From contig JALWSA010000015.1 of the NCBI GenBank assembly GCA_026993805.1, positions 1 to 64,000 on the forward strand: 64,000 nt of DNA. The letters are read 5' to 3'. Positions 1 through 64,000 of this stretch are shown here, one piece after another. The notes under the pieces were generated by a model that was not told where the DNA came from, ran no database searches, and was given only the letters and a program-made list of their open reading frames with translations. This DNA is from Thermotogaceae bacterium (lineage in GTDB: Bacteria > Thermotogota > Thermotogae > Thermotogales > Thermotogaceae). The translations under genes and the position numbers were made by a program. The first letter of the stretch is position 1, and every line of letters begins with the position of its first letter.

Positions 1-860
1 CCCTAACACTCAACGAACTCGTAACTGGATACGATTCAGAAAACAAGGAATATTACGCCATGAGCAATCTCAGCGTGAAGGTTCTCGACATCTCTGATGG
101 GAGGGTCGTGGCCGTTAAAACCATCTCCGAAAAATCGTATGGTAAAACGAGAGCTGATGCCAAACAAAACCTCTTTCTATCCATTAGCTCAAGCTTCTCA
201 TTGATAATTAGAAACTTCTTCAAGATCAAAGCCAGCGTCGCAAGGATAAGAGGAGATACAGTGTATCTGAGAGATGTGGATATAGATATCCTCAGAGTTG
301 GGATGATTTTCAAAATAACTGGAGGACTTGGAAGAGAAGGATACGTGAAAATAGTTGGCGAAGAAAATGGCTTAGCGGTGGCCAAGGTATTATATGGGTA
401 TGTAAGAAGAGGCGCAGAAGCAATCGAATATCCCATGCTTGGTGTTGGTGGAGCAATGATGCTGGATGTATACAACCTCGACATAGCCGGATACCTGAAA
501 GGAACTACCTTTGGCGTGTCGGTGATAAGCTGGCCCTTCCAAGCACCGCTGTATGTGGATTTCTCTTATCTCGTGGGATCCGTTTTAAACTACACCATCT
601 TCACACTTGATCTCGGTGGAAGATTCGATTTTCTCCATCTTGGACACATATTCCTTGGAGGCAAAGCAGGATTCACGATGTTCGGGGTCTATGACACGAA
701 AAATGAAGACGTTCTATTCTCAACATTCGGAGCTTGCGCAGGTGCTGACATAAGATATGAATTCAATCCAAGCATGGGAATTTACGCCAAGTATGACTAC
801 AGAGTTTATTTAGGAGCCAATGGAAGTGAGTTCAATCTGGGATTGTATTTCGGTTTCTAA
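1..860 (+). CDS. outer-membrane beta-barrel protein, 5' partial
   Basis: The frame is open from base 3 to the stop at 858-860 with no clear start, so the gene begins left of the window; the ATG at 60 has no good ribosome site. The first roughly 120 visible residues look soluble. They contain a 'DGRVVA' stretch and a beta-rich 'VGMIFKITG' segment that recalls FlgT/CsgG-like outer-membrane accessory domains (weak resemblance). From about base 430 onward the protein alternates polar and aromatic residues and Gly-rich turns, and it ends in 'GLYFGF' with a C-terminal Phe, the usual outer-membrane barrel insertion signal. The likely location is the outer membrane (toga). The specific function is unknown. 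A terminator follows directly. Confidence 0.6.
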   Translation, partial: LTLNELVTGYDSENKEYYAMSNLSVKVLDISDGRVVAVKTISEKSYGKTRADAKQNLFLSISSSFSLIIRNFFKIKASVARIRGDTVYLRDVDIDILRVGMIFKITGGLGREGYVKIVGEENGLAVAKVLYGYVRRGAEAIEYPMLGVGGAMMLDVYNLDIAGYLKGTTFGVSVISWPFQAPLYVDFSYLVGSVLNYTIFTLDLGGRFDFLHLGHIFLGGKAGFTMFGVYDTKNEDVLFSTFGACAGADIRYEFNPSMGIYAKYDYRVYLGANGSEFNLGLYFGF

Positions 861-880
861 AAACCCTTCGTAAATTATAA

Positions 881-912
881 GGGGAGCACAGCCGCGCTCC
901 CCTCATTTTTTT
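881..912. terminator. Rho-independent terminator, possibly bidirectional
   Basis: A 7-bp GC stem (ggggagc at 881-887 with gctcccc at 896-902) is followed by a T run at 906-912. It ends the barrel gene. In the other direction an AT-rich tract (TTATAATTT) follows the stem, so it may also stop glnA, whose stop codon overlaps the T run. Confidence 0.85.
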
Positions 913-2227
913 ACACCCAGAAATAAGTCTTCTTTTCCCACTCGCTGATCCTAACCGAATACTCTCTCCATTCCTTTTCTTTAGCCTCAACGAACTTCTC
1001 GAATATGTGAGGACCCAAAACTTCTTTTACAAGTTTGCTTTCTTTCATAATCTCGAGTGCCTCCCTGAGATCCCCAGGAAGCGACTCTATACCATGTTCT
1101 TTTCTTTTGTCTTCGCTCATAGAGTATATGTTTTCATCTATCGGCGGTGGAGGCTCTATGCCATTTTCAACTCCATCAAGTCCCGCCGCAAGCATGACCG
1201 CAAATGCCAGGTAAACATTGGCGGAAGGATCTGGTGCTCTGTACTCTATTCTCGTCGCCCTTCCCCTTGCCTTGGGTATTCTTATCAGTGCACTCCTGTT
1301 TCCAACGGACCAGGCGACATTCACCGGAGCCTCGTACCCCGGAACGAGTCTCTTGTAAGAATTCACAGTGGGATTGGTCACAGCCGTTATCTCCTTTGCA
1401 TGTTTTATGAGACCTCCTACAAAATTTCTCAAAACCGTGGAAAGGCCCAGACTATCACTTGGATCGTAAAAAGCATTCTCATCGCCTTTGAAAAGGCTGA
1501 GATGTGTGTGCATACCAGATCCGTTCACACCGTAGAAAGGTTTTGGCATAAAAGTTGCGTAAAGGCCATGGAAAATCGCCATAGTCTTCACGACGAGTTT
1601 GACGGTTTGTGCATTGTCCGCGGTCCTGACTATCTCGTCGTATCTAAAATCTATCTCGTGTTGAGAAGGCGCCACTTCGTGGTGTGAAGCTTCTATGTAT
1701 ATTCCCATCTCGTTTAGCGCCACAGCTACATCTCTTCTCACCCTCTCTGCAACACTCAAAGGAAGGAGATCGAAATAGCTTCCAGAGTCCAAAAACTCAA
1801 AGACCGGCTTTCCGTCCTTCATCGGCACCATAAAAAACTCCATCTCCGGCCCTGCATAAGCAGTAAAACCCATCTTCTTGGCTTTCTCTGCCACGAGCTT
1901 AAGCCTGTAACGCGGATCACCTTCGAAGGGTTTGCCATCGGGGGTGTAAACATCACAGATTATCCTCGCACTCTTTACACCGTCTCTAGTCCACGGAAGT
2001 ATCGCGAATGTGTCTATATCTGGAATCAGATACATGTCCGATTCCTCTATTCTCACAAAACCCTCGACAGAAGATCCATCGAACAGCATGCCGTTCTCAA
2101 CGACTTCACCTATCTCCTTCGCAGGTATTTCTACGTTCTTAACCGTACCGTCGATATCACTGAACTGCAGCCTTATAAATGAGACCCCTTCTCTCTTTAT
2201 GATCTCAGCAAGCTCCTCCTTCGTCAT
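911..2227 (-). CDS. glnA: glutamine synthetase, type I-alpha
   Basis: ATP-dependent condensation of ammonia with glutamate to glutamine; cytoplasmic dodecamer in this family. 438 residues, the size of the short GSI-alpha class, with no sign of the adenylylation-loop insert of GSI-beta. Visible motifs are 'DGSSVEGF' near residue 50 followed by 'VRIEESDMYL' (the Arg used for feedback control in Bacillus/Thermotoga-type enzymes), the ATP-site stretch 'KPFYGVNGSGMH', and the C-terminal 'RIEYRAPDPSANVYL'. The frame opens 18 bases further upstream, but GGGAGGGG lies just before ATG 2227, so that start is used. It stands alone, divergent from rpmB. Only a weak -10 (TACAAT, at 2261-2266 on the minus strand) is seen upstream. 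Confidence 0.97.
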   Translation of the reverse strand: MTKEELAEIIKREGVSFIRLQFSDIDGTVKNVEIPAKEIGEVVENGMLFDGSSVEGFVRIEESDMYLIPDIDTFAILPWTRDGVKSARIICDVYTPDGKPFEGDPRYRLKLVAEKAKKMGFTAYAGPEMEFFMVPMKDGKPVFEFLDSGSYFDLLPLSVAERVRRDVAVALNEMGIYIEASHHEVAPSQHEIDFRYDEIVRTADNAQTVKLVVKTMAIFHGLYATFMPKPFYGVNGSGMHTHLSLFKGDENAFYDPSDSLGLSTVLRNFVGGLIKHAKEITAVTNPTVNSYKRLVPGYEAPVNVAWSVGNRSALIRIPKARGRATRIEYRAPDPSANVYLAFAVMLAAGLDGVENGIEPPPPIDENIYSMSEDKRKEHGIESLPGDLREALEIMKESKLVKEVLGPHIFEKFVEAKEKEWREYSVRISEWEKKTYFWV

Positions 2228-2306
2228 GCCGTCCCCTCCCTTCAAAGGTATTCTTGAAGGATTGTACTACGCACACCCATATACGAAAACCTCAAAATTC
2301 ACCACT

Positions 2307-2335
2307 TTGACGCTCGCACCGGCTTGTGGTATCAT
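2307..2335 (+). promoter_or_regulatory. sigma-70 type promoter of rpmB
   Basis: TTGACG at 2307-2312, a 17-base spacer, then TATCAT at 2330-2335 with an extended -10 TG at 2327-2328. It lies about 45 bases before the rpmB start. Confidence 0.75.
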
Positions 2336-2379
2336 TCATCATCGGCTTGAAACGATCCTCTACCAAGGAGGGAAGCGAG

Positions 2380-2601
2380 ATGGCCAAGAGATGTGAGATA
2401 TGCGGCAAAGGTCCAAGGGCTGGAAACAACGTGAGCCATTCGAACAAGAAGACTTCAAGATGGTTCAAACCCAACATTCAGAAGGTAAGGGTCATCCTGC
2501 CCGACGGAACTGTGAAAAGGATGAACGTCTGTACCGAATGTCTGAGATCCGGTAAAGTTAAAAGGTACACGAGAGCGGTAGTGAAGTCGGAGGTGGATTG
2601 A
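2380..2601 (+). CDS. rpmB: 50S ribosomal protein L28
   Basis: A component of the large ribosomal subunit. 73 residues beginning '[12 protein letters not shown]', with the family features '[18 protein letters not shown]' and '[10 protein letters not shown]'. Cys pairs at residues 5/8 and 51/54 form two CXXC knuckles, so this is the zinc-binding type of L28. The frame extends 18 codons upstream, but AAGGAGGGA lies just before ATG 2380 and that is the expected length. It is monocistronic: its own promoter is upstream and a strong terminator begins within its stop codon. Confidence 0.97.
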
Positions 2602-2627
2602 CGCGGGGCTAAAATCCCCGCGTTTTT
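2602..2627 (+). terminator. Rho-independent terminator of rpmB
   Basis: A 7-bp stem (cgcgggg at 2602-2608, ccccgcg at 2616-2622) with a 7-base loop, followed by five T. The next gene's ATG begins at the base after the T run. Confidence 0.9.
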
Positions 2628-3005
2628 ATGATATACCATTTTAGAATCCCTACCTGGTACAAGTTCACCTTGCTGACATTATACGTCCTCATCGGAACCG
2701 CCGCTCTTGGCGAGAATTTCTTGTTACTTGCCCTGTGGATAAAGCTCCTCGTTCTAACAATCCTTGCGGTGTTTGGCCTCTGGATATTCTTGATTTGGAA
2801 AAAAGAGCTCGTTCTTGACATTGAAAATGGAGTGATAAAGTTTGGAAACAAAGACATTAAAGTTGAAGACATCGTAGATTTCAAAATCGGCGTGTTTAGA
2901 ACTGTATTTTACACAAAAAGCGGTGTTGTTAAATTCTGCTACCCTATTGAAGATCCGGATGTACTTGGAAGGTATCTAAGAGGTGAGAGAAATGAAATTA
3001 TCTGA
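2628..3005 (+). CDS. small membrane protein of unknown function
   Basis: 125 residues. Two hydrophobic segments (about residues 12-30 and 33-55) are followed by a basic turn and a beta-rich C-terminal half of about 65 residues ('LDIENGVIKFGNKDIKVEDIVDFKIG'-like strands) that could be a PH-like or cytoplasmic sensing domain. I do not recognise the family. The ATG sits directly after the rpmB terminator's T run and has no Shine-Dalgarno sequence. It is the only Met in the frame, so the true start is uncertain (an in-frame TTG lies about 13 codons in). Its end overlaps the YhaM-like gene by 14 bases, suggesting coupled expression. Confidence 0.6.
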   Translation: MIYHFRIPTWYKFTLLTLYVLIGTAALGENFLLLALWIKLLVLTILAVFGLWIFLIWKKELVLDIENGVIKFGNKDIKVEDIVDFKIGVFRTVFYTKSGVVKFCYPIEDPDVLGRYLRGERNEII

Positions 3006-3990
3006 CAAGCTTCGGGGGCATGGATTCTTCCCGTTCGTCCAGGACTTCAAGAACATGATAGGAAGAGACATCGAAACCGTATTAAAGGTTGTGAGCAAAA
3101 GACTCCAAGAATCAAAGGATCAGAAGAAATTCCTTCTCTTGACCCTGTCAGATAAAACAGGATCTGTAAGGGCGGTAGATTGGTATAACGCTGAAACCAA
3201 CGATTCCAAAATAAAGGTGGGAGATGTTTTAAAGCTAAAGGGAAGAGTTGTCTATTTCGAGGACAGAATACAAATAAACATTCACAAAGAACCCGAATCT
3301 GTCAGAATCCTAAATCCAGGGGAATTCTCATCCGATAGGTTCATCGGAACATCAGAAGTACACCCAGATCAGCTCTTTTCAGAAACGCTTAAACTAATAG
3401 ATCAAGTAAAAGACGAAGATCTGAAAAACCTAACAAGAACAATCTTCCTCTCCCTTGAAAAAGAGATAAAACTCTCGCCTGCGGGTTTGAAGGTACACCA
3501 CGCTTACATAGGCGGGCTTTTGGAACACAGCCTGACCGTTGCGAACATCGCAGCCAGAGTTTCCAAAGTATATGGCCTGAGAACCGATTTAATGATAGCT
3601 GGAGCTTTACTGCACGACATTGGAAAGATAAGAGAGTACAAGATTGGTCCGAGCGGTATAGAAATAACGACGGAAGGCGAGCTGAAGGGACATATAATAA
3701 TAGGAATAGAAATAGTGAGAGATTTTGCGAGGAAACTAAAAATCCCACCGGAAAAGATCGTGGAACTTGAGCACATTATAGCCTCACACCATGGTGAAAT
3801 GGAGCTCGGCTCACCGGTTCTTCCAAAAACCCCGGAGGCTATGGCGATACACTTTATAGAAAACATGGACTCAAAACTCGCGAGACTTAGAGAGATCAGG
3901 AAAAAGTCTGACGAAAATCAAGAGTGGAGCGAATTCGATCGAAACTTAGGCAGAAGAATTTTTCTCAGGGGAAAAAACGAGCAGGCTTGA
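2992..3990 (+). CDS. yhaM: YhaM-family 3'-5' exoribonuclease (OB fold + HD domain)
   Basis: 332 residues. An N-terminal OB-fold nucleic-acid-binding region (about 15-105, with 'LLLTLSDKTGSVRAVDW') is followed by an HD phosphohydrolase domain: His169-His170, 'LLEHSL' around 176-181, 'HDIGK' at 208-212, then 'GHIIIG' and 'ASHHGEMELGSP'. This is the YhaM pattern, a metal-dependent 3'-5' exonuclease on RNA and DNA. The frame opens at GTG 2983, but AGGTGA at 2981-2986 is spaced for ATG 2992. It overlaps the preceding membrane-protein gene. Confidence 0.88.
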   Translation: MKLSDKLRGHGFFPFVQDFKNMIGRDIETVLKVVSKRLQESKDQKKFLLLTLSDKTGSVRAVDWYNAETNDSKIKVGDVLKLKGRVVYFEDRIQINIHKEPESVRILNPGEFSSDRFIGTSEVHPDQLFSETLKLIDQVKDEDLKNLTRTIFLSLEKEIKLSPAGLKVHHAYIGGLLEHSLTVANIAARVSKVYGLRTDLMIAGALLHDIGKIREYKIGPSGIEITTEGELKGHIIIGIEIVRDFARKLKIPPEKIVELEHIIASHHGEMELGSPVLPKTPEAMAIHFIENMDSKLARLREIRKKSDENQEWSEFDRNLGRRIFLRGKNEQA

Positions 3991-4042
3991 ACAAAACGTC
4001 CTCTTAACTCTTCGACCATCGTGAAAAAACAAAGTTGAGGTG

Positions 4043-4071
4043 TTGAAGGGCAGTCAAACCTGTATTAAAAT
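4043..4071 (+). promoter_or_regulatory. promoter of tRNA-Leu and downstream genes
   Basis: TTGAAG at 4043-4048, a 17-base spacer, and TAAAAT at 4066-4071. Predicted initiation is about 5 bases before the mature tRNA 5' end. Confidence 0.75.
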
Positions 4072-4082
4072 ACCCACGCGGA

Positions 4083-4170
4083 GCCGAGGTGGCGGAATTG
4101 GCAGACGCGCCTGACTCAGGATCAGGTGGGTATTGCACCCGTGCGGGTTCAAGTCCCGCCCTCGGCACCA
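4083..4170 (+). tRNA. tRNA-Leu (anticodon CAG)
   Basis: An 88-base class II tRNA. The acceptor arm is GCCGAGG/CCTCGGC with discriminator A and an encoded CCA end (4168-4170). The anticodon loop CTCAGGA gives anticodon CAG (reads CUG). There is a long variable arm and a T arm GCGGG-TTCAAGT-CCCGC. It has its own promoter upstream and a terminator-like hairpin just downstream, before the glycosyltransferase gene. Confidence 0.97.
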
Positions 4171-4175
4171 CAACG

Positions 4176-4203
4176 GCCGGCACCGGCGCCGGCTTTTGTT
4201 TTT
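4176..4203 (+). terminator. terminator/attenuator between tRNA-Leu and tagA-like gene
   Basis: GCCGGC at 4176-4181 pairs with GCCGGC at 4188-4193 around a 6-base loop, followed by TTTTGTTTTT (4194-4203). The Shine-Dalgarno sequence of the next gene (GGAGGGG) begins at the next base, so tagA and the genes behind it depend on read-through or on another start site. Confidence 0.8.
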
Positions 4204-4213
4204 GGAGGGGACC

Positions 4214-4924
4214 ATGAAGCTTTTTGGTGTGACCATCACGGAAATGCCAAGAAACGAACTCAAGGAGACATTGGTTCACAGAATCGATCAAGGAAAAAAG
4301 ACCTTCGTGGTCACCGCGAACGCCTTGATCATGCTCAAGGTTGCCGAAGATCCTACATACAAAGAGGCTGTGCTCAAGGCCGACTACATAATCCCAGACG
4401 GATTCGGAGTTCAGCTTGTGCACAAGCTCAAAAAGCGAAACGGTTTTCAGCGCTATCCTGGAATAGAGCTGGCAACCGATCTTCTAAAAGAAGGAAAAAA
4501 GAGAAACTGGAGCTTCTATCTCCTGGGTGCAAGGCCGGAAGTCGTTGAAAAGCTTGCCGAAATGCTAAAAGAAAAGGGGATAAACATCGCCGGATATCAC
4601 CATGGCTATTTCAAAGGTGATGGTCCCGTAAATGAGATTTTGAAGCTTTCTCCTGACGTCGTGTTTGTCGCCATGGGAGCACCAAAACAAGAGCTGTGGA
4701 TCGCCAAAAACATCGACAGGTTTGAAAGAGGCCTTTTCATAGGTCTCGGTGGAACTTTCGACGTTCTCAGCGGATTCAAAAAGAGAGCTCCAAAATGGAT
4801 GATAAAGATGGGTCTTGAATGGCTTTACAGATTCTTCCAGTCACCCTCTGAGAGATGGAACGTACCTTTCAGAATCGCACGTTTTCTCCTCAAAGCCCTC
4901 ATCTACACCCGAAGGGAAGTGTAG
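4214..4924 (+). CDS. WecG/TagA/CpsF-family glycosyltransferase
   Basis: 236 residues, the usual size of GT26 enzymes, which transfer N-acetylmannosamine(uronate) or a similar sugar to a lipid-linked acceptor at the membrane during wall or surface polymer synthesis. Motifs: 'TANALIM' near 34-40, 'IPDGFGV' with the candidate catalytic Asp62, 'RYPGIEL', 'LLGARPE' and 'VAMGAPKQELW'. The C-terminal 'RFFQSPSERW...' segment is basic and aromatic, as in the membrane-binding appendage of TagA. The open frame runs back into the tRNA, but GGAGGGG just before ATG 4214 fixes the start. It is followed after 3 bases by the pyrophosphatase gene. The sugar substrate cannot be told from sequence. Confidence 0.9.
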   Translation: MKLFGVTITEMPRNELKETLVHRIDQGKKTFVVTANALIMLKVAEDPTYKEAVLKADYIIPDGFGVQLVHKLKKRNGFQRYPGIELATDLLKEGKKRNWSFYLLGARPEVVEKLAEMLKEKGINIAGYHHGYFKGDGPVNEILKLSPDVVFVAMGAPKQELWIAKNIDRFERGLFIGLGGTFDVLSGFKKRAPKWMIKMGLEWLYRFFQSPSERWNVPFRIARFLLKALIYTRREV

Positions 4925-4927
4925 AAC

Positions 4928-6562
4928 ATGAAGGGCATAAAAGAAACCGTTTATGTCATAGGCCACAAAAGGCCTGATACTGACAGCATCTCCGCCGCAA
5001 TAGCCTACTCCTATCTCAAGGAAAAACTCGATCCAACCAGAGAATACATTCCCGCAAGAACCGGACCTGTAAATCCAGAAACCGCTTTCGTTCTATCCAC
5101 CTTCGGCGTTGAAAAACCCATGCTAATAGAGCACGTCCACATACAGGTAAAAGACGCCATGACGAAGGAAGTAGTGGTGGCCAGAGACACGGATACGATA
5201 TACGAAGTTGGAAATCTGATGCTTGAAAAAGGAATTAGAACTTTGCCGATAGTCGACGAGGATGGAGAATTCATCGGACTGGTAACGGAAAGAAAGATAG
5301 CGAGGAGTTTTCTAAAAGAATTCAGAAATTTCACACTGGAAGAGTTTCCACCAAAGGTGAAAGACATTCTCAGAACGATGGATGGGAAACTTCTTTCAGG
5401 AGACCCTGATATGTCTGTAAAGGGCCGTCCGATGATAGGAGCGATGTCCGCAGAGTACGTTAGAAAGCTCCTGAGAAAAGGCGATGTGCTGATAACAGGA
5501 AACAGAGAAGACATACAAAAGATAGGAATAGAAATTGGCGTGAGCTGTCTGATAGTAACTGGAGGGATAAGCCCGAGCGAAGAGATCGTAAACCTCGCCC
5601 GTGAAAAAAATGTTCCTTTGGTTCTCACTATCCACAACACCTATGTAGCAGGGAGACTCTTAAGACTCAGCTCTCCCGTTCTCATGGTTACATCGAAGTC
5701 GGCTCTTACCGTCTCCCCAGAAGTGCTTCTCAAAGACTTCGAACCCGATCTTATGGAAGACAGAGACGGTGTTGCAGTTGTAATAGATAAAAACGGAAAA
5801 GTAGTTGGAATAATCACACGGCACGACCTGATAAATCCGAGTAAAAAGAAAGTCATCCTCGTAGATCACTCCGAGAAAGCCCTGAGCGTGGATGGAATTG
5901 AAGAAGCTGAAATACTCGAGATAATAGATCATCACAGGCTTGGCGGAATTGAAACGGGTCATCCGCTCACGGTACATGTAAAACCTTTGGGAAGCACTTG
6001 CACGATAATCTGGCAGCTCTTCAAATCTTCCGGGATCGAGATACCAAAAGAGATCGCGGGCATAATGATGGGTGCTATACTCTCTGACACGCTTATTCTG
6101 AAATCACCTACAACGACAGAGATCGATAGAAAAGCTCTCAATGACTTATCCTCCATGCTCAAAATAAATCCCACGAAATTCGGAATAGATATGTTCCGGG
6201 CAAAGTACGATCCAAAAAATCTCTCAATAAGCGAACTCATCACGATGGACCTGAAAGAGCTTCACTTCACCCGCGGAAAAGTTGCCATTGCACAGCTCGA
6301 GTTAATACAGCCAAAGCTGCTACTGGAAAGAAAAGGAGACATCTTGTCAGAGATGGAAAAGATCTCTCAGGAGCGTGGCTATATACTTTACATTTTCATG
6401 CTCACAGATGTAATGGAAAGCTCATCCACACTTCTTGTAGCAGGCAACAAGCGGATCGCAGAAAAAGCCTTCAAAAAAAAGGTGGAAAATGGTGAAATAT
6501 TCCTTGAAGGTGTCGTTTCAAGAAAGAAACAGGTGATACCCAGAATATACGAGGTGATGTAA
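4928..6562 (+). CDS. ppaC: CBS-domain family II inorganic pyrophosphatase (Mn-dependent)
   Basis: Hydrolyses pyrophosphate to two phosphates in the cytoplasm. 544 residues, much longer than the simple 300-residue family II enzymes. The DHH catalytic domain is split: an N-terminal 'GHKRPDTDS' motif at residues 12-20 is followed by a regulatory insert of two CBS domains (about 72-128 and 255-305) flanking a DRTGG-like segment, then 'IDHHR' and the DHHA2-type C-terminal part. CBS-PPases of this build are controlled by adenine nucleotides. It sits between a glycosyltransferase and a methyltransferase gene in a tight cluster. Confidence 0.95.
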   Translation: MKGIKETVYVIGHKRPDTDSISAAIAYSYLKEKLDPTREYIPARTGPVNPETAFVLSTFGVEKPMLIEHVHIQVKDAMTKEVVVARDTDTIYEVGNLMLEKGIRTLPIVDEDGEFIGLVTERKIARSFLKEFRNFTLEEFPPKVKDILRTMDGKLLSGDPDMSVKGRPMIGAMSAEYVRKLLRKGDVLITGNREDIQKIGIEIGVSCLIVTGGISPSEEIVNLAREKNVPLVLTIHNTYVAGRLLRLSSPVLMVTSKSALTVSPEVLLKDFEPDLMEDRDGVAVVIDKNGKVVGIITRHDLINPSKKKVILVDHSEKALSVDGIEEAEILEIIDHHRLGGIETGHPLTVHVKPLGSTCTIIWQLFKSSGIEIPKEIAGIMMGAILSDTLILKSPTTTEIDRKALNDLSSMLKINPTKFGIDMFRAKYDPKNLSISELITMDLKELHFTRGKVAIAQLELIQPKLLLERKGDILSEMEKISQERGYILYIFMLTDVMESSSTLLVAGNKRIAEKAFKKKVENGEIFLEGVVSRKKQVIPRIYEVM

Positions 6563-7174
6563 ATGAGTGAAGAAAAATTTGAACATTACTACACTCAGGA
6601 GCCTACATCCAAGTTGAAGGTTCGCCAGCTCAGTCTAAAACTCAAAAATGGGCACGAATACAGGTTCAAATCTGCAAGCGGAGTCTACGCCTTCAGAAAG
6701 ATAGACAAAGCTACAAAAATTCTGATAGAACACCTGATGGTTCATGGAAAAAAGGTCCTCGACCTTGGATGCGGTTACGGAATAATAGGCATAACCCTGA
6801 AAAAAGAATATCCCGATATGGAAGTCTACATGAGCGATATAAACAAGCGTGCGGTGGAATTCGCGAAAATAAATGCCAAAGATAACAATGTGGAAGTTGA
6901 AATACGACAGGGAGACTGCTACGAGCCATGGCAGGGAATGAAATTCGACATGATCGTGATAAACCCGCCGATAGCCGCAGGAAAAGAGGTCTGGATGAAA
7001 ATGATAGAGCAGGCAAAAGAGCACTTAAATCAAGGTGGCTCTCTTCAAGTAGTCGCTTTTCACAACAAGGGTGGAAAAAGAATCAAGGAATTCATGAATC
7101 AGGTATTTGGAAATGTAGAAGACATATGGAAAGAAGGAGGGATCAGGATATACAGATCCGTCTTGAAGGAGTGA
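6563..7174 (+). CDS. class I SAM-dependent methyltransferase, RsmC-like
   Basis: 203 residues in the single-domain form. SAM motif I 'VLDLGCGYGIIG' lies at residues 65-76, an acidic end of strand 2 at 'MSDIN', and 'NPPI' at 134-137, the signature of N-methyltransferases acting on exocyclic amines, such as the rRNA m2G enzymes RsmC/RlmG. Target not proven. The start codon directly follows the pyrophosphatase stop, and the end overlaps the start region of the ATPase gene. Confidence 0.85.
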   Translation: MSEEKFEHYYTQEPTSKLKVRQLSLKLKNGHEYRFKSASGVYAFRKIDKATKILIEHLMVHGKKVLDLGCGYGIIGITLKKEYPDMEVYMSDINKRAVEFAKINAKDNNVEVEIRQGDCYEPWQGMKFDMIVINPPIAAGKEVWMKMIEQAKEHLNQGGSLQVVAFHNKGGKRIKEFMNQVFGNVEDIWKEGGIRIYRSVLKE

Positions 7175-7854
7175 ACCACAAGGTCAATGGAAAGATCCTG
7201 TTAAAAGACATAAACATAACGGTGGACTCATCCAAAGTCTATCTCCTCCTCGGAAGGAACGGAGCTGGTAAAACCACGCTTCTTAAAATTCTTGCAGGGC
7301 TCGTGATTCCTACTTCTGGAAAGATTTTCATAGACGAGAAAGAAGTAACTGATACACTTTCGCTGAAAAAGCTCTGCGGCTACATATTCCAGAATCCACA
7401 GACTCAGATAATAGGGAGTACTGTGGAAGAGGATGTAGCATTCGGCTTGGAAAACCTGGGAATAAGTAGACAAGAGATGTTAAAAATCGTAGAAGAAACT
7501 CTAAAAGAAGTCGAGCTTCTCCATTTAAGATGCGCTGACCCCATAACCCTTTCCGGCGGGCAAATGCAAAGGCTCGCAATCGCTTCTGTTGTGGCTTTGT
7601 GGCCTTCTTTCCTACTTTTAGATGAACCCTTATCTATGTTAGATGAACCTTCAAAAAAAGAAGTACTCGCCCTTTTGAAGAACATGAAAGGAAAACGCGG
7701 GCTCATAATAGCAACCCACGACACTCAGTACTACGATTTTGCGGACGAAGTCATATACCTGAAAGAAGGCAAGGCATATCAGATGAATATCAAGGAGTTT
7801 TTCTCTTCAGAGCACGAAGATGTATTCATTCCTTCCTGGGCTCTAAAGTCTTGA
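7126..7854 (+). CDS. ECF/CbiO-type ABC transporter ATP-binding protein
   Basis: Walker A 'GRNGAGKTT', the Q-loop '[10 protein letters not shown]' followed by '[13 protein letters not shown]' (typical of EcfA/CbiO ATPases that energise vitamin or metal uptake), signature 'LSGGQMQR', Walker B 'FLLLDEP' and switch 'ATHD'. It is an orphan: no EcfT or S component nearby. The start is ambiguous. ATG 7126 has only a weak ribosome site. The strong AAGGAGG (7133-7139) is spaced for ATA 7150, which would give 'MQIRLEGV'. GTG 7171 would delete the first beta strand. The 3' end overlaps convergent surE by 29 bases. Confidence 0.88.
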
Positions 7855-8584
7855 GCTTTTTCAAATAAGATTCATTCGTCAGGAATACCGAAACAGGCGT
7901 TATGGACACATACCCCTCCTGTACCGCTTTATAATCTGCATCCGGATCTTCGTCATCTTCTATCACATTTCCCAGCATCCAGTAATAGGTCCTGCCGAAG
8001 GGATCAACCCTTGCCTCAAAGTAATCCTCCCATCTTCTTTTGCTCTGCCTCGTGAAACGCCAACCTTTTATCCTTTCATATGGAATCGCGGGCACATTTA
8101 TATTCAAAGCAGTATAAGGAGGTATGGACGAAAAATCAAAGCTTTTTAAAAACTCGAGCATGAACTCAGCCGCGGACTCGTAAAGCGGATTCTGATAATC
8201 CGCACTTGAAACGGCAAGAGAAGGGTATCCGCTCATGGCACCCTCCAAAGCCCCGGAAACAGTCCCGGAATAGATCACATCCGTTCCAAGGTTAGGACCT
8301 TTGTTTATACCGCTTATTATCACATCGGGCTCCCTGAAGAGAACATCGACTCCCAGCTTTACGCAATCAGCAGGCGTTCCCGTAATGGAATAAACCTTTG
8401 CATGCTCACATATTTTGAGCTCTTTCACCCATATGGGAACATGTATGGTTATGGCATGCCCCACCGCGCTCCTTTCAGACTCCGGAGCCACTATTACCAC
8501 TTCATGTTCCCTAGAAAGATATTTGGCCAAAGTGAGAAGTCCCTCAGAGGTGACTCCATCATCGTTGGTGAGAAGTATCCTCAC
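7826..8584 (-). CDS. surE: 5'/3'-nucleotidase SurE
   Basis: A metal-dependent phosphatase of nucleoside monophosphates (and polyphosphate in some members). 252 residues. The metal-binding 'TNDDG' is at residues 7-11, then '[18 protein letters not shown]' and '[10 protein letters not shown]', '[10 protein letters not shown]', '[11 protein letters not shown]', all in family order. It is the last gene of the minus-strand folD operon, 9 bases after the upstream gene. Its last bases overlap the end of the convergent ATPase gene. Confidence 0.97.
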
Positions 8585-8593
8585 TCTTTCACC

Positions 8594-9478
8594 TCACACA
8601 AGGCTCCAGTATTTCCTGTATGTCTTGGGAAGGGATAAAAGATAACGCTCTAAAGCCTCAACATCTAAATCTGCGATGGCGATTCCCCTACCATTTGGTT
8701 CGGTAAGCTTTACGATATAACCATCCAAATTTCTCGTTAAAACAGCAGGAGCAGATACAAATGCTATCCCTTCGTGCCTCTCTCCCAGAATCTTTCCAAC
8801 CATAACGGAATTTATCCCAAAAAGCCCTATGCTTTGAGACCTTGCCCAAATCCCAAGCTTTGCCTTCCAAGGATCAAAACTTCCAAAACTCTCGCTCGTA
8901 AAGATGAGCTTTATTCCCATCTCCTGCAGCTTTCTGGTAGTCCTATAATCCATCAAAAGCTCTGGATATACGAAGGCAGCACCATTGCCGTCGATTTCAA
9001 AAAGTGCCGGAGATCTAACCGTGAACTCGACACATTCGCCCTCTCTATATATGTAAAGAGTCTCCCCCTCACCGTAGTAGAGCGTCCCACCGATAACAAC
9101 ACCATCGGTCATGCCACCAAATATCTTCAACACGCGTTTATAAGCCTCATCAAAAAGGCTGCGGTACCTTTGTACCAGTAAAAGACCCTTGGAGGTTAAA
9201 AGCCTCTTTCGGGAAAACGGGATCAAACCGAAGAAAAGATTTACCGTAAATCTCGGAAACACGATTATCTTTGGAAGATATCTGGTGAATTCTTTTAAAC
9301 GCATCTTCAGAAAATAAATCGCTTCCTCAACGGACTCTATGGGTTTGTACTCCAGCTGATATGACATTACACGAAAAGACTGGGGTTTCTTCAAAACCAC
9401 CTTGAAATCTATCTTTCTCAGGGAAGATATCATCTTTTCCAGAGCTCTTTCGACGAATCCCCTCGCTATCCCTTTCAT
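8594..9478 (-). CDS. degenerate nitrilase-fold protein
   Basis: 294 residues. The order of segments fits the C-N hydrolase (nitrilase) fold: 'KIIVFPRF' at 70-77, a hydrophobic strand with a GGT turn at 128-132, 'FVYPELLMDYRTTRK' from 169, 'IKLIFTSES', then 'WARSQSIGLFGINS' at 211-224 and 'DGYIVK' near the end. The catalytic Glu position carries Arg76, and the Cys normally before the second 'xPE' block is absent, so hydrolase activity is unlikely. This assignment is inferred from pattern only. It overlaps the next upstream gene by 4 bases; that gene appears to be a second, shorter relative. Confidence 0.5.
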   Translation of the reverse strand: MKGIARGFVERALEKMISSLRKIDFKVVLKKPQSFRVMSYQLEYKPIESVEEAIYFLKMRLKEFTRYLPKIIVFPRFTVNLFFGLIPFSRKRLLTSKGLLLVQRYRSLFDEAYKRVLKIFGGMTDGVVIGGTLYYGEGETLYIYREGECVEFTVRSPALFEIDGNGAAFVYPELLMDYRTTRKLQEMGIKLIFTSESFGSFDPWKAKLGIWARSQSIGLFGINSVMVGKILGERHEGIAFVSAPAVLTRNLDGYIVKLTEPNGRGIAIADLDVEALERYLLSLPKTYRKYWSLV

Positions 9479-9951
9479 AAATCTACCTCCAGTACCAGCG
9501 GGGAGTTCCCCTCAGACAGAACTCCATTATTCTTATCGGTTTTTTCAAGAGGAGCATAAATACCATAATGTAGTCTACCAGCAACATCGATTATCTCGAA
9601 GACCACAAGTCCACTTTCTTGCGAGTGAACCCATCCTCTGTATTTCGATGTCAAAAGCCCTCCCATACCTGTAACTTTCTCATAGGCTATCACAAAGCTC
9701 GCTCCCTTGGAGGCTGCGTAATGGTACAGTTCGGGATACAGGGCATCGTTTCCGGTAACAACCAAAAAGCGCTTGGGACTATCGAAGAGTAAAAAGTCTT
9801 GGGAGGTCATACTCTCCCCATCTTTAGAAAACACGGCTACTTCCTTCTCATCACCTATCACGGTAACGTCGGATCTCATCATCGGTTCTTCGCGCCAAGA
9901 TATGGAAAGCTCCACATCTTCAAACTCCAAAAGACCTATCTGGGGACCCAC
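9475..9951 (-). CDS. uncharacterised protein, possible nitrilase-fold fragment
   Basis: 158 residues, beginning at GTG 9951 with GAGGG five bases upstream. The segment 'LYPELYHYAASKGASFVIAYE' spans about residues 71-91 (quoted here only as its two ends, LYPELYHY and SFVIAYE), and 'RGWVHSQESGLVVFEIIDVAG' follows from about 105. Both echo the 'PEL...GA..I' and 'RA.EN..FV..AN..G' blocks of nitrilase-family C-terminal halves. No catalytic Cys is seen. It lies between the HD-GYP gene (8 bases upstream) and the 294-residue degenerate nitrilase (4-base overlap). It may form a complex with that protein, but this is conjecture. Confidence 0.4.
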   Translation of the reverse strand: MGPQIGLLEFEDVELSISWREEPMMRSDVTVIGDEKEVAVFSKDGESMTSQDFLLFDSPKRFLVVTGNDALYPELYHYAASKGASFVIAYEKVTGMGGLLTSKYRGWVHSQESGLVVFEIIDVAGRLHYGIYAPLEKTDKNNGVLSEGNSPLVLEVDL

Positions 9952-9959
9952 ATAAACCC

Positions 9960-12914
9960 TCAGGATGTTTCACCTCTGATAGACTCCAGTATATGTCTCA
10001 CTTCATTAGCGTTATCAAGGACAACATCAACCACGTTCTTATCATAGATTTTTCCCGCAAATTGCCTGAGCTCCTCGAATGCTTCTGAGTAACTCTTCTT
10101 CTTTCTATATATCCTCTCAGCAGTCATAGCCTCGAGAGAATTCGCAACTGCTATGATCTTCGATTCCATAGGTATCTCATAACAACGCAATCCGTCAGGG
10201 TATCCACTTCCATCACATTTTTCATGATGATGTCTGATCCAAAGTGCTATATCGCGGAACTTCGGTATCTGAATGAGTATGTTATATCCAAGGACGGGAT
10301 GTTTACGAATGACATCACGTTCTTCTTCAGTCAAGGGCCCTTCTTTGAACAAAATCTCATCTGGTACCAAAAGCTTTCCAATATCATGTAGAGCTCCTGC
10401 CATTCTTATCCTCCTAAAATTCATCTCCATTTTCTTAGCAACGAACTCAGATAGCTCCGCAACTGCTATGCTGTGATTATGGGAATAAGGAACCTTGCTA
10501 TCTATCAATTTTGACACCACCAACACCAGAGAATCCCCCGTTTCAACGATATCTCTAACAGCATTCTTCCTCTCTGAGTAAGCATCCACAACCATTTTAA
10601 CCGTCTCAAATATCTCCATATCAACATCCGCACCTTCTTTAAACGAAAAAACGAGCGCATATATCCCATCTCCGAGCGAAGCAGATATCGTCGTGCGAAG
10701 GCTTCCACCTGTATGAACCAATTTTAGATCTGGTATGGGTATGGGTACCGTCTCAATCGTCGCTCCCTCACACCTTAAAGGATAAACACAACGCCATTTT
10801 CCACCCTCGAGTCTCGCCACGACAAACCCCTGAACAAAACCCAGGCTCCCGGATATCACCTTTCCAAGAGTTATCATGAAGTCCGTATCATTGGCCCCAA
10901 AAGTCGTATAAGCTGTTATCTTTAAAATCTCACCGAATATCTTCTCCCTCAACGCGCTGGTCTTAGCCCATTTAGAAGTTCGTTTCACATATTCCGTAGC
11001 CCTTCTTTCCTTGGTCAAAATGGCCTCTCGAAGTTGAGACGCTATCCTTCTATTCATCAAACCAACAAAACTTGCAGCAAGCCAAAAGACAACGACTATT
11101 AAACCAATACTGATCAAATAAGCTTCATGCATACTGAAGCATTTCTTGAGAACCTTCGTGTAATCCACATAAGAAACAGCTATTCTACCTCCTATCAATT
11201 CTCTGAAAACCGTCCTATCCCTGGAATCGTAATCCTTGAAGAAATCATCCAATTTCACATTGGAATCCACCACTCTCAAAGGATTTTCAACGATTATAAC
11301 TGGAACATCTGCGTTAAAAGGATCTGAAACGTTCGAAAGGCGAGAGTCCACGATCTCAAAGTCCTTCTGCTCCACCTCGTTCTTGGATGCCTCATAAGCC
11401 TTTGCAAAAGCGGTCAAAAGTCCATACGAGACGGTAATGAAAGCCAAACCCATCATGGCGTATATGATGAAACCCGTGTACCTGTATCCTTCTATGGCAG
11501 GAGTCTCTCTCCTGAGTTTGAGAAAGTCCATGATCAAATGCACCCACGTCAGCCCTATCATAACTATGACAAAGGGTAGATAGAGAATGTGCCCACCCAC
11601 CTTAACCACAATGAAAGAAAGAAAGCCTAAAGAAAGTATCCCCGCTTTTAAACCTTTTTTATCCTCATTGATATATCCCAAAACACTGAACATGATGGGC
11701 GCATCTACAACCGTTAGAGCCAGATCGTAGCGTATTCCGACAAATAGCCACACGAACCCGACGAGTGGCAGCCACCATCTCTTCTTCCTGAGATAATAAT
11801 CCGAAGCCGCGAGACTAACCAATAGAGAAGAGAAAAATATCTTACTCAACCATTCGTCAAAAATGGATAAAACCCCAACCAAGGAAACCAACGAAAGCAA
11901 ATATGTTTCCAAAAGTATAGTCAATCTTGGCTCCACCAAACCTCTTTTGACCATAACAATATAGTTATTAAACTTCCTAAGAAAAGTGGTTAATATAAAT
12001 ACAACGATCAACACGTAAAGTGTTATATAAAGCGGAGACTCATATCGGGTATTCCAAATCATTGTCTCAATGAGATCAGATAACGTTGAGAGAATCTTCC
12101 CGATATCTTTCTTAGTGAGAAAGAGGTTGAACCCAAGGGATGGTGCATGGCATCCACAGGACTGAGTACATTCCTCGAATATAGGATCCCTATACGCTTG
12201 CAAAAAACCTCGCAAAGAATCGTTTTGGATAAAGGATGTGGGAAGGATCAGACCTTTCAACAAAAGCTTTTCCTGAATACTTTTGGATAAAAGCCTACTA
12301 ACAATCACTTCACCTGAGCGAGTCTTGTAATAAGCATCGACCCATATTACCGACGGAAGATAGGGAAGGGAGAAAACCTCCCTCAACGTTCTGGGAACGT
12401 AATCATCTGGGAACATGTAAAGAAAGTAACTTGGAAGAACCGCATCCAATCCATGTTCGATTGAATACTTGAAAATCTTCAAAGGATCCTTTGTTATAAA
12501 AGGAAGAAGCTTCCCATCTTGGTGAAGTCTTCTCAAACTTTCGAAAACTTTCTTCGTAGTTTCTGGAAAGACAACAGAGGTCAAATCCTCCGGCGTCTTT
12601 CTAACACTGGCTTGGATAAAGCTGAAAAACGCGTAGTAATCCATTGGAAAAACAAATCTATCATCGTTTTCGCGGTCGAAGTAAAGCATTACAAATCCAA
12701 AGGCCCTCTCCCTCTTCCAAGATCCCTCTATCTTGAAAGGCGAGAAAATGACATCATACGTTTCCAAACTTCCGGACACTTTAAACACTCTCTCACCGAG
12801 TGCACCCTCCAAGACCTCGTTCAAACTTCCAGGAAGAAGGCTCCCTATTTTCACTCCAAACGCCACAACTCCCATGAAAAAAGCAAGAAAAACTACCGTT
12901 AAAACCTTTTTCAT
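9960..12914 (-). CDS. membrane-anchored HD-GYP domain protein
   Basis: 984 residues. A signal peptide (about 1-20) is followed by a periplasmic region of about 270 residues with a Cys cluster ('CTQSCGCH'), a block of hydrophobic helices (about 295-480), a second loop, another transmembrane helix around 610, a GAF-like region, and a C-terminal HD-GYP domain: 'HDIGK' at 843-847, HHH at 893-895, GYP at 902-904. The family cleaves cyclic di-GMP. The block normally reading AD-x-x-DAM is 'ANSLEAM' here (Asn925, Glu928), so the metal site is altered and activity may be reduced or changed. It is part of the folD operon, 12 bases after the MoaB-like gene. Confidence 0.88.
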   Translation of the reverse strand: MKKVLTVVFLAFFMGVVAFGVKIGSLLPGSLNEVLEGALGERVFKVSGSLETYDVIFSPFKIEGSWKRERAFGFVMLYFDRENDDRFVFPMDYYAFFSFIQASVRKTPEDLTSVVFPETTKKVFESLRRLHQDGKLLPFITKDPLKIFKYSIEHGLDAVLPSYFLYMFPDDYVPRTLREVFSLPYLPSVIWVDAYYKTRSGEVIVSRLLSKSIQEKLLLKGLILPTSFIQNDSLRGFLQAYRDPIFEECTQSCGCHAPSLGFNLFLTKKDIGKILSTLSDLIETMIWNTRYESPLYITLYVLIVVFILTTFLRKFNNYIVMVKRGLVEPRLTILLETYLLSLVSLVGVLSIFDEWLSKIFFSSLLVSLAASDYYLRKKRWWLPLVGFVWLFVGIRYDLALTVVDAPIMFSVLGYINEDKKGLKAGILSLGFLSFIVVKVGGHILYLPFVIVMIGLTWVHLIMDFLKLRRETPAIEGYRYTGFIIYAMMGLAFITVSYGLLTAFAKAYEASKNEVEQKDFEIVDSRLSNVSDPFNADVPVIIVENPLRVVDSNVKLDDFFKDYDSRDRTVFRELIGGRIAVSYVDYTKVLKKCFSMHEAYLISIGLIVVVFWLAASFVGLMNRRIASQLREAILTKERRATEYVKRTSKWAKTSALREKIFGEILKITAYTTFGANDTDFMITLGKVISGSLGFVQGFVVARLEGGKWRCVYPLRCEGATIETVPIPIPDLKLVHTGGSLRTTISASLGDGIYALVFSFKEGADVDMEIFETVKMVVDAYSERKNAVRDIVETGDSLVLVVSKLIDSKVPYSHNHSIAVAELSEFVAKKMEMNFRRIRMAGALHDIGKLLVPDEILFKEGPLTEEERDVIRKHPVLGYNILIQIPKFRDIALWIRHHHEKCDGSGYPDGLRCYEIPMESKIIAVANSLEAMTAERIYRKKKSYSEAFEELRQFAGKIYDKNVVDVVLDNANEVRHILESIRGETS

Positions 12915-12926
12915 ACAGATCCCCTT

Positions 12927-13358
12927 TCACACCTTCCTCTTCTTCAAATCTCCTATCGCTTCAACGATTTTGAGAAACACTCTCTCGTAATCTACCCCGG
13001 GCAGATTTATAACAAACGTGTTTTTTCTCAAACCAGCGACGATCCTCGCAAACATTCCTGACAACGCTGAACTCACGGTTTCATGGAAGATGAAGAATTC
13101 AAGTCCGGGAATCTTTCTATCTATGACCATCTCAGTTGCTTCAGGCGTTATGTCATCCTCCTCTATTCCCGTACCTCCAATCGTGAAAATCACATCGTAA
13201 TCCTGACTCGAAAGTGCATAAAGCCTCTCTGACAGATCGTTTAACCTTTTCTTAACCCTCTCCACAAACTCTATTTTCATCCCCTTCTCCGACGCTTGCT
13301 TCATTAACTTTGTAACATCCACCTCTTTATTACCTACGATGAGGATAACTCCTTTCAT
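12927..13358 (-). CDS. MoaB/MogA-like molybdopterin-binding domain protein
   Basis: 143 residues. The 'TIGGTGIEEDDITPEAT' stretch around 63-79 is the molybdopterin-binding-domain signature (GGTG), and 'GLEFFIFHETVSSALSG' and 'FVINLPG' follow as in MoaB. The N-terminal part is shorter than usual: the normal 'SDS...DxSG' start region is replaced by 'MKGVILIVGNKEVD'. Known relatives adenylylate molybdopterin in cofactor synthesis. No other molybdenum-cofactor gene is nearby, so the role is open. It lies 2 bases downstream of ddl. Confidence 0.8.
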   Translation of the reverse strand: MKGVILIVGNKEVDVTKLMKQASEKGMKIEFVERVKKRLNDLSERLYALSSQDYDVIFTIGGTGIEEDDITPEATEMVIDRKIPGLEFFIFHETVSSALSGMFARIVAGLRKNTFVINLPGVDYERVFLKIVEAIGDLKKRKV

Positions 13359-13360
13359 AC

Positions 13361-14266
13361 TTACCCCTCCTTGAGAGAAGCTGTTTTCAAGATAAGTTCA
13401 ACGAGATCCTCAAAACTTATTCCAGCCGCCGCAGCGGATGCTGGAAGATCACTCGTCTCCGTCATACCTGGTATCGAATTGAGTTCCAAAAAGTAAAATT
13501 CCCCGTTTCTGAGAATACCATCCACCCTTCCAAACGACCTACACCCAAGGTGTTCATATGCCCTGAGCGCCATTTCTTCTATTTTTCTCTTCAAATCTTC
13601 TTCCAGAGGAGCTGGGAGGATGAACTCTGTCATCCCTGGTGTGTATTTGGCTTCGTAATCATAAAATTCTTTCTTGGGTTTCAATTCCAAAATGGGAAGA
13701 ACGACCGGCCTTCCATCGAGCTCCACTATGGAAACCGTGAGCTCCCTCCCTTCCACATACTCCATCAACACCATTTCACCGTATCGCTCAACCTCCACTT
13801 TTGAGAATTCAAAAAGCTCTTCCTCATTGTGGCAGACATGAGCACCAATACTCGAACCTTCTCTCCTGGGTTTTAAGAAACATGGAAAACCAAAAGGGCT
13901 TTCCTTCACGGGTTCCCTTATCACAGTAAACTTTGGAAGTGTTACCTTGCCCCTCAACACCTCATAAGCCCTGAGCTTGTCAAAACACAGTGCGCTCGCT
14001 TGAACCCCAGATCCCGTGTAAGGAACTTTGAGATATTCCAAAACACCCTGTATAGTTCCGTCTTCTCCATAATTTCCATGTAGCATTACAACCACAGCAT
14101 CAACATCCTTTAGTCTCCAAACATACTTTAGAAAATCCTCTCTGACATCCCATCTGACAACCTCATATCCCTTCCTCTCAAGAGCCTCTGCTACCCTGCT
14201 ACCGCTCTTGAGCGATATCTCCCGCTCGCGCGATATGCCTCCATAAAGAACTGCCACCTTTTTCAT
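13361..14266 (-). CDS. ddl: D-alanine--D-alanine ligase
   Basis: An ATP-grasp enzyme that makes the D-Ala-D-Ala dipeptide for peptidoglycan. 301 residues, normal length. It starts 'KKVAVLYGGISREREISLKSG', which is split here as the family motif 'GGISREREISL'. 'LHGNYGEDGTIQG' (substrate/ATP region), 'FLKPRREGSSIG', 'YDYEAKY' and the metal-ligand end 'FYFLELNSIPGMTETS' are all present. It overlaps the upstream patatin-like gene by 4 bases within the folD operon. Confidence 0.97.
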   Translation of the reverse strand: MKKVAVLYGGISREREISLKSGSRVAEALERKGYEVVRWDVREDFLKYVWRLKDVDAVVVMLHGNYGEDGTIQGVLEYLKVPYTGSGVQASALCFDKLRAYEVLRGKVTLPKFTVIREPVKESPFGFPCFLKPRREGSSIGAHVCHNEEELFEFSKVEVERYGEMVLMEYVEGRELTVSIVELDGRPVVLPILELKPKKEFYDYEAKYTPGMTEFILPAPLEEDLKRKIEEMALRAYEHLGCRSFGRVDGILRNGEFYFLELNSIPGMTETSDLPASAAAAGISFEDLVELILKTASLKEG

Positions 14267-15024
14267 GCCAGTATCACCTCTTCCAGATCTCTTGCAAAAT
14301 CATCTTCCTTTTCAAGGAGCTCTTTCCAATCCAAATTCACAGGGTCTACGTCAAAAGATCTTATCAAGACGACACTGAACTCATCCAACACCTTTTTCGC
14401 ATAAGAAATGGACCTTATCTCAGCCGAATGCGCCAGTATCTCATCCGCACAGCTTGGAGGATATTTCTCCACATCCCTGAAGTTGTAGAAAATCACGTCG
14501 CCATCTTTGACGAAAGAAACCGGAATCTGAGAGAGATACGAACTTGCAAGATACTTCCCCTTATAAGGAGGAAAAAGCCCAGGAAACGCTACACCAGCCA
14601 TTGCGACTTCCCTTAGAGTAGTCCCTATTAAAGAGACCTCAATCTCTTCCACGTCAAAAACCTCTGCTTTCATCTGCGAGGAGATATCCAATCCTTCAAG
14701 GATATCCTCAACCTCTTGCCAATCTCTTGTATGATCCTTTTCTGAAAGAAGTGTGCAGTATCTTATTGCTTTATATTTCCAACCTTTTCGATTCACCCTC
14801 GTCCAAATTCTGTCGAATGCGAGAAGCTCTTCCTCAAACCTTTCTAAAAAGCACTTAAGCCTTTCCAATGCTTTTTCTCGACCAAAACGCTTTAAAACCG
14901 CCGCATAAACACACGAAATCCCCGTGCATACCACGGAGTCCAGTTGTCCCAGTCTCTCAATCACATTCAAAAAAGGGACCGATGCAAGCCCTTGAAACCC
15001 AAACCCTCCAACGAATATCCTCAT
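14263..15024 (-). CDS. patatin-like protein with degenerate active site
   Basis: 253 residues. The N-terminus 'FVGGFGFQGLASVPFLNVIE' matches the oxyanion-hole and helix region of patatin-type lipases (normally GGGxRGxxxxGVL). 'CTGISCVYAAVL' stands where GTSxGA normally holds the nucleophile (Ser37 is retained). 'VAMAGVAFPGLFPP' fits the conserved A(S)xAxPxxFPP block. The catalytic Asp of the DG[GA] motif is missing: 'KYLASSYLSQIPV' occupies that place. It is therefore probably a non-catalytic or altered relative. It lies between xseB and ddl with 4-base overlaps on both sides. Confidence 0.55.
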   Translation of the reverse strand: MRIFVGGFGFQGLASVPFLNVIERLGQLDSVVCTGISCVYAAVLKRFGREKALERLKCFLERFEEELLAFDRIWTRVNRKGWKYKAIRYCTLLSEKDHTRDWQEVEDILEGLDISSQMKAEVFDVEEIEVSLIGTTLREVAMAGVAFPGLFPPYKGKYLASSYLSQIPVSFVKDGDVIFYNFRDVEKYPPSCADEILAHSAEIRSISYAKKVLDEFSVVLIRSFDVDPVNLDWKELLEKEDDFARDLEEVILA

Positions 15025-15203
15025 TCCAGGCTTTCGATGACCTCCTCGAGCCTCTTCCTCGACTCCTCAATAAGCTTTCTGCCTTCCTCATAAAGCCTTT
15101 TGCTTTCCTCAAGGAGCTTCACTGCTTCCTCCAAACTCACATCACCGCTCTCAAGTTTTTCAGCAATCTCCTCGAGCCTTTTAACGATCTCCTCAAACCT
15201 CAT
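15021..15203 (-). CDS. xseB: exodeoxyribonuclease VII small subunit
   Basis: 60 residues, highly charged and helical: 'FEEIVKRLEEIAEKLESGDVSLEEAVKLLEES' is the family signature (quoted in part: SGDVSLEEAVKL). The small subunit coats the XseA filament to form the single-strand-specific exonuclease VII. It starts inside the last codons of xseA (11-base overlap) and overlaps the following gene by 4 bases. Confidence 0.95.
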   Translation of the reverse strand: MRFEEIVKRLEEIAEKLESGDVSLEEAVKLLEESKRLYEEGRKLIEESRKRLEEVIESLE

Positions 15204-16437
15204 CGACTCTCACCCTCACCTTCCCGTCTTTAAGGATGACCTCCAATTCATCACCTTTACGCAGCTCGCCTTTGCTTCTGACAACACTTCCTTCTTTCAA
15301 AAGAATCGCAAAACCCCTTTCCAAGGTTCTAAGCGGTGAGACTTTGGAAACCACATCCACTAAAGAATCCAATTTACGGGCTTTGGATTCTAAAAGCGAC
15401 GAAAATCCCCTAAAAATCCTTGAAATAAGGTTCTCAAAAATCGGGATTTTATCTGCCATTGGCAATGATGAAACCTTCATGATTATATCCAAAAGTCCCT
15501 TGAGCTTTTCTTTCTTCACTGTCAAAAGTCTCTCGTAAGATAAGCTCACACTCTCAAAAGCATCTCTTAGTTCCTCCCACGCCTGATCTAACATGGGTTT
15601 GGCTAAAAGCGCGATTCTGTCCATAGCATCCTCGAGCCTTGAAAAATACTCCTGATGTTTCTGGGCTATTATCTCAGCAGCAGCAGTTGGAGTATGAGCA
15701 TCCACATCGGCGAGCTTATCCAAAATAACGCTATCTATTGCATGACCTATTCCGGTTACAAGCGGAAAAGGAAGATCCATAACCGCCCTTAAAACCCTTT
15801 CGTCGTTGAAAACCCAAAGATCATCACTGGAACCTCCACCCCTGGCTATTATCAAAACATCCAACTCCTCTTCCTTAGCCATTTTGACGGCTTCGGATAT
15901 CTGGAGCGGAGCATCTTCTCCCTGAACCTGAACACCAAAAATCCTCGGAATAACCAGGGGGGCTTTCTCCCTAAAAGTCTTAAGAATATCCCTTAAAGCT
16001 GCTGATTCTAAAGAAGTTATTATCCCCACATTTATCGGAAGCGGCGGGATTGGTTTCTTCGGACGATCGAAAACACCCTCTGCCTTGAGTTTTAAAAAAA
16101 GCCTCGAAAAATCAGCAGCATACTTTCCAAAACTTCCAACGCGCCTCATATAGGAAACATAAAAGTTGTATGTTCCCCTCTTCTTATAAACTCTTACGCT
16201 TCCTCCAACTCTCACGACCTCTCCATTTGCGAGATCTACCCCGCCACCTCCAAAATAAACACAAGATATCCTGGCCTCATCATCCACAAGGCCAAAATAC
16301 AAGTGATTCCCTCTGATCTTAACATCAACAACCTCTCCCACAACTTCTATATTCGTGAGATAGGGGTCTTCATTTATATAAGAAGCGATGAGTTCGGTTA
16401 GCTGAGAGACGGTGTAAGCCTCTCCCTCAAGCATCAC
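15193..16437 (-). CDS. xseA: exodeoxyribonuclease VII large subunit
   Basis: 414 residues. An N-terminal OB fold binds single-stranded DNA ('TVSQLTELIASYINEDPYL', 'VVGEVVDVKIRGNHLYFGL'), followed by the catalytic core with 'VGIITSLESAALRDI', 'IIARGGGSSDDLWVFND' and 'GIGHAIDSVILDKLADVDAHTPTAAAE', of which only the parts 'GGGSSDDLW' and 'HTPTAAAE' need be noted as diagnostic. A coiled-coil C-terminal region binds XseB. It degrades single-stranded DNA processively in repair. It overlaps folD by 4 bases and xseB by 11. Confidence 0.97.
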   Translation of the reverse strand: MMLEGEAYTVSQLTELIASYINEDPYLTNIEVVGEVVDVKIRGNHLYFGLVDDEARISCVYFGGGGVDLANGEVVRVGGSVRVYKKRGTYNFYVSYMRRVGSFGKYAADFSRLFLKLKAEGVFDRPKKPIPPLPINVGIITSLESAALRDILKTFREKAPLVIPRIFGVQVQGEDAPLQISEAVKMAKEEELDVLIIARGGGSSDDLWVFNDERVLRAVMDLPFPLVTGIGHAIDSVILDKLADVDAHTPTAAAEIIAQKHQEYFSRLEDAMDRIALLAKPMLDQAWEELRDAFESVSLSYERLLTVKKEKLKGLLDIIMKVSSLPMADKIPIFENLISRIFRGFSSLLESKARKLDSLVDVVSKVSPLRTLERGFAILLKEGSVVRSKGELRKGDELEVILKDGKVRVRVDEV

Positions 16438-17252
16438 TTCCCCTGCCTCTCGGCAGCCCTGACCACATGTTCCATGAGAAGCGACGTGGTTACTCTACCG
16501 ACACCCCCGGGAACGGGCGTCACCATTGCCTTTTCCTCAACAGCTGGATCAACATCTCCGACCAACTCATTATCCACCACATTTATCCCCACATCTATGA
16601 CAATCGTTCCTTCCCTCACCATATCCGGTTTCAAGAATTTCGCTCTTCCAACTGCAACGACCACGATATCCGAAGCCAGCGTTATCTCCTTTATATTCTG
16701 CGTCTTGGAATGACACACCGTTACTGTAGCGTCCCTTCCTTTCTTCAACAGCATGATCTCCACGGGCTTTCCAACTGTAACACTTCTTCCTATCACAGTA
16801 ACCCTCTTTCCTCGAAGCTCCACGGTCTTTTCCAAAATCTTTATAGCCGCTTCCGCCGTACAAGGCGGGAAGAATTCCTTCTCGTAGATGAGCATTCCCA
16901 AGTTATAGGGCGTTCTACCCTCAACATCCTTTTCTGGGGGAATCTTTAGCGTAAGTTCAAACTCGTCCACATCTTTTGGAAGCGGGTGGGTAAGGAATAT
17001 CCCGTGAACAGTATCATCACTGGCCAATGTCGATATCACTTTCGTCAACTCTGACATGTTCGTACCTTCCATTACATCGAAGTCTATCCCCAACTTCTTA
17101 GCTTTCTTAGCCTGGGAGTTCAGGTAGGTTACTGTAGAGGGATCAGGCCTGCTCGTTATAGCCACGAGTTTCGGTTGAAAGCCCAGCTTTGCTATCCTCT
17201 CCTTCACACTCTCATCTATTTCCTTCGAAATACTCTTGCAGTCTATAACCAC
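16434..17252 (-). CDS. folD: FolD-type methylenetetrahydrofolate dehydrogenase/cyclohydrolase with altered active site
   Basis: 272 residues. The NADP-binding half is normal ('GRSVTVGKP', 'PVPGGVGRVTTSLL'). In the catalytic half, the Tyr-x-x-x-Lys pair reads 'YLNSQ' (Tyr43, Gln47 at the Lys place). The Gln of the usual 'VQLPLP' is Thr in 'LTHPLP', and 'KDVDG' is 'KDVEG'. The dehydrogenase reaction may persist, but the cyclohydrolase step, which needs this Lys, is doubtful. The open frame starts at GTG 17261, but GGGAGG touches it; GTG 17252, eight bases downstream of that site, is the better start. It is the first gene of a ten-gene minus-strand operon. Confidence 0.92.
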   Translation of the reverse strand: MVIDCKSISKEIDESVKERIAKLGFQPKLVAITSRPDPSTVTYLNSQAKKAKKLGIDFDVMEGTNMSELTKVISTLASDDTVHGIFLTHPLPKDVDEFELTLKIPPEKDVEGRTPYNLGMLIYEKEFFPPCTAEAAIKILEKTVELRGKRVTVIGRSVTVGKPVEIMLLKKGRDATVTVCHSKTQNIKEITLASDIVVVAVGRAKFLKPDMVREGTIVIDVGINVVDNELVGDVDPAVEEKAMVTPVPGGVGRVTTSLLMEHVVRAAERQGK

Positions 17253-17364
17253 AACGTCCACCTCCCTAAAATCCTTGGTATGTTATCACCCACGGTTATT
17301 ATCTCTCCTCAAATGCGGATTTTACAAGAAGAAAGGTAGGAGGGTTGAAAAAAGGAGGTGAAAA

Positions 17365-17457
17365 TCACTGATCTTTCACTTCTTCATACATGACAGAAAG
17401 GAGTTTTCCACCATCGAGCGGCATTTCCCAAAACATGAGACTTGCCAATACTTTCCA
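17365..17457 (-). pseudogene. possible C-terminal remnant of a glycoside hydrolase
   Basis: A 30-codon frame between two stops with a protein-like composition: it contains 'LASLMFWEMPLDGGKLLSV' and ends 'EEVKDQ' before TGA at 17365-17367. The FWE-x3-DGGKLL pattern resembles the end of GH18-type hydrolases, where a 'MFWE' strand precedes a last helix. There is no start codon with a ribosome site, and stops lie just upstream, so it is not an intact gene. It lies beside a sugar-type regulator, which fits a lost carbohydrate locus. The family assignment is weak. Confidence 0.3.
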
Positions 17458-17526
17458 TTATCAATAAAGATAAAATTAAACTGATAAAAACGTGGTTTCC
17501 TCCGGATTCTTCATGCAATAAGATCT

Positions 17527-17554
17527 TTGACAACGAGGAAAGCTTATATATAAA
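17527..17554 (+). promoter_or_regulatory. promoter of the GntR/LacI regulator
   Basis: TTGACA at 17527-17532, a 16-base spacer and TATAAA at 17549-17554. Just downstream lies a TGCT-G-AGCA palindrome (within 17558-17576) that could be an operator for autoregulation. Confidence 0.7.
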
Positions 17555-17601
17555 CTAAAAGTGCTGAGCATGCTTTCTCTAAATCCGAGGGGAGGATAGC
17601 T

Positions 17602-18621
17602 ATGATACCAAAGTACATGCAAATAGCACATTACATCGAAGATCTAATACTCTCAAGGAAGATCAACGCGGGAGGTAAACTTCCATCTGAAAATGAGCTT
17701 GCAAACAAATTCAACACAACACGTATGACGGTCAGACGAGCTTTGCTCGAATTGGAAAAGAAGGGAATAATAAGCCGAGTGCCCGGGGTAGGTACTTTTG
17801 TCACGGAAGTAAACGTGATTTCGAGCAAAAGAATAGGAGTCCTTGTACACAATCAACCCATAGTCTACGGCATAGTGAAGTTTTGTACGAGTGTCGGGAG
17901 TAAATGTTTTGTCCTCGACTATGGATATGGTCTTGAGCAGGAAAAGAAGGCTCTCTCTGAACTGCTCAAAATGGGTATAGATGGACTGATAATGGAACCA
18001 CACGCCTTTTCTTCTGCCGATGAGATATTATCTGGCTTAATATCCGAAGGCTTTCCCGTCGTGTTCGTTGACAGAGCCAGAACTGGCGATGAAATCACAC
18101 CTGCGGTCGTTTCGGACAACTACGAAGGAGGAAAACTCCTTGGCCAGCACATGAAGAAAGTACATGGTGTTGAAAAGACCCTTTTTGTTACACAAGAAGA
18201 ACTCTCGATAACGAGTGTTAGAGACCGTTTCAACGGTATAAAGGACGCTCTCAACAAATCTCCGGACATCCTGAGATTTCCATCGCTCGACTCTGATTTC
18301 TCAGAATTGGTGGAACGCGTTAAAAAGAACAAATACGACGCGATATTCTTCTGCAACGATTACCTCGCAATAAGAGGTCTCTCCTTCCTTCAAAGAGCGG
18401 GGATCAAAATCCCAGAAGATATCCTGGCAACGGGTTTCGATGACGCCCATGTGAGTGCTTTCTTTCACCCGAGATTGACAACGGTCAAACAAGACCTTAA
18501 AAAAATAGGTGAGATGGCAGCAGCACTCCTCGTAGAGATAATAAGGGGAGAAAGGATCACTGGTATAAAGAAAGTCAGAGTCGAGCTATTGGTTAGGGAA
18601 TCATGTGGCTGTGGAAAGTGA
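17602..18621 (+). CDS. GntR/LacI hybrid transcriptional regulator (AraR-like)
   Basis: 339 residues. The N-terminal 70 are a GntR winged helix ('KLPSENELANKF', 'TRMTVRRALLELEKKGII', 'VPGVGTFV'). The rest is a LacI-type periplasmic-binding-like sensor ('KRIGVLVHN', 'VVFVDRA', 'PAVVSDNYEGGKLLGQHM', 'FFCNDYLAIRGL', 'ITGFDDAHVSAFFHPRLTTV'-like end, here 'TGFDDAHVS') ending 'LVRESCGCGK'. This is the AraR architecture, a sugar-responsive repressor. The start at ATG 17602 has GAGGGGAGGA upstream. No sugar genes are adjacent; its neighbour is a decayed fragment. The ligand is unknown, and it may act at distant loci or on itself. Confidence 0.9.
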   Translation: MIPKYMQIAHYIEDLILSRKINAGGKLPSENELANKFNTTRMTVRRALLELEKKGIISRVPGVGTFVTEVNVISSKRIGVLVHNQPIVYGIVKFCTSVGSKCFVLDYGYGLEQEKKALSELLKMGIDGLIMEPHAFSSADEILSGLISEGFPVVFVDRARTGDEITPAVVSDNYEGGKLLGQHMKKVHGVEKTLFVTQEELSITSVRDRFNGIKDALNKSPDILRFPSLDSDFSELVERVKKNKYDAIFFCNDYLAIRGLSFLQRAGIKIPEDILATGFDDAHVSAFFHPRLTTVKQDLKKIGEMAAALLVEIIRGERITGIKKVRVELLVRESCGCGK

Positions 18622-18631
18622 GACTGATCTC

Positions 18632-19324
18632 TCAAAAAACGACGGGAATATCTGGATTATCCAAAACCACCCATCCATCCGGCTTTAAGTGTATCGCCAT
18701 GGCTTTCACAAGAACCCCTTTGTCATAAGCCTTTTTTACAAGGTCAGATATCTCTGGAGACATGTCCTTATACACTTTGAAACATCTTGCTCCAGGTATG
18801 GAGACGACGAAAACCAAAGCCGAATTAAAGCCCATCCTTTTGATCTCTATTAAATCCCTTATATGACGCTCCCCTCTGTTCGTTGGAGCATCTGGATAGC
18901 TTCCGCAGCCATCATTCGAAAGATAAACGGCGCTCTTCAGCTCAATGTAAAGATCCTGACAAGGGATTAAAAAATCCAAAACGCTCTTTCCAAAACGCGG
19001 AGCCCTTTTGATCTCCTCACATCTTGGAAGCCAAGGAATAAGGACTCTTTTAAAGGATAACTCAAAAACTTTCTCGTGAAGTCTCGTATCGACGATAGCG
19101 TAATGATCCCCCAACTCTGCCCCTATTACAACATAAGGGAGTCTCCCTCTCTCCTTAGGCTTACACAAAAGCCGCCTCCCCGGCAAAAGTATTTGCTGGA
19201 GCCTCCCTGTGTTCGAAATGTACGCATCTTGAACCCCCGCTTCAGTCTCTACCGAAACAACGAATTTATTTCTTCTTTCCAAAAACCGACATTCTATAAG
19301 AGGATCCACATTTAGAATATCCAT
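18632..19324 (-). CDS. sfsA: SfsA family protein
   Basis: 230 residues, the normal SfsA length. Family blocks: 'ECRFLERRNKFVV', 'SNTGRLQQILLPG', a middle segment of nuclease-like fold 'FLIPCQDLYIELKSA', 'SYPDAPTNRGERHIRDL' and 'VFVVSIPGARCF'. SfsA was first described as stimulating sugar fermentation in E. coli; its fold suggests a nucleic-acid enzyme, but the substrate is not established. It is the last gene of the pilT-mfd operon, 3 bases after mfd, and converges with the GntR/LacI gene. Confidence 0.92.
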   Translation of the reverse strand: MDILNVDPLIECRFLERRNKFVVSVETEAGVQDAYISNTGRLQQILLPGRRLLCKPKERGRLPYVVIGAELGDHYAIVDTRLHEKVFELSFKRVLIPWLPRCEEIKRAPRFGKSVLDFLIPCQDLYIELKSAVYLSNDGCGSYPDAPTNRGERHIRDLIEIKRMGFNSALVFVVSIPGARCFKVYKDMSPEISDLVKKAYDKGVLVKAMAIHLKPDGWVVLDNPDIPVVF

Positions 19325-19327
19325 GGA

Positions 19328-22093
19328 TCACCGCGCATTCTCCAGAAAATAGTCCACGAGCCTTTCGTAAATATCTTCAAAAGGCCGAAAGATGAGTAAC
19401 GCTTTTGCCTTCTCATTTACAAGGTGTTTGAAACCCTCAAAGGGCATGATCTCGATCTTTTTTCTAAAGATCAAAGCACAGCTTCCTTTCCCTATCTCCA
19501 TTTTCTTAACCCCTATTCTATGGAGAGCAATCTTAAGCCTTGCGAGCTTCAGAAGATTTTTGGCAGAAGGTGGAAGTTTTCCAAACCTGTCCTTGAGCTC
19601 TTCTTCCATCTCATCAACTTCTGAAAAGTCCATAAAGGACGAAAGTCTTCTGTATATTCTAAGCCTCTCCATGGGATCTGGAATGTATTCCTCTGGGAGC
19701 ATCAAACTCCCAGGAAATCCCACTATTTCGACATCGACCTCTTCACGCTCCTCACCTTTCATTTTTCCTATGGTTTCTTTGAGTATTTCGACATAGTATC
19801 TATACCCTATCGATTCAATATGCCCAGATTGATCTATACCCAAAACGTCGCCGTATCCCCTTATCTCAAGATCCCTGAGGGCTATCTCTATCCCGCTTCC
19901 AGGCCCCGTCAAGGTCTCTATCACTTTGAGTCTCCTCATGGCTTCATCCGAGATCCCTGGAGGATAGAGAAAATAAGCGTATCCTCTCTCCTCCCTTCTC
20001 CCGACCCTCCCCCTCAGCTGATATAGCTGCGCGAGTCCATACCTATGGGCATCGTCCACTATTATCGTGTTGGCAGAGGCTATGTCCATTCCGCTCTCTA
20101 TTACGGTCGTGCACAGAAGAAGATCCACATCCCCCCTAACAAAAGCTTCCACTGCCTTTTCGAGTTTTCTTTTGTTCATCCTCCCGTGAGCTATTGCAAT
20201 ACTCACATCTGGGAGAAGACTCGAAAGTTTTTTATAGACGGCTGGAATCTCCTCCACCCTATTGTGAACGTATATTACTTGCCCACCCCTTGCAAGTTCC
20301 CTTAAAACTGCGCTTTTTATTATCGAATCCGACAGAGGTGCGACGTAAACCGTGACGGGTTTCCTGCCTATGGGAGGCGTGTTTATGACAGAAATGTCCT
20401 TCATGCCAGAAAGGGCCATGTGGAGCGTTCTGGGTATGGGTGTTGCACTCATGGAAAGAACATTCACCGAAAGCCGCATTTTCTTGAGTTTTTCCTTCTG
20501 CTCAACTCCAAATTTTTGCTCTTCATCGATCACGACAAGCCCAAGATCCGAAAACCTTATATCATCTGCCAGAAGCGAATGGGTTCCTATCACCACGTCT
20601 ATTTCTCCTTTTCTCAACCCATCCTTTATTCTTACCCTCTCCTTCCCCGTCTTCGTGCTGTCTAAAAGCTCTACCTTAACACCAAAAGGCTCCAGCCTTT
20701 CCTTGAAAGTCCTATAGTGCTGGTTGGCCAGAACCACTGTGGGAGCAAGGACAGCAACTTGTTTACCGGAAATAACCGTTCTGAAAGTTGCCCTCAGCGC
20801 TACCTCTGTCTTCCCGTATCCAGAATCTCCACAAACGAGCCTATCCATGGGTTTCTCAGAGGCAAGGTCGGTCAGCACATCTTCAATGGCTCTTAGTTGA
20901 TCGGCAGTCTCTATGTAAGGAAAGGACTTCGCGAATTCCTCTTCGGCCTCGCTGTCCCCCACAAGTGAGAGGCCAGCAACCATTGACCTTCTTGCATAAA
21001 GCTTCACAAGCTCTCGAATTCTCCTCTCCAAGTCCCTTTTTACGCTTCTTACCCTTCTCCTCCACCTGCTCCCTTTAAGGGAATCGAGTTTTACCGTTTC
21101 GCTTCCAAGATACTTATGCAGCCTGTTCATTCTGTGAACTGGGACATAAAGGACGGAGTCTGCGTATCTTATCTTTAGATAATCTTTCTCACCTAAAGGA
21201 CTCTTGATTCTCTCCAACCCCTCAAACTTTCCTATCCCGTAATCTTTGTGGACGACAATATCTCCCACTGTTATATCCTCAATCTCGACAATTGGAGCTC
21301 CCTTTATCTTTTCTTCCTCAGGTACGATCTCTATTTTCTCTTCTGCTATCTCTATTCTCTTGACTTCTCCTATTTCCGTGAGAAGCTCCTCAAGAGGCAG
21401 CAAGGAGTTTTCCTTGTACTCATTCCATATTTCGGAAGCGAGCTCTTTTAGTTCCCTAAGCTTTTTCTCGTACTCACGAAGAGCTGTCTCGAAGTCAGGA
21501 GAAAGGTATTCAACATCTCTAAAATACTCGAATATCGTCGATGCGCTCCCCGCCTTCCTGGGAACAGTGTCATATTCGTGCTCGAACGACAGGTACTCGC
21601 GTGCAGGAAGGATCAAAGCACTATCAACCGACCTAACCGCCCTTTGCGTAGCAGGGTTGAAAAACCTTATATCATCAACGGCATCGTAAAGTAGCTCTAT
21701 TCTTATTGGAAGCTCATAAGTTGGAGAATATATGTCGATGATATCCCCTCTGATGGCGACTTCACCGAATTCCCTGACAGTATCCACCCTAATGTAGCCA
21801 ATCTCCACAAGCCTCTTTGGATCAACTGTAAACTCTTTCCCCTTGACAATTTCAAAGCTGGCGGTTTCGAGGGTCCGTGGAGACATAGTGAACCTCGAAA
21901 GCGCGGCGAGCGTGCATACCAAAAGGTTCACTTCACCTTTTAAAAGCCCATAAAGCACTTTTATTCTCCTTTGCCTTACAAAAGGGCTGTTTTCCGAAAA
22001 AGGGCTGCCATCAAAGTCCGGCAGGTACTCACCCTTCAAAACAGAAGCAAAATTTCTCGCCTTTCTTTCATTAGGAGCAAGAATTACTCTCAT
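19328..22093 (-). CDS. mfd: transcription-repair coupling factor Mfd (short form)
   Basis: 921 residues, clearly shorter than the 1150 typical of Mfd. The missing part is at the N-terminus, where the UvrB-homology module is reduced. Next come a CarD-like RNA-polymerase-interacting domain ('GDIVVHKDYGIGKFEGLERI' region, near 275), a RecG-type translocase with Walker A 'GDSGYGKTE', the box 'VVIDEEQKFGV', 'SATPIPRTLHMA', 'GRVGRREERGYAY', and a C-terminal TRCF domain. It displaces stalled RNA polymerase and recruits UvrA. A short Mfd is expected for Thermotoga relatives. It overlaps the upstream HD-GYP gene by 4 bases. Confidence 0.97.
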   Translation of the reverse strand: MRVILAPNERKARNFASVLKGEYLPDFDGSPFSENSPFVRQRRIKVLYGLLKGEVNLLVCTLAALSRFTMSPRTLETASFEIVKGKEFTVDPKRLVEIGYIRVDTVREFGEVAIRGDIIDIYSPTYELPIRIELLYDAVDDIRFFNPATQRAVRSVDSALILPAREYLSFEHEYDTVPRKAGSASTIFEYFRDVEYLSPDFETALREYEKKLRELKELASEIWNEYKENSLLPLEELLTEIGEVKRIEIAEEKIEIVPEEEKIKGAPIVEIEDITVGDIVVHKDYGIGKFEGLERIKSPLGEKDYLKIRYADSVLYVPVHRMNRLHKYLGSETVKLDSLKGSRWRRRVRSVKRDLERRIRELVKLYARRSMVAGLSLVGDSEAEEEFAKSFPYIETADQLRAIEDVLTDLASEKPMDRLVCGDSGYGKTEVALRATFRTVISGKQVAVLAPTVVLANQHYRTFKERLEPFGVKVELLDSTKTGKERVRIKDGLRKGEIDVVIGTHSLLADDIRFSDLGLVVIDEEQKFGVEQKEKLKKMRLSVNVLSMSATPIPRTLHMALSGMKDISVINTPPIGRKPVTVYVAPLSDSIIKSAVLRELARGGQVIYVHNRVEEIPAVYKKLSSLLPDVSIAIAHGRMNKRKLEKAVEAFVRGDVDLLLCTTVIESGMDIASANTIIVDDAHRYGLAQLYQLRGRVGRREERGYAYFLYPPGISDEAMRRLKVIETLTGPGSGIEIALRDLEIRGYGDVLGIDQSGHIESIGYRYYVEILKETIGKMKGEEREEVDVEIVGFPGSLMLPEEYIPDPMERLRIYRRLSSFMDFSEVDEMEEELKDRFGKLPPSAKNLLKLARLKIALHRIGVKKMEIGKGSCALIFRKKIEIMPFEGFKHLVNEKAKALLIFRPFEDIYERLVDYFLENAR

Positions 22094-24699
22094 TTTGAAG
22101 ATCTTCCCTCAAAAAGCTTCCCTCTGTGCATCTCCCTGAAAACCCGTACCGCTATCTCTGCAATGGCTGCGTCCCATTGATTTCCTCCATCTTTTTCGAT
22201 GATTTCAAGTGCTTCCTCAACACTCAAAGCCTTCCTGTAGGGACGGTCCGATATCATCGCATCAAACGCATCAGCTATGGCTATTATCTTGGACTCAAGC
22301 GGTATCTCATCACAGGTAAGTCCATCCGGATATCCTTTGCCATCACATCTCTCATGGTGATGACGGATTATCTTGGCGATGTCCCTCAAGGTCTCTATCT
22401 TCCCCACCAATTCCGCTCCCAGAACCGGATGCTTCTTTATCTCTTCATACTCATCATCCGTTAAGCGAGCCGGCTTATCAAGCACAGACCCTCTAATACC
22501 TATCTTTCCTATATCGTGGAGCAAGGCTGCTAATTCTATTCTTTCAATGGTCTCTTTTGGCAAACCCAAAGCCTTTGCTATGGCAATGGAATGGTCTGCA
22601 ACTCTCCTCGAATGTCCATGGGTATAAGGATCCTTTAATTCTATTGCATATGTCAAAGCCTCCACAGTTCCCAAGAAGGTTTTCTTTATATCCACAAGAT
22701 ATTCTACTCTCTGAAGGGTTATTGCCACTATTCGTGCGAATATGCGCAGTATTCTCATATCCTCCTCTGTGAAAGCATCGGTCCTACCCCTCTCAATCTC
22801 AAAAACTCCAACAACGCCCTCCTTAGTTCTGAGGGGAATCGCGAATGCGGACTTGCTCTCTGCCACATCTTTGTAGAATATATCGTCCTCATCCACGTTC
22901 CTAACCAGGTATTCCTCTCCCGTCATCATCGCATATTTTATGATGCCTCTCTTCAATATCCTCGTGTATATACTGTCGCTGTCTCTTCTCATTATTTTTA
23001 TAATGACTTCTTGTTTGAGCTCCTCCTTCCACGCTATAGCAACGCTGGTTATATCATCAAAAAGATCCATACCGTATTTCAAAAGAAGCTGCTCTGCTTC
23101 TTCTTTGCTGTCCACCACCAATACTCTGTTCAAAAGTTCGAGCACGTTTGACATGAAATTCTTGGATTTTTCCAAAAACTCATAACTATCGTGAGCCAGA
23201 ACCATTATCTCGGCCACTGTAGAGATTATCTCGATGAATTTTTCCTCATCCTCGCTGAATTTGACCACATCGGGGTATATGACTCTGAATATATACTTAC
23301 CGAGTTTGACGTCATGGGAATACTCTCCATGTCCTATTAAATGCGATCTGAGGATATCACCAGTCTCAGAATCTACTATTTCATACCCAACAGGTGGAGT
23401 CGATAATATTCCAGAGATAGCTTCGTAAAGTCTATGGAATATCTCATCCACGGGCTCCCTTACTCTTACTTCCCTCACGAACTTCAAAAATTCCACGATC
23501 TTGGTATTGAGGTCAGATAAGTTTTTATACATATTCTCGAGTTCTTCATTCATCGACAAGAGTTCCTCATTCATGGCGGTTAATTCCTCGTTGGCGGCAG
23601 TAACCTCCTGAGTCTTTCTGTTTATCTCAAGCTCCAAAAGGTCAGTCCAAAATCTGAAATACTGGCGCTGGAGAAAGAATGCTCCGAAAAGAACCGCTGT
23701 TGCCGAGAGTGTGAAATAAAGCAAAAGCCCTCTCACATAGATAAACGCAGGTGGATTGTAAACCACCACGATCTCCTCAGTGCCAGCTCTGAGGCTCAGG
23801 AATCTCATTCCCTGTCTCTCAAAATTCTTTCTAACATCAGCCCAATTCCCACTAAAGGGGTAAACGACCTTTCCGTTCTTAACGATCAAAACCTTGTTGA
23901 CGAAATCTGGCTTGAAATTTCCTGGCGTCAAGTTTACAACCCTCTCCTTACCCCCTTCCTTGATATAGACATCGACTACGAAATCGGCATAACGCTTGAC
24001 CTCTTCCGTTACCTTTACTTTCAGATTATCCCTAACGTTTTCGAAAAACATGAGATTCACAAACATAAAGGTGAGAATCATTATGGTCAGAAGTATCGAA
24101 GCGGAATACCTATGAAATCGTGGAGTAAAGCCCTCAACTTCCTCCTCTTTGTGCACGCGGGCGTAACTCATAACTTCCCGCATTATAAAAACGTCGATTA
24201 CCAGAAGGATCAAGCTGTAAGAAGACAAGAAATATTTATCCGGAAAGAATATCCCCAAAAATGTGGATGCCAGTAGTATGTCAGGAACGATTGAATAGGT
24301 TAAGTTTGCATATATTATGGCTCCCATCCCAACGGTGTCTACGAGAAAACGAACCCAATAAACATCAAAACCTTTAAATGCAAAAACCGCGGATGAAACT
24401 CCCACACCAACGAGAATCGATACAAAGGATATTCCTTCCTCTGGTTTATTCAGAATTTTAGAAAACCGTTTAAAAACAGAAAACAGAGCTGTTATATAAA
24501 ACAAAGAAATGATAGTTGAAATCTCAAGGGAAAAATAAGAAAGAGTAAGCGAAACGAGAACGGTAACGAAAGCCAGCAGTGAACTAACTTTCCCCTTCTT
24601 ATCTTCCAAAAAGGTCGCTATGCTCAACAAACCCCCTGCCAAAAACGCCCAGGGAGCATGCAAACACACCAATTGAAACAACTTAAAAACAGCCTCCAT
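22090..24699 (-). CDS. membrane protein with GAF and HD-GYP domains
   Basis: 869 residues. Several N-terminal transmembrane helices (roughly 10-170) and one more (about 190-210) precede an extracytoplasmic loop and a last helix near 325. Then come a coiled coil with repeated 'EEL..MNEEL' heptads, a PAS/GAF sensor region (GAF around 560-690, 'AFAIPLRTKEGVVGVFEIERG' type), and an HD-GYP domain with 'HDIGK' at 728-732, HHH, GYP at 789-791 and a canonical 'ADAFDAM'. It is a predicted cyclic-di-GMP phosphodiesterase. The open frame is 15 codons longer, but GGAGG eight bases upstream supports ATG 24699. It directly follows a 33-codon membrane ORF. Confidence 0.92.
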   Translation of the reverse strand: MEAVFKLFQLVCLHAPWAFLAGGLLSIATFLEDKKGKVSSLLAFVTVLVSLTLSYFSLEISTIISLFYITALFSVFKRFSKILNKPEEGISFVSILVGVGVSSAVFAFKGFDVYWVRFLVDTVGMGAIIYANLTYSIVPDILLASTFLGIFFPDKYFLSSYSLILLVIDVFIMREVMSYARVHKEEEVEGFTPRFHRYSASILLTIMILTFMFVNLMFFENVRDNLKVKVTEEVKRYADFVVDVYIKEGGKERVVNLTPGNFKPDFVNKVLIVKNGKVVYPFSGNWADVRKNFERQGMRFLSLRAGTEEIVVVYNPPAFIYVRGLLLYFTLSATAVLFGAFFLQRQYFRFWTDLLELEINRKTQEVTAANEELTAMNEELLSMNEELENMYKNLSDLNTKIVEFLKFVREVRVREPVDEIFHRLYEAISGILSTPPVGYEIVDSETGDILRSHLIGHGEYSHDVKLGKYIFRVIYPDVVKFSEDEEKFIEIISTVAEIMVLAHDSYEFLEKSKNFMSNVLELLNRVLVVDSKEEAEQLLLKYGMDLFDDITSVAIAWKEELKQEVIIKIMRRDSDSIYTRILKRGIIKYAMMTGEEYLVRNVDEDDIFYKDVAESKSAFAIPLRTKEGVVGVFEIERGRTDAFTEEDMRILRIFARIVAITLQRVEYLVDIKKTFLGTVEALTYAIELKDPYTHGHSRRVADHSIAIAKALGLPKETIERIELAALLHDIGKIGIRGSVLDKPARLTDDEYEEIKKHPVLGAELVGKIETLRDIAKIIRHHHERCDGKGYPDGLTCDEIPLESKIIAIADAFDAMISDRPYRKALSVEEALEIIEKDGGNQWDAAIAEIAVRVFREMHRGKLFEGRSSK

Positions 24700-24700
24700 A

Positions 24701-24802
24701 TCACAAACCTCCAAATGCTTCAAGCAGTTTTGAAGCCATTTCAACCAAAACCAACATCGCAGTTAAAAGCATTATAGCAATTACCAGTGCTCTTCCCTTC
24801 AT
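24701..24802 (-). CDS. small single-span membrane protein, 33 residues
   Basis: A short frame sealed into the operon. Its ATG overlaps the hpt stop (ATGA, 24799-24802), and its TGA stop at 24701-24703 is one base before the HD-GYP gene's ATG. It begins '[17 protein letters not shown]' and ends 'KLLEAFGGL'; residues 5-22 are a hydrophobic helix with positive charges before it. There is no strong Shine-Dalgarno sequence, so it would be translated by coupling to hpt. Its placement suggests a partner or regulator of the membrane HD-GYP protein, or simply a coupling leader. It is too short for most gene finders. Confidence 0.55.
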   Translation of the reverse strand: MKGRALVIAIMLLTAMLVLVEMASKLLEAFGGL

Positions 24803-25329
24803 AACTCTACATAACCTATATACGGCAGATTTCTGAATTTCTCTTCGTAATCCAAACCATATCCCAAAAGAAACCTATCATCCAATTCAAAACCAACAAA
24901 ATCCACAGTTACACCATGATCGTGGGCTTTTTTCTCTGCAAGAGCTGCAAGCCTTATATCCCTTGGCCTGTACTTCCTCAGATATCTCATTATATACTTA
25001 ACCGTCAGCCCTGTATCGATCACATCTTCAACCAATAGTACATATTTGTCTTCCATGCTCTCATCCATCCACGATTTGACTTTTATCTTTCCAGTGGAAG
25101 CAGTGCCAGAATAGCTGGATACATGAACGAAGGAGTATATAACGTTCAAATCTATGTGAAGCGTAAGCTCACTGAAAAAGTGCACAGCTCCCTTGAGCAC
25201 ACACACGGCATGTATGGTATCAGTTTTATCCCTATAAAACTCCGTTATCTCCTGAGCCAGTTCATGTATCCGTTTTCTGATTTCTTCTTCCCCATAAATT
25301 ATCTTTATTCGAGATTTATCTATTTTCAA
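24799..25329 (-). CDS. hpt: hypoxanthine phosphoribosyltransferase
   Basis: Purine salvage: converts hypoxanthine/guanine and PRPP to the nucleotide. 176 residues. '[15 protein letters not shown]' (PPi loop), the flexible-loop region '[13 protein letters not shown]', the PRPP motif '[13 protein letters not shown]' and '[18 protein letters not shown]' are in family order (only 'VEDVIDTG' and 'GYGLDY' are strictly diagnostic). It overlaps prfA by 4 bases upstream and the small membrane ORF by 4 bases downstream. Confidence 0.96.
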
Positions 25330-26378
25330 AACACATCCCCCCTCATTATCCTATCCCTTATCTCAGCTTCCTGGAGTTTCTCTACTATCTCATCCAAATC
25401 CCCGTCCAATACCTCGGCCAATCTATATGTTGTGTAGTTTATCCTGTGGTCGGTGACCCTATTCTGCGGAAAATTGTAGGTCCTGACCTTCTCGCTCCTC
25501 TCCCCGCTACCTATCTGCCTTCTCCTCATACCATCTATACTGCTTTTCACCTCGTTCATGTGGAGTTGATAGAGTCTTGCTCTCAAAATCCTCAGGGCCA
25601 TTTCTTTGTTCTGATGTTGCGATCTTTCCGTCTGGATGGAAACGACTATACCCGTTGGAATGTGGGTAACCCTGACAGCAGATTCCGTCTTGTTCACATA
25701 TTGTCCACCGTGTCCAGATGCCCTGAAAGTGTCTATTCTGATGTCCTTAGGATCGATTTTAACGTCTATCTCTCTCATCTCGGGAAGAACTGCAACTGTT
25801 GCAGTGGATGTGTGTATCCTTCCTCCAGACTCCGTTCTGGGAATTCTCTGAACTCTGTGAACTCCACTCTCGTATTTCAAAAACTTGTGCGCATCCTTTC
25901 CTTTCACAAAAAAGACTATTTCTTTATAACCACCGAGATCCGTCTTGTTAAAATCCGCTACTTCGAGCTCGAATCCTTTTCTTTCCGCATATCTGGTGTA
26001 CATTCTAAAGAGATCTGCAGCGAACAAAGCAGCTTCCTCTCCCCCAGCTGCGGCCCTTATTTCCATAACAACCCCACCAGAATACTCGTCCGATATGAAA
26101 AGTGACAAAAGTTCTCTACGGGTTTTGACCATCTCTTGCTCAACCCTTTCAATCTCAGTCTCCACATCCTCCCCCTCTTGGAGCATTCCTCTCCAAAACT
26201 CCAACTCTCCCTCCAGACTTTTGAGACTTTCGCCCAAATTCAAAATTTTCGTGAGTTTAGCATGCTGTTTGGAAAGTTCATGTATTTGCTGCGGGTCCAA
26301 ACGACCCGCAAGCTTACTCTCTATTTCTTTAAGCTTGTCTTTGACCCTATCCAGCAAAATGTCTATGATATCGTTCAA
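25326..26378 (-). CDS. prfA: peptide chain release factor 1
   Basis: 350 residues. It recognises UAA/UAG and triggers peptide release. The GGQ motif is at residues 224-226 in '[12 protein letters not shown]'. The codon-recognition Pro-x-Thr is 'PRT' (180-182), not the SPF of RF2. The C-terminal '[20 protein letters not shown]' region is the RF1 signature. It overlaps pilT by 4 bases and hpt by 4 bases. No prmC-type methyltransferase is adjacent. Confidence 0.97.
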
Positions 26379-27424
26379 ATCTTCTTTGCCACCTCCTCTG
26401 GATTTCTCGCGTACTCAATGGCGGTATCTCTGGTTATCTTCCCCTCTCTGAAGAGCTTTACCAGAGCGTCATCATAATACACCATCCCGTACTTTGCCCC
26501 TGCTTGTATTATCGAATCGAGCTGGTGGAGTTTCCCCTCTCTGATGAGATTGGAAACAGCCGGTGTTCCCACCATGATCTCTAAAACAGCTACCATTCCT
26601 CCGCCTATTTTGGGTATCAATCTTTGATATATTACCGCTCTTAGCGTGTTTGCCAGCTGAAGCGTTATCTGCCTCTGTTGATGTGCCGGAAAAACGTCTA
26701 TTATCCTTTCGGGAGCAGATGAAGCCGAATTCGTATGAACAGTAGCAAAAACAATATGACCTGTCTCCGCAGCGGTCAAAGCGAGAGCCATCGTGTCGAG
26801 ATCCCGCATCTCCCCAACGAGTATCACATCTGGATCCTGCCTCAAGGCGAATTTCAAGCCATCAGCGAAAGAGAGCGTATCCCTTCCCAACTCTCTCTGA
26901 TGCACTATGGATTTTTTATTCTCAAATAGATACTCTATGGGATCTTCGATGGTTATTATGTGGTATGGATAACTCTCGTTCAGAAAATCTATCATCGCTG
27001 CAATTGTCGTAGACTTTCCACTTCCAGTTGGCCCAGCTACAAGTATCAAACCATACTCCTGATCCGCAATATCTCTCAAAATCTCCGGAAGCCCCAACTC
27101 ATTAATGGAACGTATCTTCCTGGGGATAAGACGCAACGCAAGTGCAGGCTCACCTCTTTCGTAAAAGAAGTTCCCTCTAACTCTTATCGTCTCCGCTACT
27201 GTGAATGAAAAATCAATCTCACGCTTCTCCTCATCAAAGGGTAAAGACAACTCCTTGAAAAGATCCTCGACGACTTCGCGAAGTTCCTCTCCCTTTACGG
27301 TTCCATATGCTTCTTGTGGGATCAACTCTCCATCTATTCTGAAGTGGGGAACTATACCATCCGAAAGGTGTATGTCGGTAGCCCTCATTGAAAAAGCTTT
27401 TACTATCATTGCTCTTATATCCAT
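26375..27424 (-). CDS. pilT: type IV pilus retraction ATPase PilT
   Basis: 349 residues. An N-terminal PAS-like subdomain ('[20 protein letters not shown]' region) is followed by Walker A '[10 protein letters not shown]', an Asp box '[12 protein letters not shown]', Walker B '[11 protein letters not shown]', a His box '[10 protein letters not shown]', and the C-terminal '[14 protein letters not shown]' that corresponds to the AIRNLIRE retraction motif. It powers pilus retraction at the inner membrane. The frame opens 12 codons earlier, but AGGAGGGA seven bases upstream of ATG 27424 sets the start. It is the first gene of the pilT-prfA-hpt-HD-GYP-mfd-sfsA operon. Confidence 0.96.
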
Positions 27425-27465
27425 CAATATCCCTCCTGACTCTTGAAAATATACTACCATATAAT

Positions 27466-27494
27466 TTGAAAAGAATGGCCGGTTTAGATATGAT
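27466..27494 (+). promoter_or_regulatory. promoter of the glgX operon
   Basis: TTGAAA at 27466-27471, a 17-base spacer and TATGAT at 27489-27494. The predicted start of transcription (about 27501) lies downstream of the alternative TTG start at 27500, which supports GTG 27515 as the glgX start. Confidence 0.75.
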
Positions 27495-27514
27495 CATAAT
27501 TGGAGGCGAAAACC

Positions 27515-29677
27515 GTGAAAGAGTACGAAATCTATTATGAGAACCCTTCCTCTGACCAGGAACTCGAAACCCTTCCAGGAAGGCCTATACTCGGTGCAAC
27601 ACCCGACCCAGGAGGAGTTAACTTCGGGCTTTTCTCTCGGAATGCCACACAAGTTTATCTGGAACTTTACCAGAATTACTACGATGAAAAGCCTTCCCAT
27701 AGATTCAAACTCGATCCCATAAAGAACAAAACTGGAGATATATGGCATATATACGTAAAAGGAGTCAAACACGGCCAGTTCTATGCATGGAGGGTAGATG
27801 GTCCCTACAATCCCATAGCCGGCCACAGGTTCAACGTCTACAAGATGCTCGCGGATCCCTATGCAAAAGCCATATCGGGATCTTTTAACTGGGACGAAGA
27901 GGCGGTTTACGGATACGACAGAAACTCTCCCTTGAAAGATCTATCGTTCTCAACGATAGACTCCGGAAAGAGCCCGACTAAGTGCATAGTAATAGACGAA
28001 AGCGTCTACGACTGGGAAGATGATACACTCCTTCACACTCCATGGAAGGACACCGTGATATACGAGATGCATGTTCGGCTTTTCACCATGAGCCCCACAT
28101 CCGGTGTGCAGCACCCTGGAACATTTATAGGTATACTGGAAAAATTAGATCACCTGAAAGAGCTCGGAATAACCGCTGTGGAGCTGATGCCCATCTTTGA
28201 GTTCAATCCAGGCGCTAACACGAGAAGAAACCCTATAACCGGAGAAAGATTGAAAGATGTCTGGGGTTACAATCCCCTCGCATTCTTTGCAGTGACTGGA
28301 AATTACTCCCCAGGGCTCCGGCTTGGAGAGCAGGTCTTTGTCTTCAAAGACTTCGTGAAAGAAATGCACAGGAACGGAATAGAAGTGATCTTGGATGTCG
28401 TTTACAACCACACGGGAGAGGGAAACGAACTGGGCCCAACACTTTCGTTCAGAGGTATAGACAACAGCATCTACTACATGCTCGTCCCCGATAACAAGAG
28501 GTATTACCTGAACTACTCGGGCTGTGGCAACACCCTTAACTGCAACCACCCTGTGGTAAAACAGATGATATTGGACAGCCTCAGATACTGGGTAACGGAA
28601 ATGCATGTGGACGGCTTCAGATTCGACCTTGCAGCGGTCCTTGGAAGGGCTCCCGATGGAACATGGATAGGGGATCTCTCGCTCTTAAAAGACATATCAG
28701 AAGATCCCATCCTTCACGATGTGAAATTAATAGCCGAAGGCTGGGATGCCGCAGGCGGCTATTTCGTCGGAGCGTTCCCCGAGGGGTGGGCTGAGTGGAA
28801 TGGAAAGTTCAGGGATGCAGTGAGAAGATTCGTGAGGGGAGACTACGGCGTTGTCCCAGAACTTGCAACGCGAATAGCAGGGAGTCAAGACATATACGGC
28901 GGAAGGACTCCGCAAGCAAGCGTCAATTTCATCACATCGCATGATGGATTCACATTGTGGGATCTTGTTTCATACAATAGAAAGCACAACGAAGCGAACG
29001 GTGAAGACAACCGAGACGGCATGGACGAAAACTTCTCATGGAATCACGGAGTGGAAGGAGATACAGACGATCCCGAGATAATACGGCTTCGAAAGAGACA
29101 GATTAAAAACTTCATAGCCATACTGATGGTCTCTCAGGGAACTCCCATGATACTCATGGGGGATGAGTTCTGCAGAACCCAGAAAGGGAACAACAACGCG
29201 TACTGTCAGGATAACGAGATCACCTGGGTAGATTGGACTTTCAAAGAAAAGCACAGCGATATCTTCAGGTTTTTCAAGAAGATGATAGCCTTCAGAAAAG
29301 CTCATCCAGCTTTAAGAAGAAAGCACTTTTTCACCGGTCTTGATTACACCGGAGACGGCATACCCGATATAAGCTGGCACGGAGTGAAACCTTTTCAGCC
29401 AGACTTCAGCTACTATTCAAGGTCCTTGGCTTTCATGATAAGTGGCAAGGACTGCTACGACGCTTCTTCGTGTGACACGGACATCTATGTGATCATGAAC
29501 GAATGGATAGAACCGCTCCAGTTCGAGCTCCCCAAACCCCCGAACACGAAAAATTGGTACAGGGTAGTGGACACATTCTACGAGAGCCCCGAGGATTTCT
29601 TAGATGTTCCCAAAATTGTCAAAAAGAAAACCTATAAAGTGATGCCAAGGAGCGTGGTAATATTCATTGGAAGGTGA
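27515..29677 (+). CDS. glgX: glycogen debranching enzyme GlgX-type (GH13)
   Basis: 720 residues. An N-terminal carbohydrate-binding beta domain (about 20-140, 'GATPDPGGVNFGLFSRNA') precedes a GH13 barrel with 'DVVYNHTGEGNELGP', the nucleophile in 'DGFRFDLA', the acid/base in 'LIAEGWDAAGGY', and 'FITSHDGFTLWDLVSYNRKHNEANGE' (diagnostic core 'SHDGFTL'). It hydrolyses alpha-1,6 branches of glycogen or maltodextrin. GTG 27515 has TGGAGGCG upstream; the TTG at 27500 lies before the ribosome site. It starts a seven-gene run that ends with the radical SAM gene. No other glycogen gene is nearby. Confidence 0.93.
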   Translation: MKEYEIYYENPSSDQELETLPGRPILGATPDPGGVNFGLFSRNATQVYLELYQNYYDEKPSHRFKLDPIKNKTGDIWHIYVKGVKHGQFYAWRVDGPYNPIAGHRFNVYKMLADPYAKAISGSFNWDEEAVYGYDRNSPLKDLSFSTIDSGKSPTKCIVIDESVYDWEDDTLLHTPWKDTVIYEMHVRLFTMSPTSGVQHPGTFIGILEKLDHLKELGITAVELMPIFEFNPGANTRRNPITGERLKDVWGYNPLAFFAVTGNYSPGLRLGEQVFVFKDFVKEMHRNGIEVILDVVYNHTGEGNELGPTLSFRGIDNSIYYMLVPDNKRYYLNYSGCGNTLNCNHPVVKQMILDSLRYWVTEMHVDGFRFDLAAVLGRAPDGTWIGDLSLLKDISEDPILHDVKLIAEGWDAAGGYFVGAFPEGWAEWNGKFRDAVRRFVRGDYGVVPELATRIAGSQDIYGGRTPQASVNFITSHDGFTLWDLVSYNRKHNEANGEDNRDGMDENFSWNHGVEGDTDDPEIIRLRKRQIKNFIAILMVSQGTPMILMGDEFCRTQKGNNNAYCQDNEITWVDWTFKEKHSDIFRFFKKMIAFRKAHPALRRKHFFTGLDYTGDGIPDISWHGVKPFQPDFSYYSRSLAFMISGKDCYDASSCDTDIYVIMNEWIEPLQFELPKPPNTKNWYRVVDTFYESPEDFLDVPKIVKKKTYKVMPRSVVIFIGR

Positions 29678-29681
29678 GAGC

Positions 29682-30368
29682 TTGAACGCGTTATATTATG
29701 ACGGAGAGCTTCTTTACAATGATACAGCAATAAAAGATGAAGAACTCACACCGGTCATGAAAATGGTCGCGGATTCCGGGATATCCGTGCATGTCAGTTC
29801 TTGGGATATGAATATCCACAAAATAAAAGGCATAGTATTCGCTACTAAAGACGACAGAACTCCCGATCTTGAAGCGAAACTCTTCCATTTTCTTTGGAAC
29901 ATCAAACCTTATCCAGACCACATCAATGAACTATCAGGCAAAATTCCCACACACGGGCCACACACCATCTTAGCAGTCTCAGGAGATGACAGATTCGTGA
30001 TAAGAAAAAAGATAGGCACTCATGCAAAGTTGCTCCAATCCCTGGAAGATGTGGATGTATACTATTGTCAAGGGAAATACGGGGGCAAGCAATTTGAAAA
30101 TATGGGAATTTCCTTTGGTCTTGATAGTTTTGAGAATTTGAGGAGAGCTCTTCTCGTTGTGAAAAGTTTCAATGGTGGAATCTATGAGGAAGTTCTTGAT
30201 CATAAACTCGGGAGATTCAATTTAGATAGCTTCGATCCATTTTCACCGATAGACATCAATTGGTTGATCAAAGCTCTCATTATTTTCCGAAGAGAGCTTA
30301 TAGATGTTAGAATTCCCAGGGAGCTTTACGCTGTGATGAAAAGCCTTAGGAGGGAAGAAGGGCAGTGA
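29682..30368 (+). CDS. protein of unknown function
   Basis: 228 residues from TTG 29682, which has AAGGTGAG before it. It is soluble and mixed alpha/beta, with no signal peptide and no recognised motif; a 'GPHTILAVSGDDRFVIRKKIG' strand region lies near 95-115. It ends in a basic helix. It sits 4 bases after glgX and overlaps the RsbW-like gene by 4 bases, so it is probably translated together with them. The function cannot be inferred. Confidence 0.75.
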   Translation: MNALYYDGELLYNDTAIKDEELTPVMKMVADSGISVHVSSWDMNIHKIKGIVFATKDDRTPDLEAKLFHFLWNIKPYPDHINELSGKIPTHGPHTILAVSGDDRFVIRKKIGTHAKLLQSLEDVDVYYCQGKYGGKQFENMGISFGLDSFENLRRALLVVKSFNGGIYEEVLDHKLGRFNLDSFDPFSPIDINWLIKALIIFRRELIDVRIPRELYAVMKSLRREEGQ

Positions 30369-30787
30369 AGGAGACACTCACACTTTCATTTGCAGCCAAA
30401 AAGGAGAATGTTAGAATCGTTAGGGCCGTTATCAGAAACTTCCTCATTCTTCGAGGGGTATTGGAACAAGATATCTTCGATACCGAGTTGGCTCTGGACG
30501 AAGCAGTGGCCAACGTCATAGAACATACCTACAAATGCGATCCCTCGAAATATATCGTGTTAACTCTAAACTGGGAAGATGGGATTTTAGACGTACTTTT
30601 GAGAGATTTTGGGGAGAAAGTCGATCCAGCATCTATAAAGCCCAGGGCTCTCGATGAGGTCAGAGAGGGAGGACTCGGTGTTTACATAATAAAGAAGATA
30701 TTCGACGTGGTCGAGTGGGTTGAAAAAGTGGAACGTGGTAACCTTTTACACCTGAGAAAATCTTTCAACATCCCAAGAAAGGAGTGA
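30365..30787 (+). CDS. RsbW-like anti-sigma factor / serine kinase (HATPase)
   Basis: 140 residues, GHKL ATPase fold. N box 'ELALDEAVANVIEHTY' near 41-56, G1 'VLLRDFGEKVD', and the G2 lid 'GGLGVYIIKKIFD'. Such proteins sequester a sigma factor and phosphorylate an anti-sigma antagonist. No sigma factor or STAS antagonist is adjacent, so partners must lie elsewhere. It starts with GTG in a GTGA overlap, and ends in another GTGA overlap with trmFO. Confidence 0.85.
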   Translation: MKETLTLSFAAKKENVRIVRAVIRNFLILRGVLEQDIFDTELALDEAVANVIEHTYKCDPSKYIVLTLNWEDGILDVLLRDFGEKVDPASIKPRALDEVREGGLGVYIIKKIFDVVEWVEKVERGNLLHLRKSFNIPRKE

Positions 30788-32100
30788 ACCCTCTGGAAGT
30801 CCACGTTGTCGGTGGAGGACTCGCGGGATCCGAGGTGGTTTTCTACTTGGCTTCGAGGGGTCACACGGTCTTTCTCCACGAAATGCGGCCCAAAAAGATG
30901 ACGGAGGTCCATAAGACCTCCTTTTTTTCTGAGCTCGTCTGCAGTAATTCCTTCAAATCTATGGATCTGACCAATGCTGAAGGATTGCTGAAAGCCGAAA
31001 TGCAGCTTTTAGGGTCTGTTAATCTCAAATGTGCATATGAAAACCGTATACCTGCCGGAAAAGCCCTGGCCGTGGATAGAGAGAAATTCTCAAAATGCGT
31101 AACCGAAGAAATACTTAAAACTGGAGTGAAAGTCATAAGGGAAGAGATCACAGAAATAGATCCAAAAGACGGAGAAATCTGGGTTATAGCCACAGGACCT
31201 GCTACTTCTGACAAACTTGCCGAATTTCTAAAAAAGCTTACAGGTACCGAGCACATGTTTTTCTTCGACGCGGCCGCACCCATAGTTGAAAAAGATTCAA
31301 TAGACATGGACAAAGCTTTCATAGCAGATAGATACGGAAAAGGCACGGGCGATCACATAAACTGTCCTCTAACCGAGGAGGAATACGATAAATTCTGGCA
31401 TGAACTCGTGAACGCAGAGGTAATACCCATGGAGGATTTCGATAAAAAGCTCCTCTTCGAAAGATGCAAGCCAGTCGAAGATATCGCAAGGAGCGGAAAA
31501 GACGCTCTGCGTTATGGTCCCATGAAACCAGTCGGACTGATAGATCCAAAAACAGGTAGGGAACCTTTTGCCGTGGTCCAGCTCAGAAAAGACAATATAG
31601 AAGGAACTCTATACAACATCGTGGGATTTCAAACAAGACTAAAATGGGGTGAACAAAAGAGGGTTTTTAGAATGATCCCCTGCTTGAGAAACGCCGAATT
31701 CGCCCGATACGGCGTGGTTCATAGAAACATATACATAAACGCTCCTGCCGTGCTCGACCCCTACCTCAGATTGAAGCAAAATCCCAAAATATTCTTTGCG
31801 GGTCAAATCGTGGGTGTTGAAGGATACATGGAATCCGCTGCAGCTGGCCTCTACGTGGCTTTCAACATAGATAGGATACTCAACAGAAAGGACCCATTAA
31901 CATTTCCGAGGAATACCATGATCGGAGCGCTTTTGTATTATATTACAGAAGGTGTAAGGGGCAATCTGAGACCCATGTACGCAAACTTTGGACTGCTACC
32001 AAAATTGACTCAAAGAGCAAAAAGCAAATATGAAAGAAGAAAAAAACTCTCTATGAGAGCTATTGAAAATATGAAAAAATTTCTCAGGGGGGCGATTTGA
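30784..32100 (+). CDS. trmFO: methylenetetrahydrofolate--tRNA (uracil-5-)-methyltransferase TrmFO
   Basis: 438 residues. It makes m5U54 in tRNA using methylene-THF and FADH2. N-terminal FAD motif 'VVGGGLAGSEVVFYLASRG', then 'LHEMRPKK', 'SELVCSNSFKS', 'ATGPATSDKLAEFL', 'DAAAPIV' and the C-terminal 'FAGQIVGVEGYMESAAAGL' (diagnostic 'GQIVGVEGY'). The start is GTG 30784, overlapping the kinase stop. The folate substrate links it in metabolism to folD and MTHFR elsewhere in this window. Confidence 0.97.
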   Translation: MNPLEVHVVGGGLAGSEVVFYLASRGHTVFLHEMRPKKMTEVHKTSFFSELVCSNSFKSMDLTNAEGLLKAEMQLLGSVNLKCAYENRIPAGKALAVDREKFSKCVTEEILKTGVKVIREEITEIDPKDGEIWVIATGPATSDKLAEFLKKLTGTEHMFFFDAAAPIVEKDSIDMDKAFIADRYGKGTGDHINCPLTEEEYDKFWHELVNAEVIPMEDFDKKLLFERCKPVEDIARSGKDALRYGPMKPVGLIDPKTGREPFAVVQLRKDNIEGTLYNIVGFQTRLKWGEQKRVFRMIPCLRNAEFARYGVVHRNIYINAPAVLDPYLRLKQNPKIFFAGQIVGVEGYMESAAAGLYVAFNIDRILNRKDPLTFPRNTMIGALLYYITEGVRGNLRPMYANFGLLPKLTQRAKSKYERRKKLSMRAIENMKKFLRGAI

Positions 32101-33483
32101 TTGCAATACGAAGTGAAAATTTCTCCTGACAAAATGAGTGCTACATTGACCTTAAGAGACGATGGGGTCAACTACTCTGTTACGGAGGAAGAAATTTTAG
32201 ACGCCCTGAAAAGCCAAGGTGTCCAATTCGGAATTCTCTTCGATGTGATCAAAAAGATCGTAGAAAAACCAGAATTCGACAAACCTTATATCGTGGCGAA
32301 GGGCAAACCCCCTGTTCCTGGACGAGATGGAAAACTGGAAATAAAAAAAGACGAAGGTTCAAAGATCAAAGAGGCCAAGAGAATCGACTTCAAAGAATTC
32401 GCCGCGAAGAAAACCAGAAAAGTCTTGAGAGAAGGCGATGAGATCGGAAAGCTCATAAAGCCCACCGACGGCATCGCTGGAATAAACGTTCTCGGGGAAA
32501 AAGTGGAAGCGAAAAAAGGCAAGCCTGCACCTGTGAAAATAGGTCCTGGAATAAAGATCTTAGAAGATGGCACGCTCATCGCCGACAAATCTGGATTGCT
32601 CGTAATAAAGCCAGACCAAATCTATGTCGAAGAGCTTTTGGTTATAAAAGGCGATGTGGATTATTCAACGGGAAATGTAGACTTCCCCGGAGCAGTTGAG
32701 ATCAACGGTGATGTAAAAGCAGGATTCGTTGTGAAAGCAAAAAGAGACATCATAATCAAGGGAATTGTAGAAGCCGCCACCGTTATATCCTTTGAAGGCT
32801 CCGTTCAAATGCTGGGAGTGAAGGGACAAGAAAAAGGAATAATAAGGGCCAAAGAAGATGTAAAAGCAAAATTCTTGGAAAACGCACATGTCGAAGCGGG
32901 GCACAATGTTGAAGTGGAAGGACCAATAACCAACAGTGTTGTAAAAGCTCGAAACAGTGTCATAGTTACCGGAAAAAAGGGAATAATAGTCGGAGGAATG
33001 ATAACGGCAACCGTCAGTGTGGAAGCTGAGGAAATTGGCTCTAACCTGGGTGTTAAAACCCTTCTGGAAATAGGAATAGATCCAGAGCTCAGAGAAAAAG
33101 AAAGACTCTTGGTAGCCCAGATAAAGCTCGACGAAGAAAACCTCGAAAAACTCCTCCTCGTCATGAAAGAACTGAAGAAAATCATAAATGTAAGGGGAAG
33201 TCTTCCCATAGACAAGCAGGAAACATATAAAAAAGTCTCTCAAACCATCATGCACCTAAGAAACTCCATAGATCAGAATAGAAAAGAACTCTTTAGAATC
33301 AGAAAACTCTACGAAAATGCCAAGAAGATCGCCAAAGTCGTGGCAAGAAAGATGCTCTACCCAGGTGTAGATGTAACGATGTTCCAGAGAAAGATAAGCA
33401 TAAACAGGCCTCTGAAAGCTGCCGTTCTCGTGGTAGATGAAAAAGAAGATAAAGTAATAGTGAAAGCCTATACGGGGAAATGA
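32101..33483 (+). CDS. DUF342/FapA family polymerising-type protein
   Basis: 460 residues from TTG 32101, which abuts the trmFO stop. A small N-terminal domain is followed from about residue 180 by a right-handed parallel beta-helix of short Gly/Val/Asp repeats ('EINGDVKAGFVVKAKRDIIIKG', shown in parts: 'INGDVKAGF', 'KAKRDIIIKG'), then a helical coiled-coil region (about 325-430) and a C-terminal beta tail. This is the DUF342/FapA architecture; the family includes proteins implicated in flagellar placement. The role here is unknown, and the neighbour is a prepilin-like protein. Confidence 0.85.
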   Translation: MQYEVKISPDKMSATLTLRDDGVNYSVTEEEILDALKSQGVQFGILFDVIKKIVEKPEFDKPYIVAKGKPPVPGRDGKLEIKKDEGSKIKEAKRIDFKEFAAKKTRKVLREGDEIGKLIKPTDGIAGINVLGEKVEAKKGKPAPVKIGPGIKILEDGTLIADKSGLLVIKPDQIYVEELLVIKGDVDYSTGNVDFPGAVEINGDVKAGFVVKAKRDIIIKGIVEAATVISFEGSVQMLGVKGQEKGIIRAKEDVKAKFLENAHVEAGHNVEVEGPITNSVVKARNSVIVTGKKGIIVGGMITATVSVEAEEIGSNLGVKTLLEIGIDPELREKERLLVAQIKLDEENLEKLLLVMKELKKIINVRGSLPIDKQETYKKVSQTIMHLRNSIDQNRKELFRIRKLYENAKKIAKVVARKMLYPGVDVTMFQRKISINRPLKAAVLVVDEKEDKVIVKAYTGK

Positions 33484-33770
33484 GAAAGGGCAGTTTGTTG
33501 GTGGAGAATTTAATTTCATTGTTGATCATCTTGATAGCTATTCTGATTGGCATCTCTATCAAAGATGCTATTTTGAAAGGATATACAGCATTCAGAGATA
33601 AGTACGTTGCTCAAATGACCGCCGAAAACGTTCTATTCATCTTGGCAGTGGATGGAGATGTCCCCAGCATAATGAACGGTTTTCCAATAAGCTATACAAA
33701 GGAAGCCTCAAAAATCCACATAAAAGTCGGAAAGTATTCTTTCAAATACGAGGTGAATTTCGGAAAATGA
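33480..33770 (+). CDS. small prepilin-like (pseudopilin) protein
   Basis: 96 residues. The N-terminus 'MRKGSLLVENLISLLIILIA' has the class III signal layout: a short basic leader ending in Gly4, then Glu at position +5 of the mature form (S-L-L-V-E) and a long hydrophobic helix. This is where PilD-type peptidases cut and where pilins pack. The C-terminal head is only about 65 residues with no Cys pair. It overlaps the DUF342 gene (ATGA) and the radical SAM gene (ATGA). It is probably a minor pilin or pseudopilin, and pilT lies 6 kb away on the other strand. Confidence 0.65.
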   Translation: MRKGSLLVENLISLLIILIAILIGISIKDAILKGYTAFRDKYVAQMTAENVLFILAVDGDVPSIMNGFPISYTKEASKIHIKVGKYSFKYEVNFGK

Positions 33771-34678
33771 TCCTGCGGGCTTCATACGGAACTCTGGCGC
33801 TTCTCGACATGGGAGGAACGATTGTACCTTCCCAAAAAACTGCTTATTTCATGTTAGACGGAAAGTGCGTCTTTGATTGTGCATTTTGTACCCATGCGCG
33901 TAGTGCAAAATCCTCCTCACAGCTCCTCTCGCGCATCGTTTGGAAAGAAATCGATCCCACAGAAGCTGCCAGCAGGGCTAAAAATAACCCCAGTATAAAG
34001 AGAATCTGCTTTCAGGTGGTCTCCTACAAAGGCTACGTTGACGATGTTGTTCATCTTCTAAAGCTTTTTGCAGGAAAACCCATATCCATTTCCGTGAGAG
34101 CCACGAGCTTGGAGGAAATTGAACTTTACTTCAAACACGGTGCCGATATGGTTGGAATCTCAATAGACGCCGCCACCGAAGAGCTTCATAGAAAAATCAG
34201 GGGAGGAAGTTTGAAAGCAGTACTCGACCTCCTTGACGAAGCATCGAAAAAATTCCCCGGGAAGATCGCTACACACCTCATTGTGGGCCTCGGCGAAACC
34301 GAAAGAGACATGGTCAAAATCATGGACTGGCTTTCAAAGAGAAACATAACGATTGCATTGTTCGCATTCACGCCTATAAAGGGAACGAAATTGGAAAATC
34401 ATCCAAGACCTTCTCTTGAAAGTTACCGGCGAATACAAATAGCCCGTTTTTTACTTGAAAAGAAGCTCACATCTTTTGAATCCTTCTCTTTCGATGAAGA
34501 TGGAAAAATCACAGATTTTGGAGTGGATATAAAGAAGCTCGACTACAAAAGAGCTTTCCTTACATCAGGATGTCCTGATTGCACCAGACCCTTTTACAAC
34601 GAATCACCAGGAAAACCCCTCTATAACATACACTCGGAAGATCTGCTGGATCAGGTTCCCGACCTTAGCTCCTCGTAA
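33767..34678 (+). CDS. radical SAM protein, LipS2/biotin-synthase-related
   Basis: 303 residues. The [4Fe-4S]-SAM cluster motif CX3CX2C is at Cys34, Cys38, Cys41 ('CVFDCAFCTHAR'). 'LSRIVWKEID' and a C-terminal 'SGCPDCTRPFYNESPGKPLYN' (Cys269, Cys272; core 'GCPDCTRPFYNE') match the biotin-synthase-related family that includes the archaeal and thermophile two-part lipoyl synthase subunit LipS2. The two extra Cys could bind an auxiliary cluster. No LipS1 partner or lipoate ligase is nearby. It ends convergently, overlapping the transglycosylase gene by 28 bases. Confidence 0.75.
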   Translation: MILRASYGTLALLDMGGTIVPSQKTAYFMLDGKCVFDCAFCTHARSAKSSSQLLSRIVWKEIDPTEAASRAKNNPSIKRICFQVVSYKGYVDDVVHLLKLFAGKPISISVRATSLEEIELYFKHGADMVGISIDAATEELHRKIRGGSLKAVLDLLDEASKKFPGKIATHLIVGLGETERDMVKIMDWLSKRNITIALFAFTPIKGTKLENHPRPSLESYRRIQIARFLLEKKLTSFESFSFDEDGKITDFGVDIKKLDYKRAFLTSGCPDCTRPFYNESPGKPLYNIHSEDLLDQVPDLSSS

Positions 34679-35217
34679 AGTTCCATTATTTTCCTTGCGT
34701 ATTCTTTTCTCCAACGTCCTCCATTGTAATACTCCAAGGCTGCGAGAAGGCTTCCATGTTTAACGATTAGATACTTCAAGTAATATGCACCATAGAGAAT
34801 GTTGAGCTCATAGTCCCAGAGCAGAACTTTCCACCCTTCCTTAGGGATGGGCAAGTCATATTTCTTAGCAACGAACTGGGCGGTCTCCGGCTTTATCTGC
34901 ATCATACCGAGTTCTCCAGCCATTCCTATGACATTTCTGAATTCACTCTCTACCGTTATAACAGCTACGAGTAAGATCGGGTCAAGTCCTGTCTCTGCAG
35001 CAGCTCTGTCTATAGCCTTTTTGAGATCCCTTATAAACCTGTCTTCAGTTTTCAAACCGTGTAAGGATCTCAAAGAACCAACATACCCCTTGAGCCAATT
35101 CAAGGAGTAGTACTCCTCGTTGTAATACACCACGAATTTTCCTCCAAAGAAGCTTTCAGAGGAAGCCATCGCAAGTAGCTGCAAAACGATTATTAAGATT
35201 ATCGAAAATCTCTTCAC
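34651..35217 (-). CDS. lytic transglycosylase, SLT family
   Basis: 188 residues. A signal peptide (basic start, then 'ILIIVLQLLAMASS') precedes an SLT lysozyme-like domain: the catalytic Glu lies in 'VITVESEFRNVIG', followed by 'GELGMMQIKPETAQFVA', 'LNILYGAYYLKYL' and 'ALEYYNGG'. It cleaves peptidoglycan glycan strands in the periplasm. The frame opens at ATG 35238, but GTG 35217 with GGGAG seven bases upstream fits better and gives a normal signal peptide. It is divergent from dnaX, with a shared promoter region. Confidence 0.88.
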   Translation of the reverse strand: MKRFSIILIIVLQLLAMASSESFFGGKFVVYYNEEYYSLNWLKGYVGSLRSLHGLKTEDRFIRDLKKAIDRAAAETGLDPILLVAVITVESEFRNVIGMAGELGMMQIKPETAQFVAKKYDLPIPKEGWKVLLWDYELNILYGAYYLKYLIVKHGSLLAALEYYNGGRWRKEYARKIMELYEELRSGT

Positions 35218-35238
35218 TCTACCACTCCCGATATTCAC

Positions 35239-35247
35239 TGGTATAAT
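35239..35247 (+). promoter_or_regulatory. extended -10 promoter of dnaX, overlapping divergent promoter
   Basis: TGGTATAAT at 35239-35247 is an extended -10 element; no -35 is evident. On the opposite strand TGGTAAAAT (35260-35268 read in reverse) faces the transglycosylase gene, so two divergent extended -10 promoters cross within about 30 bases. Confidence 0.55.
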
Positions 35248-35288
35248 TGGCTATGGGCTATTTTACCAGAAGGATGGGAAGTGATGCC

Positions 35289-36713
35289 ATGGAAACTCTT
35301 TATAGAAAATACAGACCTAAAAAATTCTCTGAAATAGTGGGCCAAGAGCATGTCAAAAAAGTTTTAATGAGAGCCCTCGAAGAGGATAGGGTTTCCCATG
35401 CTTACATATTCGCCGGTCCCAGAGGGACTGGAAAAACCTCGACCGCTCGTATCTTGGCAAAAGCCCTTAACTGCGAGAACCGTCAAGGGGCTGAACCTTG
35501 TGGCACCTGTCATTCCTGCAAAGCCATAGATGAGGGAACATTTATGGACGTCGTGGAACTTGATGCAGCTTCAAACAGAGGCATAGACGAGATAAGAAGA
35601 ATAAGAGACGCCGCTTCGTTCCGGCCGATAGAAGGAAAATACAAGGTCTACGTTATAGACGAGGTCCATATGCTCACCAAGGAAGCCTTCAACGCTCTTT
35701 TAAAGACACTCGAAGAGCCTCCTGAACACGTTGTTTTCATCCTCGCCACAACCAATCTTGAAAAAGTTCCGCCCACAATAGTCTCCAGATGCCAGGTTCT
35801 GGAATTCAGAAACCTTCCCGACGAGCTGATAACAAAAAGACTGAAAGAAATATCTGAAAAAGAGAAGATAGACATTTCCGATGATGCACTAAAGTACATC
35901 TCCAAGAGAGCCATGGGAGGAATGAGGGATGCTCTTACAATGCTTGAGCAAGTGTGGAAATTCTCGGGAGGAAAACACATAGATGTAAAAGATGTCGAGG
36001 ACGCCCTCGGACTTATAAGATCAGATATAGTGAGAGATTATGTAAACGCCATCGTGGAGGGAAACGTAGAAAAGCTGAAAAAAGTTATAGACGAAGTGCA
36101 TTATTCTGGAAAAGAACTACATGTTCTCATACAAGAAGCCATCGATCACGTCCTCGAAAGGATAAACTCTGGCGAGTTCAACTTGATACCCCTTTCCAGA
36201 GAGTTGCTAAACATCATGAGAGAGATGAGATCGTTTGAAAATAAAAGACTTTACCTTCATGCCGCAAGTCTCGCACTAATGAAACGTGTGGAAATTCCCG
36301 CACAGCAAAAAGTTGAAAAAGTTGAAAAGAAAGAAGTTGAAGATGAAAAAAAAGAAGTTGAAAAACCATCACAGACCGTTGGGGCCACTGCTGAGAGCAC
36401 GAAAGAAGCCGATCCAACTGTGAAGAAATTGCTGGACTACCTGCGGGATAAAGGAGATCTATCACTATATGTTGCACTTTCGATGGCAGACGAGATAACC
36501 TTCGACGGAGAAAATATGAAGGTAACACTCTCAAAAGGGAAGGCGTATCACCACGACATACTCAAACAGAATATATACGAACTCGAAAGCTATGCAAAAA
36601 AAGCCACTGGAATGAAGGTAAATATAGAAGTTGTGGTGGAAGAGGAAACGGCCAGGCAGAAGGAACTCAAAGGGAAAATCATGAATTTATTCGAAAAGAA
36701 CGAGGGGGGATAA
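35289..36713 (+). CDS. dnaX: DNA polymerase III tau/gamma subunit, with candidate frameshift site
   Basis: 474 residues. The clamp-loader ATPase begins 'METLYRKYRPKKFSEIVGQEH', the family's normal N-terminus, with Walker A 'GPRGTGKTST', a four-Cys zinc knuckle (in 'CENRQGAEPCGTCHSC'), 'VVELDAASNRGIDEIR' and 'DEVHMLTKEAFNALLKTLEEPP' (cores 'AASNRGID' and 'LLKTLEEPP'). A Lys/Glu/Val-rich linker around residues 335-365 is followed by a C-terminal domain. In the linker, A8 at 36346-36353 is followed by a -1 frame TGA at 36359-36361, which would give a 357-residue gamma form. The frame opens at 35247, but homology favours ATG 35289. Confidence 0.96.
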   Translation: METLYRKYRPKKFSEIVGQEHVKKVLMRALEEDRVSHAYIFAGPRGTGKTSTARILAKALNCENRQGAEPCGTCHSCKAIDEGTFMDVVELDAASNRGIDEIRRIRDAASFRPIEGKYKVYVIDEVHMLTKEAFNALLKTLEEPPEHVVFILATTNLEKVPPTIVSRCQVLEFRNLPDELITKRLKEISEKEKIDISDDALKYISKRAMGGMRDALTMLEQVWKFSGGKHIDVKDVEDALGLIRSDIVRDYVNAIVEGNVEKLKKVIDEVHYSGKELHVLIQEAIDHVLERINSGEFNLIPLSRELLNIMREMRSFENKRLYLHAASLALMKRVEIPAQQKVEKVEKKEVEDEKKEVEKPSQTVGATAESTKEADPTVKKLLDYLRDKGDLSLYVALSMADEITFDGENMKVTLSKGKAYHHDILKQNIYELESYAKKATGMKVNIEVVVEEETARQKELKGKIMNLFEKNEGG

Positions 36714-36717
36714 TACC

Positions 36718-37077
36718 TTGAAAAAGATGAAAGGCTTTGGTGGCAGAAGTCTTAGAAAGGGAAACGATATGAAAAGCCTCATGAAATTGCAGGAAGAATT
36801 CCAGAGAAAGATGGAAGAAGTTGAGAAGATGTACTCTGAAGAGACGGTGGAGGCAAGTGCGGGTGGTGGCGCAGTCAAGATCACAATGAAATGTGATTAC
36901 AGCGTTGAGGAGATAGAATTCGATGAAGATCTCGCCTCTGATAAGGAGATGTTTAAGGACATTCTGATAGCAGCTTTCAATGAGGCATTAAAGCTCGTAG
37001 AGGAGAAGAGAAAAGAGATTGCAGAGAGAGAACTTTCCATCTTTGGACAGCTCGGGCTGGGTGGCCTACCAATGTGA
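36718..37077 (+). CDS. YbaB/EbfC nucleoid-associated protein
   Basis: 119 residues from TTG 36718 with GGGGGA upstream. A helical N-terminus ('MKLQEEFQRKMEEVEKMY') is followed by 'EASAGGGAVKITMKCDYSVEEIEFD' (core 'GGGAVKITM'), the YbaB pattern. It binds DNA as a dimer. The dnaX-ybaB pairing is conserved in many bacteria, usually with recR next; here gap follows instead. Confidence 0.92.
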   Translation: MKKMKGFGGRSLRKGNDMKSLMKLQEEFQRKMEEVEKMYSEETVEASAGGGAVKITMKCDYSVEEIEFDEDLASDKEMFKDILIAAFNEALKLVEEKRKEIAERELSIFGQLGLGGLPM

Positions 37078-37104
37078 TTCCAAATCTGTGAAAAGGAGGT
37101 GTGA

Positions 37105-38136
<1,032 letters not shown>

Positions 38137-38143
38137 AAAAACG

Positions 38144-38173
38144 AAAGCCCCCGCTTCGGGGGCTTTTTATTTT
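38144..38173. terminator. bidirectional terminator between gap and speE
   Basis: A 10-bp stem (aaagcccccg at 38144-38153, cgggggcttt at 38157-38166) with a 3-base loop. T runs lie on both sides when read from either strand, so it ends both gap and the convergent speE. Confidence 0.92.
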
Positions 38174-38185
38174 GCTTTTCTATTC

Positions 38186-39058
38186 TCACTTCTTCAATTT
38201 CTCCAGCGCTTGCTTCACAAATGTAGGGAGGGCAAAGGCTGCAACGTGAACTTCTTCATTGTAGTACTTCAAGGGTTTTCCGAAATTCCTCACCTTTTCA
38301 GAATCGAAATCCTTTATCGGATCAATTCCCTTCGAAGCGAATGTATAGGTCCACATTCCAGATGGATAAACTGGAACAAAGCCCATGTATACTCTGGCGA
38401 TCGGGAAAGCCCGCGAAATTCTTTTGTAAGAAAGCTTGAGCCATGAAAAATCGTAGAATGGATCTTCCGTCTCAGCAGAAAATACACCGTTTTCCGTCAG
38501 AGCGTCATGGCATGCTTTATAAAACTCTTCGGTGAAAAGGTGTCCTCCCTCACCAGCCGTGGGATCCGTTGAATCCACTATTATCACATCGAACTCATTC
38601 TCAAACTTCTTGACGTATTCTGCACCGTTCTCATTCACTATCTCAAGTCTTGGATCGTCCTTTACCTTAGAAAGTGGCAGATACTTCTTCGCAGCTTCTA
38701 TAACTTTAGGATCTATCTCACAAAGAGTGACCTTTTCCACACTATCGTGCTTAAGAACTTCTCTAACGCTCCCACCATCGCCACCACCTATCACGAGCAC
38801 TCTTTTGGGGTTCGGGTGAAGGAACATTGGCACATGCACGAGCATCTCGTGGTATGTGAATTCGTCTTTTTCGGTCATCATGGTGATTCCATCCAACGCA
38901 AACACAATGCCAAGGTCTGGATTCGTGAATATGTCAATCCTCTGGATCTCACTCACTTCTGTGTGGAGAACCTTGTCTATTTTCATGAACAGACCTACAT
39001 TTCTCCCTGTGTAATACTCAAAATACCAAAGGTGTTCCAGAGGCCCAAAATCCGCCAT
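38186..39058 (-). CDS. speE: spermidine synthase (aminopropyltransferase)
   Basis: 290 residues. It transfers aminopropyl from decarboxylated SAM to putrescine or longer polyamines. 'WYFEYYTGRNVGLFMKI' at the N-terminus is of Thermotoga type. The catalytic core shows 'VLVIGGGDGGSVREVLKH', 'CEIDPKVIEAAKKYLP' and 'DVIIVDSTDPTAGEG', the last with the conserved substrate Asp. It directly follows speD (13 bases) in an XRE-speD-speE operon. Thermophile enzymes of this group often make longer polyamines; specificity is not visible. Confidence 0.96.
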   Translation of the reverse strand: MADFGPLEHLWYFEYYTGRNVGLFMKIDKVLHTEVSEIQRIDIFTNPDLGIVFALDGITMMTEKDEFTYHEMLVHVPMFLHPNPKRVLVIGGGDGGSVREVLKHDSVEKVTLCEIDPKVIEAAKKYLPLSKVKDDPRLEIVNENGAEYVKKFENEFDVIIVDSTDPTAGEGGHLFTEEFYKACHDALTENGVFSAETEDPFYDFSWLKLSYKRISRAFPIARVYMGFVPVYPSGMWTYTFASKGIDPIKDFDSEKVRNFGKPLKYYNEEVHVAAFALPTFVKQALEKLKK

Positions 39059-39071
39059 AACTTCACCCCTC

Positions 39072-39473
39072 TCAAACGGCCATCTCGGCCTTGTGTGGCG
39101 AACTCTCGGGAATTCCTATCTCACTGTAAACTCCCCTCTTGTGCTCGACCACTTTCGTTCTCTTAGCTTTGAGAACCTTTTTCAAGTAATCGAACGCCTT
39201 CCAGGGATCGACATTGTCGCCACACGTGAAGAGATCTATAGCCGCATAACCATATTCTGGCCACGTGTGTATGGCGAGGTGAGATTCGGAGATAACCACC
39301 ACTCCACTCACCCCGTAGGGGAGGAACCTGTGGAACGTACTGTTCACCACAGTTGCTCCTGTTTCATACGCAGCATTTATTATGTGTTTCTCTATTCCTT
39401 CGATGTCGTCAAGCATCTTGGGATCACAATCGTAGAACTCCGCGACCAGGTGCCTTCCCAAGCTCTTCACCAT
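39072..39473 (-). CDS. speD: S-adenosylmethionine decarboxylase proenzyme
   Basis: 133 residues, the short prokaryotic class. Self-cleavage is expected between Glu63 and Ser64 in 'VVVISESHLAIHTWPE', giving the pyruvoyl group from Ser64. 'LFTCGDNVDPWKAF' holds the catalytic Cys. It provides decarboxylated SAM for SpeE. GGGAGGGATGT precedes the ATG. It lies 22 bases after the XRE-cupin gene. Confidence 0.97.
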   Translation of the reverse strand: MVKSLGRHLVAEFYDCDPKMLDDIEGIEKHIINAAYETGATVVNSTFHRFLPYGVSGVVVISESHLAIHTWPEYGYAAIDLFTCGDNVDPWKAFDYLKKVLKAKRTKVVEHKRGVYSEIGIPESSPHKAEMAV

Positions 39474-39495
39474 ACATCCCTCCCCTCACGAGTTT

Positions 39496-40056
39496 TTAGT
39501 CCTCTATTTCGATCCACAGAACCACTGCCTTTTTCTTCCTATCGGGATTCTTTATGTAGTGCTTTTTATCCGCTCTATAGTAGAATGCATCTCCCTTTCT
39601 CAGTTTGTACTTAACATCATCCAGATAAAGCTCTATTCTTCCCTCTATCACATATCCAAACTCACTGCCCTCGTGGTAATCCTCTTCTTCCGTCTTTGCC
39701 CCTGGTTCGAGCTCGACTATCATCGGATCTATGGGCTTATCCTCCACTCCGACCATCAAATACGCCATGTTTACACCGTCCGGTAGATCGTACATGGGCA
39801 CCCGTTCTTCCTTCTTAAAGACTATCTTTTCTTCCTCAAAATCCGAGAAAAAGTGTTTCAAATCCGTTCCAAGCGCCCTCAATATCGTCTCAAGTGTATC
39901 TATAGAAGGTGACGTCTTATCCGACTCAAGCTGCGAGATAAAGCTTCTCGAAAGATCCGTTCTCTCAGCAAGCTCTTCCTGTGTCAAACCCCTCGCAAGT
40001 CTTAATCTCTTGATCTTCTCCCCTATCTTAGTAAAGGCGCCCACCCCTTTGTTCAT
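39496..40056 (-). CDS. XRE-family regulator with cupin domain
   Basis: 186 residues. A helix-turn-helix lies at about 10-65 ('KRLRLARGLTQEELAERT', 'SRSFISQLESDKTSPS') and a cupin sensor at about 95-180 ('EEDYHEGSEFGYVIEGRIELYLDDVKYKLRKGDAFYY', core 'GSEFGYVIEG'). This is the PuuR-like build, often tied to polyamine or amino-acid genes. It sits directly before speD, so it probably controls polyamine synthesis, and possibly its own promoter through the inverted repeat at 40157-40173. The start is uncertain: ATG 40056 has no ribosome site; GTG 40044 is possible. Confidence 0.88.
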   Translation of the reverse strand: MNKGVGAFTKIGEKIKRLRLARGLTQEELAERTDLSRSFISQLESDKTSPSIDTLETILRALGTDLKHFFSDFEEEKIVFKKEERVPMYDLPDGVNMAYLMVGVEDKPIDPMIVELEPGAKTEEEDYHEGSEFGYVIEGRIELYLDDVKYKLRKGDAFYYRADKKHYIKNPDRKKKAVVLWIEIED

Positions 40057-40082
40057 AATTTTTTACATAAAGTGTTTTCTTT

Positions 40083-40110
40083 ATTATACACACACCTCGA
40101 AAAATATCAA
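40083..40110 (-). promoter_or_regulatory. proximal promoter of XRE-speD-speE
   Basis: On the minus strand: TTGATA (plus coordinates 40105-40110), a 16-base spacer, TATAAT (40083-40088). It lies about 27 bases upstream of the gene. Confidence 0.7.
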
Positions 40111-40156
40111 AGAGCCAATATCAAGAACCTGTATATCCACTAAACTAATCACATCG

Positions 40157-40202
40157 CGTCAGCAACACTGACGAATTATACAAACGCTTGTGAAGAGGTC
40201 AA
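40157..40202 (-). promoter_or_regulatory. distal promoter with inverted-repeat operator
   Basis: On the minus strand: TTGACC (40197-40202), a 16-base spacer, TATAAT (40175-40180). A perfect inverted repeat CGTCAG-N5-CTGACG (40157-40173) sits exactly over the predicted transcription start. This is a likely repressor site, with the XRE-cupin protein as the first candidate. Confidence 0.65.
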
Positions 40203-40245
40203 TATTTATTTGTTACTGTTTTGTTAAAACAAATTTATAAGAGCT

Positions 40246-40274
40246 TTGCACGGGGAGTTTTGGCTCTCTATGAT
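40246..40274 (+). promoter_or_regulatory. promoter of the Mrp-like antiporter operon
   Basis: TTGCAC at 40246-40251, a 17-base spacer, TATGAT at 40269-40274, 25 bases before the first ATG. A GTTTT-N3-AAAAC repeat lies just upstream. Confidence 0.7.
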
Positions 40275-40299
40275 AAACTTCTCTCAAGGGGTGTGACAG

Positions 40300-40632
40300 A
40301 TGACGGCTGCTCTACTGATTATTCTCATAGGCTTCATAGGAACCGCCACACTGAAAAATGTAATAAAAAAGATAATCGCCCTTGACATAATGAACGTGGG
40401 TATCGTTATGCTATTTGTAACTGTAAGCTCGAAAAAGGGAAGTCTCCCACCAGTGATAATTTCAGGAAAGGCCGGTGTCACTTATTCCGATCCCATACCA
40501 CAAGCTGTCATAATAACCGCCATAGTGATTGGGTTTTCTATACTGACGCTATCCACAGTTCTTGCAACGATGCTTGCCGACAGAAAAAAGAAGGTAAACG
40601 TGGACGAATTCGAAAGGATGATGGAAGAGTGA
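40300..40632 (+). CDS. mrpC: Mrp-type Na+/H+ antiporter subunit C (NuoK-like)
   Basis: 110 residues, three transmembrane helices. 'DPIPQAVIITAIVIGFSILTL' is the MrpC/NuoK-like signature (core 'PIPQAVIITAIVIG'). The N-terminal helix is shorter than usual. It is the first gene of the cluster and overlaps the next by 4 bases. Confidence 0.9.
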   Translation: MTAALLIILIGFIGTATLKNVIKKIIALDIMNVGIVMLFVTVSSKKGSLPPVIISGKAGVTYSDPIPQAVIITAIVIGFSILTLSTVLATMLADRKKKVNVDEFERMMEE

Positions 40633-41945
40633 GAATCTACGAACCGCTGCTGATCCTCTTGGCGCTCTCCCTTTTTTCGATTTATAAAAAACTGAGTAAA
40701 TATATCCTAATCCTTACTCCGCTCACTCTCCTCATCTACTGGATGTTTGCAATGCCTCTGCGCTCAGAGATAGTCACGGGACCCTTTGGAATTTCCCTCT
40801 CCTTCACGCCAGAATCCAGACTCTTTCTTTTAGCCGCGGCCTCTGGATTCTCAATAGTCGCCATACATCTACTCGGTAAAAACCTTTCAAAAGTTTTCTC
40901 TTTCTCCTTCACCACTTCTTTGATAACGCTTTCCTTTCTGTTTCTATCAAAAGATCTTTTTAACATATATGTTTTGATGGAAGTCCTCTCCGTTCAAGCG
41001 GCGATAATGATCTTGGAAAAACTGGATGAAAGAAAACTATGGGCTTCGCTGAAATACCTGATCATAGGAAATGTCGGAGCTAACATATATTTAGTAGGTG
41101 CCGTTCTCTATTACATAAAAACCCAAACTTTCCAAGTAACACCGAATGCCGATGCTCCCAATGTAGCAACCGCTCTCATGCTAACAGGGCTTCTGATAAG
41201 AACCGGCGTTTTCGGATTTGGAATGTGGCTGCCACAGTTTCATTCGGCAGCAGAAAAAGAATTATCAGCTCTTCTATCTGGAGTCTTTGTCAACGGCGGA
41301 ATTTACGCACTCTTTCAAATATCAAACCTGGATTTTCCTCAAATGTGGAGATACCTTGCGCCCTTTCTCGCGATCGTTCCAGCCGTGATGTGCATCTTGA
41401 GCAGAAATCCCAAACGAACTCTTGCATGGAGCACCATGGCACATTTGACCTTTTTAAGCGGTTTTCCAACAGCTTCTCCAATCTATGCCCTGTCACACGG
41501 CCTTTCAAAAACTCTTCTATTTCTAAAGAGCGATCAAATGAAAGATAACGAAAGGGATCTCTCTACCTTCCTGCTGATTCTAATCGCAACACTTTCACTT
41601 GCAGGAATGCCAATGACGATCGGTGCTTTTTCTGAACATATTCTTCTGGAAAACACACAGCATCTGGGAAAACTCCTCATTCTTCTTTCAATATGGATCT
41701 CCTCGGGCGGAATAATGAAACACATATTAAGAGGAAAAATCCGAATTGGCTTTCACTACTCTGCTTTTCTGATCCCGATATTCCTATTTCCAAAATTCTC
41801 CATAGCAGGTTTGATAGGAATCTCCGTCGCGTTACTCCTGGGAGTGATACATACTAAAAAGGATGTATACTTGAAGATAGAAAGACTGGAAGAGAATCTT
41901 TTGATTATAAGCGGGGCGCTGGCGGTGATGATATGGCTATTCTAA
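40629..41945 (+). CDS. mrpD: Mrp/Mbh antiporter-like subunit D (NuoN/MrpD family)
   Basis: 438 residues, about a dozen hydrophobic helices, shorter than the 490 of usual MrpD. Conserved Glu118 in 'VLMEVLS' (the TM5 Glu) is present. In the channel helix the pattern 'LLIRTGVFGFGMWLPQFHSAAEKELSALLSGVFVNGG' (cores 'LLIRTG' and 'GVFVNGG') has Arg191 and Asn222 where Lys residues are typical, so ion conduction may differ. It starts with GTG in a GTGA overlap. It is the only large antiporter subunit in the cluster. Confidence 0.88.
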   Translation: MRIYEPLLILLALSLFSIYKKLSKYILILTPLTLLIYWMFAMPLRSEIVTGPFGISLSFTPESRLFLLAAASGFSIVAIHLLGKNLSKVFSFSFTTSLITLSFLFLSKDLFNIYVLMEVLSVQAAIMILEKLDERKLWASLKYLIIGNVGANIYLVGAVLYYIKTQTFQVTPNADAPNVATALMLTGLLIRTGVFGFGMWLPQFHSAAEKELSALLSGVFVNGGIYALFQISNLDFPQMWRYLAPFLAIVPAVMCILSRNPKRTLAWSTMAHLTFLSGFPTASPIYALSHGLSKTLLFLKSDQMKDNERDLSTFLLILIATLSLAGMPMTIGAFSEHILLENTQHLGKLLILLSIWISSGGIMKHILRGKIRIGFHYSAFLIPIFLFPKFSIAGLIGISVALLLGVIHTKKDVYLKIERLEENLLIISGALAVMIWLF

Positions 41946-42280
41946 GTGGGGTCGTTGGTTATGCGATATTTTACATGCTGAGTAAAATGCCCATACTTTC
42001 CATAGTCGCTGGAGCGTATTCAATAATGCTTCACTACATGATCCATCCTTCTTGGAGAAAGATCGGAACTCTCTTCATCAGCCTGATATTTCATTTCCCG
42101 CTCGCAATAATACAATCGTTTATAGCTCCTTTCCACAGATTCGAAACCTTTGAAATTGCCGAATGCCAGGATAAAAACTCCCTGATAAAAACCCTTTCCA
42201 TAACGCTTACTCCTCTAAGCGTTGTTTTCTTGAAGGAAGATAACAGGCTCCACATCCACAAGGTGGTGCGTCCATCGTGA
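41933..42280 (+). CDS. mrpE: Mrp antiporter subunit E
   Basis: 115 residues. Two or three N-terminal helices are followed by a cytoplasmic ferredoxin-like tail with 'TLSITLTPLSVVFLKEDNRLHIHKV' (core 'ITLTPLSVV...LHIHKV'), the MrpE hallmark 'TP.t......H'. It overlaps mrpD by 13 bases and mrpF by 4. Confidence 0.85.
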   Translation: MAILSGVVGYAIFYMLSKMPILSIVAGAYSIMLHYMIHPSWRKIGTLFISLIFHFPLAIIQSFIAPFHRFETFEIAECQDKNSLIKTLSITLTPLSVVFLKEDNRLHIHKVVRPS

Positions 42281-42516
42281 TGTATGTATTTTTAATTCCT
42301 CTTGTTATAACACTTCTAATATCTCTGAAAAGAAATATCTGGAATAAGGCTCTCTCACTTTCATCTTTGGGAATCAAAGTAGGGGTTTTGATCGCTTTAG
42401 TAGCTTATGAAAAACGTCTGGAATATCTTTTAGACGTATCTGTTCTCTACATAATGGCAAGCGGGGCAGGAATAATGCTGCTTCTGCACCTGATCTTAAG
42501 GAGTGACCTCGAATGA
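42277..42516 (+). CDS. mrpF: Mrp antiporter subunit F
   Basis: 79 residues, three helices. 'YLLDVSVLYIMASGAGIMLLLHLI' corresponds to the MrpF C-terminal 'DvAivyall.f' segment with the conserved Asp. GTG 42277 or ATG 42280 may be used. It overlaps mrpE and mrpG by 4 bases each. Confidence 0.82.
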   Translation: MMYVFLIPLVITLLISLKRNIWNKALSLSSLGIKVGVLIALVAYEKRLEYLLDVSVLYIMASGAGIMLLLHLILRSDLE

Positions 42517-42776
42517 TAGGCCGTATTCTCATCACGGTTGGAATTCTTTTCATGATATTGGGAAGTCTATTAACCCTGATAGAGACCAAATTCTCGAAAA
42601 AGCTTCACTGGATAGGAATATCCGATACGATAGGAGCTTCACTCGTCTTCATAGGAATGGGGGTAAACGGTTTTGGAACCCTCAAAGCTACACTGGCGTT
42701 CTTGTTTATAATCCTCTGGGGACCGAGCCTGACTCATACATTGGCAAGGGCTTTTCTGTCGAGGTTAGAAAAATGA
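42513..42776 (+). CDS. mrpG: Mrp antiporter subunit G
   Basis: 87 residues, three helices; 'LHWIGISDTIGASLVFIGMG' and 'LFIILWGPSLTHTLARAF' fit MrpG/PhaG ('R..a....D..G..l...G', 'P...H.lara'). It overlaps the DUF4040-fusion gene by 4 bases (ATGA). Confidence 0.85.
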   Translation: MIGRILITVGILFMILGSLLTLIETKFSKKLHWIGISDTIGASLVFIGMGVNGFGTLKATLAFLFIILWGPSLTHTLARAFLSRLEK

Positions 42777-43414
42777 GAGAGATCTTGGGAATTGGGATGG
42801 TCACGATAGCGCTTGCTACTCTTTTTCAAAAGAGCGTTTTACGCGCAGTAATGTTGAGGCTCGTTCTGAGCATATTGGCGGTCGCACTGTACACTGTCTA
42901 CATGGCACCAGATGTGGGATTAGCAGAAGCGATGATAGGCGCACTGCTGATGACCTATGTCTATATGCTATTAATCAAAAGTCCAAGATCCATTATCGTC
43001 GGCGTGGTTCCTTTGAAGATACTTTTCGAAAAACATCCATGGGGATTCGATGGCATAGAGTATGTTTTGCTCGAAAGATTCGCGAAATCACACGGGTATT
43101 CTCTTGAGATAATCGAGTACGAAAATGAAAGCGACCTTTTGGAAAGTCTCAAAAACGGAGAAATCGACGCAGCTTGTGGGCCGGTCCACACCCAGGGAAT
43201 ACAGATAATACCAACAAAGATTTTCGTCTTAGAAGACGGACATGAAAAAGATTTTTTGAGGATGAGCGAAGAGGATTCAAAGCGCATCGTGAATGTAAAA
43301 GAAACTTTTTATACCATCTTGATGTCGGAACATGTGGAAGAGTTTCAAGACTTTTTGGAAAACCTCAAAAGGAGTGGGGAGTTCGATGAAATCATCTATA
43401 AGTACGCACGTTAA
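42773..43414 (+). CDS. MbhD/DUF4040 membrane segment fused to a shortened solute-binding-like domain
   Basis: 213 residues. Residues 1-68 are three hydrophobic helices with 'VYMAPDVGLAEAMIGALLMTY' (core 'APDVGLAEA'), the MbhD/C-terminal-MrpA signature. Residues 74-213 read like a type-3 extracellular solute-binding domain: 'IIVGVVPLKILFEKHPWGFDGIEYVLLERFAKSHGYSLEIIEYE' (cores 'VGVVPL', 'GFDGIEYVLLERFA') then 'LKNGEIDAACGP', and a final 'FLENLKRSGEFDEIIYKYAR' (core 'KRSGEFDEIIYKY'). The second lobe of a normal binding protein is largely missing. I know of no such subunit in characterised Mrp complexes. It overlaps the MrpB gene by 29 bases. Confidence 0.75.
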   Translation: MREILGIGMVTIALATLFQKSVLRAVMLRLVLSILAVALYTVYMAPDVGLAEAMIGALLMTYVYMLLIKSPRSIIVGVVPLKILFEKHPWGFDGIEYVLLERFAKSHGYSLEIIEYENESDLLESLKNGEIDAACGPVHTQGIQIIPTKIFVLEDGHEKDFLRMSEEDSKRIVNVKETFYTILMSEHVEEFQDFLENLKRSGEFDEIIYKYAR

Positions 43415-44021
43415 ATTCGCGGCATTGATCATTACATCCGCCCTTGTATTCTCAGCCGTGCTTCCATGGCTCCACACAAGCGATAGAACAGCTTTAGATA
43501 TATTAAAAGAAACCGGGTATTCGAATACCACAGCCACCATATACCTGAAGAGCAGAATGCTCGATACCGTATTCGAGGTACTTGTCTTCTCTCTCGTCAT
43601 AATCGGACTGAGCACACATCATAAATCCAAGGGAAGATACCACGAGGACATAAAAGACGATGTCTTTACAAACATCGCCAAGATAGCCTCATTCTTTCTC
43701 ATGATAGCCTCACTATACCTCGCACTCACAGGGCACTTATTCCCAGGTGGGGGATTCACGGCTGGGGTCACTGGAGGAACTGCCATCCTTCTAATGGCCA
43801 TATCCTCGGGTTTCGACAAGTTCGAAAGTAATTTCAAAAGGTTAAAGGTAGACGTTTTAGAAAAGATTCTCATATCCGCGATAATAATATCTTCCCTTAT
43901 AGAATTCAGGTTACCTTCACAGAGGTTTATAATCCTTCAGAATGTGTTGATATACTTCAAAGTCATGGCAGGCACTTGGATAGTGCTTTACAACTTGATC
44001 AAATACAGGGGGATAGTGTGA
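43386..44021 (+). CDS. mrpB: MbhE + MrpB/MbhF antiporter subunit
   Basis: 211 residues. The first half has an N-terminal helix and a helix after 'TIYLKSRMLDTVFEVLVFSLVI' (core 'SRMLDTVFEV'), the MbhE-like 'dyR..DT.gE' motif. The second half has 'TGHLFPGGGFTAGVTGG', the MrpB/MbhF 'G...PGGGF' signature, with four helices. ATG 43386 with GGAGTGGGGAG upstream is used; the frame itself opens 54 bases earlier. Its stop shares one base with the tmk start. Confidence 0.88.
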   Translation: MKSSISTHVKFAALIITSALVFSAVLPWLHTSDRTALDILKETGYSNTTATIYLKSRMLDTVFEVLVFSLVIIGLSTHHKSKGRYHEDIKDDVFTNIAKIASFFLMIASLYLALTGHLFPGGGFTAGVTGGTAILLMAISSGFDKFESNFKRLKVDVLEKILISAIIISSLIEFRLPSQRFIILQNVLIYFKVMAGTWIVLYNLIKYRGIV

Positions 44022-44632
44022 TGAAGGGATACCTCATAACTTTCGAAGGAATCGATGGATCTGGGAAATCCTCCCAAGCAAAAAGACTTTTGGAATATTT
44101 AAATTCCAAAGGGATCGACTCCATACTCTTGAGGGAACCCGGGGGAACGCCAGAAGGCGAAAGAATAAGGGAAATCCTTCTCGACATTGGCTCGGATCTT
44201 CCACCAAAAGCCGAATTATTTCTGTTCCTGGCATCGAGAAACATTCTCACCAATAAAATCATCATACCTTCTTTGAAAAAAGGAGTAACTGTGATCGTGG
44301 ATAGATATGCAGACTCTTCCATGGCATATCAGGGGTACGGTAGGCAGATAGATCTAAGGCTCGTAGAGGTTGGAAACGTGGAAGCCACAGAAGGCATAAA
44401 ACCGGACTTAACGTTCTACCTCGATATAACAGTAGAAGAAGCCTTAAAAAGAAAAAGGGAAAGAGATAGGATGGAATTGGATGAAGAGTTTCTAAAACGC
44501 GTTAGAAATGGTTACCTGAAGATGGTGGAAAGTGATCCACGATTTGTATTGATAAATGCAATGAAAGAAGAGGAAAAAGTATGGTTCGAGATCAAAGAAT
44601 ACGTTGACAAAAGAATTCTCAAGGAGGAATAA
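44021..44632 (+). CDS. tmk: thymidylate kinase
   Basis: 203 residues. dTMP to dTDP. P loop 'FEGIDGSGKSSQAKRL', 'LLREPGGTPEGERIREILL' (core 'REPGGTPEGE'), 'VIVDRYADSSMAYQGYGR' and 'LDITVEEALKRKRERDRME' (LID). TGATG overlap with the MrpB gene, so it is translated with the antiporter operon. Confidence 0.97.
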   Translation: MKGYLITFEGIDGSGKSSQAKRLLEYLNSKGIDSILLREPGGTPEGERIREILLDIGSDLPPKAELFLFLASRNILTNKIIIPSLKKGVTVIVDRYADSSMAYQGYGRQIDLRLVEVGNVEATEGIKPDLTFYLDITVEEALKRKRERDRMELDEEFLKRVRNGYLKMVESDPRFVLINAMKEEEKVWFEIKEYVDKRILKEE

Positions 44633-44635
44633 ACC

Positions 44636-45754
44636 ATGAAAGGACTTGGAATACTCACTAAAGAACTGTCGAAGCTTCTGAGGAAACCATCTGTTATTCT
44701 GATTCTCATTGCCGCTCCCCTCATAGTAGCAGGTCTGGGGATATTGATGTACGCGAACTACGGATTTTCGAACATGAAGCTTGGTTTCGTAAACCTCAAC
44801 AGAGATCCCATAGGTGGATTCACAGTGAAACTCATCCTCTCCTTTTTCCACGGGGGCTCCGTGGTTGAGCTTAGAAAGAACGATTACGAAGAAAAACTCA
44901 TGAATGGAAACGTCCACGCCGTCATAATAATCCCAGAAGACTTCACAAAAAGAATCTACTCCCGCGAGCAATCGTATCTCTATTTCGTTCCAAGTCCATA
45001 TGACCTCCAAATATCCGCAGGTATATTCACAGTAATAAAATCCTTATTTGACGACCTGGAAGGCAGCATGTTCTTCGACCCGAAAGTCCTGAGGTACCTT
45101 TTCGTCGGAAAAGGATATCCCGCCCCAGAAGTGATTCCCAAAAGAGGGGAAAAAGCGATGAGTTTTGATTCATTGATGGCACCCGCTGTCGTCTTCCTTT
45201 CAGGAATACTCGTCGTAATAACACTCTCATCACTCTCCATTATAGAAGAAAGGGAAAGAGGACTGCTAAACCTCTATAAGGTGGCAGGAGTTAAGGCTCC
45301 CTCCTTTGCTATTTCGAGCATACTCGCATATGCAACCCTTGGAATGATAGAGTCGATAATCGCATACATTGCATTCGTAATCTTCACGGGGTGCACGATC
45401 AACCCATCATACCTGATACCTTTAATGCTGATCTCAAATCTCTTCTATTCCGCCCTTGGCGTTATTATCTCGTCTCTGTCTCCCAACAAAGGTGTAAACG
45501 TTCTTTTAATGACCATGACGCTGGGATTCGTGTTCTTCGCGAGCGGATCGCTCGTGCCAATGATAAGCATACCCTCCGGGCTCAGAAAAATCATAGAAAG
45601 GACCGTCATATTCAATACAACTCTTGTCGTAAGAAAAGTTCAGATATTCGGAAATGTAAGGGTGATGAAAGAGTTCACCAGCATGCTTGTATCCCTCACA
45701 GTTGCTCTTATAGGTGCGGTGATATCGTCGATGTACGCTCTCAGGAGGGAGTGA
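44636..45754 (+). CDS. ABC-2 type transporter permease
   Basis: 372 residues. One N-terminal transmembrane helix (about 18-38), an extracytoplasmic domain of about 140 residues, then a block of five helices with 'IIEERERGLLNLYKVAGVKAPSF' (core 'EERERGLLNL'), the ABC-2 coupling-helix pattern. No ATPase gene is adjacent, so its energising partner is elsewhere (possibly the unpaired one at 7.1-7.9 kb, though that is of ECF type). CAAGGAGGAA precedes the ATG. Confidence 0.85.
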   Translation: MKGLGILTKELSKLLRKPSVILILIAAPLIVAGLGILMYANYGFSNMKLGFVNLNRDPIGGFTVKLILSFFHGGSVVELRKNDYEEKLMNGNVHAVIIIPEDFTKRIYSREQSYLYFVPSPYDLQISAGIFTVIKSLFDDLEGSMFFDPKVLRYLFVGKGYPAPEVIPKRGEKAMSFDSLMAPAVVFLSGILVVITLSSLSIIEERERGLLNLYKVAGVKAPSFAISSILAYATLGMIESIIAYIAFVIFTGCTINPSYLIPLMLISNLFYSALGVIISSLSPNKGVNVLLMTMTLGFVFFASGSLVPMISIPSGLRKIIERTVIFNTTLVVRKVQIFGNVRVMKEFTSMLVSLTVALIGAVISSMYALRRE

Positions 45755-45758
45755 AAGG

Positions 45759-46163
45759 ATGAAACTCGAATGGAACGACATGTGCTTTGGCTGCGGCAAG
45801 GCGAACGATTGCGGTTTGCAGTTGAAAATAAGCTATGAAGATGGAAAAGCATGGGCGGATATAGTCTTCAAGGAGCATCATCAAGGTTGGAAAAACATCG
45901 TACATGGAGGAGTAATCGTGGCCGCCATTGATGAGGTTATGGCTTATACGCTGGGATCGATGGGAGTAACGAGCGGTGTAACGGTTCAAATTTCTGTCAG
46001 ATTCAAAAAACCCGTAGTTGTGGGAGAAAGGTACAAGGTCGAAGCCAGAGTGGTAGAATCTAAGGGCAGAAAATACTCGCTCCGTGGTGAGATCACTAAA
46101 GACGGAATTGTCTATGCAGAAGGTGAAGGAATCTATCTCAGCGTAAAAGAGGTGAAAGTTTGA
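45759..46163 (+). CDS. PaaI-type hotdog-fold thioesterase
   Basis: 134 residues. 'MCFGCGKANDCGLQL' at the N-terminus, then the hotdog helix 'HGGVIVAAIDEVMAYTL' with the catalytic-site Asp, and 'SVRFKKPVVVGERYKVEARV'. Such enzymes hydrolyse acyl-CoA or acyl-ACP thioesters. Substrate unknown. The CFGCGxxN motif recalls the subgroup with a Cys-rich start. It overlaps the next gene by 4 bases. Confidence 0.85.
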   Translation: MKLEWNDMCFGCGKANDCGLQLKISYEDGKAWADIVFKEHHQGWKNIVHGGVIVAAIDEVMAYTLGSMGVTSGVTVQISVRFKKPVVVGERYKVEARVVESKGRKYSLRGEITKDGIVYAEGEGIYLSVKEVKV

Positions 46164-46714
46164 AAGCCGTTGTAATTTCAGATACCCACGGTTCATTGAA
46201 GACTTGGATGCAGGTACTTCCTTTTTTGGAAGACGCCGACATGATTTGGCATCTGGGCGATGTTCTCTACCATGGCCCGCGAAATCCAATACCAGAGGGG
46301 TACAATCCTGCAGCATTAGCGGAAAATCTTAAAAGGTTTCACATAGACTACGTTAGGGGCAACTGTGATGCAGATGTCGATGTGCAGGTACTGGGTTTGG
46401 CGGAGATGCCACGTGTCATGGAAGAAACGATCAACGATCTGAAAATCGTTATGATCCATGGGGACCTTCTCCCGGAAGAGGACGAAGTAGATTTTGCAAA
46501 ACAGCATGGGGCTTCCATATTGCTAAGAGGACACACTCATATATCCCGGATAGAAAGAAAGGGAAATGTGGTGATCGTAAACCCGGGAAGTTTAAGTCTT
46601 CCAAAAGGTGGTTCCAAAAACAGCTTTGCAACCATCTTGTTCGATGATCCCACAATCATAGAGATAAAAGATCTCTCTGGAAAAACGATAATCAAGGAGG
46701 TGCTTTGGGTATGA
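46160..46714 (+). CDS. YfcE/MJ0936-type metallophosphoesterase
   Basis: 184 residues from TTG 46160. 'VVISDTHGSL' (metal site), 'DMIWHLGDVLYHG', 'YVRGNCDADV', 'IVMIHGDL' and 'LLRGHTHIS' are the five calcineurin-like blocks. It acts as a phosphodiesterase on model substrates; its natural substrate is unclear. It overlaps ctpA by 4 bases. Confidence 0.9.
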   Translation: MKAVVISDTHGSLKTWMQVLPFLEDADMIWHLGDVLYHGPRNPIPEGYNPAALAENLKRFHIDYVRGNCDADVDVQVLGLAEMPRVMEETINDLKIVMIHGDLLPEEDEVDFAKQHGASILLRGHTHISRIERKGNVVIVNPGSLSLPKGGSKNSFATILFDDPTIIEIKDLSGKTIIKEVLWV

Positions 46715-47991
46715 AGAAAACCTACAAGAATTTCTTCAAATTCCTCGCAGTGGCAGCGGTAGCGGTAGCCGCCGGCTGGATTCTATCAGCCGCAACATCG
46801 AATCAACCAGATCTGATAAAACTCGTATCACCCATATACGAAACCCTCCAATACATTTCCCGCTATTACTATGGAAAGGATTCGTTGGATTACGAAAAAT
46901 TAGTCGATTACGGAATAGATGGTCTATTGAAGGGACTTGGAGATAAATTTTCCCACTATGTCAGTCCAGACATGTTAGAGGAAGAAGAAATAGAAATGAA
47001 AGGTGAATATGGCGGACTCGGAATGGAAGTCACGTGGGATAAGGAGATGGAAGCCATAGAAGTTGTTGCTCCAATGTATGGAACCCCAGCGTGGAGAGCT
47101 GGCATCAAAGCAGGAGACAAGATAGTGGAAATCGATGGCACTCCAACATCAGAAATGACCTTCATGGAAGCTGTCAGGAAACTCAGAGGAAAACCCGGAA
47201 CCCAGGTCAAACTGAAAATATACAGGGAAGGGGTTAAGGATTACCTGGAACTCACCGTCACCAGGGAAGTTATCCACTTAATACCAGTGAAATATGCAAC
47301 TTTTGAATCCGATGTTGGAAGAATCGGCTACGTTAAACTTACCAAATTCATGGAAACCACTTACGATGAACTCGTGAAAGCCCTGAAGGAAATCCTGAAC
47401 GAAAATATAAAAGCTCTCATCGTAGACCTGAGGGACAATCCGGGCGGATATCTCGATCAAGCCGTAAAAGTAGCATCTGTCTTCATAAACAGCGGAATTA
47501 TAGTGAAAATAAGTTCCACATTCGCTGACACCGAGACCTACGAAGTTCACAACGGCAACATAATTTTGAAAACCACCACAAGCACACGAAACATCTCAAA
47601 AGCCGCTCTCCAACTGCCCGAGGATATAAAAGTCGTCGTCCTTGTAAACAAAGGTTCAGCCTCCGCATCAGAAATAGTTACTGGTGCTATCAAAGACCAT
47701 AAAAGAGGTGCAATTGTGGGCAAGAAAACCTTTGGAAAGGGATCTGTACAAACTGGCATCACTCTGAGCAATGGAGGGATCTTATACCTCACCACAGCGC
47801 ATTATCTAACCCCATCGGGAAGAGACATACATGGTCAGGGGATAGAACCAGACTATGAGGTAACCGTAGAAGCTTCGGCAGCGAAGGAAGAGGAAAAAGT
47901 CTTAGATTACACGAAAAGAAGGATAGAAATAAAGCCGGAGAAAGATCCATTCATCGTGAAAGCAATAAGTGTTTTAAGAGAAGGAGAATGA
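46711..47991 (+). CDS. ctpA: C-terminal processing protease (S41 family)
   Basis: 426 residues. An N-terminal signal/anchor ('FFKFLAVAAVAVAAGWILSA'), a PDZ domain around 95-180 ('GGLGMEVTW', 'MYGTPAWRAGIKAGDKIVEIDG'), then a tail-specific protease core with 'IVDLRDNPGGYLDQAV', catalytic Ser in 'NKGSASASEIVTGAIKD' and Lys in 'GKKTFGKGSVQT'. It degrades or trims periplasmic proteins. AGGAGGTG precedes; ATG 46711 (ATGA overlap) fits better than TTG 46705. Confidence 0.94.
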   Translation: MKKTYKNFFKFLAVAAVAVAAGWILSAATSNQPDLIKLVSPIYETLQYISRYYYGKDSLDYEKLVDYGIDGLLKGLGDKFSHYVSPDMLEEEEIEMKGEYGGLGMEVTWDKEMEAIEVVAPMYGTPAWRAGIKAGDKIVEIDGTPTSEMTFMEAVRKLRGKPGTQVKLKIYREGVKDYLELTVTREVIHLIPVKYATFESDVGRIGYVKLTKFMETTYDELVKALKEILNENIKALIVDLRDNPGGYLDQAVKVASVFINSGIIVKISSTFADTETYEVHNGNIILKTTTSTRNISKAALQLPEDIKVVVLVNKGSASASEIVTGAIKDHKRGAIVGKKTFGKGSVQTGITLSNGGILYLTTAHYLTPSGRDIHGQGIEPDYEVTVEASAAKEEEKVLDYTKRRIEIKPEKDPFIVKAISVLREGE

Positions 47992-48371
47992 GCAGATACG
48001 GTATCATTTTCTTTCTTGGAGTAATAGTATCAATTGCAGCTGTAATAACGATGAACTTGGGACTTTCAAGCACAGAAGTTGTGCTAAAAGAGGAGTATCC
48101 AAAACTGGTCATAAAAAACCCGTTTTGGCCCGAGGTAAGCACACTCAAAAAAAATATGGAGTTCTTGTTGCTGATCAGGGATCTAAAGAAAATAAGCGAA
48201 GGTGTTTTTCATAGAATGGGATATATCACTATTAAAAACTCGAATTTATTTGAAAAAGCCTTGATGGAGGCTATCAGAATAACCGGAAAGGCACCGGAGG
48301 TATATGAATGGGAGAGAGGAAAACTATTCCGTCTGGAAGCTTTCAAGATATCGGTCATATATTCTCCATAA
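47988..48371 (+). CDS. membrane-anchored protein of unknown function
   Basis: 127 residues. One N-terminal hydrophobic helix (about 5-25) then a mostly helical soluble part ending in a short strand. It is ATGA-coupled to ctpA. No family recognised; it may be a periplasmic partner of the protease. Its last 64 bases overlap the next gene. Confidence 0.65.
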   Translation: MSRYGIIFFLGVIVSIAAVITMNLGLSSTEVVLKEEYPKLVIKNPFWPEVSTLKKNMEFLLLIRDLKKISEGVFHRMGYITIKNSNLFEKALMEAIRITGKAPEVYEWERGKLFRLEAFKISVIYSP

Positions 48372-48775
48372 AACGTGAGTGGCCGTATTTAACGATACCA
48401 ACGCTCGTTTTTCTCGCGTTGGAGTTCCAGTGGGGCATATGGATATCCCCACCCAAAAAGTGGTTTATCCATATAACCCTCTATTTTCTCATAAACATTT
48501 ACTCCCTTAGTATGGCCAGCTTGAGCAACAAAAAGCTGCAATTTCTCGTTGTCTTTCTTCCATATGCCTTTCTCCCGTCTGTCTGGAGAGTATTCTCACT
48601 CGTGGGTATAAACCCCTACTTCTCGTTCTTTTTCTGCTTCGTAATTTCAAGTTACTCTGAATTCGTAATTCTGGAATCCATTGAGGTATGGCTTGATATC
48701 GGAAGAATAGGCGCATTAACAGCACTGATTTGGGTGATGAAAAAATGGTGGACAAGTTTGTTGATTTTGTTATAA
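48308..48775 (+). CDS. small integral membrane protein of unknown function
   Basis: 155 residues, four or so hydrophobic helices from residue 28 onward ('IPTLVFLALEFQWGIWI', 'WFIHITLYFLINIYSL', and so on). GGAGG seven bases before the ATG is a good ribosome site although it lies within the preceding gene, so the 64-base overlap seems real. It overlaps the RND gene by 31 bases. Family unknown; the position between ctpA and an RND transporter suggests envelope work. Confidence 0.6.
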   Translation: MGERKTIPSGSFQDIGHIFSIKREWPYLTIPTLVFLALEFQWGIWISPPKKWFIHITLYFLINIYSLSMASLSNKKLQFLVVFLPYAFLPSVWRVFSLVGINPYFSFFFCFVISSYSEFVILESIEVWLDIGRIGALTALIWVMKKWWTSLLILL

Positions 48776-51075
48776 AACGAAAAAAGCTAATAATATCCTC
48801 CATACTGATTTTAACTGCCGTCATGGGAACCCTGGGGTTTCTATTCATAGGCATAAACCCCGATTTAACGGACATAGTTCCGAAATCTAAGGAAAATTAC
48901 AAAATGCTGGTCGATTTCTTGAAATCCAAAGCGACTTCCAACGTATTGACAGTCGCACTGTACACCCAGGGCGATGTTGAAGGTGGAAAAGAAGCCTTAA
49001 AAACTCTAAAGAAAGAGTTTGAAAAAACTCCGTATATAAAAGAGACAATGAGATTCGATGTTCCTGAACTGTTGATAAAATACGGAATTTTCACACTCAA
49101 AAGTGGAAATATACGGGATATTTTGAATTACTTTGAGAAACTCCGTTCGACATTCAACCAAGCAGCTGTCGATTTCAGGTTTTGGAAGAACATGGGACTG
49201 ATATTGAACAAAGTGAACGCCTACATAGAGAACTACGTTAAAAGGAAGGGCTTCAACGAATACATAATGGTATCACCATCAGGAGATTTAATAATAATGA
49301 ACTTCCTTTTGAAAGCGCTCGTCACGGACGTTGGAGGAACTGTGGAGGCTGTGAAAGCTCTGCGAAAAATAGCAAAATCGATCCAAAACAGGTATGGATA
49401 CACGATAAAGCTCACCGGAGGTCCCGTTTTTACTTACGAATCCCACATTCAAGTGAGAAAAGACTTCGCATACACAACGATGCTATCTCTCCTTTTCATT
49501 TCCCTTCTTCTCTATTTGACTTTGGGAAGTCTACGCACAGTGGCGTATCTATTCCTATCCATGCTCAGCGCCATGGCCATAACTGTGGGAGCTTTTTACT
49601 TCATATTCGGGGAGATAAACATAATCACATCGTTCGTCAACGCAATGGTTATCGGTCTGGGTATAGATTTTGGTATCCACTTAACCACGAGATTGAACGC
49701 AAGGCTCAGAGGCAAAATGGAGCTGGAAGAAGCTATCAAGCATTCTATAGAAGAAACCATCGCACCTTCTCTGATCTCAGCCGCCACCACTGCCAGCGCT
49801 TTTTTGGTCATGCTTTTCAGCGGATCGCCAGCATTCTCTCAAATGGGAATAATGGCATCACTCGGTATCGCCATATTCTTCGCGGTCATGTTCCTGTTCA
49901 TACCAGCACTTTACTCGTTTGGAAAGATGCGGCCAAAAGTATTCCACGCTTTTGAGCTCTTCATAAGAATAGTGGATATCTGGAGAAAGAGAAAAATACC
50001 CGTCGTCGTTCTAATAATGATCGCACTCGCTCTCTCTTATTTCGGATTCATGAACATATCCAACTACTGGTACACACCTCCCGGCCTTGCGCCCTCAAAC
50101 TCGGAAGCTCAAAAGACTTTTGAAGATATAAGAAGGAGTTTCAAGAGTCTGGGATTAGGTGACATAGTCATAGCTGTAAAAGACTTCTCCGAGCTCTATA
50201 AAACCGAAAATATCCTAAAAAAAGATCCGCTCTTTTCCAAAACTTCTTCCGTGATAGACATTGTGGGAGATCTCTCCAAAGAAACGGCGAAAAAGATTCG
50301 AGAATTCTACGGGGACATATTCTATGTCGTTAAAGACCCTATACTTTCCGCTCTTTTCCGAAAGGTTGGTATCTACCAGGAAATGATCGAGATGCTAAAA
50401 GTCGTGGAAAACTCAAAGAGCTTTTCTTCTATTTTAAACGAGCTCAAAAAAGACCTTCCAATGTTCTTCTACGACTACGAAGGAAAGACCTATAACCTCA
50501 TATATCTTCAAACGAGAAGAGACCTATATAGTAACAACATGATAAAGATCGTGTTCGATGACCTGCTCAAAAAGGTCCCCAAAAAATCCGTCTTAGGATA
50601 CGCAATGCTCTTTTACAACGTCATGGAAGATATACAAAAGTCCATAACGGAAATCACCGTCTTCATTTCGATCGTGATCCTCCTGATCGTTCTCGTGGGT
50701 TCGAGATCCTTAAAGAGCTCCTTCTTCATGCTTGTCGTCTTGATACTTTCGATATTCACCACATTCGGGATGGCGTACTTCCTCGGTATACATTCCACGT
50801 TCATGACCCTTCTCGTGATACCAATAATGATAGGTATAGGTGTTGACAGCATGATACACTTGAACCACACTGTATCAACGGGAAAAGAGGACATAACGAG
50901 AACGGAAAAAGCCGTGTCTATATCGATGTTCACAACCATAGTCGCTTTCGGTAGCTTCGCACTCGCTCGCGGTAAACTCTTAAAAGAATTCGGGAGCACG
51001 GTAGCAATTGGGCTTTTCGTCAGCTTAGTCCTCTCCATATTCCTCTTCCTTCCCATGATAGAAAGGAGGAGATGA
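48745..51075 (+). CDS. RND superfamily (MMPL-type) transporter
   Basis: 776 residues with internal duplication. Each half has one helix, a large extracytoplasmic loop, then five helices. The diagnostic helix motifs are 'VIGLGIDFGIHLTTRL' in the first half and 'MIGIGVDSMIHLNHTV' in the second, the second with an Asp for proton coupling. It lacks adaptor or outer-membrane partners nearby, as for lipid- or hopanoid-type RND proteins. The frame opens at TTG 48730, but GGTGAT five bases before ATG 48745 fits better. Confidence 0.92.
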   Translation: MVDKFVDFVIKRKKLIISSILILTAVMGTLGFLFIGINPDLTDIVPKSKENYKMLVDFLKSKATSNVLTVALYTQGDVEGGKEALKTLKKEFEKTPYIKETMRFDVPELLIKYGIFTLKSGNIRDILNYFEKLRSTFNQAAVDFRFWKNMGLILNKVNAYIENYVKRKGFNEYIMVSPSGDLIIMNFLLKALVTDVGGTVEAVKALRKIAKSIQNRYGYTIKLTGGPVFTYESHIQVRKDFAYTTMLSLLFISLLLYLTLGSLRTVAYLFLSMLSAMAITVGAFYFIFGEINIITSFVNAMVIGLGIDFGIHLTTRLNARLRGKMELEEAIKHSIEETIAPSLISAATTASAFLVMLFSGSPAFSQMGIMASLGIAIFFAVMFLFIPALYSFGKMRPKVFHAFELFIRIVDIWRKRKIPVVVLIMIALALSYFGFMNISNYWYTPPGLAPSNSEAQKTFEDIRRSFKSLGLGDIVIAVKDFSELYKTENILKKDPLFSKTSSVIDIVGDLSKETAKKIREFYGDIFYVVKDPILSALFRKVGIYQEMIEMLKVVENSKSFSSILNELKKDLPMFFYDYEGKTYNLIYLQTRRDLYSNNMIKIVFDDLLKKVPKKSVLGYAMLFYNVMEDIQKSITEITVFISIVILLIVLVGSRSLKSSFFMLVVLILSIFTTFGMAYFLGIHSTFMTLLVIPIMIGIGVDSMIHLNHTVSTGKEDITRTEKAVSISMFTTIVAFGSFALARGKLLKEFGSTVAIGLFVSLVLSIFLFLPMIERRR

Positions 51076-51710
51076 ACTTGGTAAACATGCACCTGATTCT
51101 GGGACATGTCGTTGCGGATCATTCCTTTACGAACAACTACAAAATAAGAACATATAAAGGCTGGAATCTGATTGGCCACATGCTCTGGTCAGCGTTCGCA
51201 ATCCTCGCTTTCACCTTCGATATACTTCTGAAATCCCCAAAAGGTATAGCAATTCTTCTCACCTTCATCTTGATACACTGGGTGGGAGACTGGTTGCGCA
51301 CCAAGTTTTACGAGAAGGGTCAGAAAAGAAAAATAGACATCTTAGAAGCGACCATGCTCGTTATAGCGGTCATCTTCAATGCCTTAGTGGCAAGCGACTT
51401 TTCAAAATCTTACCTATCTGCCGAATTCGTCTACTACCTCATGGGCATGTCTGTCGTATCTGTGGGAGTTACCTATATCTTCAGGAACTTTTACCCAGGA
51501 AAGGAGGACCTTCCAGATATAGATGGAATCTCGGAAAGACTCGCAGTATTCGTATTCACACTGGCAAACAGGCCTCTATTCGCTGCTCTTTCCCTGGCAA
51601 TTGCGTATCTTTACAGGCTTTTTCGATACAAAAAACCCGATCCCACTTGGTGGATGAGTCCTGTTTTAGGAGTAGGAATAAGCTTGCTATGGTATGTAAC
51701 CATGCACTGA
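51072..51710 (+). CDS. DUF3307 family membrane protein
   Basis: 212 residues. 'LILGHVVADHSFTNNYKI' and 'LIHWVGDWLRTKFYEK' give the His/Asp-rich helix starts of DUF3307, with about six hydrophobic helices in all. ATGA overlap with the RND gene. Function unknown in the whole family, as far as I know. Confidence 0.8.
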   Translation: MNLVNMHLILGHVVADHSFTNNYKIRTYKGWNLIGHMLWSAFAILAFTFDILLKSPKGIAILLTFILIHWVGDWLRTKFYEKGQKRKIDILEATMLVIAVIFNALVASDFSKSYLSAEFVYYLMGMSVVSVGVTYIFRNFYPGKEDLPDIDGISERLAVFVFTLANRPLFAALSLAIAYLYRLFRYKKPDPTWWMSPVLGVGISLLWYVTMH

Positions 51711-51722
51711 AGGAGGGATCGG

Positions 51723-52337
51723 ATGACATACGCTATAGGAGACATCCACGGGATGTTTGAGCCCCTCGTCCGCTTGTTTCAAAAGCTTCCGCTGAAAAGC
51801 GATGACACTCTAATCTTTCTTGGCGATTACATAGACAGAGGCCCGAATTCCAGGGAGGTCGTCGAATTTTTGGAAAATCTAAAAAAACAGCACAACACAA
51901 TTCTTCTCATGGGGAATCACGAGGACATGATGCTCAAATGCTTAGAACACGGTGATTGCATAAACTGGGAGTTCAACGGAGCCGGTGCCACGATAAGGAG
52001 CTTTGGAAGCATTGAAAATATAAAAGAGAAACTGGATTTCTTCAAATCCCTGAAACTCTATCACATAGAAGATAAATTCTTGTTCGTTCACGGTGGGGTA
52101 AAACCGGGGGTACCTTTGAGAGATCAACCAAAACACGAAATGCTCTGGATAAGGGATGAATTCATCTTTTCAAAAAATCCCCTGCCTGGGAAAGTTGTCG
52201 TATTCGGCCACACACCCATTGAGAAACCCTACATCGCTGAGGATAAAATAGGTATAGACACGGGATGCGTCTATGGAGGTATGCTCACTGCAATAAGACT
52301 CGATGACTTGAAGATATTCTCCGTTAGCTGCAGGTGA
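51723..52337 (+). CDS. PPP-family serine/threonine phosphatase-like protein
   Basis: 204 residues. 'GDIHGMFEPL', 'LGDYIDRGPNSREVV', 'LLMGNHEDMM', 'FVHGGVKPGV' and 'VFGHTP' are the PPP metal-site blocks. Small bacterial members act on phosphoproteins or on diadenosine tetraphosphate (PrpE-like). GAAGGAGGGA lies before the ATG. Confidence 0.92.
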   Translation: MTYAIGDIHGMFEPLVRLFQKLPLKSDDTLIFLGDYIDRGPNSREVVEFLENLKKQHNTILLMGNHEDMMLKCLEHGDCINWEFNGAGATIRSFGSIENIKEKLDFFKSLKLYHIEDKFLFVHGGVKPGVPLRDQPKHEMLWIRDEFIFSKNPLPGKVVVFGHTPIEKPYIAEDKIGIDTGCVYGGMLTAIRLDDLKIFSVSCR

Positions 52338-52342
52338 GAGAT

Positions 52343-53209
52343 ATGTGGCTCTTAAACATTATCATCGTCACATTCCTCTGGGCATCTGTGCTCCTCATAT
52401 CTGAGGTTCTTCGTCTGCCTTCACCCGTATTCGTTTTCTTCCGCCTCGTGTTTTCGCTATTTATAGTCCTTCCTTTGGCAATTAAAGCTGGACTTAAAAA
52501 ACCGGATTTTAGATCATTCACAAGTGGGTTTCTCCTCGCTCTCAACTGGATCTTTCTTTTCATGGCCGTTAAAAGAATCGGAGCCTCCACCGCAGATCTT
52601 CTCTACTATACAGCACCGGTCATCTCTCTGATTCTTGAACGTTTTCTTGGAAATCCCATTCCCGTATGGTCATGGATCTCCGCCATCGTCTCGTTCTCGG
52701 GAGTGGCAATGATATACTCCTTCTCCTCGAGTGAAATTGCCGGTATGAGCTTCGCTTTAATAGCGGGATTTTTCTACGGTTCCGTCGTAGTACTCGGAAA
52801 ACACACATCGATAAGAGTGCATCCTTTCGTTTTCACCTTTTATCAGATGATCTCCGCATCCCTTTTAACCCTGTTTTTCGCCTTTCCCTACTTCAAACCC
52901 CTCACATCAAAAGAGCTTATTCTCCTTGCAATTGCCGGAATTCTAAATACGGGAATAGCACTCCTACTATGGTGGGCAACCCTAAAAACGGTAAACCTGA
53001 GAATAGCATCTGTCCTCACATATCTCGACCCCGTCTTTGCTATGATTCTTTCAACTCTGTTTCTCAACTTCAAACCGAGTGTGTGGAACATAATCGGCGG
53101 GACACTTATAATCAGCGGAGGAGCATTCGCCGTCTGGAAGGAGATGTCAGCGAGTGAGAGTGGTGATAACGGGAAGGCCGGGAAGCGGAAAAACAACAAC
53201 GGTTATTGA
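52343..53209 (+). CDS. EamA/DMT-family transporter
   Basis: 288 residues, ten predicted helices in two EamA repeats. 'LNWIFLFMAVKRIGASTADLLYYTAPV' (core 'GASTADLLYYTAPV') ends the first repeat and 'LRIASVLTYLDPVFAMILSTLFL' (core 'SVLTYLDPVFA') the second. Drug/metabolite exporter family; substrate not predictable. AGGTGA five bases before ATG 52343 sets the start. It overlaps the following NTPase gene by 56 bases. Confidence 0.9.
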   Translation: MWLLNIIIVTFLWASVLLISEVLRLPSPVFVFFRLVFSLFIVLPLAIKAGLKKPDFRSFTSGFLLALNWIFLFMAVKRIGASTADLLYYTAPVISLILERFLGNPIPVWSWISAIVSFSGVAMIYSFSSSEIAGMSFALIAGFFYGSVVVLGKHTSIRVHPFVFTFYQMISASLLTLFFAFPYFKPLTSKELILLAIAGILNTGIALLLWWATLKTVNLRIASVLTYLDPVFAMILSTLFLNFKPSVWNIIGGTLIISGGAFAVWKEMSASESGDNGKAGKRKNNNGY

Positions 53210-53675
53210 GATCCTCAAAAAGCTTAAAGGAGCAGGTTTTTACACAAAAGAAATCAGATCCGGACGTGCCCGAGCGGGATTTATAGCCGTAACATCATGG
53301 AACGCGGAAGTCATACTCGCAAAAGTCGGCGCAAAAACGGATAGAAGGGTTGGAAAATACGGCGTATTTGTAAAAGAGTTTGAAGAAAGAGTGGTGGAGC
53401 CGCTCTGGAAGTTCCTGAAAACATCGTCTTTTATTTATATAGACGAAGCCGGAAAAATGGAACTCTTCTCAAAAAAGTTCAGGGATTTTATAGAAGACTT
53501 GTTGAAGACCGAGAAAGATCTGATAATAACCGTGCCCTTGAAAGATTTCGATCCACTGGTATCGAAAATAAAGAGAAGAGCTGATATACTCATAGACGCT
53601 TTCGAATACTGGAACAAAAGAGAAGAAATAGTCTCAAAAATCGTAAACTCACTTAGAAGGAGGGAAAGATTTTGA
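53154..53675 (+). CDS. THEP1-type nucleoside-triphosphatase
   Basis: 173 residues. P loop 'ITGRPGSGKTTTVIEIL', 'GAGFYTKEIRSGRARAGF' (core 'GFYTKEIR'), Walker B 'IYIDEAGKMELFSKKF' (core 'IDEAGKMEL') are the THEP1 signature. It is a thermophile NTPase with an unclear cellular role. The GTG start with AAGGAGAT lies inside the EamA gene (56-base overlap). A TTGA overlap leads into yqeH. Confidence 0.9.
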   Translation: MRVVITGRPGSGKTTTVIEILKKLKGAGFYTKEIRSGRARAGFIAVTSWNAEVILAKVGAKTDRRVGKYGVFVKEFEERVVEPLWKFLKTSSFIYIDEAGKMELFSKKFRDFIEDLLKTEKDLIITVPLKDFDPLVSKIKRRADILIDAFEYWNKREEIVSKIVNSLRRRERF

Positions 53676-54766
53676 AGTGCCCCGGATGCGGCGCTGAGCT
53701 TCAATTCGATGATCCCAGTAAGCCCGGATACATACCATTTGAAGTTTACGAAAGAAGACTTGCAGAAGGAAAAGAGATATTGTGCCAGAGATGCTATAGA
53801 TTGAAACACTACGGGAAACTGGATCCCGTAAAATTAGATGAAAACTTCATTGGAAAGCTCAAGAACGTTCTTGGATCTTTCAAACTCGTTTTATGGGTCA
53901 TCGATGTAACCGACTTTGAAGGAACTTATAGAAAAGAGATAAGAGATCTCGTAGCAGGGAAGAAAGTCATCTATGCGGTTACGAAGATAGACCTTCTGCC
54001 AAAAGCCATTACCCAAACCGAAATAAAAGAATGGCTGATTGAAAGGATAAAGCCAAAATATCCAAAGGACGTGAGGCTCATAAGTTCTCTCAAAGGCTTT
54101 GGAATAAACTCCTTGAAAAAACATCTGCTCTCCTTTGGAGTGGATAAAGCACTTGTAATAGGTGTCACGAACGTTGGGAAATCATCACTTATTAACAAAC
54201 TCGCAGAACATCCGACTCTTATAAGCCCCTTTCCCGGCACCACGCTTGGGCTCCTCCGGCGCAAGATGAAAGGTGCAAGGTTTTACATCTACGACACGCC
54301 CGGAATAACCACAAGCGACAGATTTTCGGATCTTCTCAGCGTGGAGTGCCAGAAAGAGATTCTTCCTTCAAGAGAGCTCACGAGAAAAACATTCAAACCC
54401 GAAAGGGAAAGAGCCATCCTCATAGGAGGACTTGCAAGACTCCTCGTAGATTACGATACGAAGCTCCGGCCCATATTCCAGATATTCACATACGAGAAAG
54501 TAAAACTTCATGAAACAAAATCTGAAAAAGCTGAGCAACTCCTGAAAGAAAGGGTTGGGGATTTCCTTATACCTCCATGCAGCAAATCTGAGGTCGAAGG
54601 TCTGGAATTCATGGAAAAGGAATTCGAAGTCGATGAAGAACACGAACTCGCCTTCCCGGGTCTGGGATGGATAAATGTAAAAAGAGGCCCCGTGATCTTC
54701 AAAGCATTGATTCCCAGAGGAGTAAAAGTCGTTAAAAGACCGCGGCTTGTAAAACCAAAAAGATGA
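53672..54766 (+). CDS. yqeH: circularly permuted ribosome-assembly GTPase YqeH
   Basis: 364 residues. An N-terminal zinc site (Cys pairs in 'CPGCGAEL' and 'CQRCYRLKHYGK') then the permuted GTPase order: G4 'TKIDLL' (about 110), G1 'GVTNVGKSSLI' (about 165), G2 'PGTT', G3 'DTPG'. A C-terminal TRAP-like domain follows. It takes part in 30S subunit maturation. Starts with TTG. It is the last gene of the 40.3-54.8 kb run and ends 3 bases from the convergent MetH-activation gene. Confidence 0.95.
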   Translation: MKCPGCGAELQFDDPSKPGYIPFEVYERRLAEGKEILCQRCYRLKHYGKLDPVKLDENFIGKLKNVLGSFKLVLWVIDVTDFEGTYRKEIRDLVAGKKVIYAVTKIDLLPKAITQTEIKEWLIERIKPKYPKDVRLISSLKGFGINSLKKHLLSFGVDKALVIGVTNVGKSSLINKLAEHPTLISPFPGTTLGLLRRKMKGARFYIYDTPGITTSDRFSDLLSVECQKEILPSRELTRKTFKPERERAILIGGLARLLVDYDTKLRPIFQIFTYEKVKLHETKSEKAEQLLKERVGDFLIPPCSKSEVEGLEFMEKEFEVDEEHELAFPGLGWINVKRGPVIFKALIPRGVKVVKRPRLVKPKR

Positions 54767-54769
54767 TGC

Positions 54770-55387
54770 TCATTTCCAGCCGATGAAAGCCGTTATGCTC
54801 TTTCTCGGAATCATAATGTAAGTGGAAGGATCACATCGAAGCCCTATTCTGGAAGTTTTAAGAAAATCCAGAATATCGCAGTTCAAACTGAGAGGAAGAT
54901 CCCCGTATCCCGGAGAGATTCTTGCACTTCCCTGCCCGTAAATATTCCTCAAACGCATATCGAGAGCTCTCACGAAATATTCCACCATCTCCGAGCCTAT
55001 CCCATCCAAAAAGAAGGAAGAAAGCTCATCCCCGTTTTTATGCAAACGCTCTACCTCTCTGTCGAAGTCCTCACCGAGCGTGGCGGCTATAACCGTCACT
55101 TTGCTGCTGCCATACAAATGCTGACTCGCAAGCTTCCCCTTCAAAACCAGAGGACCCGCAACAAGATTCTCACCATCTACTTCGACCGCCACCGTCTCAT
55201 AAAGAGCACTCGGACGTGCGACCTTAATGGCTATCTCAAGGGCACGTTCAAAATGCCTTTGGAATCCCTCCGGAATCTTTCCGAGTCCTTTAAAACCGAG
55301 CCGTGCGGCAAGTACTCTCTCCGGAATCTTTATCTCCCACGGATCAAGAGTGAACAATTCTGCCAAGCCTTCCCACCCTCTCAACAT
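54770..55387 (-). CDS. vitamin B12-dependent methionine synthase activation-domain protein
   Basis: 205 residues. 'GSARISPGYGDLPLSLNCDILDFL' (core 'SPGYGDLPLSLN') is the SAM-binding signature of the MetH reactivation domain, here as a free-standing protein as in Thermotoga, where MetH is split. Next to MTHFR this makes a methionine/folate pair, but the main MetH gene is not in the window. The start is uncertain: ATG 55387 has a weak ribosome site and overlaps the MTHFR gene by 44 bases; TTG 55357 is an alternative. Confidence 0.87.
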   Translation of the reverse strand: MLRGWEGLAELFTLDPWEIKIPERVLAARLGFKGLGKIPEGFQRHFERALEIAIKVARPSALYETVAVEVDGENLVAGPLVLKGKLASQHLYGSSKVTVIAATLGEDFDREVERLHKNGDELSSFFLDGIGSEMVEYFVRALDMRLRNIYGQGSARISPGYGDLPLSLNCDILDFLKTSRIGLRCDPSTYIMIPRKSITAFIGWK

Positions 55388-56189
55388 CTTTAACTATTCC
55401 AGAAACGTACACTCCCCAAACCATATCTTTCACATCTTCCACGAGCTCAGCGACTCTTTCGAAAGTGTACTCCGCTATGTACTCCTTGTCTCTTCCTTCC
55501 GTCCGTGTGAAGAACTCCTCAGGTATCTCAATCCCAGGAACCTTAGCAAAATACTCAAGTTGCCTTCTGCTCTTGAAAAACGCCGTGGACATTATTATTG
55601 GCGCATCGAGGGCGTTTACCATCCTTTCCACCAATTCTCTCTTAAAAACAGGTTGTGAAACAAGAAAATCCACCCCTGCTTCTACCTTCTTCCTGGCCCT
55701 CTCTATCTCTCTTTCCGAGACTGGATTGAAAACTGCACCGATGAAAAACTCCGTCTTTCCTTTGAGTTCGTTTCCGGCAAGATCCGTCCCCTCGTTCATC
55801 TTCCTTATGAGCTCAATAACTTGAAATATCGTGAAATCCTCAACCTTGGTAGCGTTGGGATAATCTCCAAGCTTTGGATCATCCCCGGACAACAAAAGAA
55901 GATTTCTGATGCCTAACAAGTGAATACCCATGAGATCTGACTCTATTCTGAGAGCATTCCTGCTTCTTCTCGTGAAGTGTACGAGGCTCTCAATTCCCTC
56001 ATCCAAAAGCTGCTTAGCCACCGCCCAAGGTGCCACCCTGACACTTCCAACTGGCATATCCGTTATCGCTATGACATCCGCTCCCACCCGATGCATATCC
56101 TTACAGAGTCTCAAACATTTCTTCGTGTCTACACCCTTTGTCGGGATCACCTCATAGATGAGTATTTTCTTACCAAAGAGATTCTTCAT
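55344..56189 (-). CDS. methylenetetrahydrofolate reductase (MetF-type)
   Basis: 281 residues, TIM barrel. 'IYEVIPTKGVDTKKCL' with the N-terminal Glu, 'DVIAITDMPVGSVRVAPWAVA', 'HFTRRSRNALRIESDLMGIHLLGIRNLLLLSGD' (cores 'RNALRIESDL', 'LLLSGDDP') and 'FLVSQPVFKRELV' are MTHFR blocks. It produces 5-methyl-THF for methionine synthesis. ATG 56189 is better spaced from GAGGAGAG than ATG 56195. It may work with a partner subunit, as in other anaerobes. Confidence 0.9.
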   Translation of the reverse strand: MKNLFGKKILIYEVIPTKGVDTKKCLRLCKDMHRVGADVIAITDMPVGSVRVAPWAVAKQLLDEGIESLVHFTRRSRNALRIESDLMGIHLLGIRNLLLLSGDDPKLGDYPNATKVEDFTIFQVIELIRKMNEGTDLAGNELKGKTEFFIGAVFNPVSEREIERARKKVEAGVDFLVSQPVFKRELVERMVNALDAPIIMSTAFFKSRRQLEYFAKVPGIEIPEEFFTRTEGRDKEYIAEYTFERVAELVEDVKDMVWGVYVSGIVKDVERVGRLGRIVHS

Positions 56190-56237
56190 CGGCATCTCTC
56201 CTCATCTGATGATAAAATTCGGCAGGAGGTGTCCCCC

Positions 56238-58625
56238 TTGAAAAGAATATTTTATATACTGTTCATACTTCTGTCTATAAACGCTTCCTCCATATTTGGA
56301 ATAAAAGCCATCCAAGGTGATGGTTACATTATCTTTTATCCTGAAGGATACGACCTTGCCGCGTCTGAGGTAGCAGCTTCGTATGAGAGCGTAAAAGACA
56401 AAGTAAAAGAGCTTATTGGAACCGCACTGGGAAACATAACATTCGTGGTAGAAGACGCAGGAAGCTACACAAACGGAATGGCTGATCCCGTACAAAAAAG
56501 GGTCTTCATTCTAACCTGGCCAAAACCTTACCGCTTCATGAATTTCGAAAAATGGTACCCCATAGTGGTATCCCACGAGCTCACACACATGGCTCATCTT
56601 CCCTTCGCAAGCGGTATCCCAAAAACTATTCAGGACATAACGGGCCTTCCGCTCATAAGCTCTCAATTCAGATCTCCATTCGTGGAATCAACGACTGTTT
56701 TCACGGAGTCTTCCCTTGGAATCGGTGGAAGATTGAATAATCCCCTTATAAGATCTCTGGCTTGCAGCATGGCAAGAGGAGACTGGCTTCCAGATCTGCC
56801 AAGAATTTCATCTCCACCAGCGGAAGACTTTCTGGGATTCTCGCTCTATTACTACATACCCTCTCAGTTTTACTCATTCCTTGCTGAAAAATACGGAATT
56901 GAAAAAGTAAAAGAATGGCTGAAGGAATACTCCGGGTATTTCATGGGATTCGGAATAGAAAAAAGCGCAGAGAAAGTTTTCGGAAAGAGTTTCACCGAGC
57001 TTTACAGAGAATGGAAATCAACGCTACTCTCTGAATGCAACTTCTCGGCGCCCAAGCATGAGCTTTACTCCAAAAAGATGCGCTTCATATCCAACATCGC
57101 CTCTGAAAATGGTCAGATATACCTGGCATATAGAGATTTCGGTGCCAGCACCCTTTACGGATGGAACGGTCACACGATAGCTACATCGAATAACGGAAAA
57201 GTTCATGAAATCCTCAAAGTGCGCTATTTCTCAGGAACCTTGAGAGTAAAAGACGGAAAAATCTACTTTCTTGCCTTGAAACCCCTACCATCCAAAGTGG
57301 ATTTCTTTCAGAAGATGAGAAGTGAAATATACGAATACGACCTGAAAACCGGGAAAGTGACAACACTGATAAGCGGCATGATAAGCGCTTTTGATCTGCT
57401 TGGCGGCTCTTTAGTTTACGCGGAATACGACCCAAAGAGCGGCAAAAGCACTATTCATCTTGAAAACAAATCCCTAAAAATAGACGGATTCGTAAGGGAA
57501 ATCACTGCCTGGAAAGACAAACTTCATCTTCTCGTTTCAGATAAATATGGCTCGAGCAGCATATACACGCTCGAAAATGGAAGATTCACCGTCTTCAGGG
57601 ATGGAAGATTCAAATATTCCCTCAAGATTTACAATGGCGAGCTAATGTTTGTGGCCTTTGACGATGACGGTGCAAACATCTACAAACTCTCCGGTAAAAA
57701 GCTCATAAAGCTGACCAGAAATCTCGCCGTTCTCGATTTTACGAAAAAAGGCGATGCTCTTCTTGCTGTATCATTCTCGGAAAAACAGCCCGCAACAGCC
57801 ATATTCGCCGCAAAGCCCTCTCCAACAACAGCTGCAGCGGCACTGGAAAGCTCCTTCAAACTAAAAACTCCATCTTTCAAAGAAATCGACCCGCTCATGC
57901 CGTACACGCTTCAGACTCTCTTCCCCCATGTCCACATTCCACTCGCCGTTCCACCGGAACTCACTGGCGGGAACTGGAGCTTTGGAGCACTTCTTGGCGG
58001 TAGTTCCCCAGAAGGAAACCTATACTGGATTGCTTTTCCGAACATCCTCTCAAATGGCCAGGTGGACATATCAGGTGGTTTCAATCTCAACATAGGGGCA
58101 CTCAACATATTCGCATCCAAGATATTCTCGAGTTACAGCTTATCTGGAAGCTTCGAACTCTTAAGAACTCAACCTTCTCCAGATTCAATGATCACATCGG
58201 GATTTAAAGCCACTCTTGACTCTGGATACTGGGCGATTAAGGGCTATACGGATACATATTTCGGAAACACATACATATCCGCTGCCCTGGGATTTGGTAG
58301 CGCCGGACCCTTGGCCGAAGCGAGTGCATATATAAAAGGCGGCAACTTCATCGTAAAGGGATACGCGGGCTACGAAGCCGCTCTCAGTGTTGAAGGCGGA
58401 CTCATCTTTCCGCTGCTCTTCACAGATGCTGGAAACTTCGATCCCTACTTTCATCTTTCACACATATTCCTGGAAATCGACGGCGGATACAATAGCCAGC
58501 TTTACGGCAAAATCATGCTTGGATTCGAGGAAGCCGACATAATAACATATTCAAGGAACTTTCCAAAGATAGGAATTCAGATAAGCGAAACCGGTGTTTC
58601 CATATGCTGGGGTATAGGATTTTAA
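56238..58625 (+). CDS. outer-membrane protein with gluzincin metalloprotease domain and C-terminal barrel
   Basis: 795 residues from TTG 56238 with AGGAGGTG upstream; the open frame runs further back but opposite MTHFR. A signal peptide (1-22) is followed by a peptidase-MA-like domain with HELTH at 113-117 and the third zinc ligand Glu150 in 'SPFVESTTVFTES'. Then comes a beta-propeller-like region (about 280-560, repeated 'DGKIYF', 'GELMFVAF' strands), a linker, and about 180 residues of barrel-like strands ending '...ICWGIGF' with terminal Phe. Predicted to sit in the outer membrane. Substrate unknown. Confidence 0.75.
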   Translation: MKRIFYILFILLSINASSIFGIKAIQGDGYIIFYPEGYDLAASEVAASYESVKDKVKELIGTALGNITFVVEDAGSYTNGMADPVQKRVFILTWPKPYRFMNFEKWYPIVVSHELTHMAHLPFASGIPKTIQDITGLPLISSQFRSPFVESTTVFTESSLGIGGRLNNPLIRSLACSMARGDWLPDLPRISSPPAEDFLGFSLYYYIPSQFYSFLAEKYGIEKVKEWLKEYSGYFMGFGIEKSAEKVFGKSFTELYREWKSTLLSECNFSAPKHELYSKKMRFISNIASENGQIYLAYRDFGASTLYGWNGHTIATSNNGKVHEILKVRYFSGTLRVKDGKIYFLALKPLPSKVDFFQKMRSEIYEYDLKTGKVTTLISGMISAFDLLGGSLVYAEYDPKSGKSTIHLENKSLKIDGFVREITAWKDKLHLLVSDKYGSSSIYTLENGRFTVFRDGRFKYSLKIYNGELMFVAFDDDGANIYKLSGKKLIKLTRNLAVLDFTKKGDALLAVSFSEKQPATAIFAAKPSPTTAAAALESSFKLKTPSFKEIDPLMPYTLQTLFPHVHIPLAVPPELTGGNWSFGALLGGSSPEGNLYWIAFPNILSNGQVDISGGFNLNIGALNIFASKIFSSYSLSGSFELLRTQPSPDSMITSGFKATLDSGYWAIKGYTDTYFGNTYISAALGFGSAGPLAEASAYIKGGNFIVKGYAGYEAALSVEGGLIFPLLFTDAGNFDPYFHLSHIFLEIDGGYNSQLYGKIMLGFEEADIITYSRNFPKIGIQISETGVSICWGIGF

Positions 58626-58640
58626 TGGAGGTGGTCCTGC

Positions 58641-59723
58641 GTGGAAAAGAAATGGCTGGAATTCTACGAGCGTCTCGTTAATACAGATACCGGATATGAA
58701 CTGTCGATAGAAGAAAAATTGGATGCCACCCAATTTGTTGCAGACATGTTAAAAGAGCTTGGATTCGATGTCAGAAGAGGAAAAGGCTCCCATATAGCAA
58801 CGATGGGAAATCCACCCCGTGTGACCCTAATAGGGCACCTGGACACGGTATTCAAAAGAGGAGAACCCTCCAAAAGACCTTTTACAGTAGAAGGCGACGT
58901 GGTGAAAGGCCCAGGAGTTGCAGACATGAAGGGCGGAATCGTGGTGATGATGGCGGCTCTCACTGAGCTTCTGAAAGGCTCTAAAAATCTGCCCCTGCAA
59001 GTGGTTCTCAACGTTGATGAGGAAACTGGATCCGATGTGAGTAAAGAGGATCATTACGAGGTCGCCGAGAGCAGCTACTTCTGCCTCTCCTTTGAAACGG
59101 GTAGAAAGAACGGCGCTGTAGTTGTGGGAAGAAAGGGTATCGCTTCCCTCGAAGTGAACATAATGGGAAAGGCGGGGCACGCCTCCAACCCTGAATCTGG
59201 TGCCAACGCACTCATCGAAATGGCACATAAAGTTATAGAGATATCAAATCTCAGGAGCAGATTCGAAAAGCTTACCATAGTCCCCACCATTGCCAATTCA
59301 GGCCATAAGAGCAACGTGATTCCCGAGAAAGCATATGTATTCTTCGATGTCAGATATTCGGATCTGAGCGAAATAACAAAACTTAGAAGCTTTTTGGAAG
59401 ACATATTCATGGAAAAAGCCGTTGAATCTACGGAAGCATCTTATACTCTCACAATCAGACGTCCGCCTATGAAGAAGCATGAAAAAGCCGTTGAGCTTTT
59501 AGAAAATGTCATGAAAAGCATGAATGCATCATACGACATGCTGGAGGTCGGTGGCGGAGGTGACGCTGCCTTCTACACGGAAAAGGATGTACCCGCTATA
59601 GACGGCCTCGGTATAGTGGGGAGGAACATCCATTCTGCCGACGAAGAGGCGTTCCTCGAGTGGTTCGAACCAAGGGTTAATCTAACTCTGGCTCTCTTGC
59701 AACTTCTCATAGAGATGATATGA
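58641..59723 (+). CDS. M20-family metallopeptidase (carboxypeptidase G2-like)
   Basis: 360 residues from GTG 58641 with TGGAGGTGG upstream. 'LIGHLDTVFKRGE' and 'GPGVADMKGGIVVMM' supply zinc ligands, 'DEETGS' the catalytic Glu, 'GRKGIASLEVNIMGKAGHASNPESGANA' starts the dimerisation lid (core 'GKAGHASNPE'), and 'GLGIVGRNIHSADEEAF' ends the site. It is a cytoplasmic aminoacyl or folyl-glutamate type hydrolase. It lies 15 bases after the barrel gene. Confidence 0.92.
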   Translation: MEKKWLEFYERLVNTDTGYELSIEEKLDATQFVADMLKELGFDVRRGKGSHIATMGNPPRVTLIGHLDTVFKRGEPSKRPFTVEGDVVKGPGVADMKGGIVVMMAALTELLKGSKNLPLQVVLNVDEETGSDVSKEDHYEVAESSYFCLSFETGRKNGAVVVGRKGIASLEVNIMGKAGHASNPESGANALIEMAHKVIEISNLRSRFEKLTIVPTIANSGHKSNVIPEKAYVFFDVRYSDLSEITKLRSFLEDIFMEKAVESTEASYTLTIRRPPMKKHEKAVELLENVMKSMNASYDMLEVGGGGDAAFYTEKDVPAIDGLGIVGRNIHSADEEAFLEWFEPRVNLTLALLQLLIEMI

Positions 59724-59760
59724 TACATGGGCTGCTCCATAGCCACGGAACACATGGGTG

Positions 59761-59766
59761 TATAAT
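59761..59766 (+). promoter_or_regulatory. -10 element upstream of the Asp23 gene
   Basis: TATAAT at 59761-59766. No convincing -35 is present at 16-18 bases. Predicted initiation (about 59773) falls at the start of the hairpin described next. Confidence 0.5.
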
Positions 59767-59770
59767 TTGA

Positions 59771-59795
59771 AGATGCAAGAAAGGGGGTTGCATCT
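59771..59795 (+). promoter_or_regulatory. hairpin with Shine-Dalgarno in its loop (Asp23 leader)
   Basis: AGATGCAA (59771-59778) and TTGCATCT (59788-59795) are perfectly complementary (8 bp). The 9-base loop GAAAGGGGG carries the ribosome site. The ATG starts at the base after the stem. If transcription begins near 59773, the stem forms the very 5' end of the mRNA and could control translation or stability. Confidence 0.6.
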
Positions 59796-60125
59796 ATGAA
59801 GAGAATGCTCGACTTCGGAGAATTGGAATTGACGATGCACGCAATTAGAAAACTCGTTTATTTTGCTGTCATGGAAAGTTATGGACCTGTTAACATAGAA
59901 GCCGAAAGTTTTTTTGGAAAATTCTTCGGGAAAGAAGAAGAGCGGATAAAGGTCGAGGAGAAGGAAAACGGTCAGGTTACCGTCGATCTGTATCTGGATA
60001 TAGAGTATGGGGTCAAACTCACTGAAGTCGCCCGGAATATCATCGACAATGTCCTGCACAAGCTAAAAGAATTAGGCGGAATCGAAGATGTAAAAGTGGG
60101 AGTGCACATCACCGGAGTCAAGTGA
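59796..60125 (+). CDS. Asp23/Gls24 family protein
   Basis: 109 residues. A beta-alpha fold with 'HAIRKLVYFAVMESYGPVNI' and 'VDLYLDIEYGVKLTEVARNIIDNVLHKL' (core 'DLYLDIEYGVKLTEVA'), the Asp23/DUF322 pattern. In Gram-positive bacteria the small Asp23 protein is encoded next to the fatty-acid kinase gene fakA/yloV, as here. Role tied to envelope or fatty-acid metabolism but not fixed. It has a special 5' hairpin. Confidence 0.9.
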   Translation: MKRMLDFGELELTMHAIRKLVYFAVMESYGPVNIEAESFFGKFFGKEEERIKVEEKENGQVTVDLYLDIEYGVKLTEVARNIIDNVLHKLKELGGIEDVKVGVHITGVK

Positions 60126-60134
60126 GGTGATAAT

Positions 60135-61745
60135 GTGATTAAAAAAATAGATGGAAAGATGCTAAAGGCCATGTTCAAAAAGGCCACGGAATACCTCCTT
60201 AAGCATAAAGATGAAATCAACGCTTTGAATGTCTTCCCGGTCCCGGATGGCGACACGGGATCCAACATGGTGGCAACAATGTTAGAGGGGTGCAAATATC
60301 TGGATGAAGTAGAAGACGAAACCATAGACAAAGTTTTAAACGCAATGAAAAACGGCACACTGATGGGAGCACGTGGCAATTCTGGTGTCATACTATCGCA
60401 GATAGTAAGGGGATTCGTCGAGGGCGTTCCCAAGAGGAAGAAAACCCTCTCCCCTTCCGACTTTCTTCACATGCTCAAAAAAGCCAGAGAAGTGGCTTAC
60501 AGTGCCGTCATGAAACCGGTGGAAGGTACCATGCTCACCGTTATGAGGTTCATAGACGAGAGATCTGAAGAAGCCAGGGATATAGACAACTTCAACGACC
60601 TCATGGACTGGCTAATAAAGATAGCCGAAGAAGCCGTTAGAGTAAGCCCAAGACTCCTCGACAAGCTCAGGGAAGCCGGCGTTGTAGATGCGGGAGCGAA
60701 GGGGCTTTACCACATCTTCCAGGGAATGAAGGCAGTATTGGAGGGTGACACAGAAGCCAATCTTGAAGTAATAGCTGAAAAGCCGGCAGAAGAGCTTCCT
60801 TCAGTCGTTTACGAAGATCTGACCTATCAATACTGCACTGAATACATAATAAAGGTAAACGACGGAAACGCAATGAAACATTATTCAGATGTCAGCGCTT
60901 TCCTGAATTCCATGGGTGACTCCGTTGTGGTAGTCGCACAGGATGACCTCCTCAAAATCCATGTACACACGAATAACCCAGGAAGCGTCCTTGAAGAACT
61001 CCTTAAAAAGGGTGAGCTCCTAAAAGCAAAGATAGATAATATGAAAATACAGCACGAGCACTTGGTGGCAGAAGCCACTGAAAAAAAGAAAATGGGAATA
61101 GTCGCCGTATCACCGGGAGAAGGTATATCGAAAATAATGAGAAGCCTCGGGGTAGATCAAATAGTTCCGGGCGGCCAAACCATGAATCCCTCGACCGCAG
61201 ACATAAGAAAAGCCATAGAAAAAGCCAACGCCGATGTTGTATTCGTATTTCCCAACAATCCAAACATCATATTGGCAGCCCAGCAAGCCGCTCAGGATAT
61301 CAAAGACAGCGAAGTAGTGGTGATTCCAACCAATACCCCTCAGGAATGTCTGGCTGCACTCGTGAATTACGATCCAGAAGCCGATCCAGAAGAGATGAAA
61401 AATGTTCTTGAAGATTCGATAAAAGACATCGTGCCGATATCTGTAACTGTAGCTGTGAGAAACGCAAGGCTGGGCAAGAGCAAGATCAAAAAAGGTGAAT
61501 ACATGGTATTCCAGGGCAAAAAATTAGTTGCTCATTCGTTCGACATAGTCAAAGCACTCAGAGAGGCATTCAAAAAGGCAAAAGCAGAAGAAAGGGAACT
61601 GCTTTCAATCTTCACCGGCAACGGCTTTTCTGAAAGCGATTTGGATAAAATAAAGAAACTCATTGAGGAAGAATTCGAAAATCTCGAGGTCGAAGTGTAC
61701 GAGGGAGGGCAACCTCATTACCCCTTCCTGATGACCCTTGAGTAA
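60135..61745 (+). CDS. fakA: fatty-acid kinase FakA/YloV (DhaL + DegV-like)
   Basis: 536 residues from GTG 60135 (GAGGTGATAAT upstream). An N-terminal DhaL/DAK kinase domain (about 1-200) with 'ALNVFPVPDGDTGSNM' (nucleotide/Mg site) and 'GARGNSGVILSQIVRGF', then a middle and C-terminal domain with 'MGIVAVSPGEGISKI' and 'NTPQECLAAL'. FakA phosphorylates fatty acids bound to a FakB (DegV) protein; no FakB gene is in the window. It lies 9 bases after Asp23 and overlaps the TPR gene. Confidence 0.92.
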   Translation: MIKKIDGKMLKAMFKKATEYLLKHKDEINALNVFPVPDGDTGSNMVATMLEGCKYLDEVEDETIDKVLNAMKNGTLMGARGNSGVILSQIVRGFVEGVPKRKKTLSPSDFLHMLKKAREVAYSAVMKPVEGTMLTVMRFIDERSEEARDIDNFNDLMDWLIKIAEEAVRVSPRLLDKLREAGVVDAGAKGLYHIFQGMKAVLEGDTEANLEVIAEKPAEELPSVVYEDLTYQYCTEYIIKVNDGNAMKHYSDVSAFLNSMGDSVVVVAQDDLLKIHVHTNNPGSVLEELLKKGELLKAKIDNMKIQHEHLVAEATEKKKMGIVAVSPGEGISKIMRSLGVDQIVPGGQTMNPSTADIRKAIEKANADVVFVFPNNPNIILAAQQAAQDIKDSEVVVIPTNTPQECLAALVNYDPEADPEEMKNVLEDSIKDIVPISVTVAVRNARLGKSKIKKGEYMVFQGKKLVAHSFDIVKALREAFKKAKAEERELLSIFTGNGFSESDLDKIKKLIEEEFENLEVEVYEGGQPHYPFLMTLE

Positions 61746-63351
61746 CAAGAAGATCAAGGCTCTTGTTTACTTGCCTTTAAAACCCGAGAAGGCAAAGGCT
61801 CTCAATTTACCGCTCAAGCTCCCCATAAGAGCGGAGGATCTGCCGCTCATTGCTGATAAAGACAGAATCCCGCTCGATGTCATTGTTAGAGGCTTGGAAG
61901 AACAGGTAAAACTGGAAAAAGACGATTACTACACTTCCTACCTCGTTTATTTTTACTACGAAAAGGCAAAAGAGCTCCTTTCCAGTGGTGATTACAGCGC
62001 GGCCATGGATTACGTAGAAAAAGCTGGAGCTTTGATCAAAGACTACAGGTACCATTTCTATAGAGGCCTCATATTCACAAAAACGGGAAGGGAAAAAGAA
62101 GCCGAAGTTGAACTGAAACTCTCCACAGGGTTAAACGAACGGTTTTCCTTGGCCCATTACGAACTGGGAAAGTTGTATATGAAACAGGGAGAATTAGATG
62201 ACGCTGAAAAACACTTCAAAAAAGCACTGGAAATAGACCAAGATTTCATACTCCCAATGGTGGGACTTGGGGACGTTCAACTGTCGCGCGGAGAGCTGGA
62301 AGCAGCACTGGAAAGCTATCAGAAAGCCCTCGAAAAAGATCAAAACCTACCGGATGTTTACAACAGAATTGGTGTAATAATGAACACGCTCCAGAGATTT
62401 GAAGAAGCGAAAATGTACTTCGAAAAAGCCATAAAGATTTTGCCATCTTACGATGACGCCAAATTCAACCTCGCTTTTACGCTGTCACGCTTGGGACACC
62501 ACTTCAAAAGCCTGGAGATACTGCTTGAGTTGGAAAAAAGCCATCCGGACGATCCGGCGGTACTCAACGAACTCGGGATAACAATGAGAGAGCTTGGACT
62601 CTTTGAAGAGTCTACCGAAAAATTAGAAAAAGCCCTGAGGCTTTCTCCGAATGATGAAGGGATAAAACTCAATTTTGGAAGAAGTCTGCTTTTCGTGGAT
62701 AAAGAAAGGGCTCTGGAGGTTCTCAAAGAAATAGAAGGTGAAAACAGGCATCTCGCAGAGAATCTTATAGAATACTCATCGAAATCCGTGGAGTTAAACT
62801 GGCTCGAGGGATTGTCAATAGAGGGCGAGAGTATACTGGAGATAGTAAACGAAATGGCTTCTCTTTCAATAGAAGAGCTTCTGGAATTCGCAGAACTTGA
62901 AGATCCCGATCTTTCATCCCGGAGAGATTCCATTCTGGAAGGATACATACCAAAACAGGAGAGCGATATAGACACGATGGAATTCTTAGAAGAAGCCTTC
63001 CTCTGGATACTGGGAGCCAGAGATTTCATTGACATGGAAAGACGTTCTATAGTACTCGCAAGCTCTTTATACGGAAGCGGAAGGATGCTCGCGGTAATGA
63101 GAATCCTGCTCAGAATGGCTCAAATGAGAATTGAATATGGAAAGATCGTACTCGACGATCTTTTAGAATCCGTTGTGCCTGAACTCCAAGATCTTGACTG
63201 GCACTTTGCATTAAAAATATCGCGCTACATGAACGCCATTCCGAGCTACGAACCAAAGACTGCAACAGATTTCATGATATCCCTTCTCAATTTTCTGGAA
63301 TCAAATGAAACGCCAGAAAAATACGAGCTATTCTTGAAAATCCTCAGATAG
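61738..63351 (+). CDS. TPR-repeat protein
   Basis: 537 residues from TTG 61738, overlapping fakA by 8 bases. From about residue 75 to 330 there are six to eight tetratricopeptide repeats, for example 'AHYELGKLYMKQGELDDAEKHFKKALEID' (core 'GELDDAEKHFKKALEID') and 'AVLNELGITMRELGLFEESTEKLEKALRL' (core 'LGLFEESTEKLEKAL'). The rest is helical without a known domain. Probably an adaptor. No signal peptide. The stop overlaps the convergent HD-GYP gene. Confidence 0.88.
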   Translation: MSNKKIKALVYLPLKPEKAKALNLPLKLPIRAEDLPLIADKDRIPLDVIVRGLEEQVKLEKDDYYTSYLVYFYYEKAKELLSSGDYSAAMDYVEKAGALIKDYRYHFYRGLIFTKTGREKEAEVELKLSTGLNERFSLAHYELGKLYMKQGELDDAEKHFKKALEIDQDFILPMVGLGDVQLSRGELEAALESYQKALEKDQNLPDVYNRIGVIMNTLQRFEEAKMYFEKAIKILPSYDDAKFNLAFTLSRLGHHFKSLEILLELEKSHPDDPAVLNELGITMRELGLFEESTEKLEKALRLSPNDEGIKLNFGRSLLFVDKERALEVLKEIEGENRHLAENLIEYSSKSVELNWLEGLSIEGESILEIVNEMASLSIEELLEFAELEDPDLSSRRDSILEGYIPKQESDIDTMEFLEEAFLWILGARDFIDMERRSIVLASSLYGSGRMLAVMRILLRMAQMRIEYGKIVLDDLLESVVPELQDLDWHFALKISRYMNAIPSYEPKTATDFMISLLNFLESNETPEKYELFLKILR

Positions 63352-64000
63352 ACTTCAAAACCTTGGATATCTCCTCGTAATTCTCGAAAAACACGTCAAC
63401 TACCCGAGGATCGAACTTTATCCCGGACATGCTCTTTATGTAAGATATCACTTTATCCTCTGGCCAGGCTGGCCTGTAAACCCTGTCAGAGAGAAGGGCA
63501 TCATAGGAGTCTATAACAGAGACTATCCTCGCTTCTATTGGTATCTCCTCACCCTTCAAACCTTCCGGATAACCCGTACCATCCCAATTCTCATGGTGGT
63601 AGAGTGCTATCTTTGCGGCTATCTTGAATACGGCGTTGTCGTGCTTGCTCAATATCTTGTAACCAATAACGGTATGCGTTTTCATAACCTCGTATTCGCT
63701 ATCCGTGAGCTTCCCAGGTTTATTCAGGATGCTATCGGGGATACCTATCTTTCCAACATCATGGAGCATGGAAGCCAATCTCATGCTCTTGGAATAACTC
63801 TCATCGAATCCCATCGCCCTTGAAACAATGTAAGTCATCTCCGCAACCCGTCTTATGTGTTCACCGGTTTCAACAGACCTGTGCTCTATCAAATCCGCCA
63901 GGGTGTATATCATCTTGTCCATGGTCTCATCGAACATCGTCTCCAAAGCTTTGCTCTCCACCAAATTTATGACCTGAAACGCGTATATACTCAAAAGGTC
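63344..64000 (-). CDS. HD-GYP domain protein, 5' partial
   Basis: The frame is open to the right edge, so the start is outside the window (TTG 63994 is not convincing). 216 or more residues are seen, nearly all the HD-GYP domain: 'EHRSVETGEHIRRVAEMTY', 'HDVGKIGIPDSILNKPGKLT', 'HHENWDGTGYPEGLKGEEIP', 'VIDSYDALLSDRVYRPAW'. All metal ligands, including the final Asp, are present, so cyclic-di-GMP phosphodiesterase activity is expected. A sensor or receiver domain probably precedes it. Confidence 0.9.
   Translation of the reverse strand, partial: DLLSIYAFQVINLVESKALETMFDETMDKMIYTLADLIEHRSVETGEHIRRVAEMTYIVSRAMGFDESYSKSMRLASMLHDVGKIGIPDSILNKPGKLTDSEYEVMKTHTVIGYKILSKHDNAVFKIAAKIALYHHENWDGTGYPEGLKGEEIPIEARIVSVIDSYDALLSDRVYRPAWPEDKVISYIKSMSGIKFDPRVVDVFFENYEEISKVLKSI

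Follow-up and report, generated by a model that had tools for sequence, protein, structure and literature searches.

An MbhD-type membrane subunit fused to a predicted single lobe of a solute-binding protein in an Mrp-type antiporter cluster of Thermotogota

In the 64,000-nucleotide stretch of Thermotogaceae DNA that we analyzed (hereafter, the window), one gene of an Mrp-type cluster encodes an MbhD/DUF4040 membrane segment joined to a tail that is predicted to fold as lobe 1 of a family-3 solute-binding protein (SBP), lobe 2 being absent. Taken by themselves, this identity and this fold are close to certain. We assign a probability of about 50% to a complete mechanism in which the tail would form a cytosolic cap or docking lobe at the Na+ entry of an antiporter that lacks MrpA-N. 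The gene and its two parts are placed as follows:

42773 to 43414, forward strand: fusion of MbhD and SBP lobe 1, 213 aa, intact (Pfam, AlphaFold2 (AF2), Foldseek)
42773 to 42979, forward strand: MbhD/DUF4040 part, residues 1-69 (Pfam E=1.6e-12, AF2 helices, alignment to 6cfw_D)
42986 to 43414, forward strand: SBP family-3 lobe 1 tail, residues 72-213 (AF2, Foldseek, SBP alignment)

The 42773-43414 reading frame translates without a stop over all 213 residues. Pfam entry PF13244 (MbhD) matches residues 8-69 (E=1.6e-12), the very helices that the initial annotation had recognized, and AF2 places three helices in this part (residues 2-17, 22-42 and 46-69). Three transmembrane helices, the motif APDVAxxEA and a conserved Glu make the protein a member of the MbhD/MrpA-C family; its gene also lies where such a gene is expected, in an Mrp/Mbh cluster, adjoining MrpG and MbhE/MnhB. 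For the tail, the match to PF00497 (SBP_bac_3; E=6.1e-6) only just exceeds the curated cut-off (26.5 versus 26.4 bits) and covers residues 91-138 only; matches to ALS_ss_C and W02B3_4_N (E 0.02-0.05) were below cut-off and were dropped. A sequence search of the PDB matched residues 186-212 to the last helix of GlnPQ SBD2 (6h30, E=8e-4) and, weakly, residues 75-139 to GluR0 Slr1257; from this C-terminal and this N-terminal match it follows that the protein has both halves of the discontinuous lobe 1 and lacks lobe 2.

The AF2 model, computed from an alignment of the window protein and 17 relatives (pTM 0.73), has an alpha/beta domain that begins at residue 72, after the three helices, with a tail pLDDT of about 84-97 per ten-residue block. 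Foldseek returned 157 PDB matches for this model with an E-value of 0.001 or lower. The top match (E=6.6e-6) is 6xks, in which domain A of the LAO-binding protein stands alone, and complete amino-acid SBPs come next; TM-scores stay low (about 0.4-0.55), since the membrane helices count towards the query and the missing lobe towards full-length targets. We regard lobe 1 of an SBP as a confident prediction for the fold of the tail, in agreement with the earlier proposal of a type-3 SBP domain missing the greater part of its second lobe; a PBP-like fold is what prediction and fold search of the 213-residue protein returned. Like the tail, the best structural match, 6xks, is a single-lobe SBP, but it is a piece cut from a two-lobed protein, whereas the lone lobe of the fusion is natural. 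With family-3 SBPs such as LAO, GlnBP and T. maritima ArgBP the fusion has in common the lobe 1 fold and both of its sequence halves; unlike them, it would be joined to the inner side of a membrane subunit, has lobe 2 deleted and has lost the canonical binding residues.

These losses were traced in an alignment of the window protein and Bipolaricaulota members (see below) with intact SBPs from the window's own genome. In the window protein a short linker stands in place of lobe 2 and bears a conserved ‘D-F/L-L/V-R’; ‘KDFLR’ is the sole lobe-2 remnant, D160 falling at the position of the lobe-2 Asp, and the two-lobed ligand cleft that characterizes SBP family 3 is accordingly absent. The amino-acid-binding Arg after strand 4 is missing from the window sequence and partly kept in Bipolaricaulota, and the canonical binding aromatic is also absent from the window protein. 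A Cys-Gly pair, C135-G136 (window 43175-43180), is invariant in the tail across one alignment (A2), at a ligand-contact position of SBPs; it is missing from one Thermotogota family (L019-L027). Two other loci of this genome, L117 (G000:C21) and L116 (G000:C64), put SBP family 3 to other unusual uses; between them they encode a protein with two SBPs in tandem and another in which an SBP is joined to GAF-like and HD-GYP parts (domain names by inspection).

Mrp complexes are regarded as kin of the ancestral membrane core of complex I and of membrane-bound hydrogenases. The other genes of the window cluster are:

40300 to 40632, forward strand: MrpC/MbhG-like subunit (Oxidored_q2 E=2e-17; NCBIfam Mrp subunit C over cut-off)
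40629 to 41945, forward strand: MrpD-like antiporter subunit, the only one in the cluster (Proton_antipo_M E=6.7e-22)
41933 to 42280, forward strand: MrpE, diverged (same-position homologues match E queries and MNHE)
42277 to 42516, forward strand: MrpF-like subunit, diverged (MrpF_PhaF E=0.054; position, phmmer in relatives)
42513 to 42776, forward strand: MrpG subunit (PhaG_MnhG_YufB E=5.5e-11)
43386 to 44021, forward strand: MbhE-like N-terminus and MnhB/MrpB subunit (MnhB E=7.9e-16)

The genes run in the order C, D, E, F, G, fusion, B and include a single antiporter-like subunit; the 115-aa protein in the MrpE position (41933-42280) has no Pfam match of its own. As had been claimed, the fusion is tied into the operon on both sides: its ATG at 42773 forms an ATGA overlap with MrpG, whose stop extends to 42776, and its end overlaps the MnhB gene (ATG at 43386) by 29 bases. 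The NuoL-like MrpA-N expected of a canonical group 1 Mrp (CPA3) is absent, the sole Proton_antipo_M protein having 438 aa. Neither the cluster nor its flanks, which carry speD/speE-like and thymidylate-kinase-like genes (by inspection), contain genes for redox subunits; the cluster is a stand-alone Mrp-type arm without MrpA-N. A second cluster in the same genome, on contig C9, has NuoH-like, 49-kDa-like and iron-sulfur genes (by inspection), and the MbhD of this redox-type cluster is a tail-less protein of 81 aa; most Thermotogota genomes have matches of this MbhD size (80-87 aa) alongside the fusion. That the window encodes an Mrp arm without the redox arm of MBH would suit a tail that is an interaction module only, that is, a scaffold for some soluble partner, such as an enzyme linked to ferredoxin or NAD, in place of the missing hydrophilic arm, and conserved residues G94, D132, C135, G136, T148, D160 and Y180 would lie near the former inter-lobe face; no candidate partner gene was found in the operon, however, and we consider this explanation decidedly improbable.

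The window fusion protein is matched in 39 of 61 relatives, well above chance, and all 39 encode it in uninterrupted frames with zero internal stops. A frameshift or mis-assembly is thereby ruled out; the initial annotation, which had thought an assembly error unlikely, was right to treat this as a real gene. An NCBIfam profile for PRK07377, NF005630, matches 67/103 Thermotogota genomes, a minority of them over the MbhD part alone. Of the Thermotogota loci inspected, virtually every one has the order E-F-G-fusion; D precedes it and B follows it in most, wherever the stretch reaches far enough and the two were detected. The fusion is therefore phylum-wide and in one frame, not a pair of separate genes, and some genera are without it. 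Among Thermotoga-like genomes, six close pairs with computable, unsaturated dS gave a dN/dS for the tail of 0.04-0.12; the tail is therefore maintained by selection. This value disfavors the idea that the tail is a vestigial passenger, an ancient SBP fusion that erodes neutrally and is functionless in Thermotogota. Such an idea could draw upon the range of fusion lengths among relatives, from 270 to 174 aa, and upon an SBP signal that is weaker in Cyanobacteria, but a compact and confidently predicted fold, the lack of internal stops in 39 matching relatives and retention across the phylum also speak against it, and we hold it to be very improbable. Short, diverged cyanobacterial tails and the Thermotogota genera that are without the fusion do mean that the tail is not obviously a strict functional necessity.

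A single-protein query scan of the genome contigs gave no match, but an alignment-based profile scan of an 84,980-species collection did recover relatives; the only pattern used there was the APDVA motif, and many matches are tail-less MbhD/MrpA. Among the matches listed, the fusion occurs in Bipolaricaulota/Acetothermia, Cyanobacteria, Desulfoferrobacter and further Thermotogota. It recurs in three bacterial phyla, and in Bipolaricaulota it is two-lobed. Most Bipolaricaulota fusions have 254-270 aa; their profile (A4) aligns along whole SBPs (GlnPQ SBDs, E=1.6e-16), and for one member, L048, the modelled structure matches complete amino-acid SBPs across the two lobes (4ymx, E=5e-15, TMt 0.76). 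In alignment with intact SBPs their lobe 2 is shortened yet recognizable, most members keep the lobe-2 Asp (V/T-D-L-L), and about half or fewer keep the binding-position Arg. L048 is matched in 71 of 100 Bipolaricaulota genomes, and over 50 of these matches extend well past the MbhD part. Given these two-lobed forms and the lobe-2 remnant in the window protein, the one-lobed form is most simply read as derived from a two-lobed SBP domain. We dropped the notion that the tail is always paired with single-MrpD clusters: in Bipolaricaulota it also occurs in several clusters with a pair of antiporter-type subunits, and its link to single-MrpD complexes is thus not strict.

Some database labels and neighboring architectures deserve comment. 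A metagenome-assembled genome (MAG) labelled ‘Thermotoga sp.’ (L053, DYGJ01000003.1) carries a fusion almost identical to that of Candidatus Bipolaricaulis (L052, L130), and its label looks wrong; another MAG, titled Caldisericota (L055, JAADIW010000130.1), has a two-lobed fusion and groups with Bipolaricaulota in the genome collection. Mrp clusters of a clostridial genome (L054:5971-6489) and of a Latescibacterota genome (L060:5971-6534) encode MbhD proteins whose tails are of other kinds and roughly 100 aa long, and a second MbhD-like gene lies nearby; further MbhD tails may exist.

Cyanobacterial members are smaller (174-194 aa), with shorter tails in which the SBP is hardly recognizable; in one member scanned singly, Pfam calls no SBP in the tail. 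Judged by gene order, Anabaena mrpA/all1838, mutants of which are reportedly sensitive to Na+ and alkali, is plausibly one of these cyanobacterial fusion genes. NCBIfam groups such proteins as PRK07377.1 (NF005627-NF005630), a cyanobacterial ‘hypothetical protein’ in Mrp clusters of the order E-F-G-X-B; 43 of 117 Cyanobacteria genomes match, 40 of them over the curated cut-off, and PRK07377 models bridge these members to Thermotogota (L032, E=4e-28). PRK07377.1 is homologous to the window protein over the MbhD part and the first 60-70 residues of the tail (window residues 13-139, E=5.5e-13); the window protein scores far below the equivalog cut-off (49.1 versus 149 bits), and is thus homologous but not an equivalog, the cyanobacterial tails being shorter and diverged relative to its own. 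According to a review (PMC5703873), the cyanobacterial cluster is mrpCD1D2EFGAB and an mrpA mutant is impaired in growth and photosynthesis; this mutant may involve a PRK07377-type protein.

On which side of the membrane does the tail lie? In 27 Thermotogota proteins, the mean number of Lys plus Arg is 1.6 in loop 1, 0.04 in loop 2 and 2.8 after helix 3. E52 of the fusion aligns with E69 of MbhD (6cfw_D) which, in the published Mrp structure paper (PMC7419157), is the homologue of MrpA E706. That paper describes a tunnel that leads from E706 via a Na+ cavity to the cytoplasm; H719, C-terminal of E706, coordinates a lipid headgroup in this cavity, and mutations of H719 and P721 alter the Km for Na+. 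From the positive-inside charge and the homology to MrpA, the tail would be cytoplasmic, at the inner end of the helix that bears the Na+-site Glu (E52). We conclude that it probably faces the cytoplasm and that its most likely starting point is where the Na+ path opens to the cytoplasm. SBPs are normally extracytoplasmic, and an outward-facing tail that binds a solute or another subunit, as a sensor or scavenger lobe, could be envisaged; against this are the strong positive-inside signal before helix 2 and after helix 3, with none between helices 2 and 3, and a homologous MrpA helix that, in PMC7419157, runs towards the cytoplasm-connected Na+ cavity. We judge an outward-facing tail to be extremely improbable.

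The MnhB/MrpB protein contains a D-x3-E (SRMLDTVFEV; translation inspected) like the MrpA pair D792/E796, which PMC7419157 describes as the Na+-exit pair. The putative Na+(K+)/H+ antiporter thus has both E52 and D-x3-E as Na+-site residues. MbhD of MBH and MBS (6cfw_D, 6u8y_D) and the C-terminal part of MrpA share with the fusion the three-helix fold, APDVAxxEA, the equivalence of E52, E69 and E706, and the operon neighbors; MbhD stops soon after helix 3 whereas MrpA continues into its MbhE part, and an SBP tail is found in neither.

The initial annotation had suggested a ligand-sensing domain. Developed further, this would be a cytosolic ligand-gated antiporter, in which the tail binds a small molecule (an amino acid or similar) and gates Na+/H+ exchange, the single lobe of Thermotogota still binding. 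Bipolaricaulota keep both lobes, most with the lobe-2 Asp and several with an Arg at the SBP position; C135-G136 is invariant in alignment A2 where SBPs contact ligand; and weak ligand binding by one isolated lobe is possible for type II SBPs (PMC10601554). Yet a lone lobe is unable to close on a ligand, about half or fewer of the Bipolaricaulota members keep the binding Arg, and no precedent came to light in which an SBP fold fused to an antiporter senses amino acids in the cytoplasm. We view ligand gating as unlikely, and we are a little more skeptical of its general form, that in Mrp complexes of Bipolaricaulota, Thermotogota (one-lobed) and Cyanobacteria an inward SBP-derived receptor gates Na+ entry according to an internal metabolite. 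In the window species a classical ligand sensor is unlikely because lobe 2, the canonical binding Arg and the aromatic are gone; here the earlier suggestion does not hold up well, and the tail also probably faces the cytoplasm.

Our preferred reading is instead that of a cap. The fusion would serve a Na+ (or K+)/H+ antiporter of the Mrp type, stand-alone and lacking the NuoL-like MrpA-N, as its MbhD/MrpA-C subunit in the Na+ pathway, with lobe 1 joined to the cytoplasmic end of helix 3. Deletion of lobe 2 from a complete SBP domain, still seen in Bipolaricaulota, would have left the one-lobed tail, which would most likely sit at the cytosolic face, over the Na+ entry cavity that lies between an MrpA-C-like and an MrpF-like subunit. 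In this position it would act as a docking or cap domain that stabilizes the complex or tunes Na+ access, and not as a classical Venus-flytrap sensor; we infer such a cap or regulatory role from the site at which the tail is attached.

A limited search of the open-access literature (subscription papers being outside its scope) found no description of an SBP-derived domain in an Mrp/MbhD subunit, and in the accessible portion of PMC7419157 MrpA-C is nowhere said to carry a regulatory domain. The novelty claimed initially stands to this extent; the fusion is not unique, as NCBIfam already groups its cyanobacterial relatives. Its parts are known, and the SBP-tailed variant of MbhD is apparently undescribed in the open literature. 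The series of fusions from 270 to 174 aa offers a natural reduction of a two-lobed to a one-lobed binding protein, which has otherwise been studied with isolated fragments (PMC10601554). A conserved SBP-derived domain joined to the inner end of the Na+-site helix, in three phyla, would open the control of Na+ entry to a direct test by deletion of the tail.
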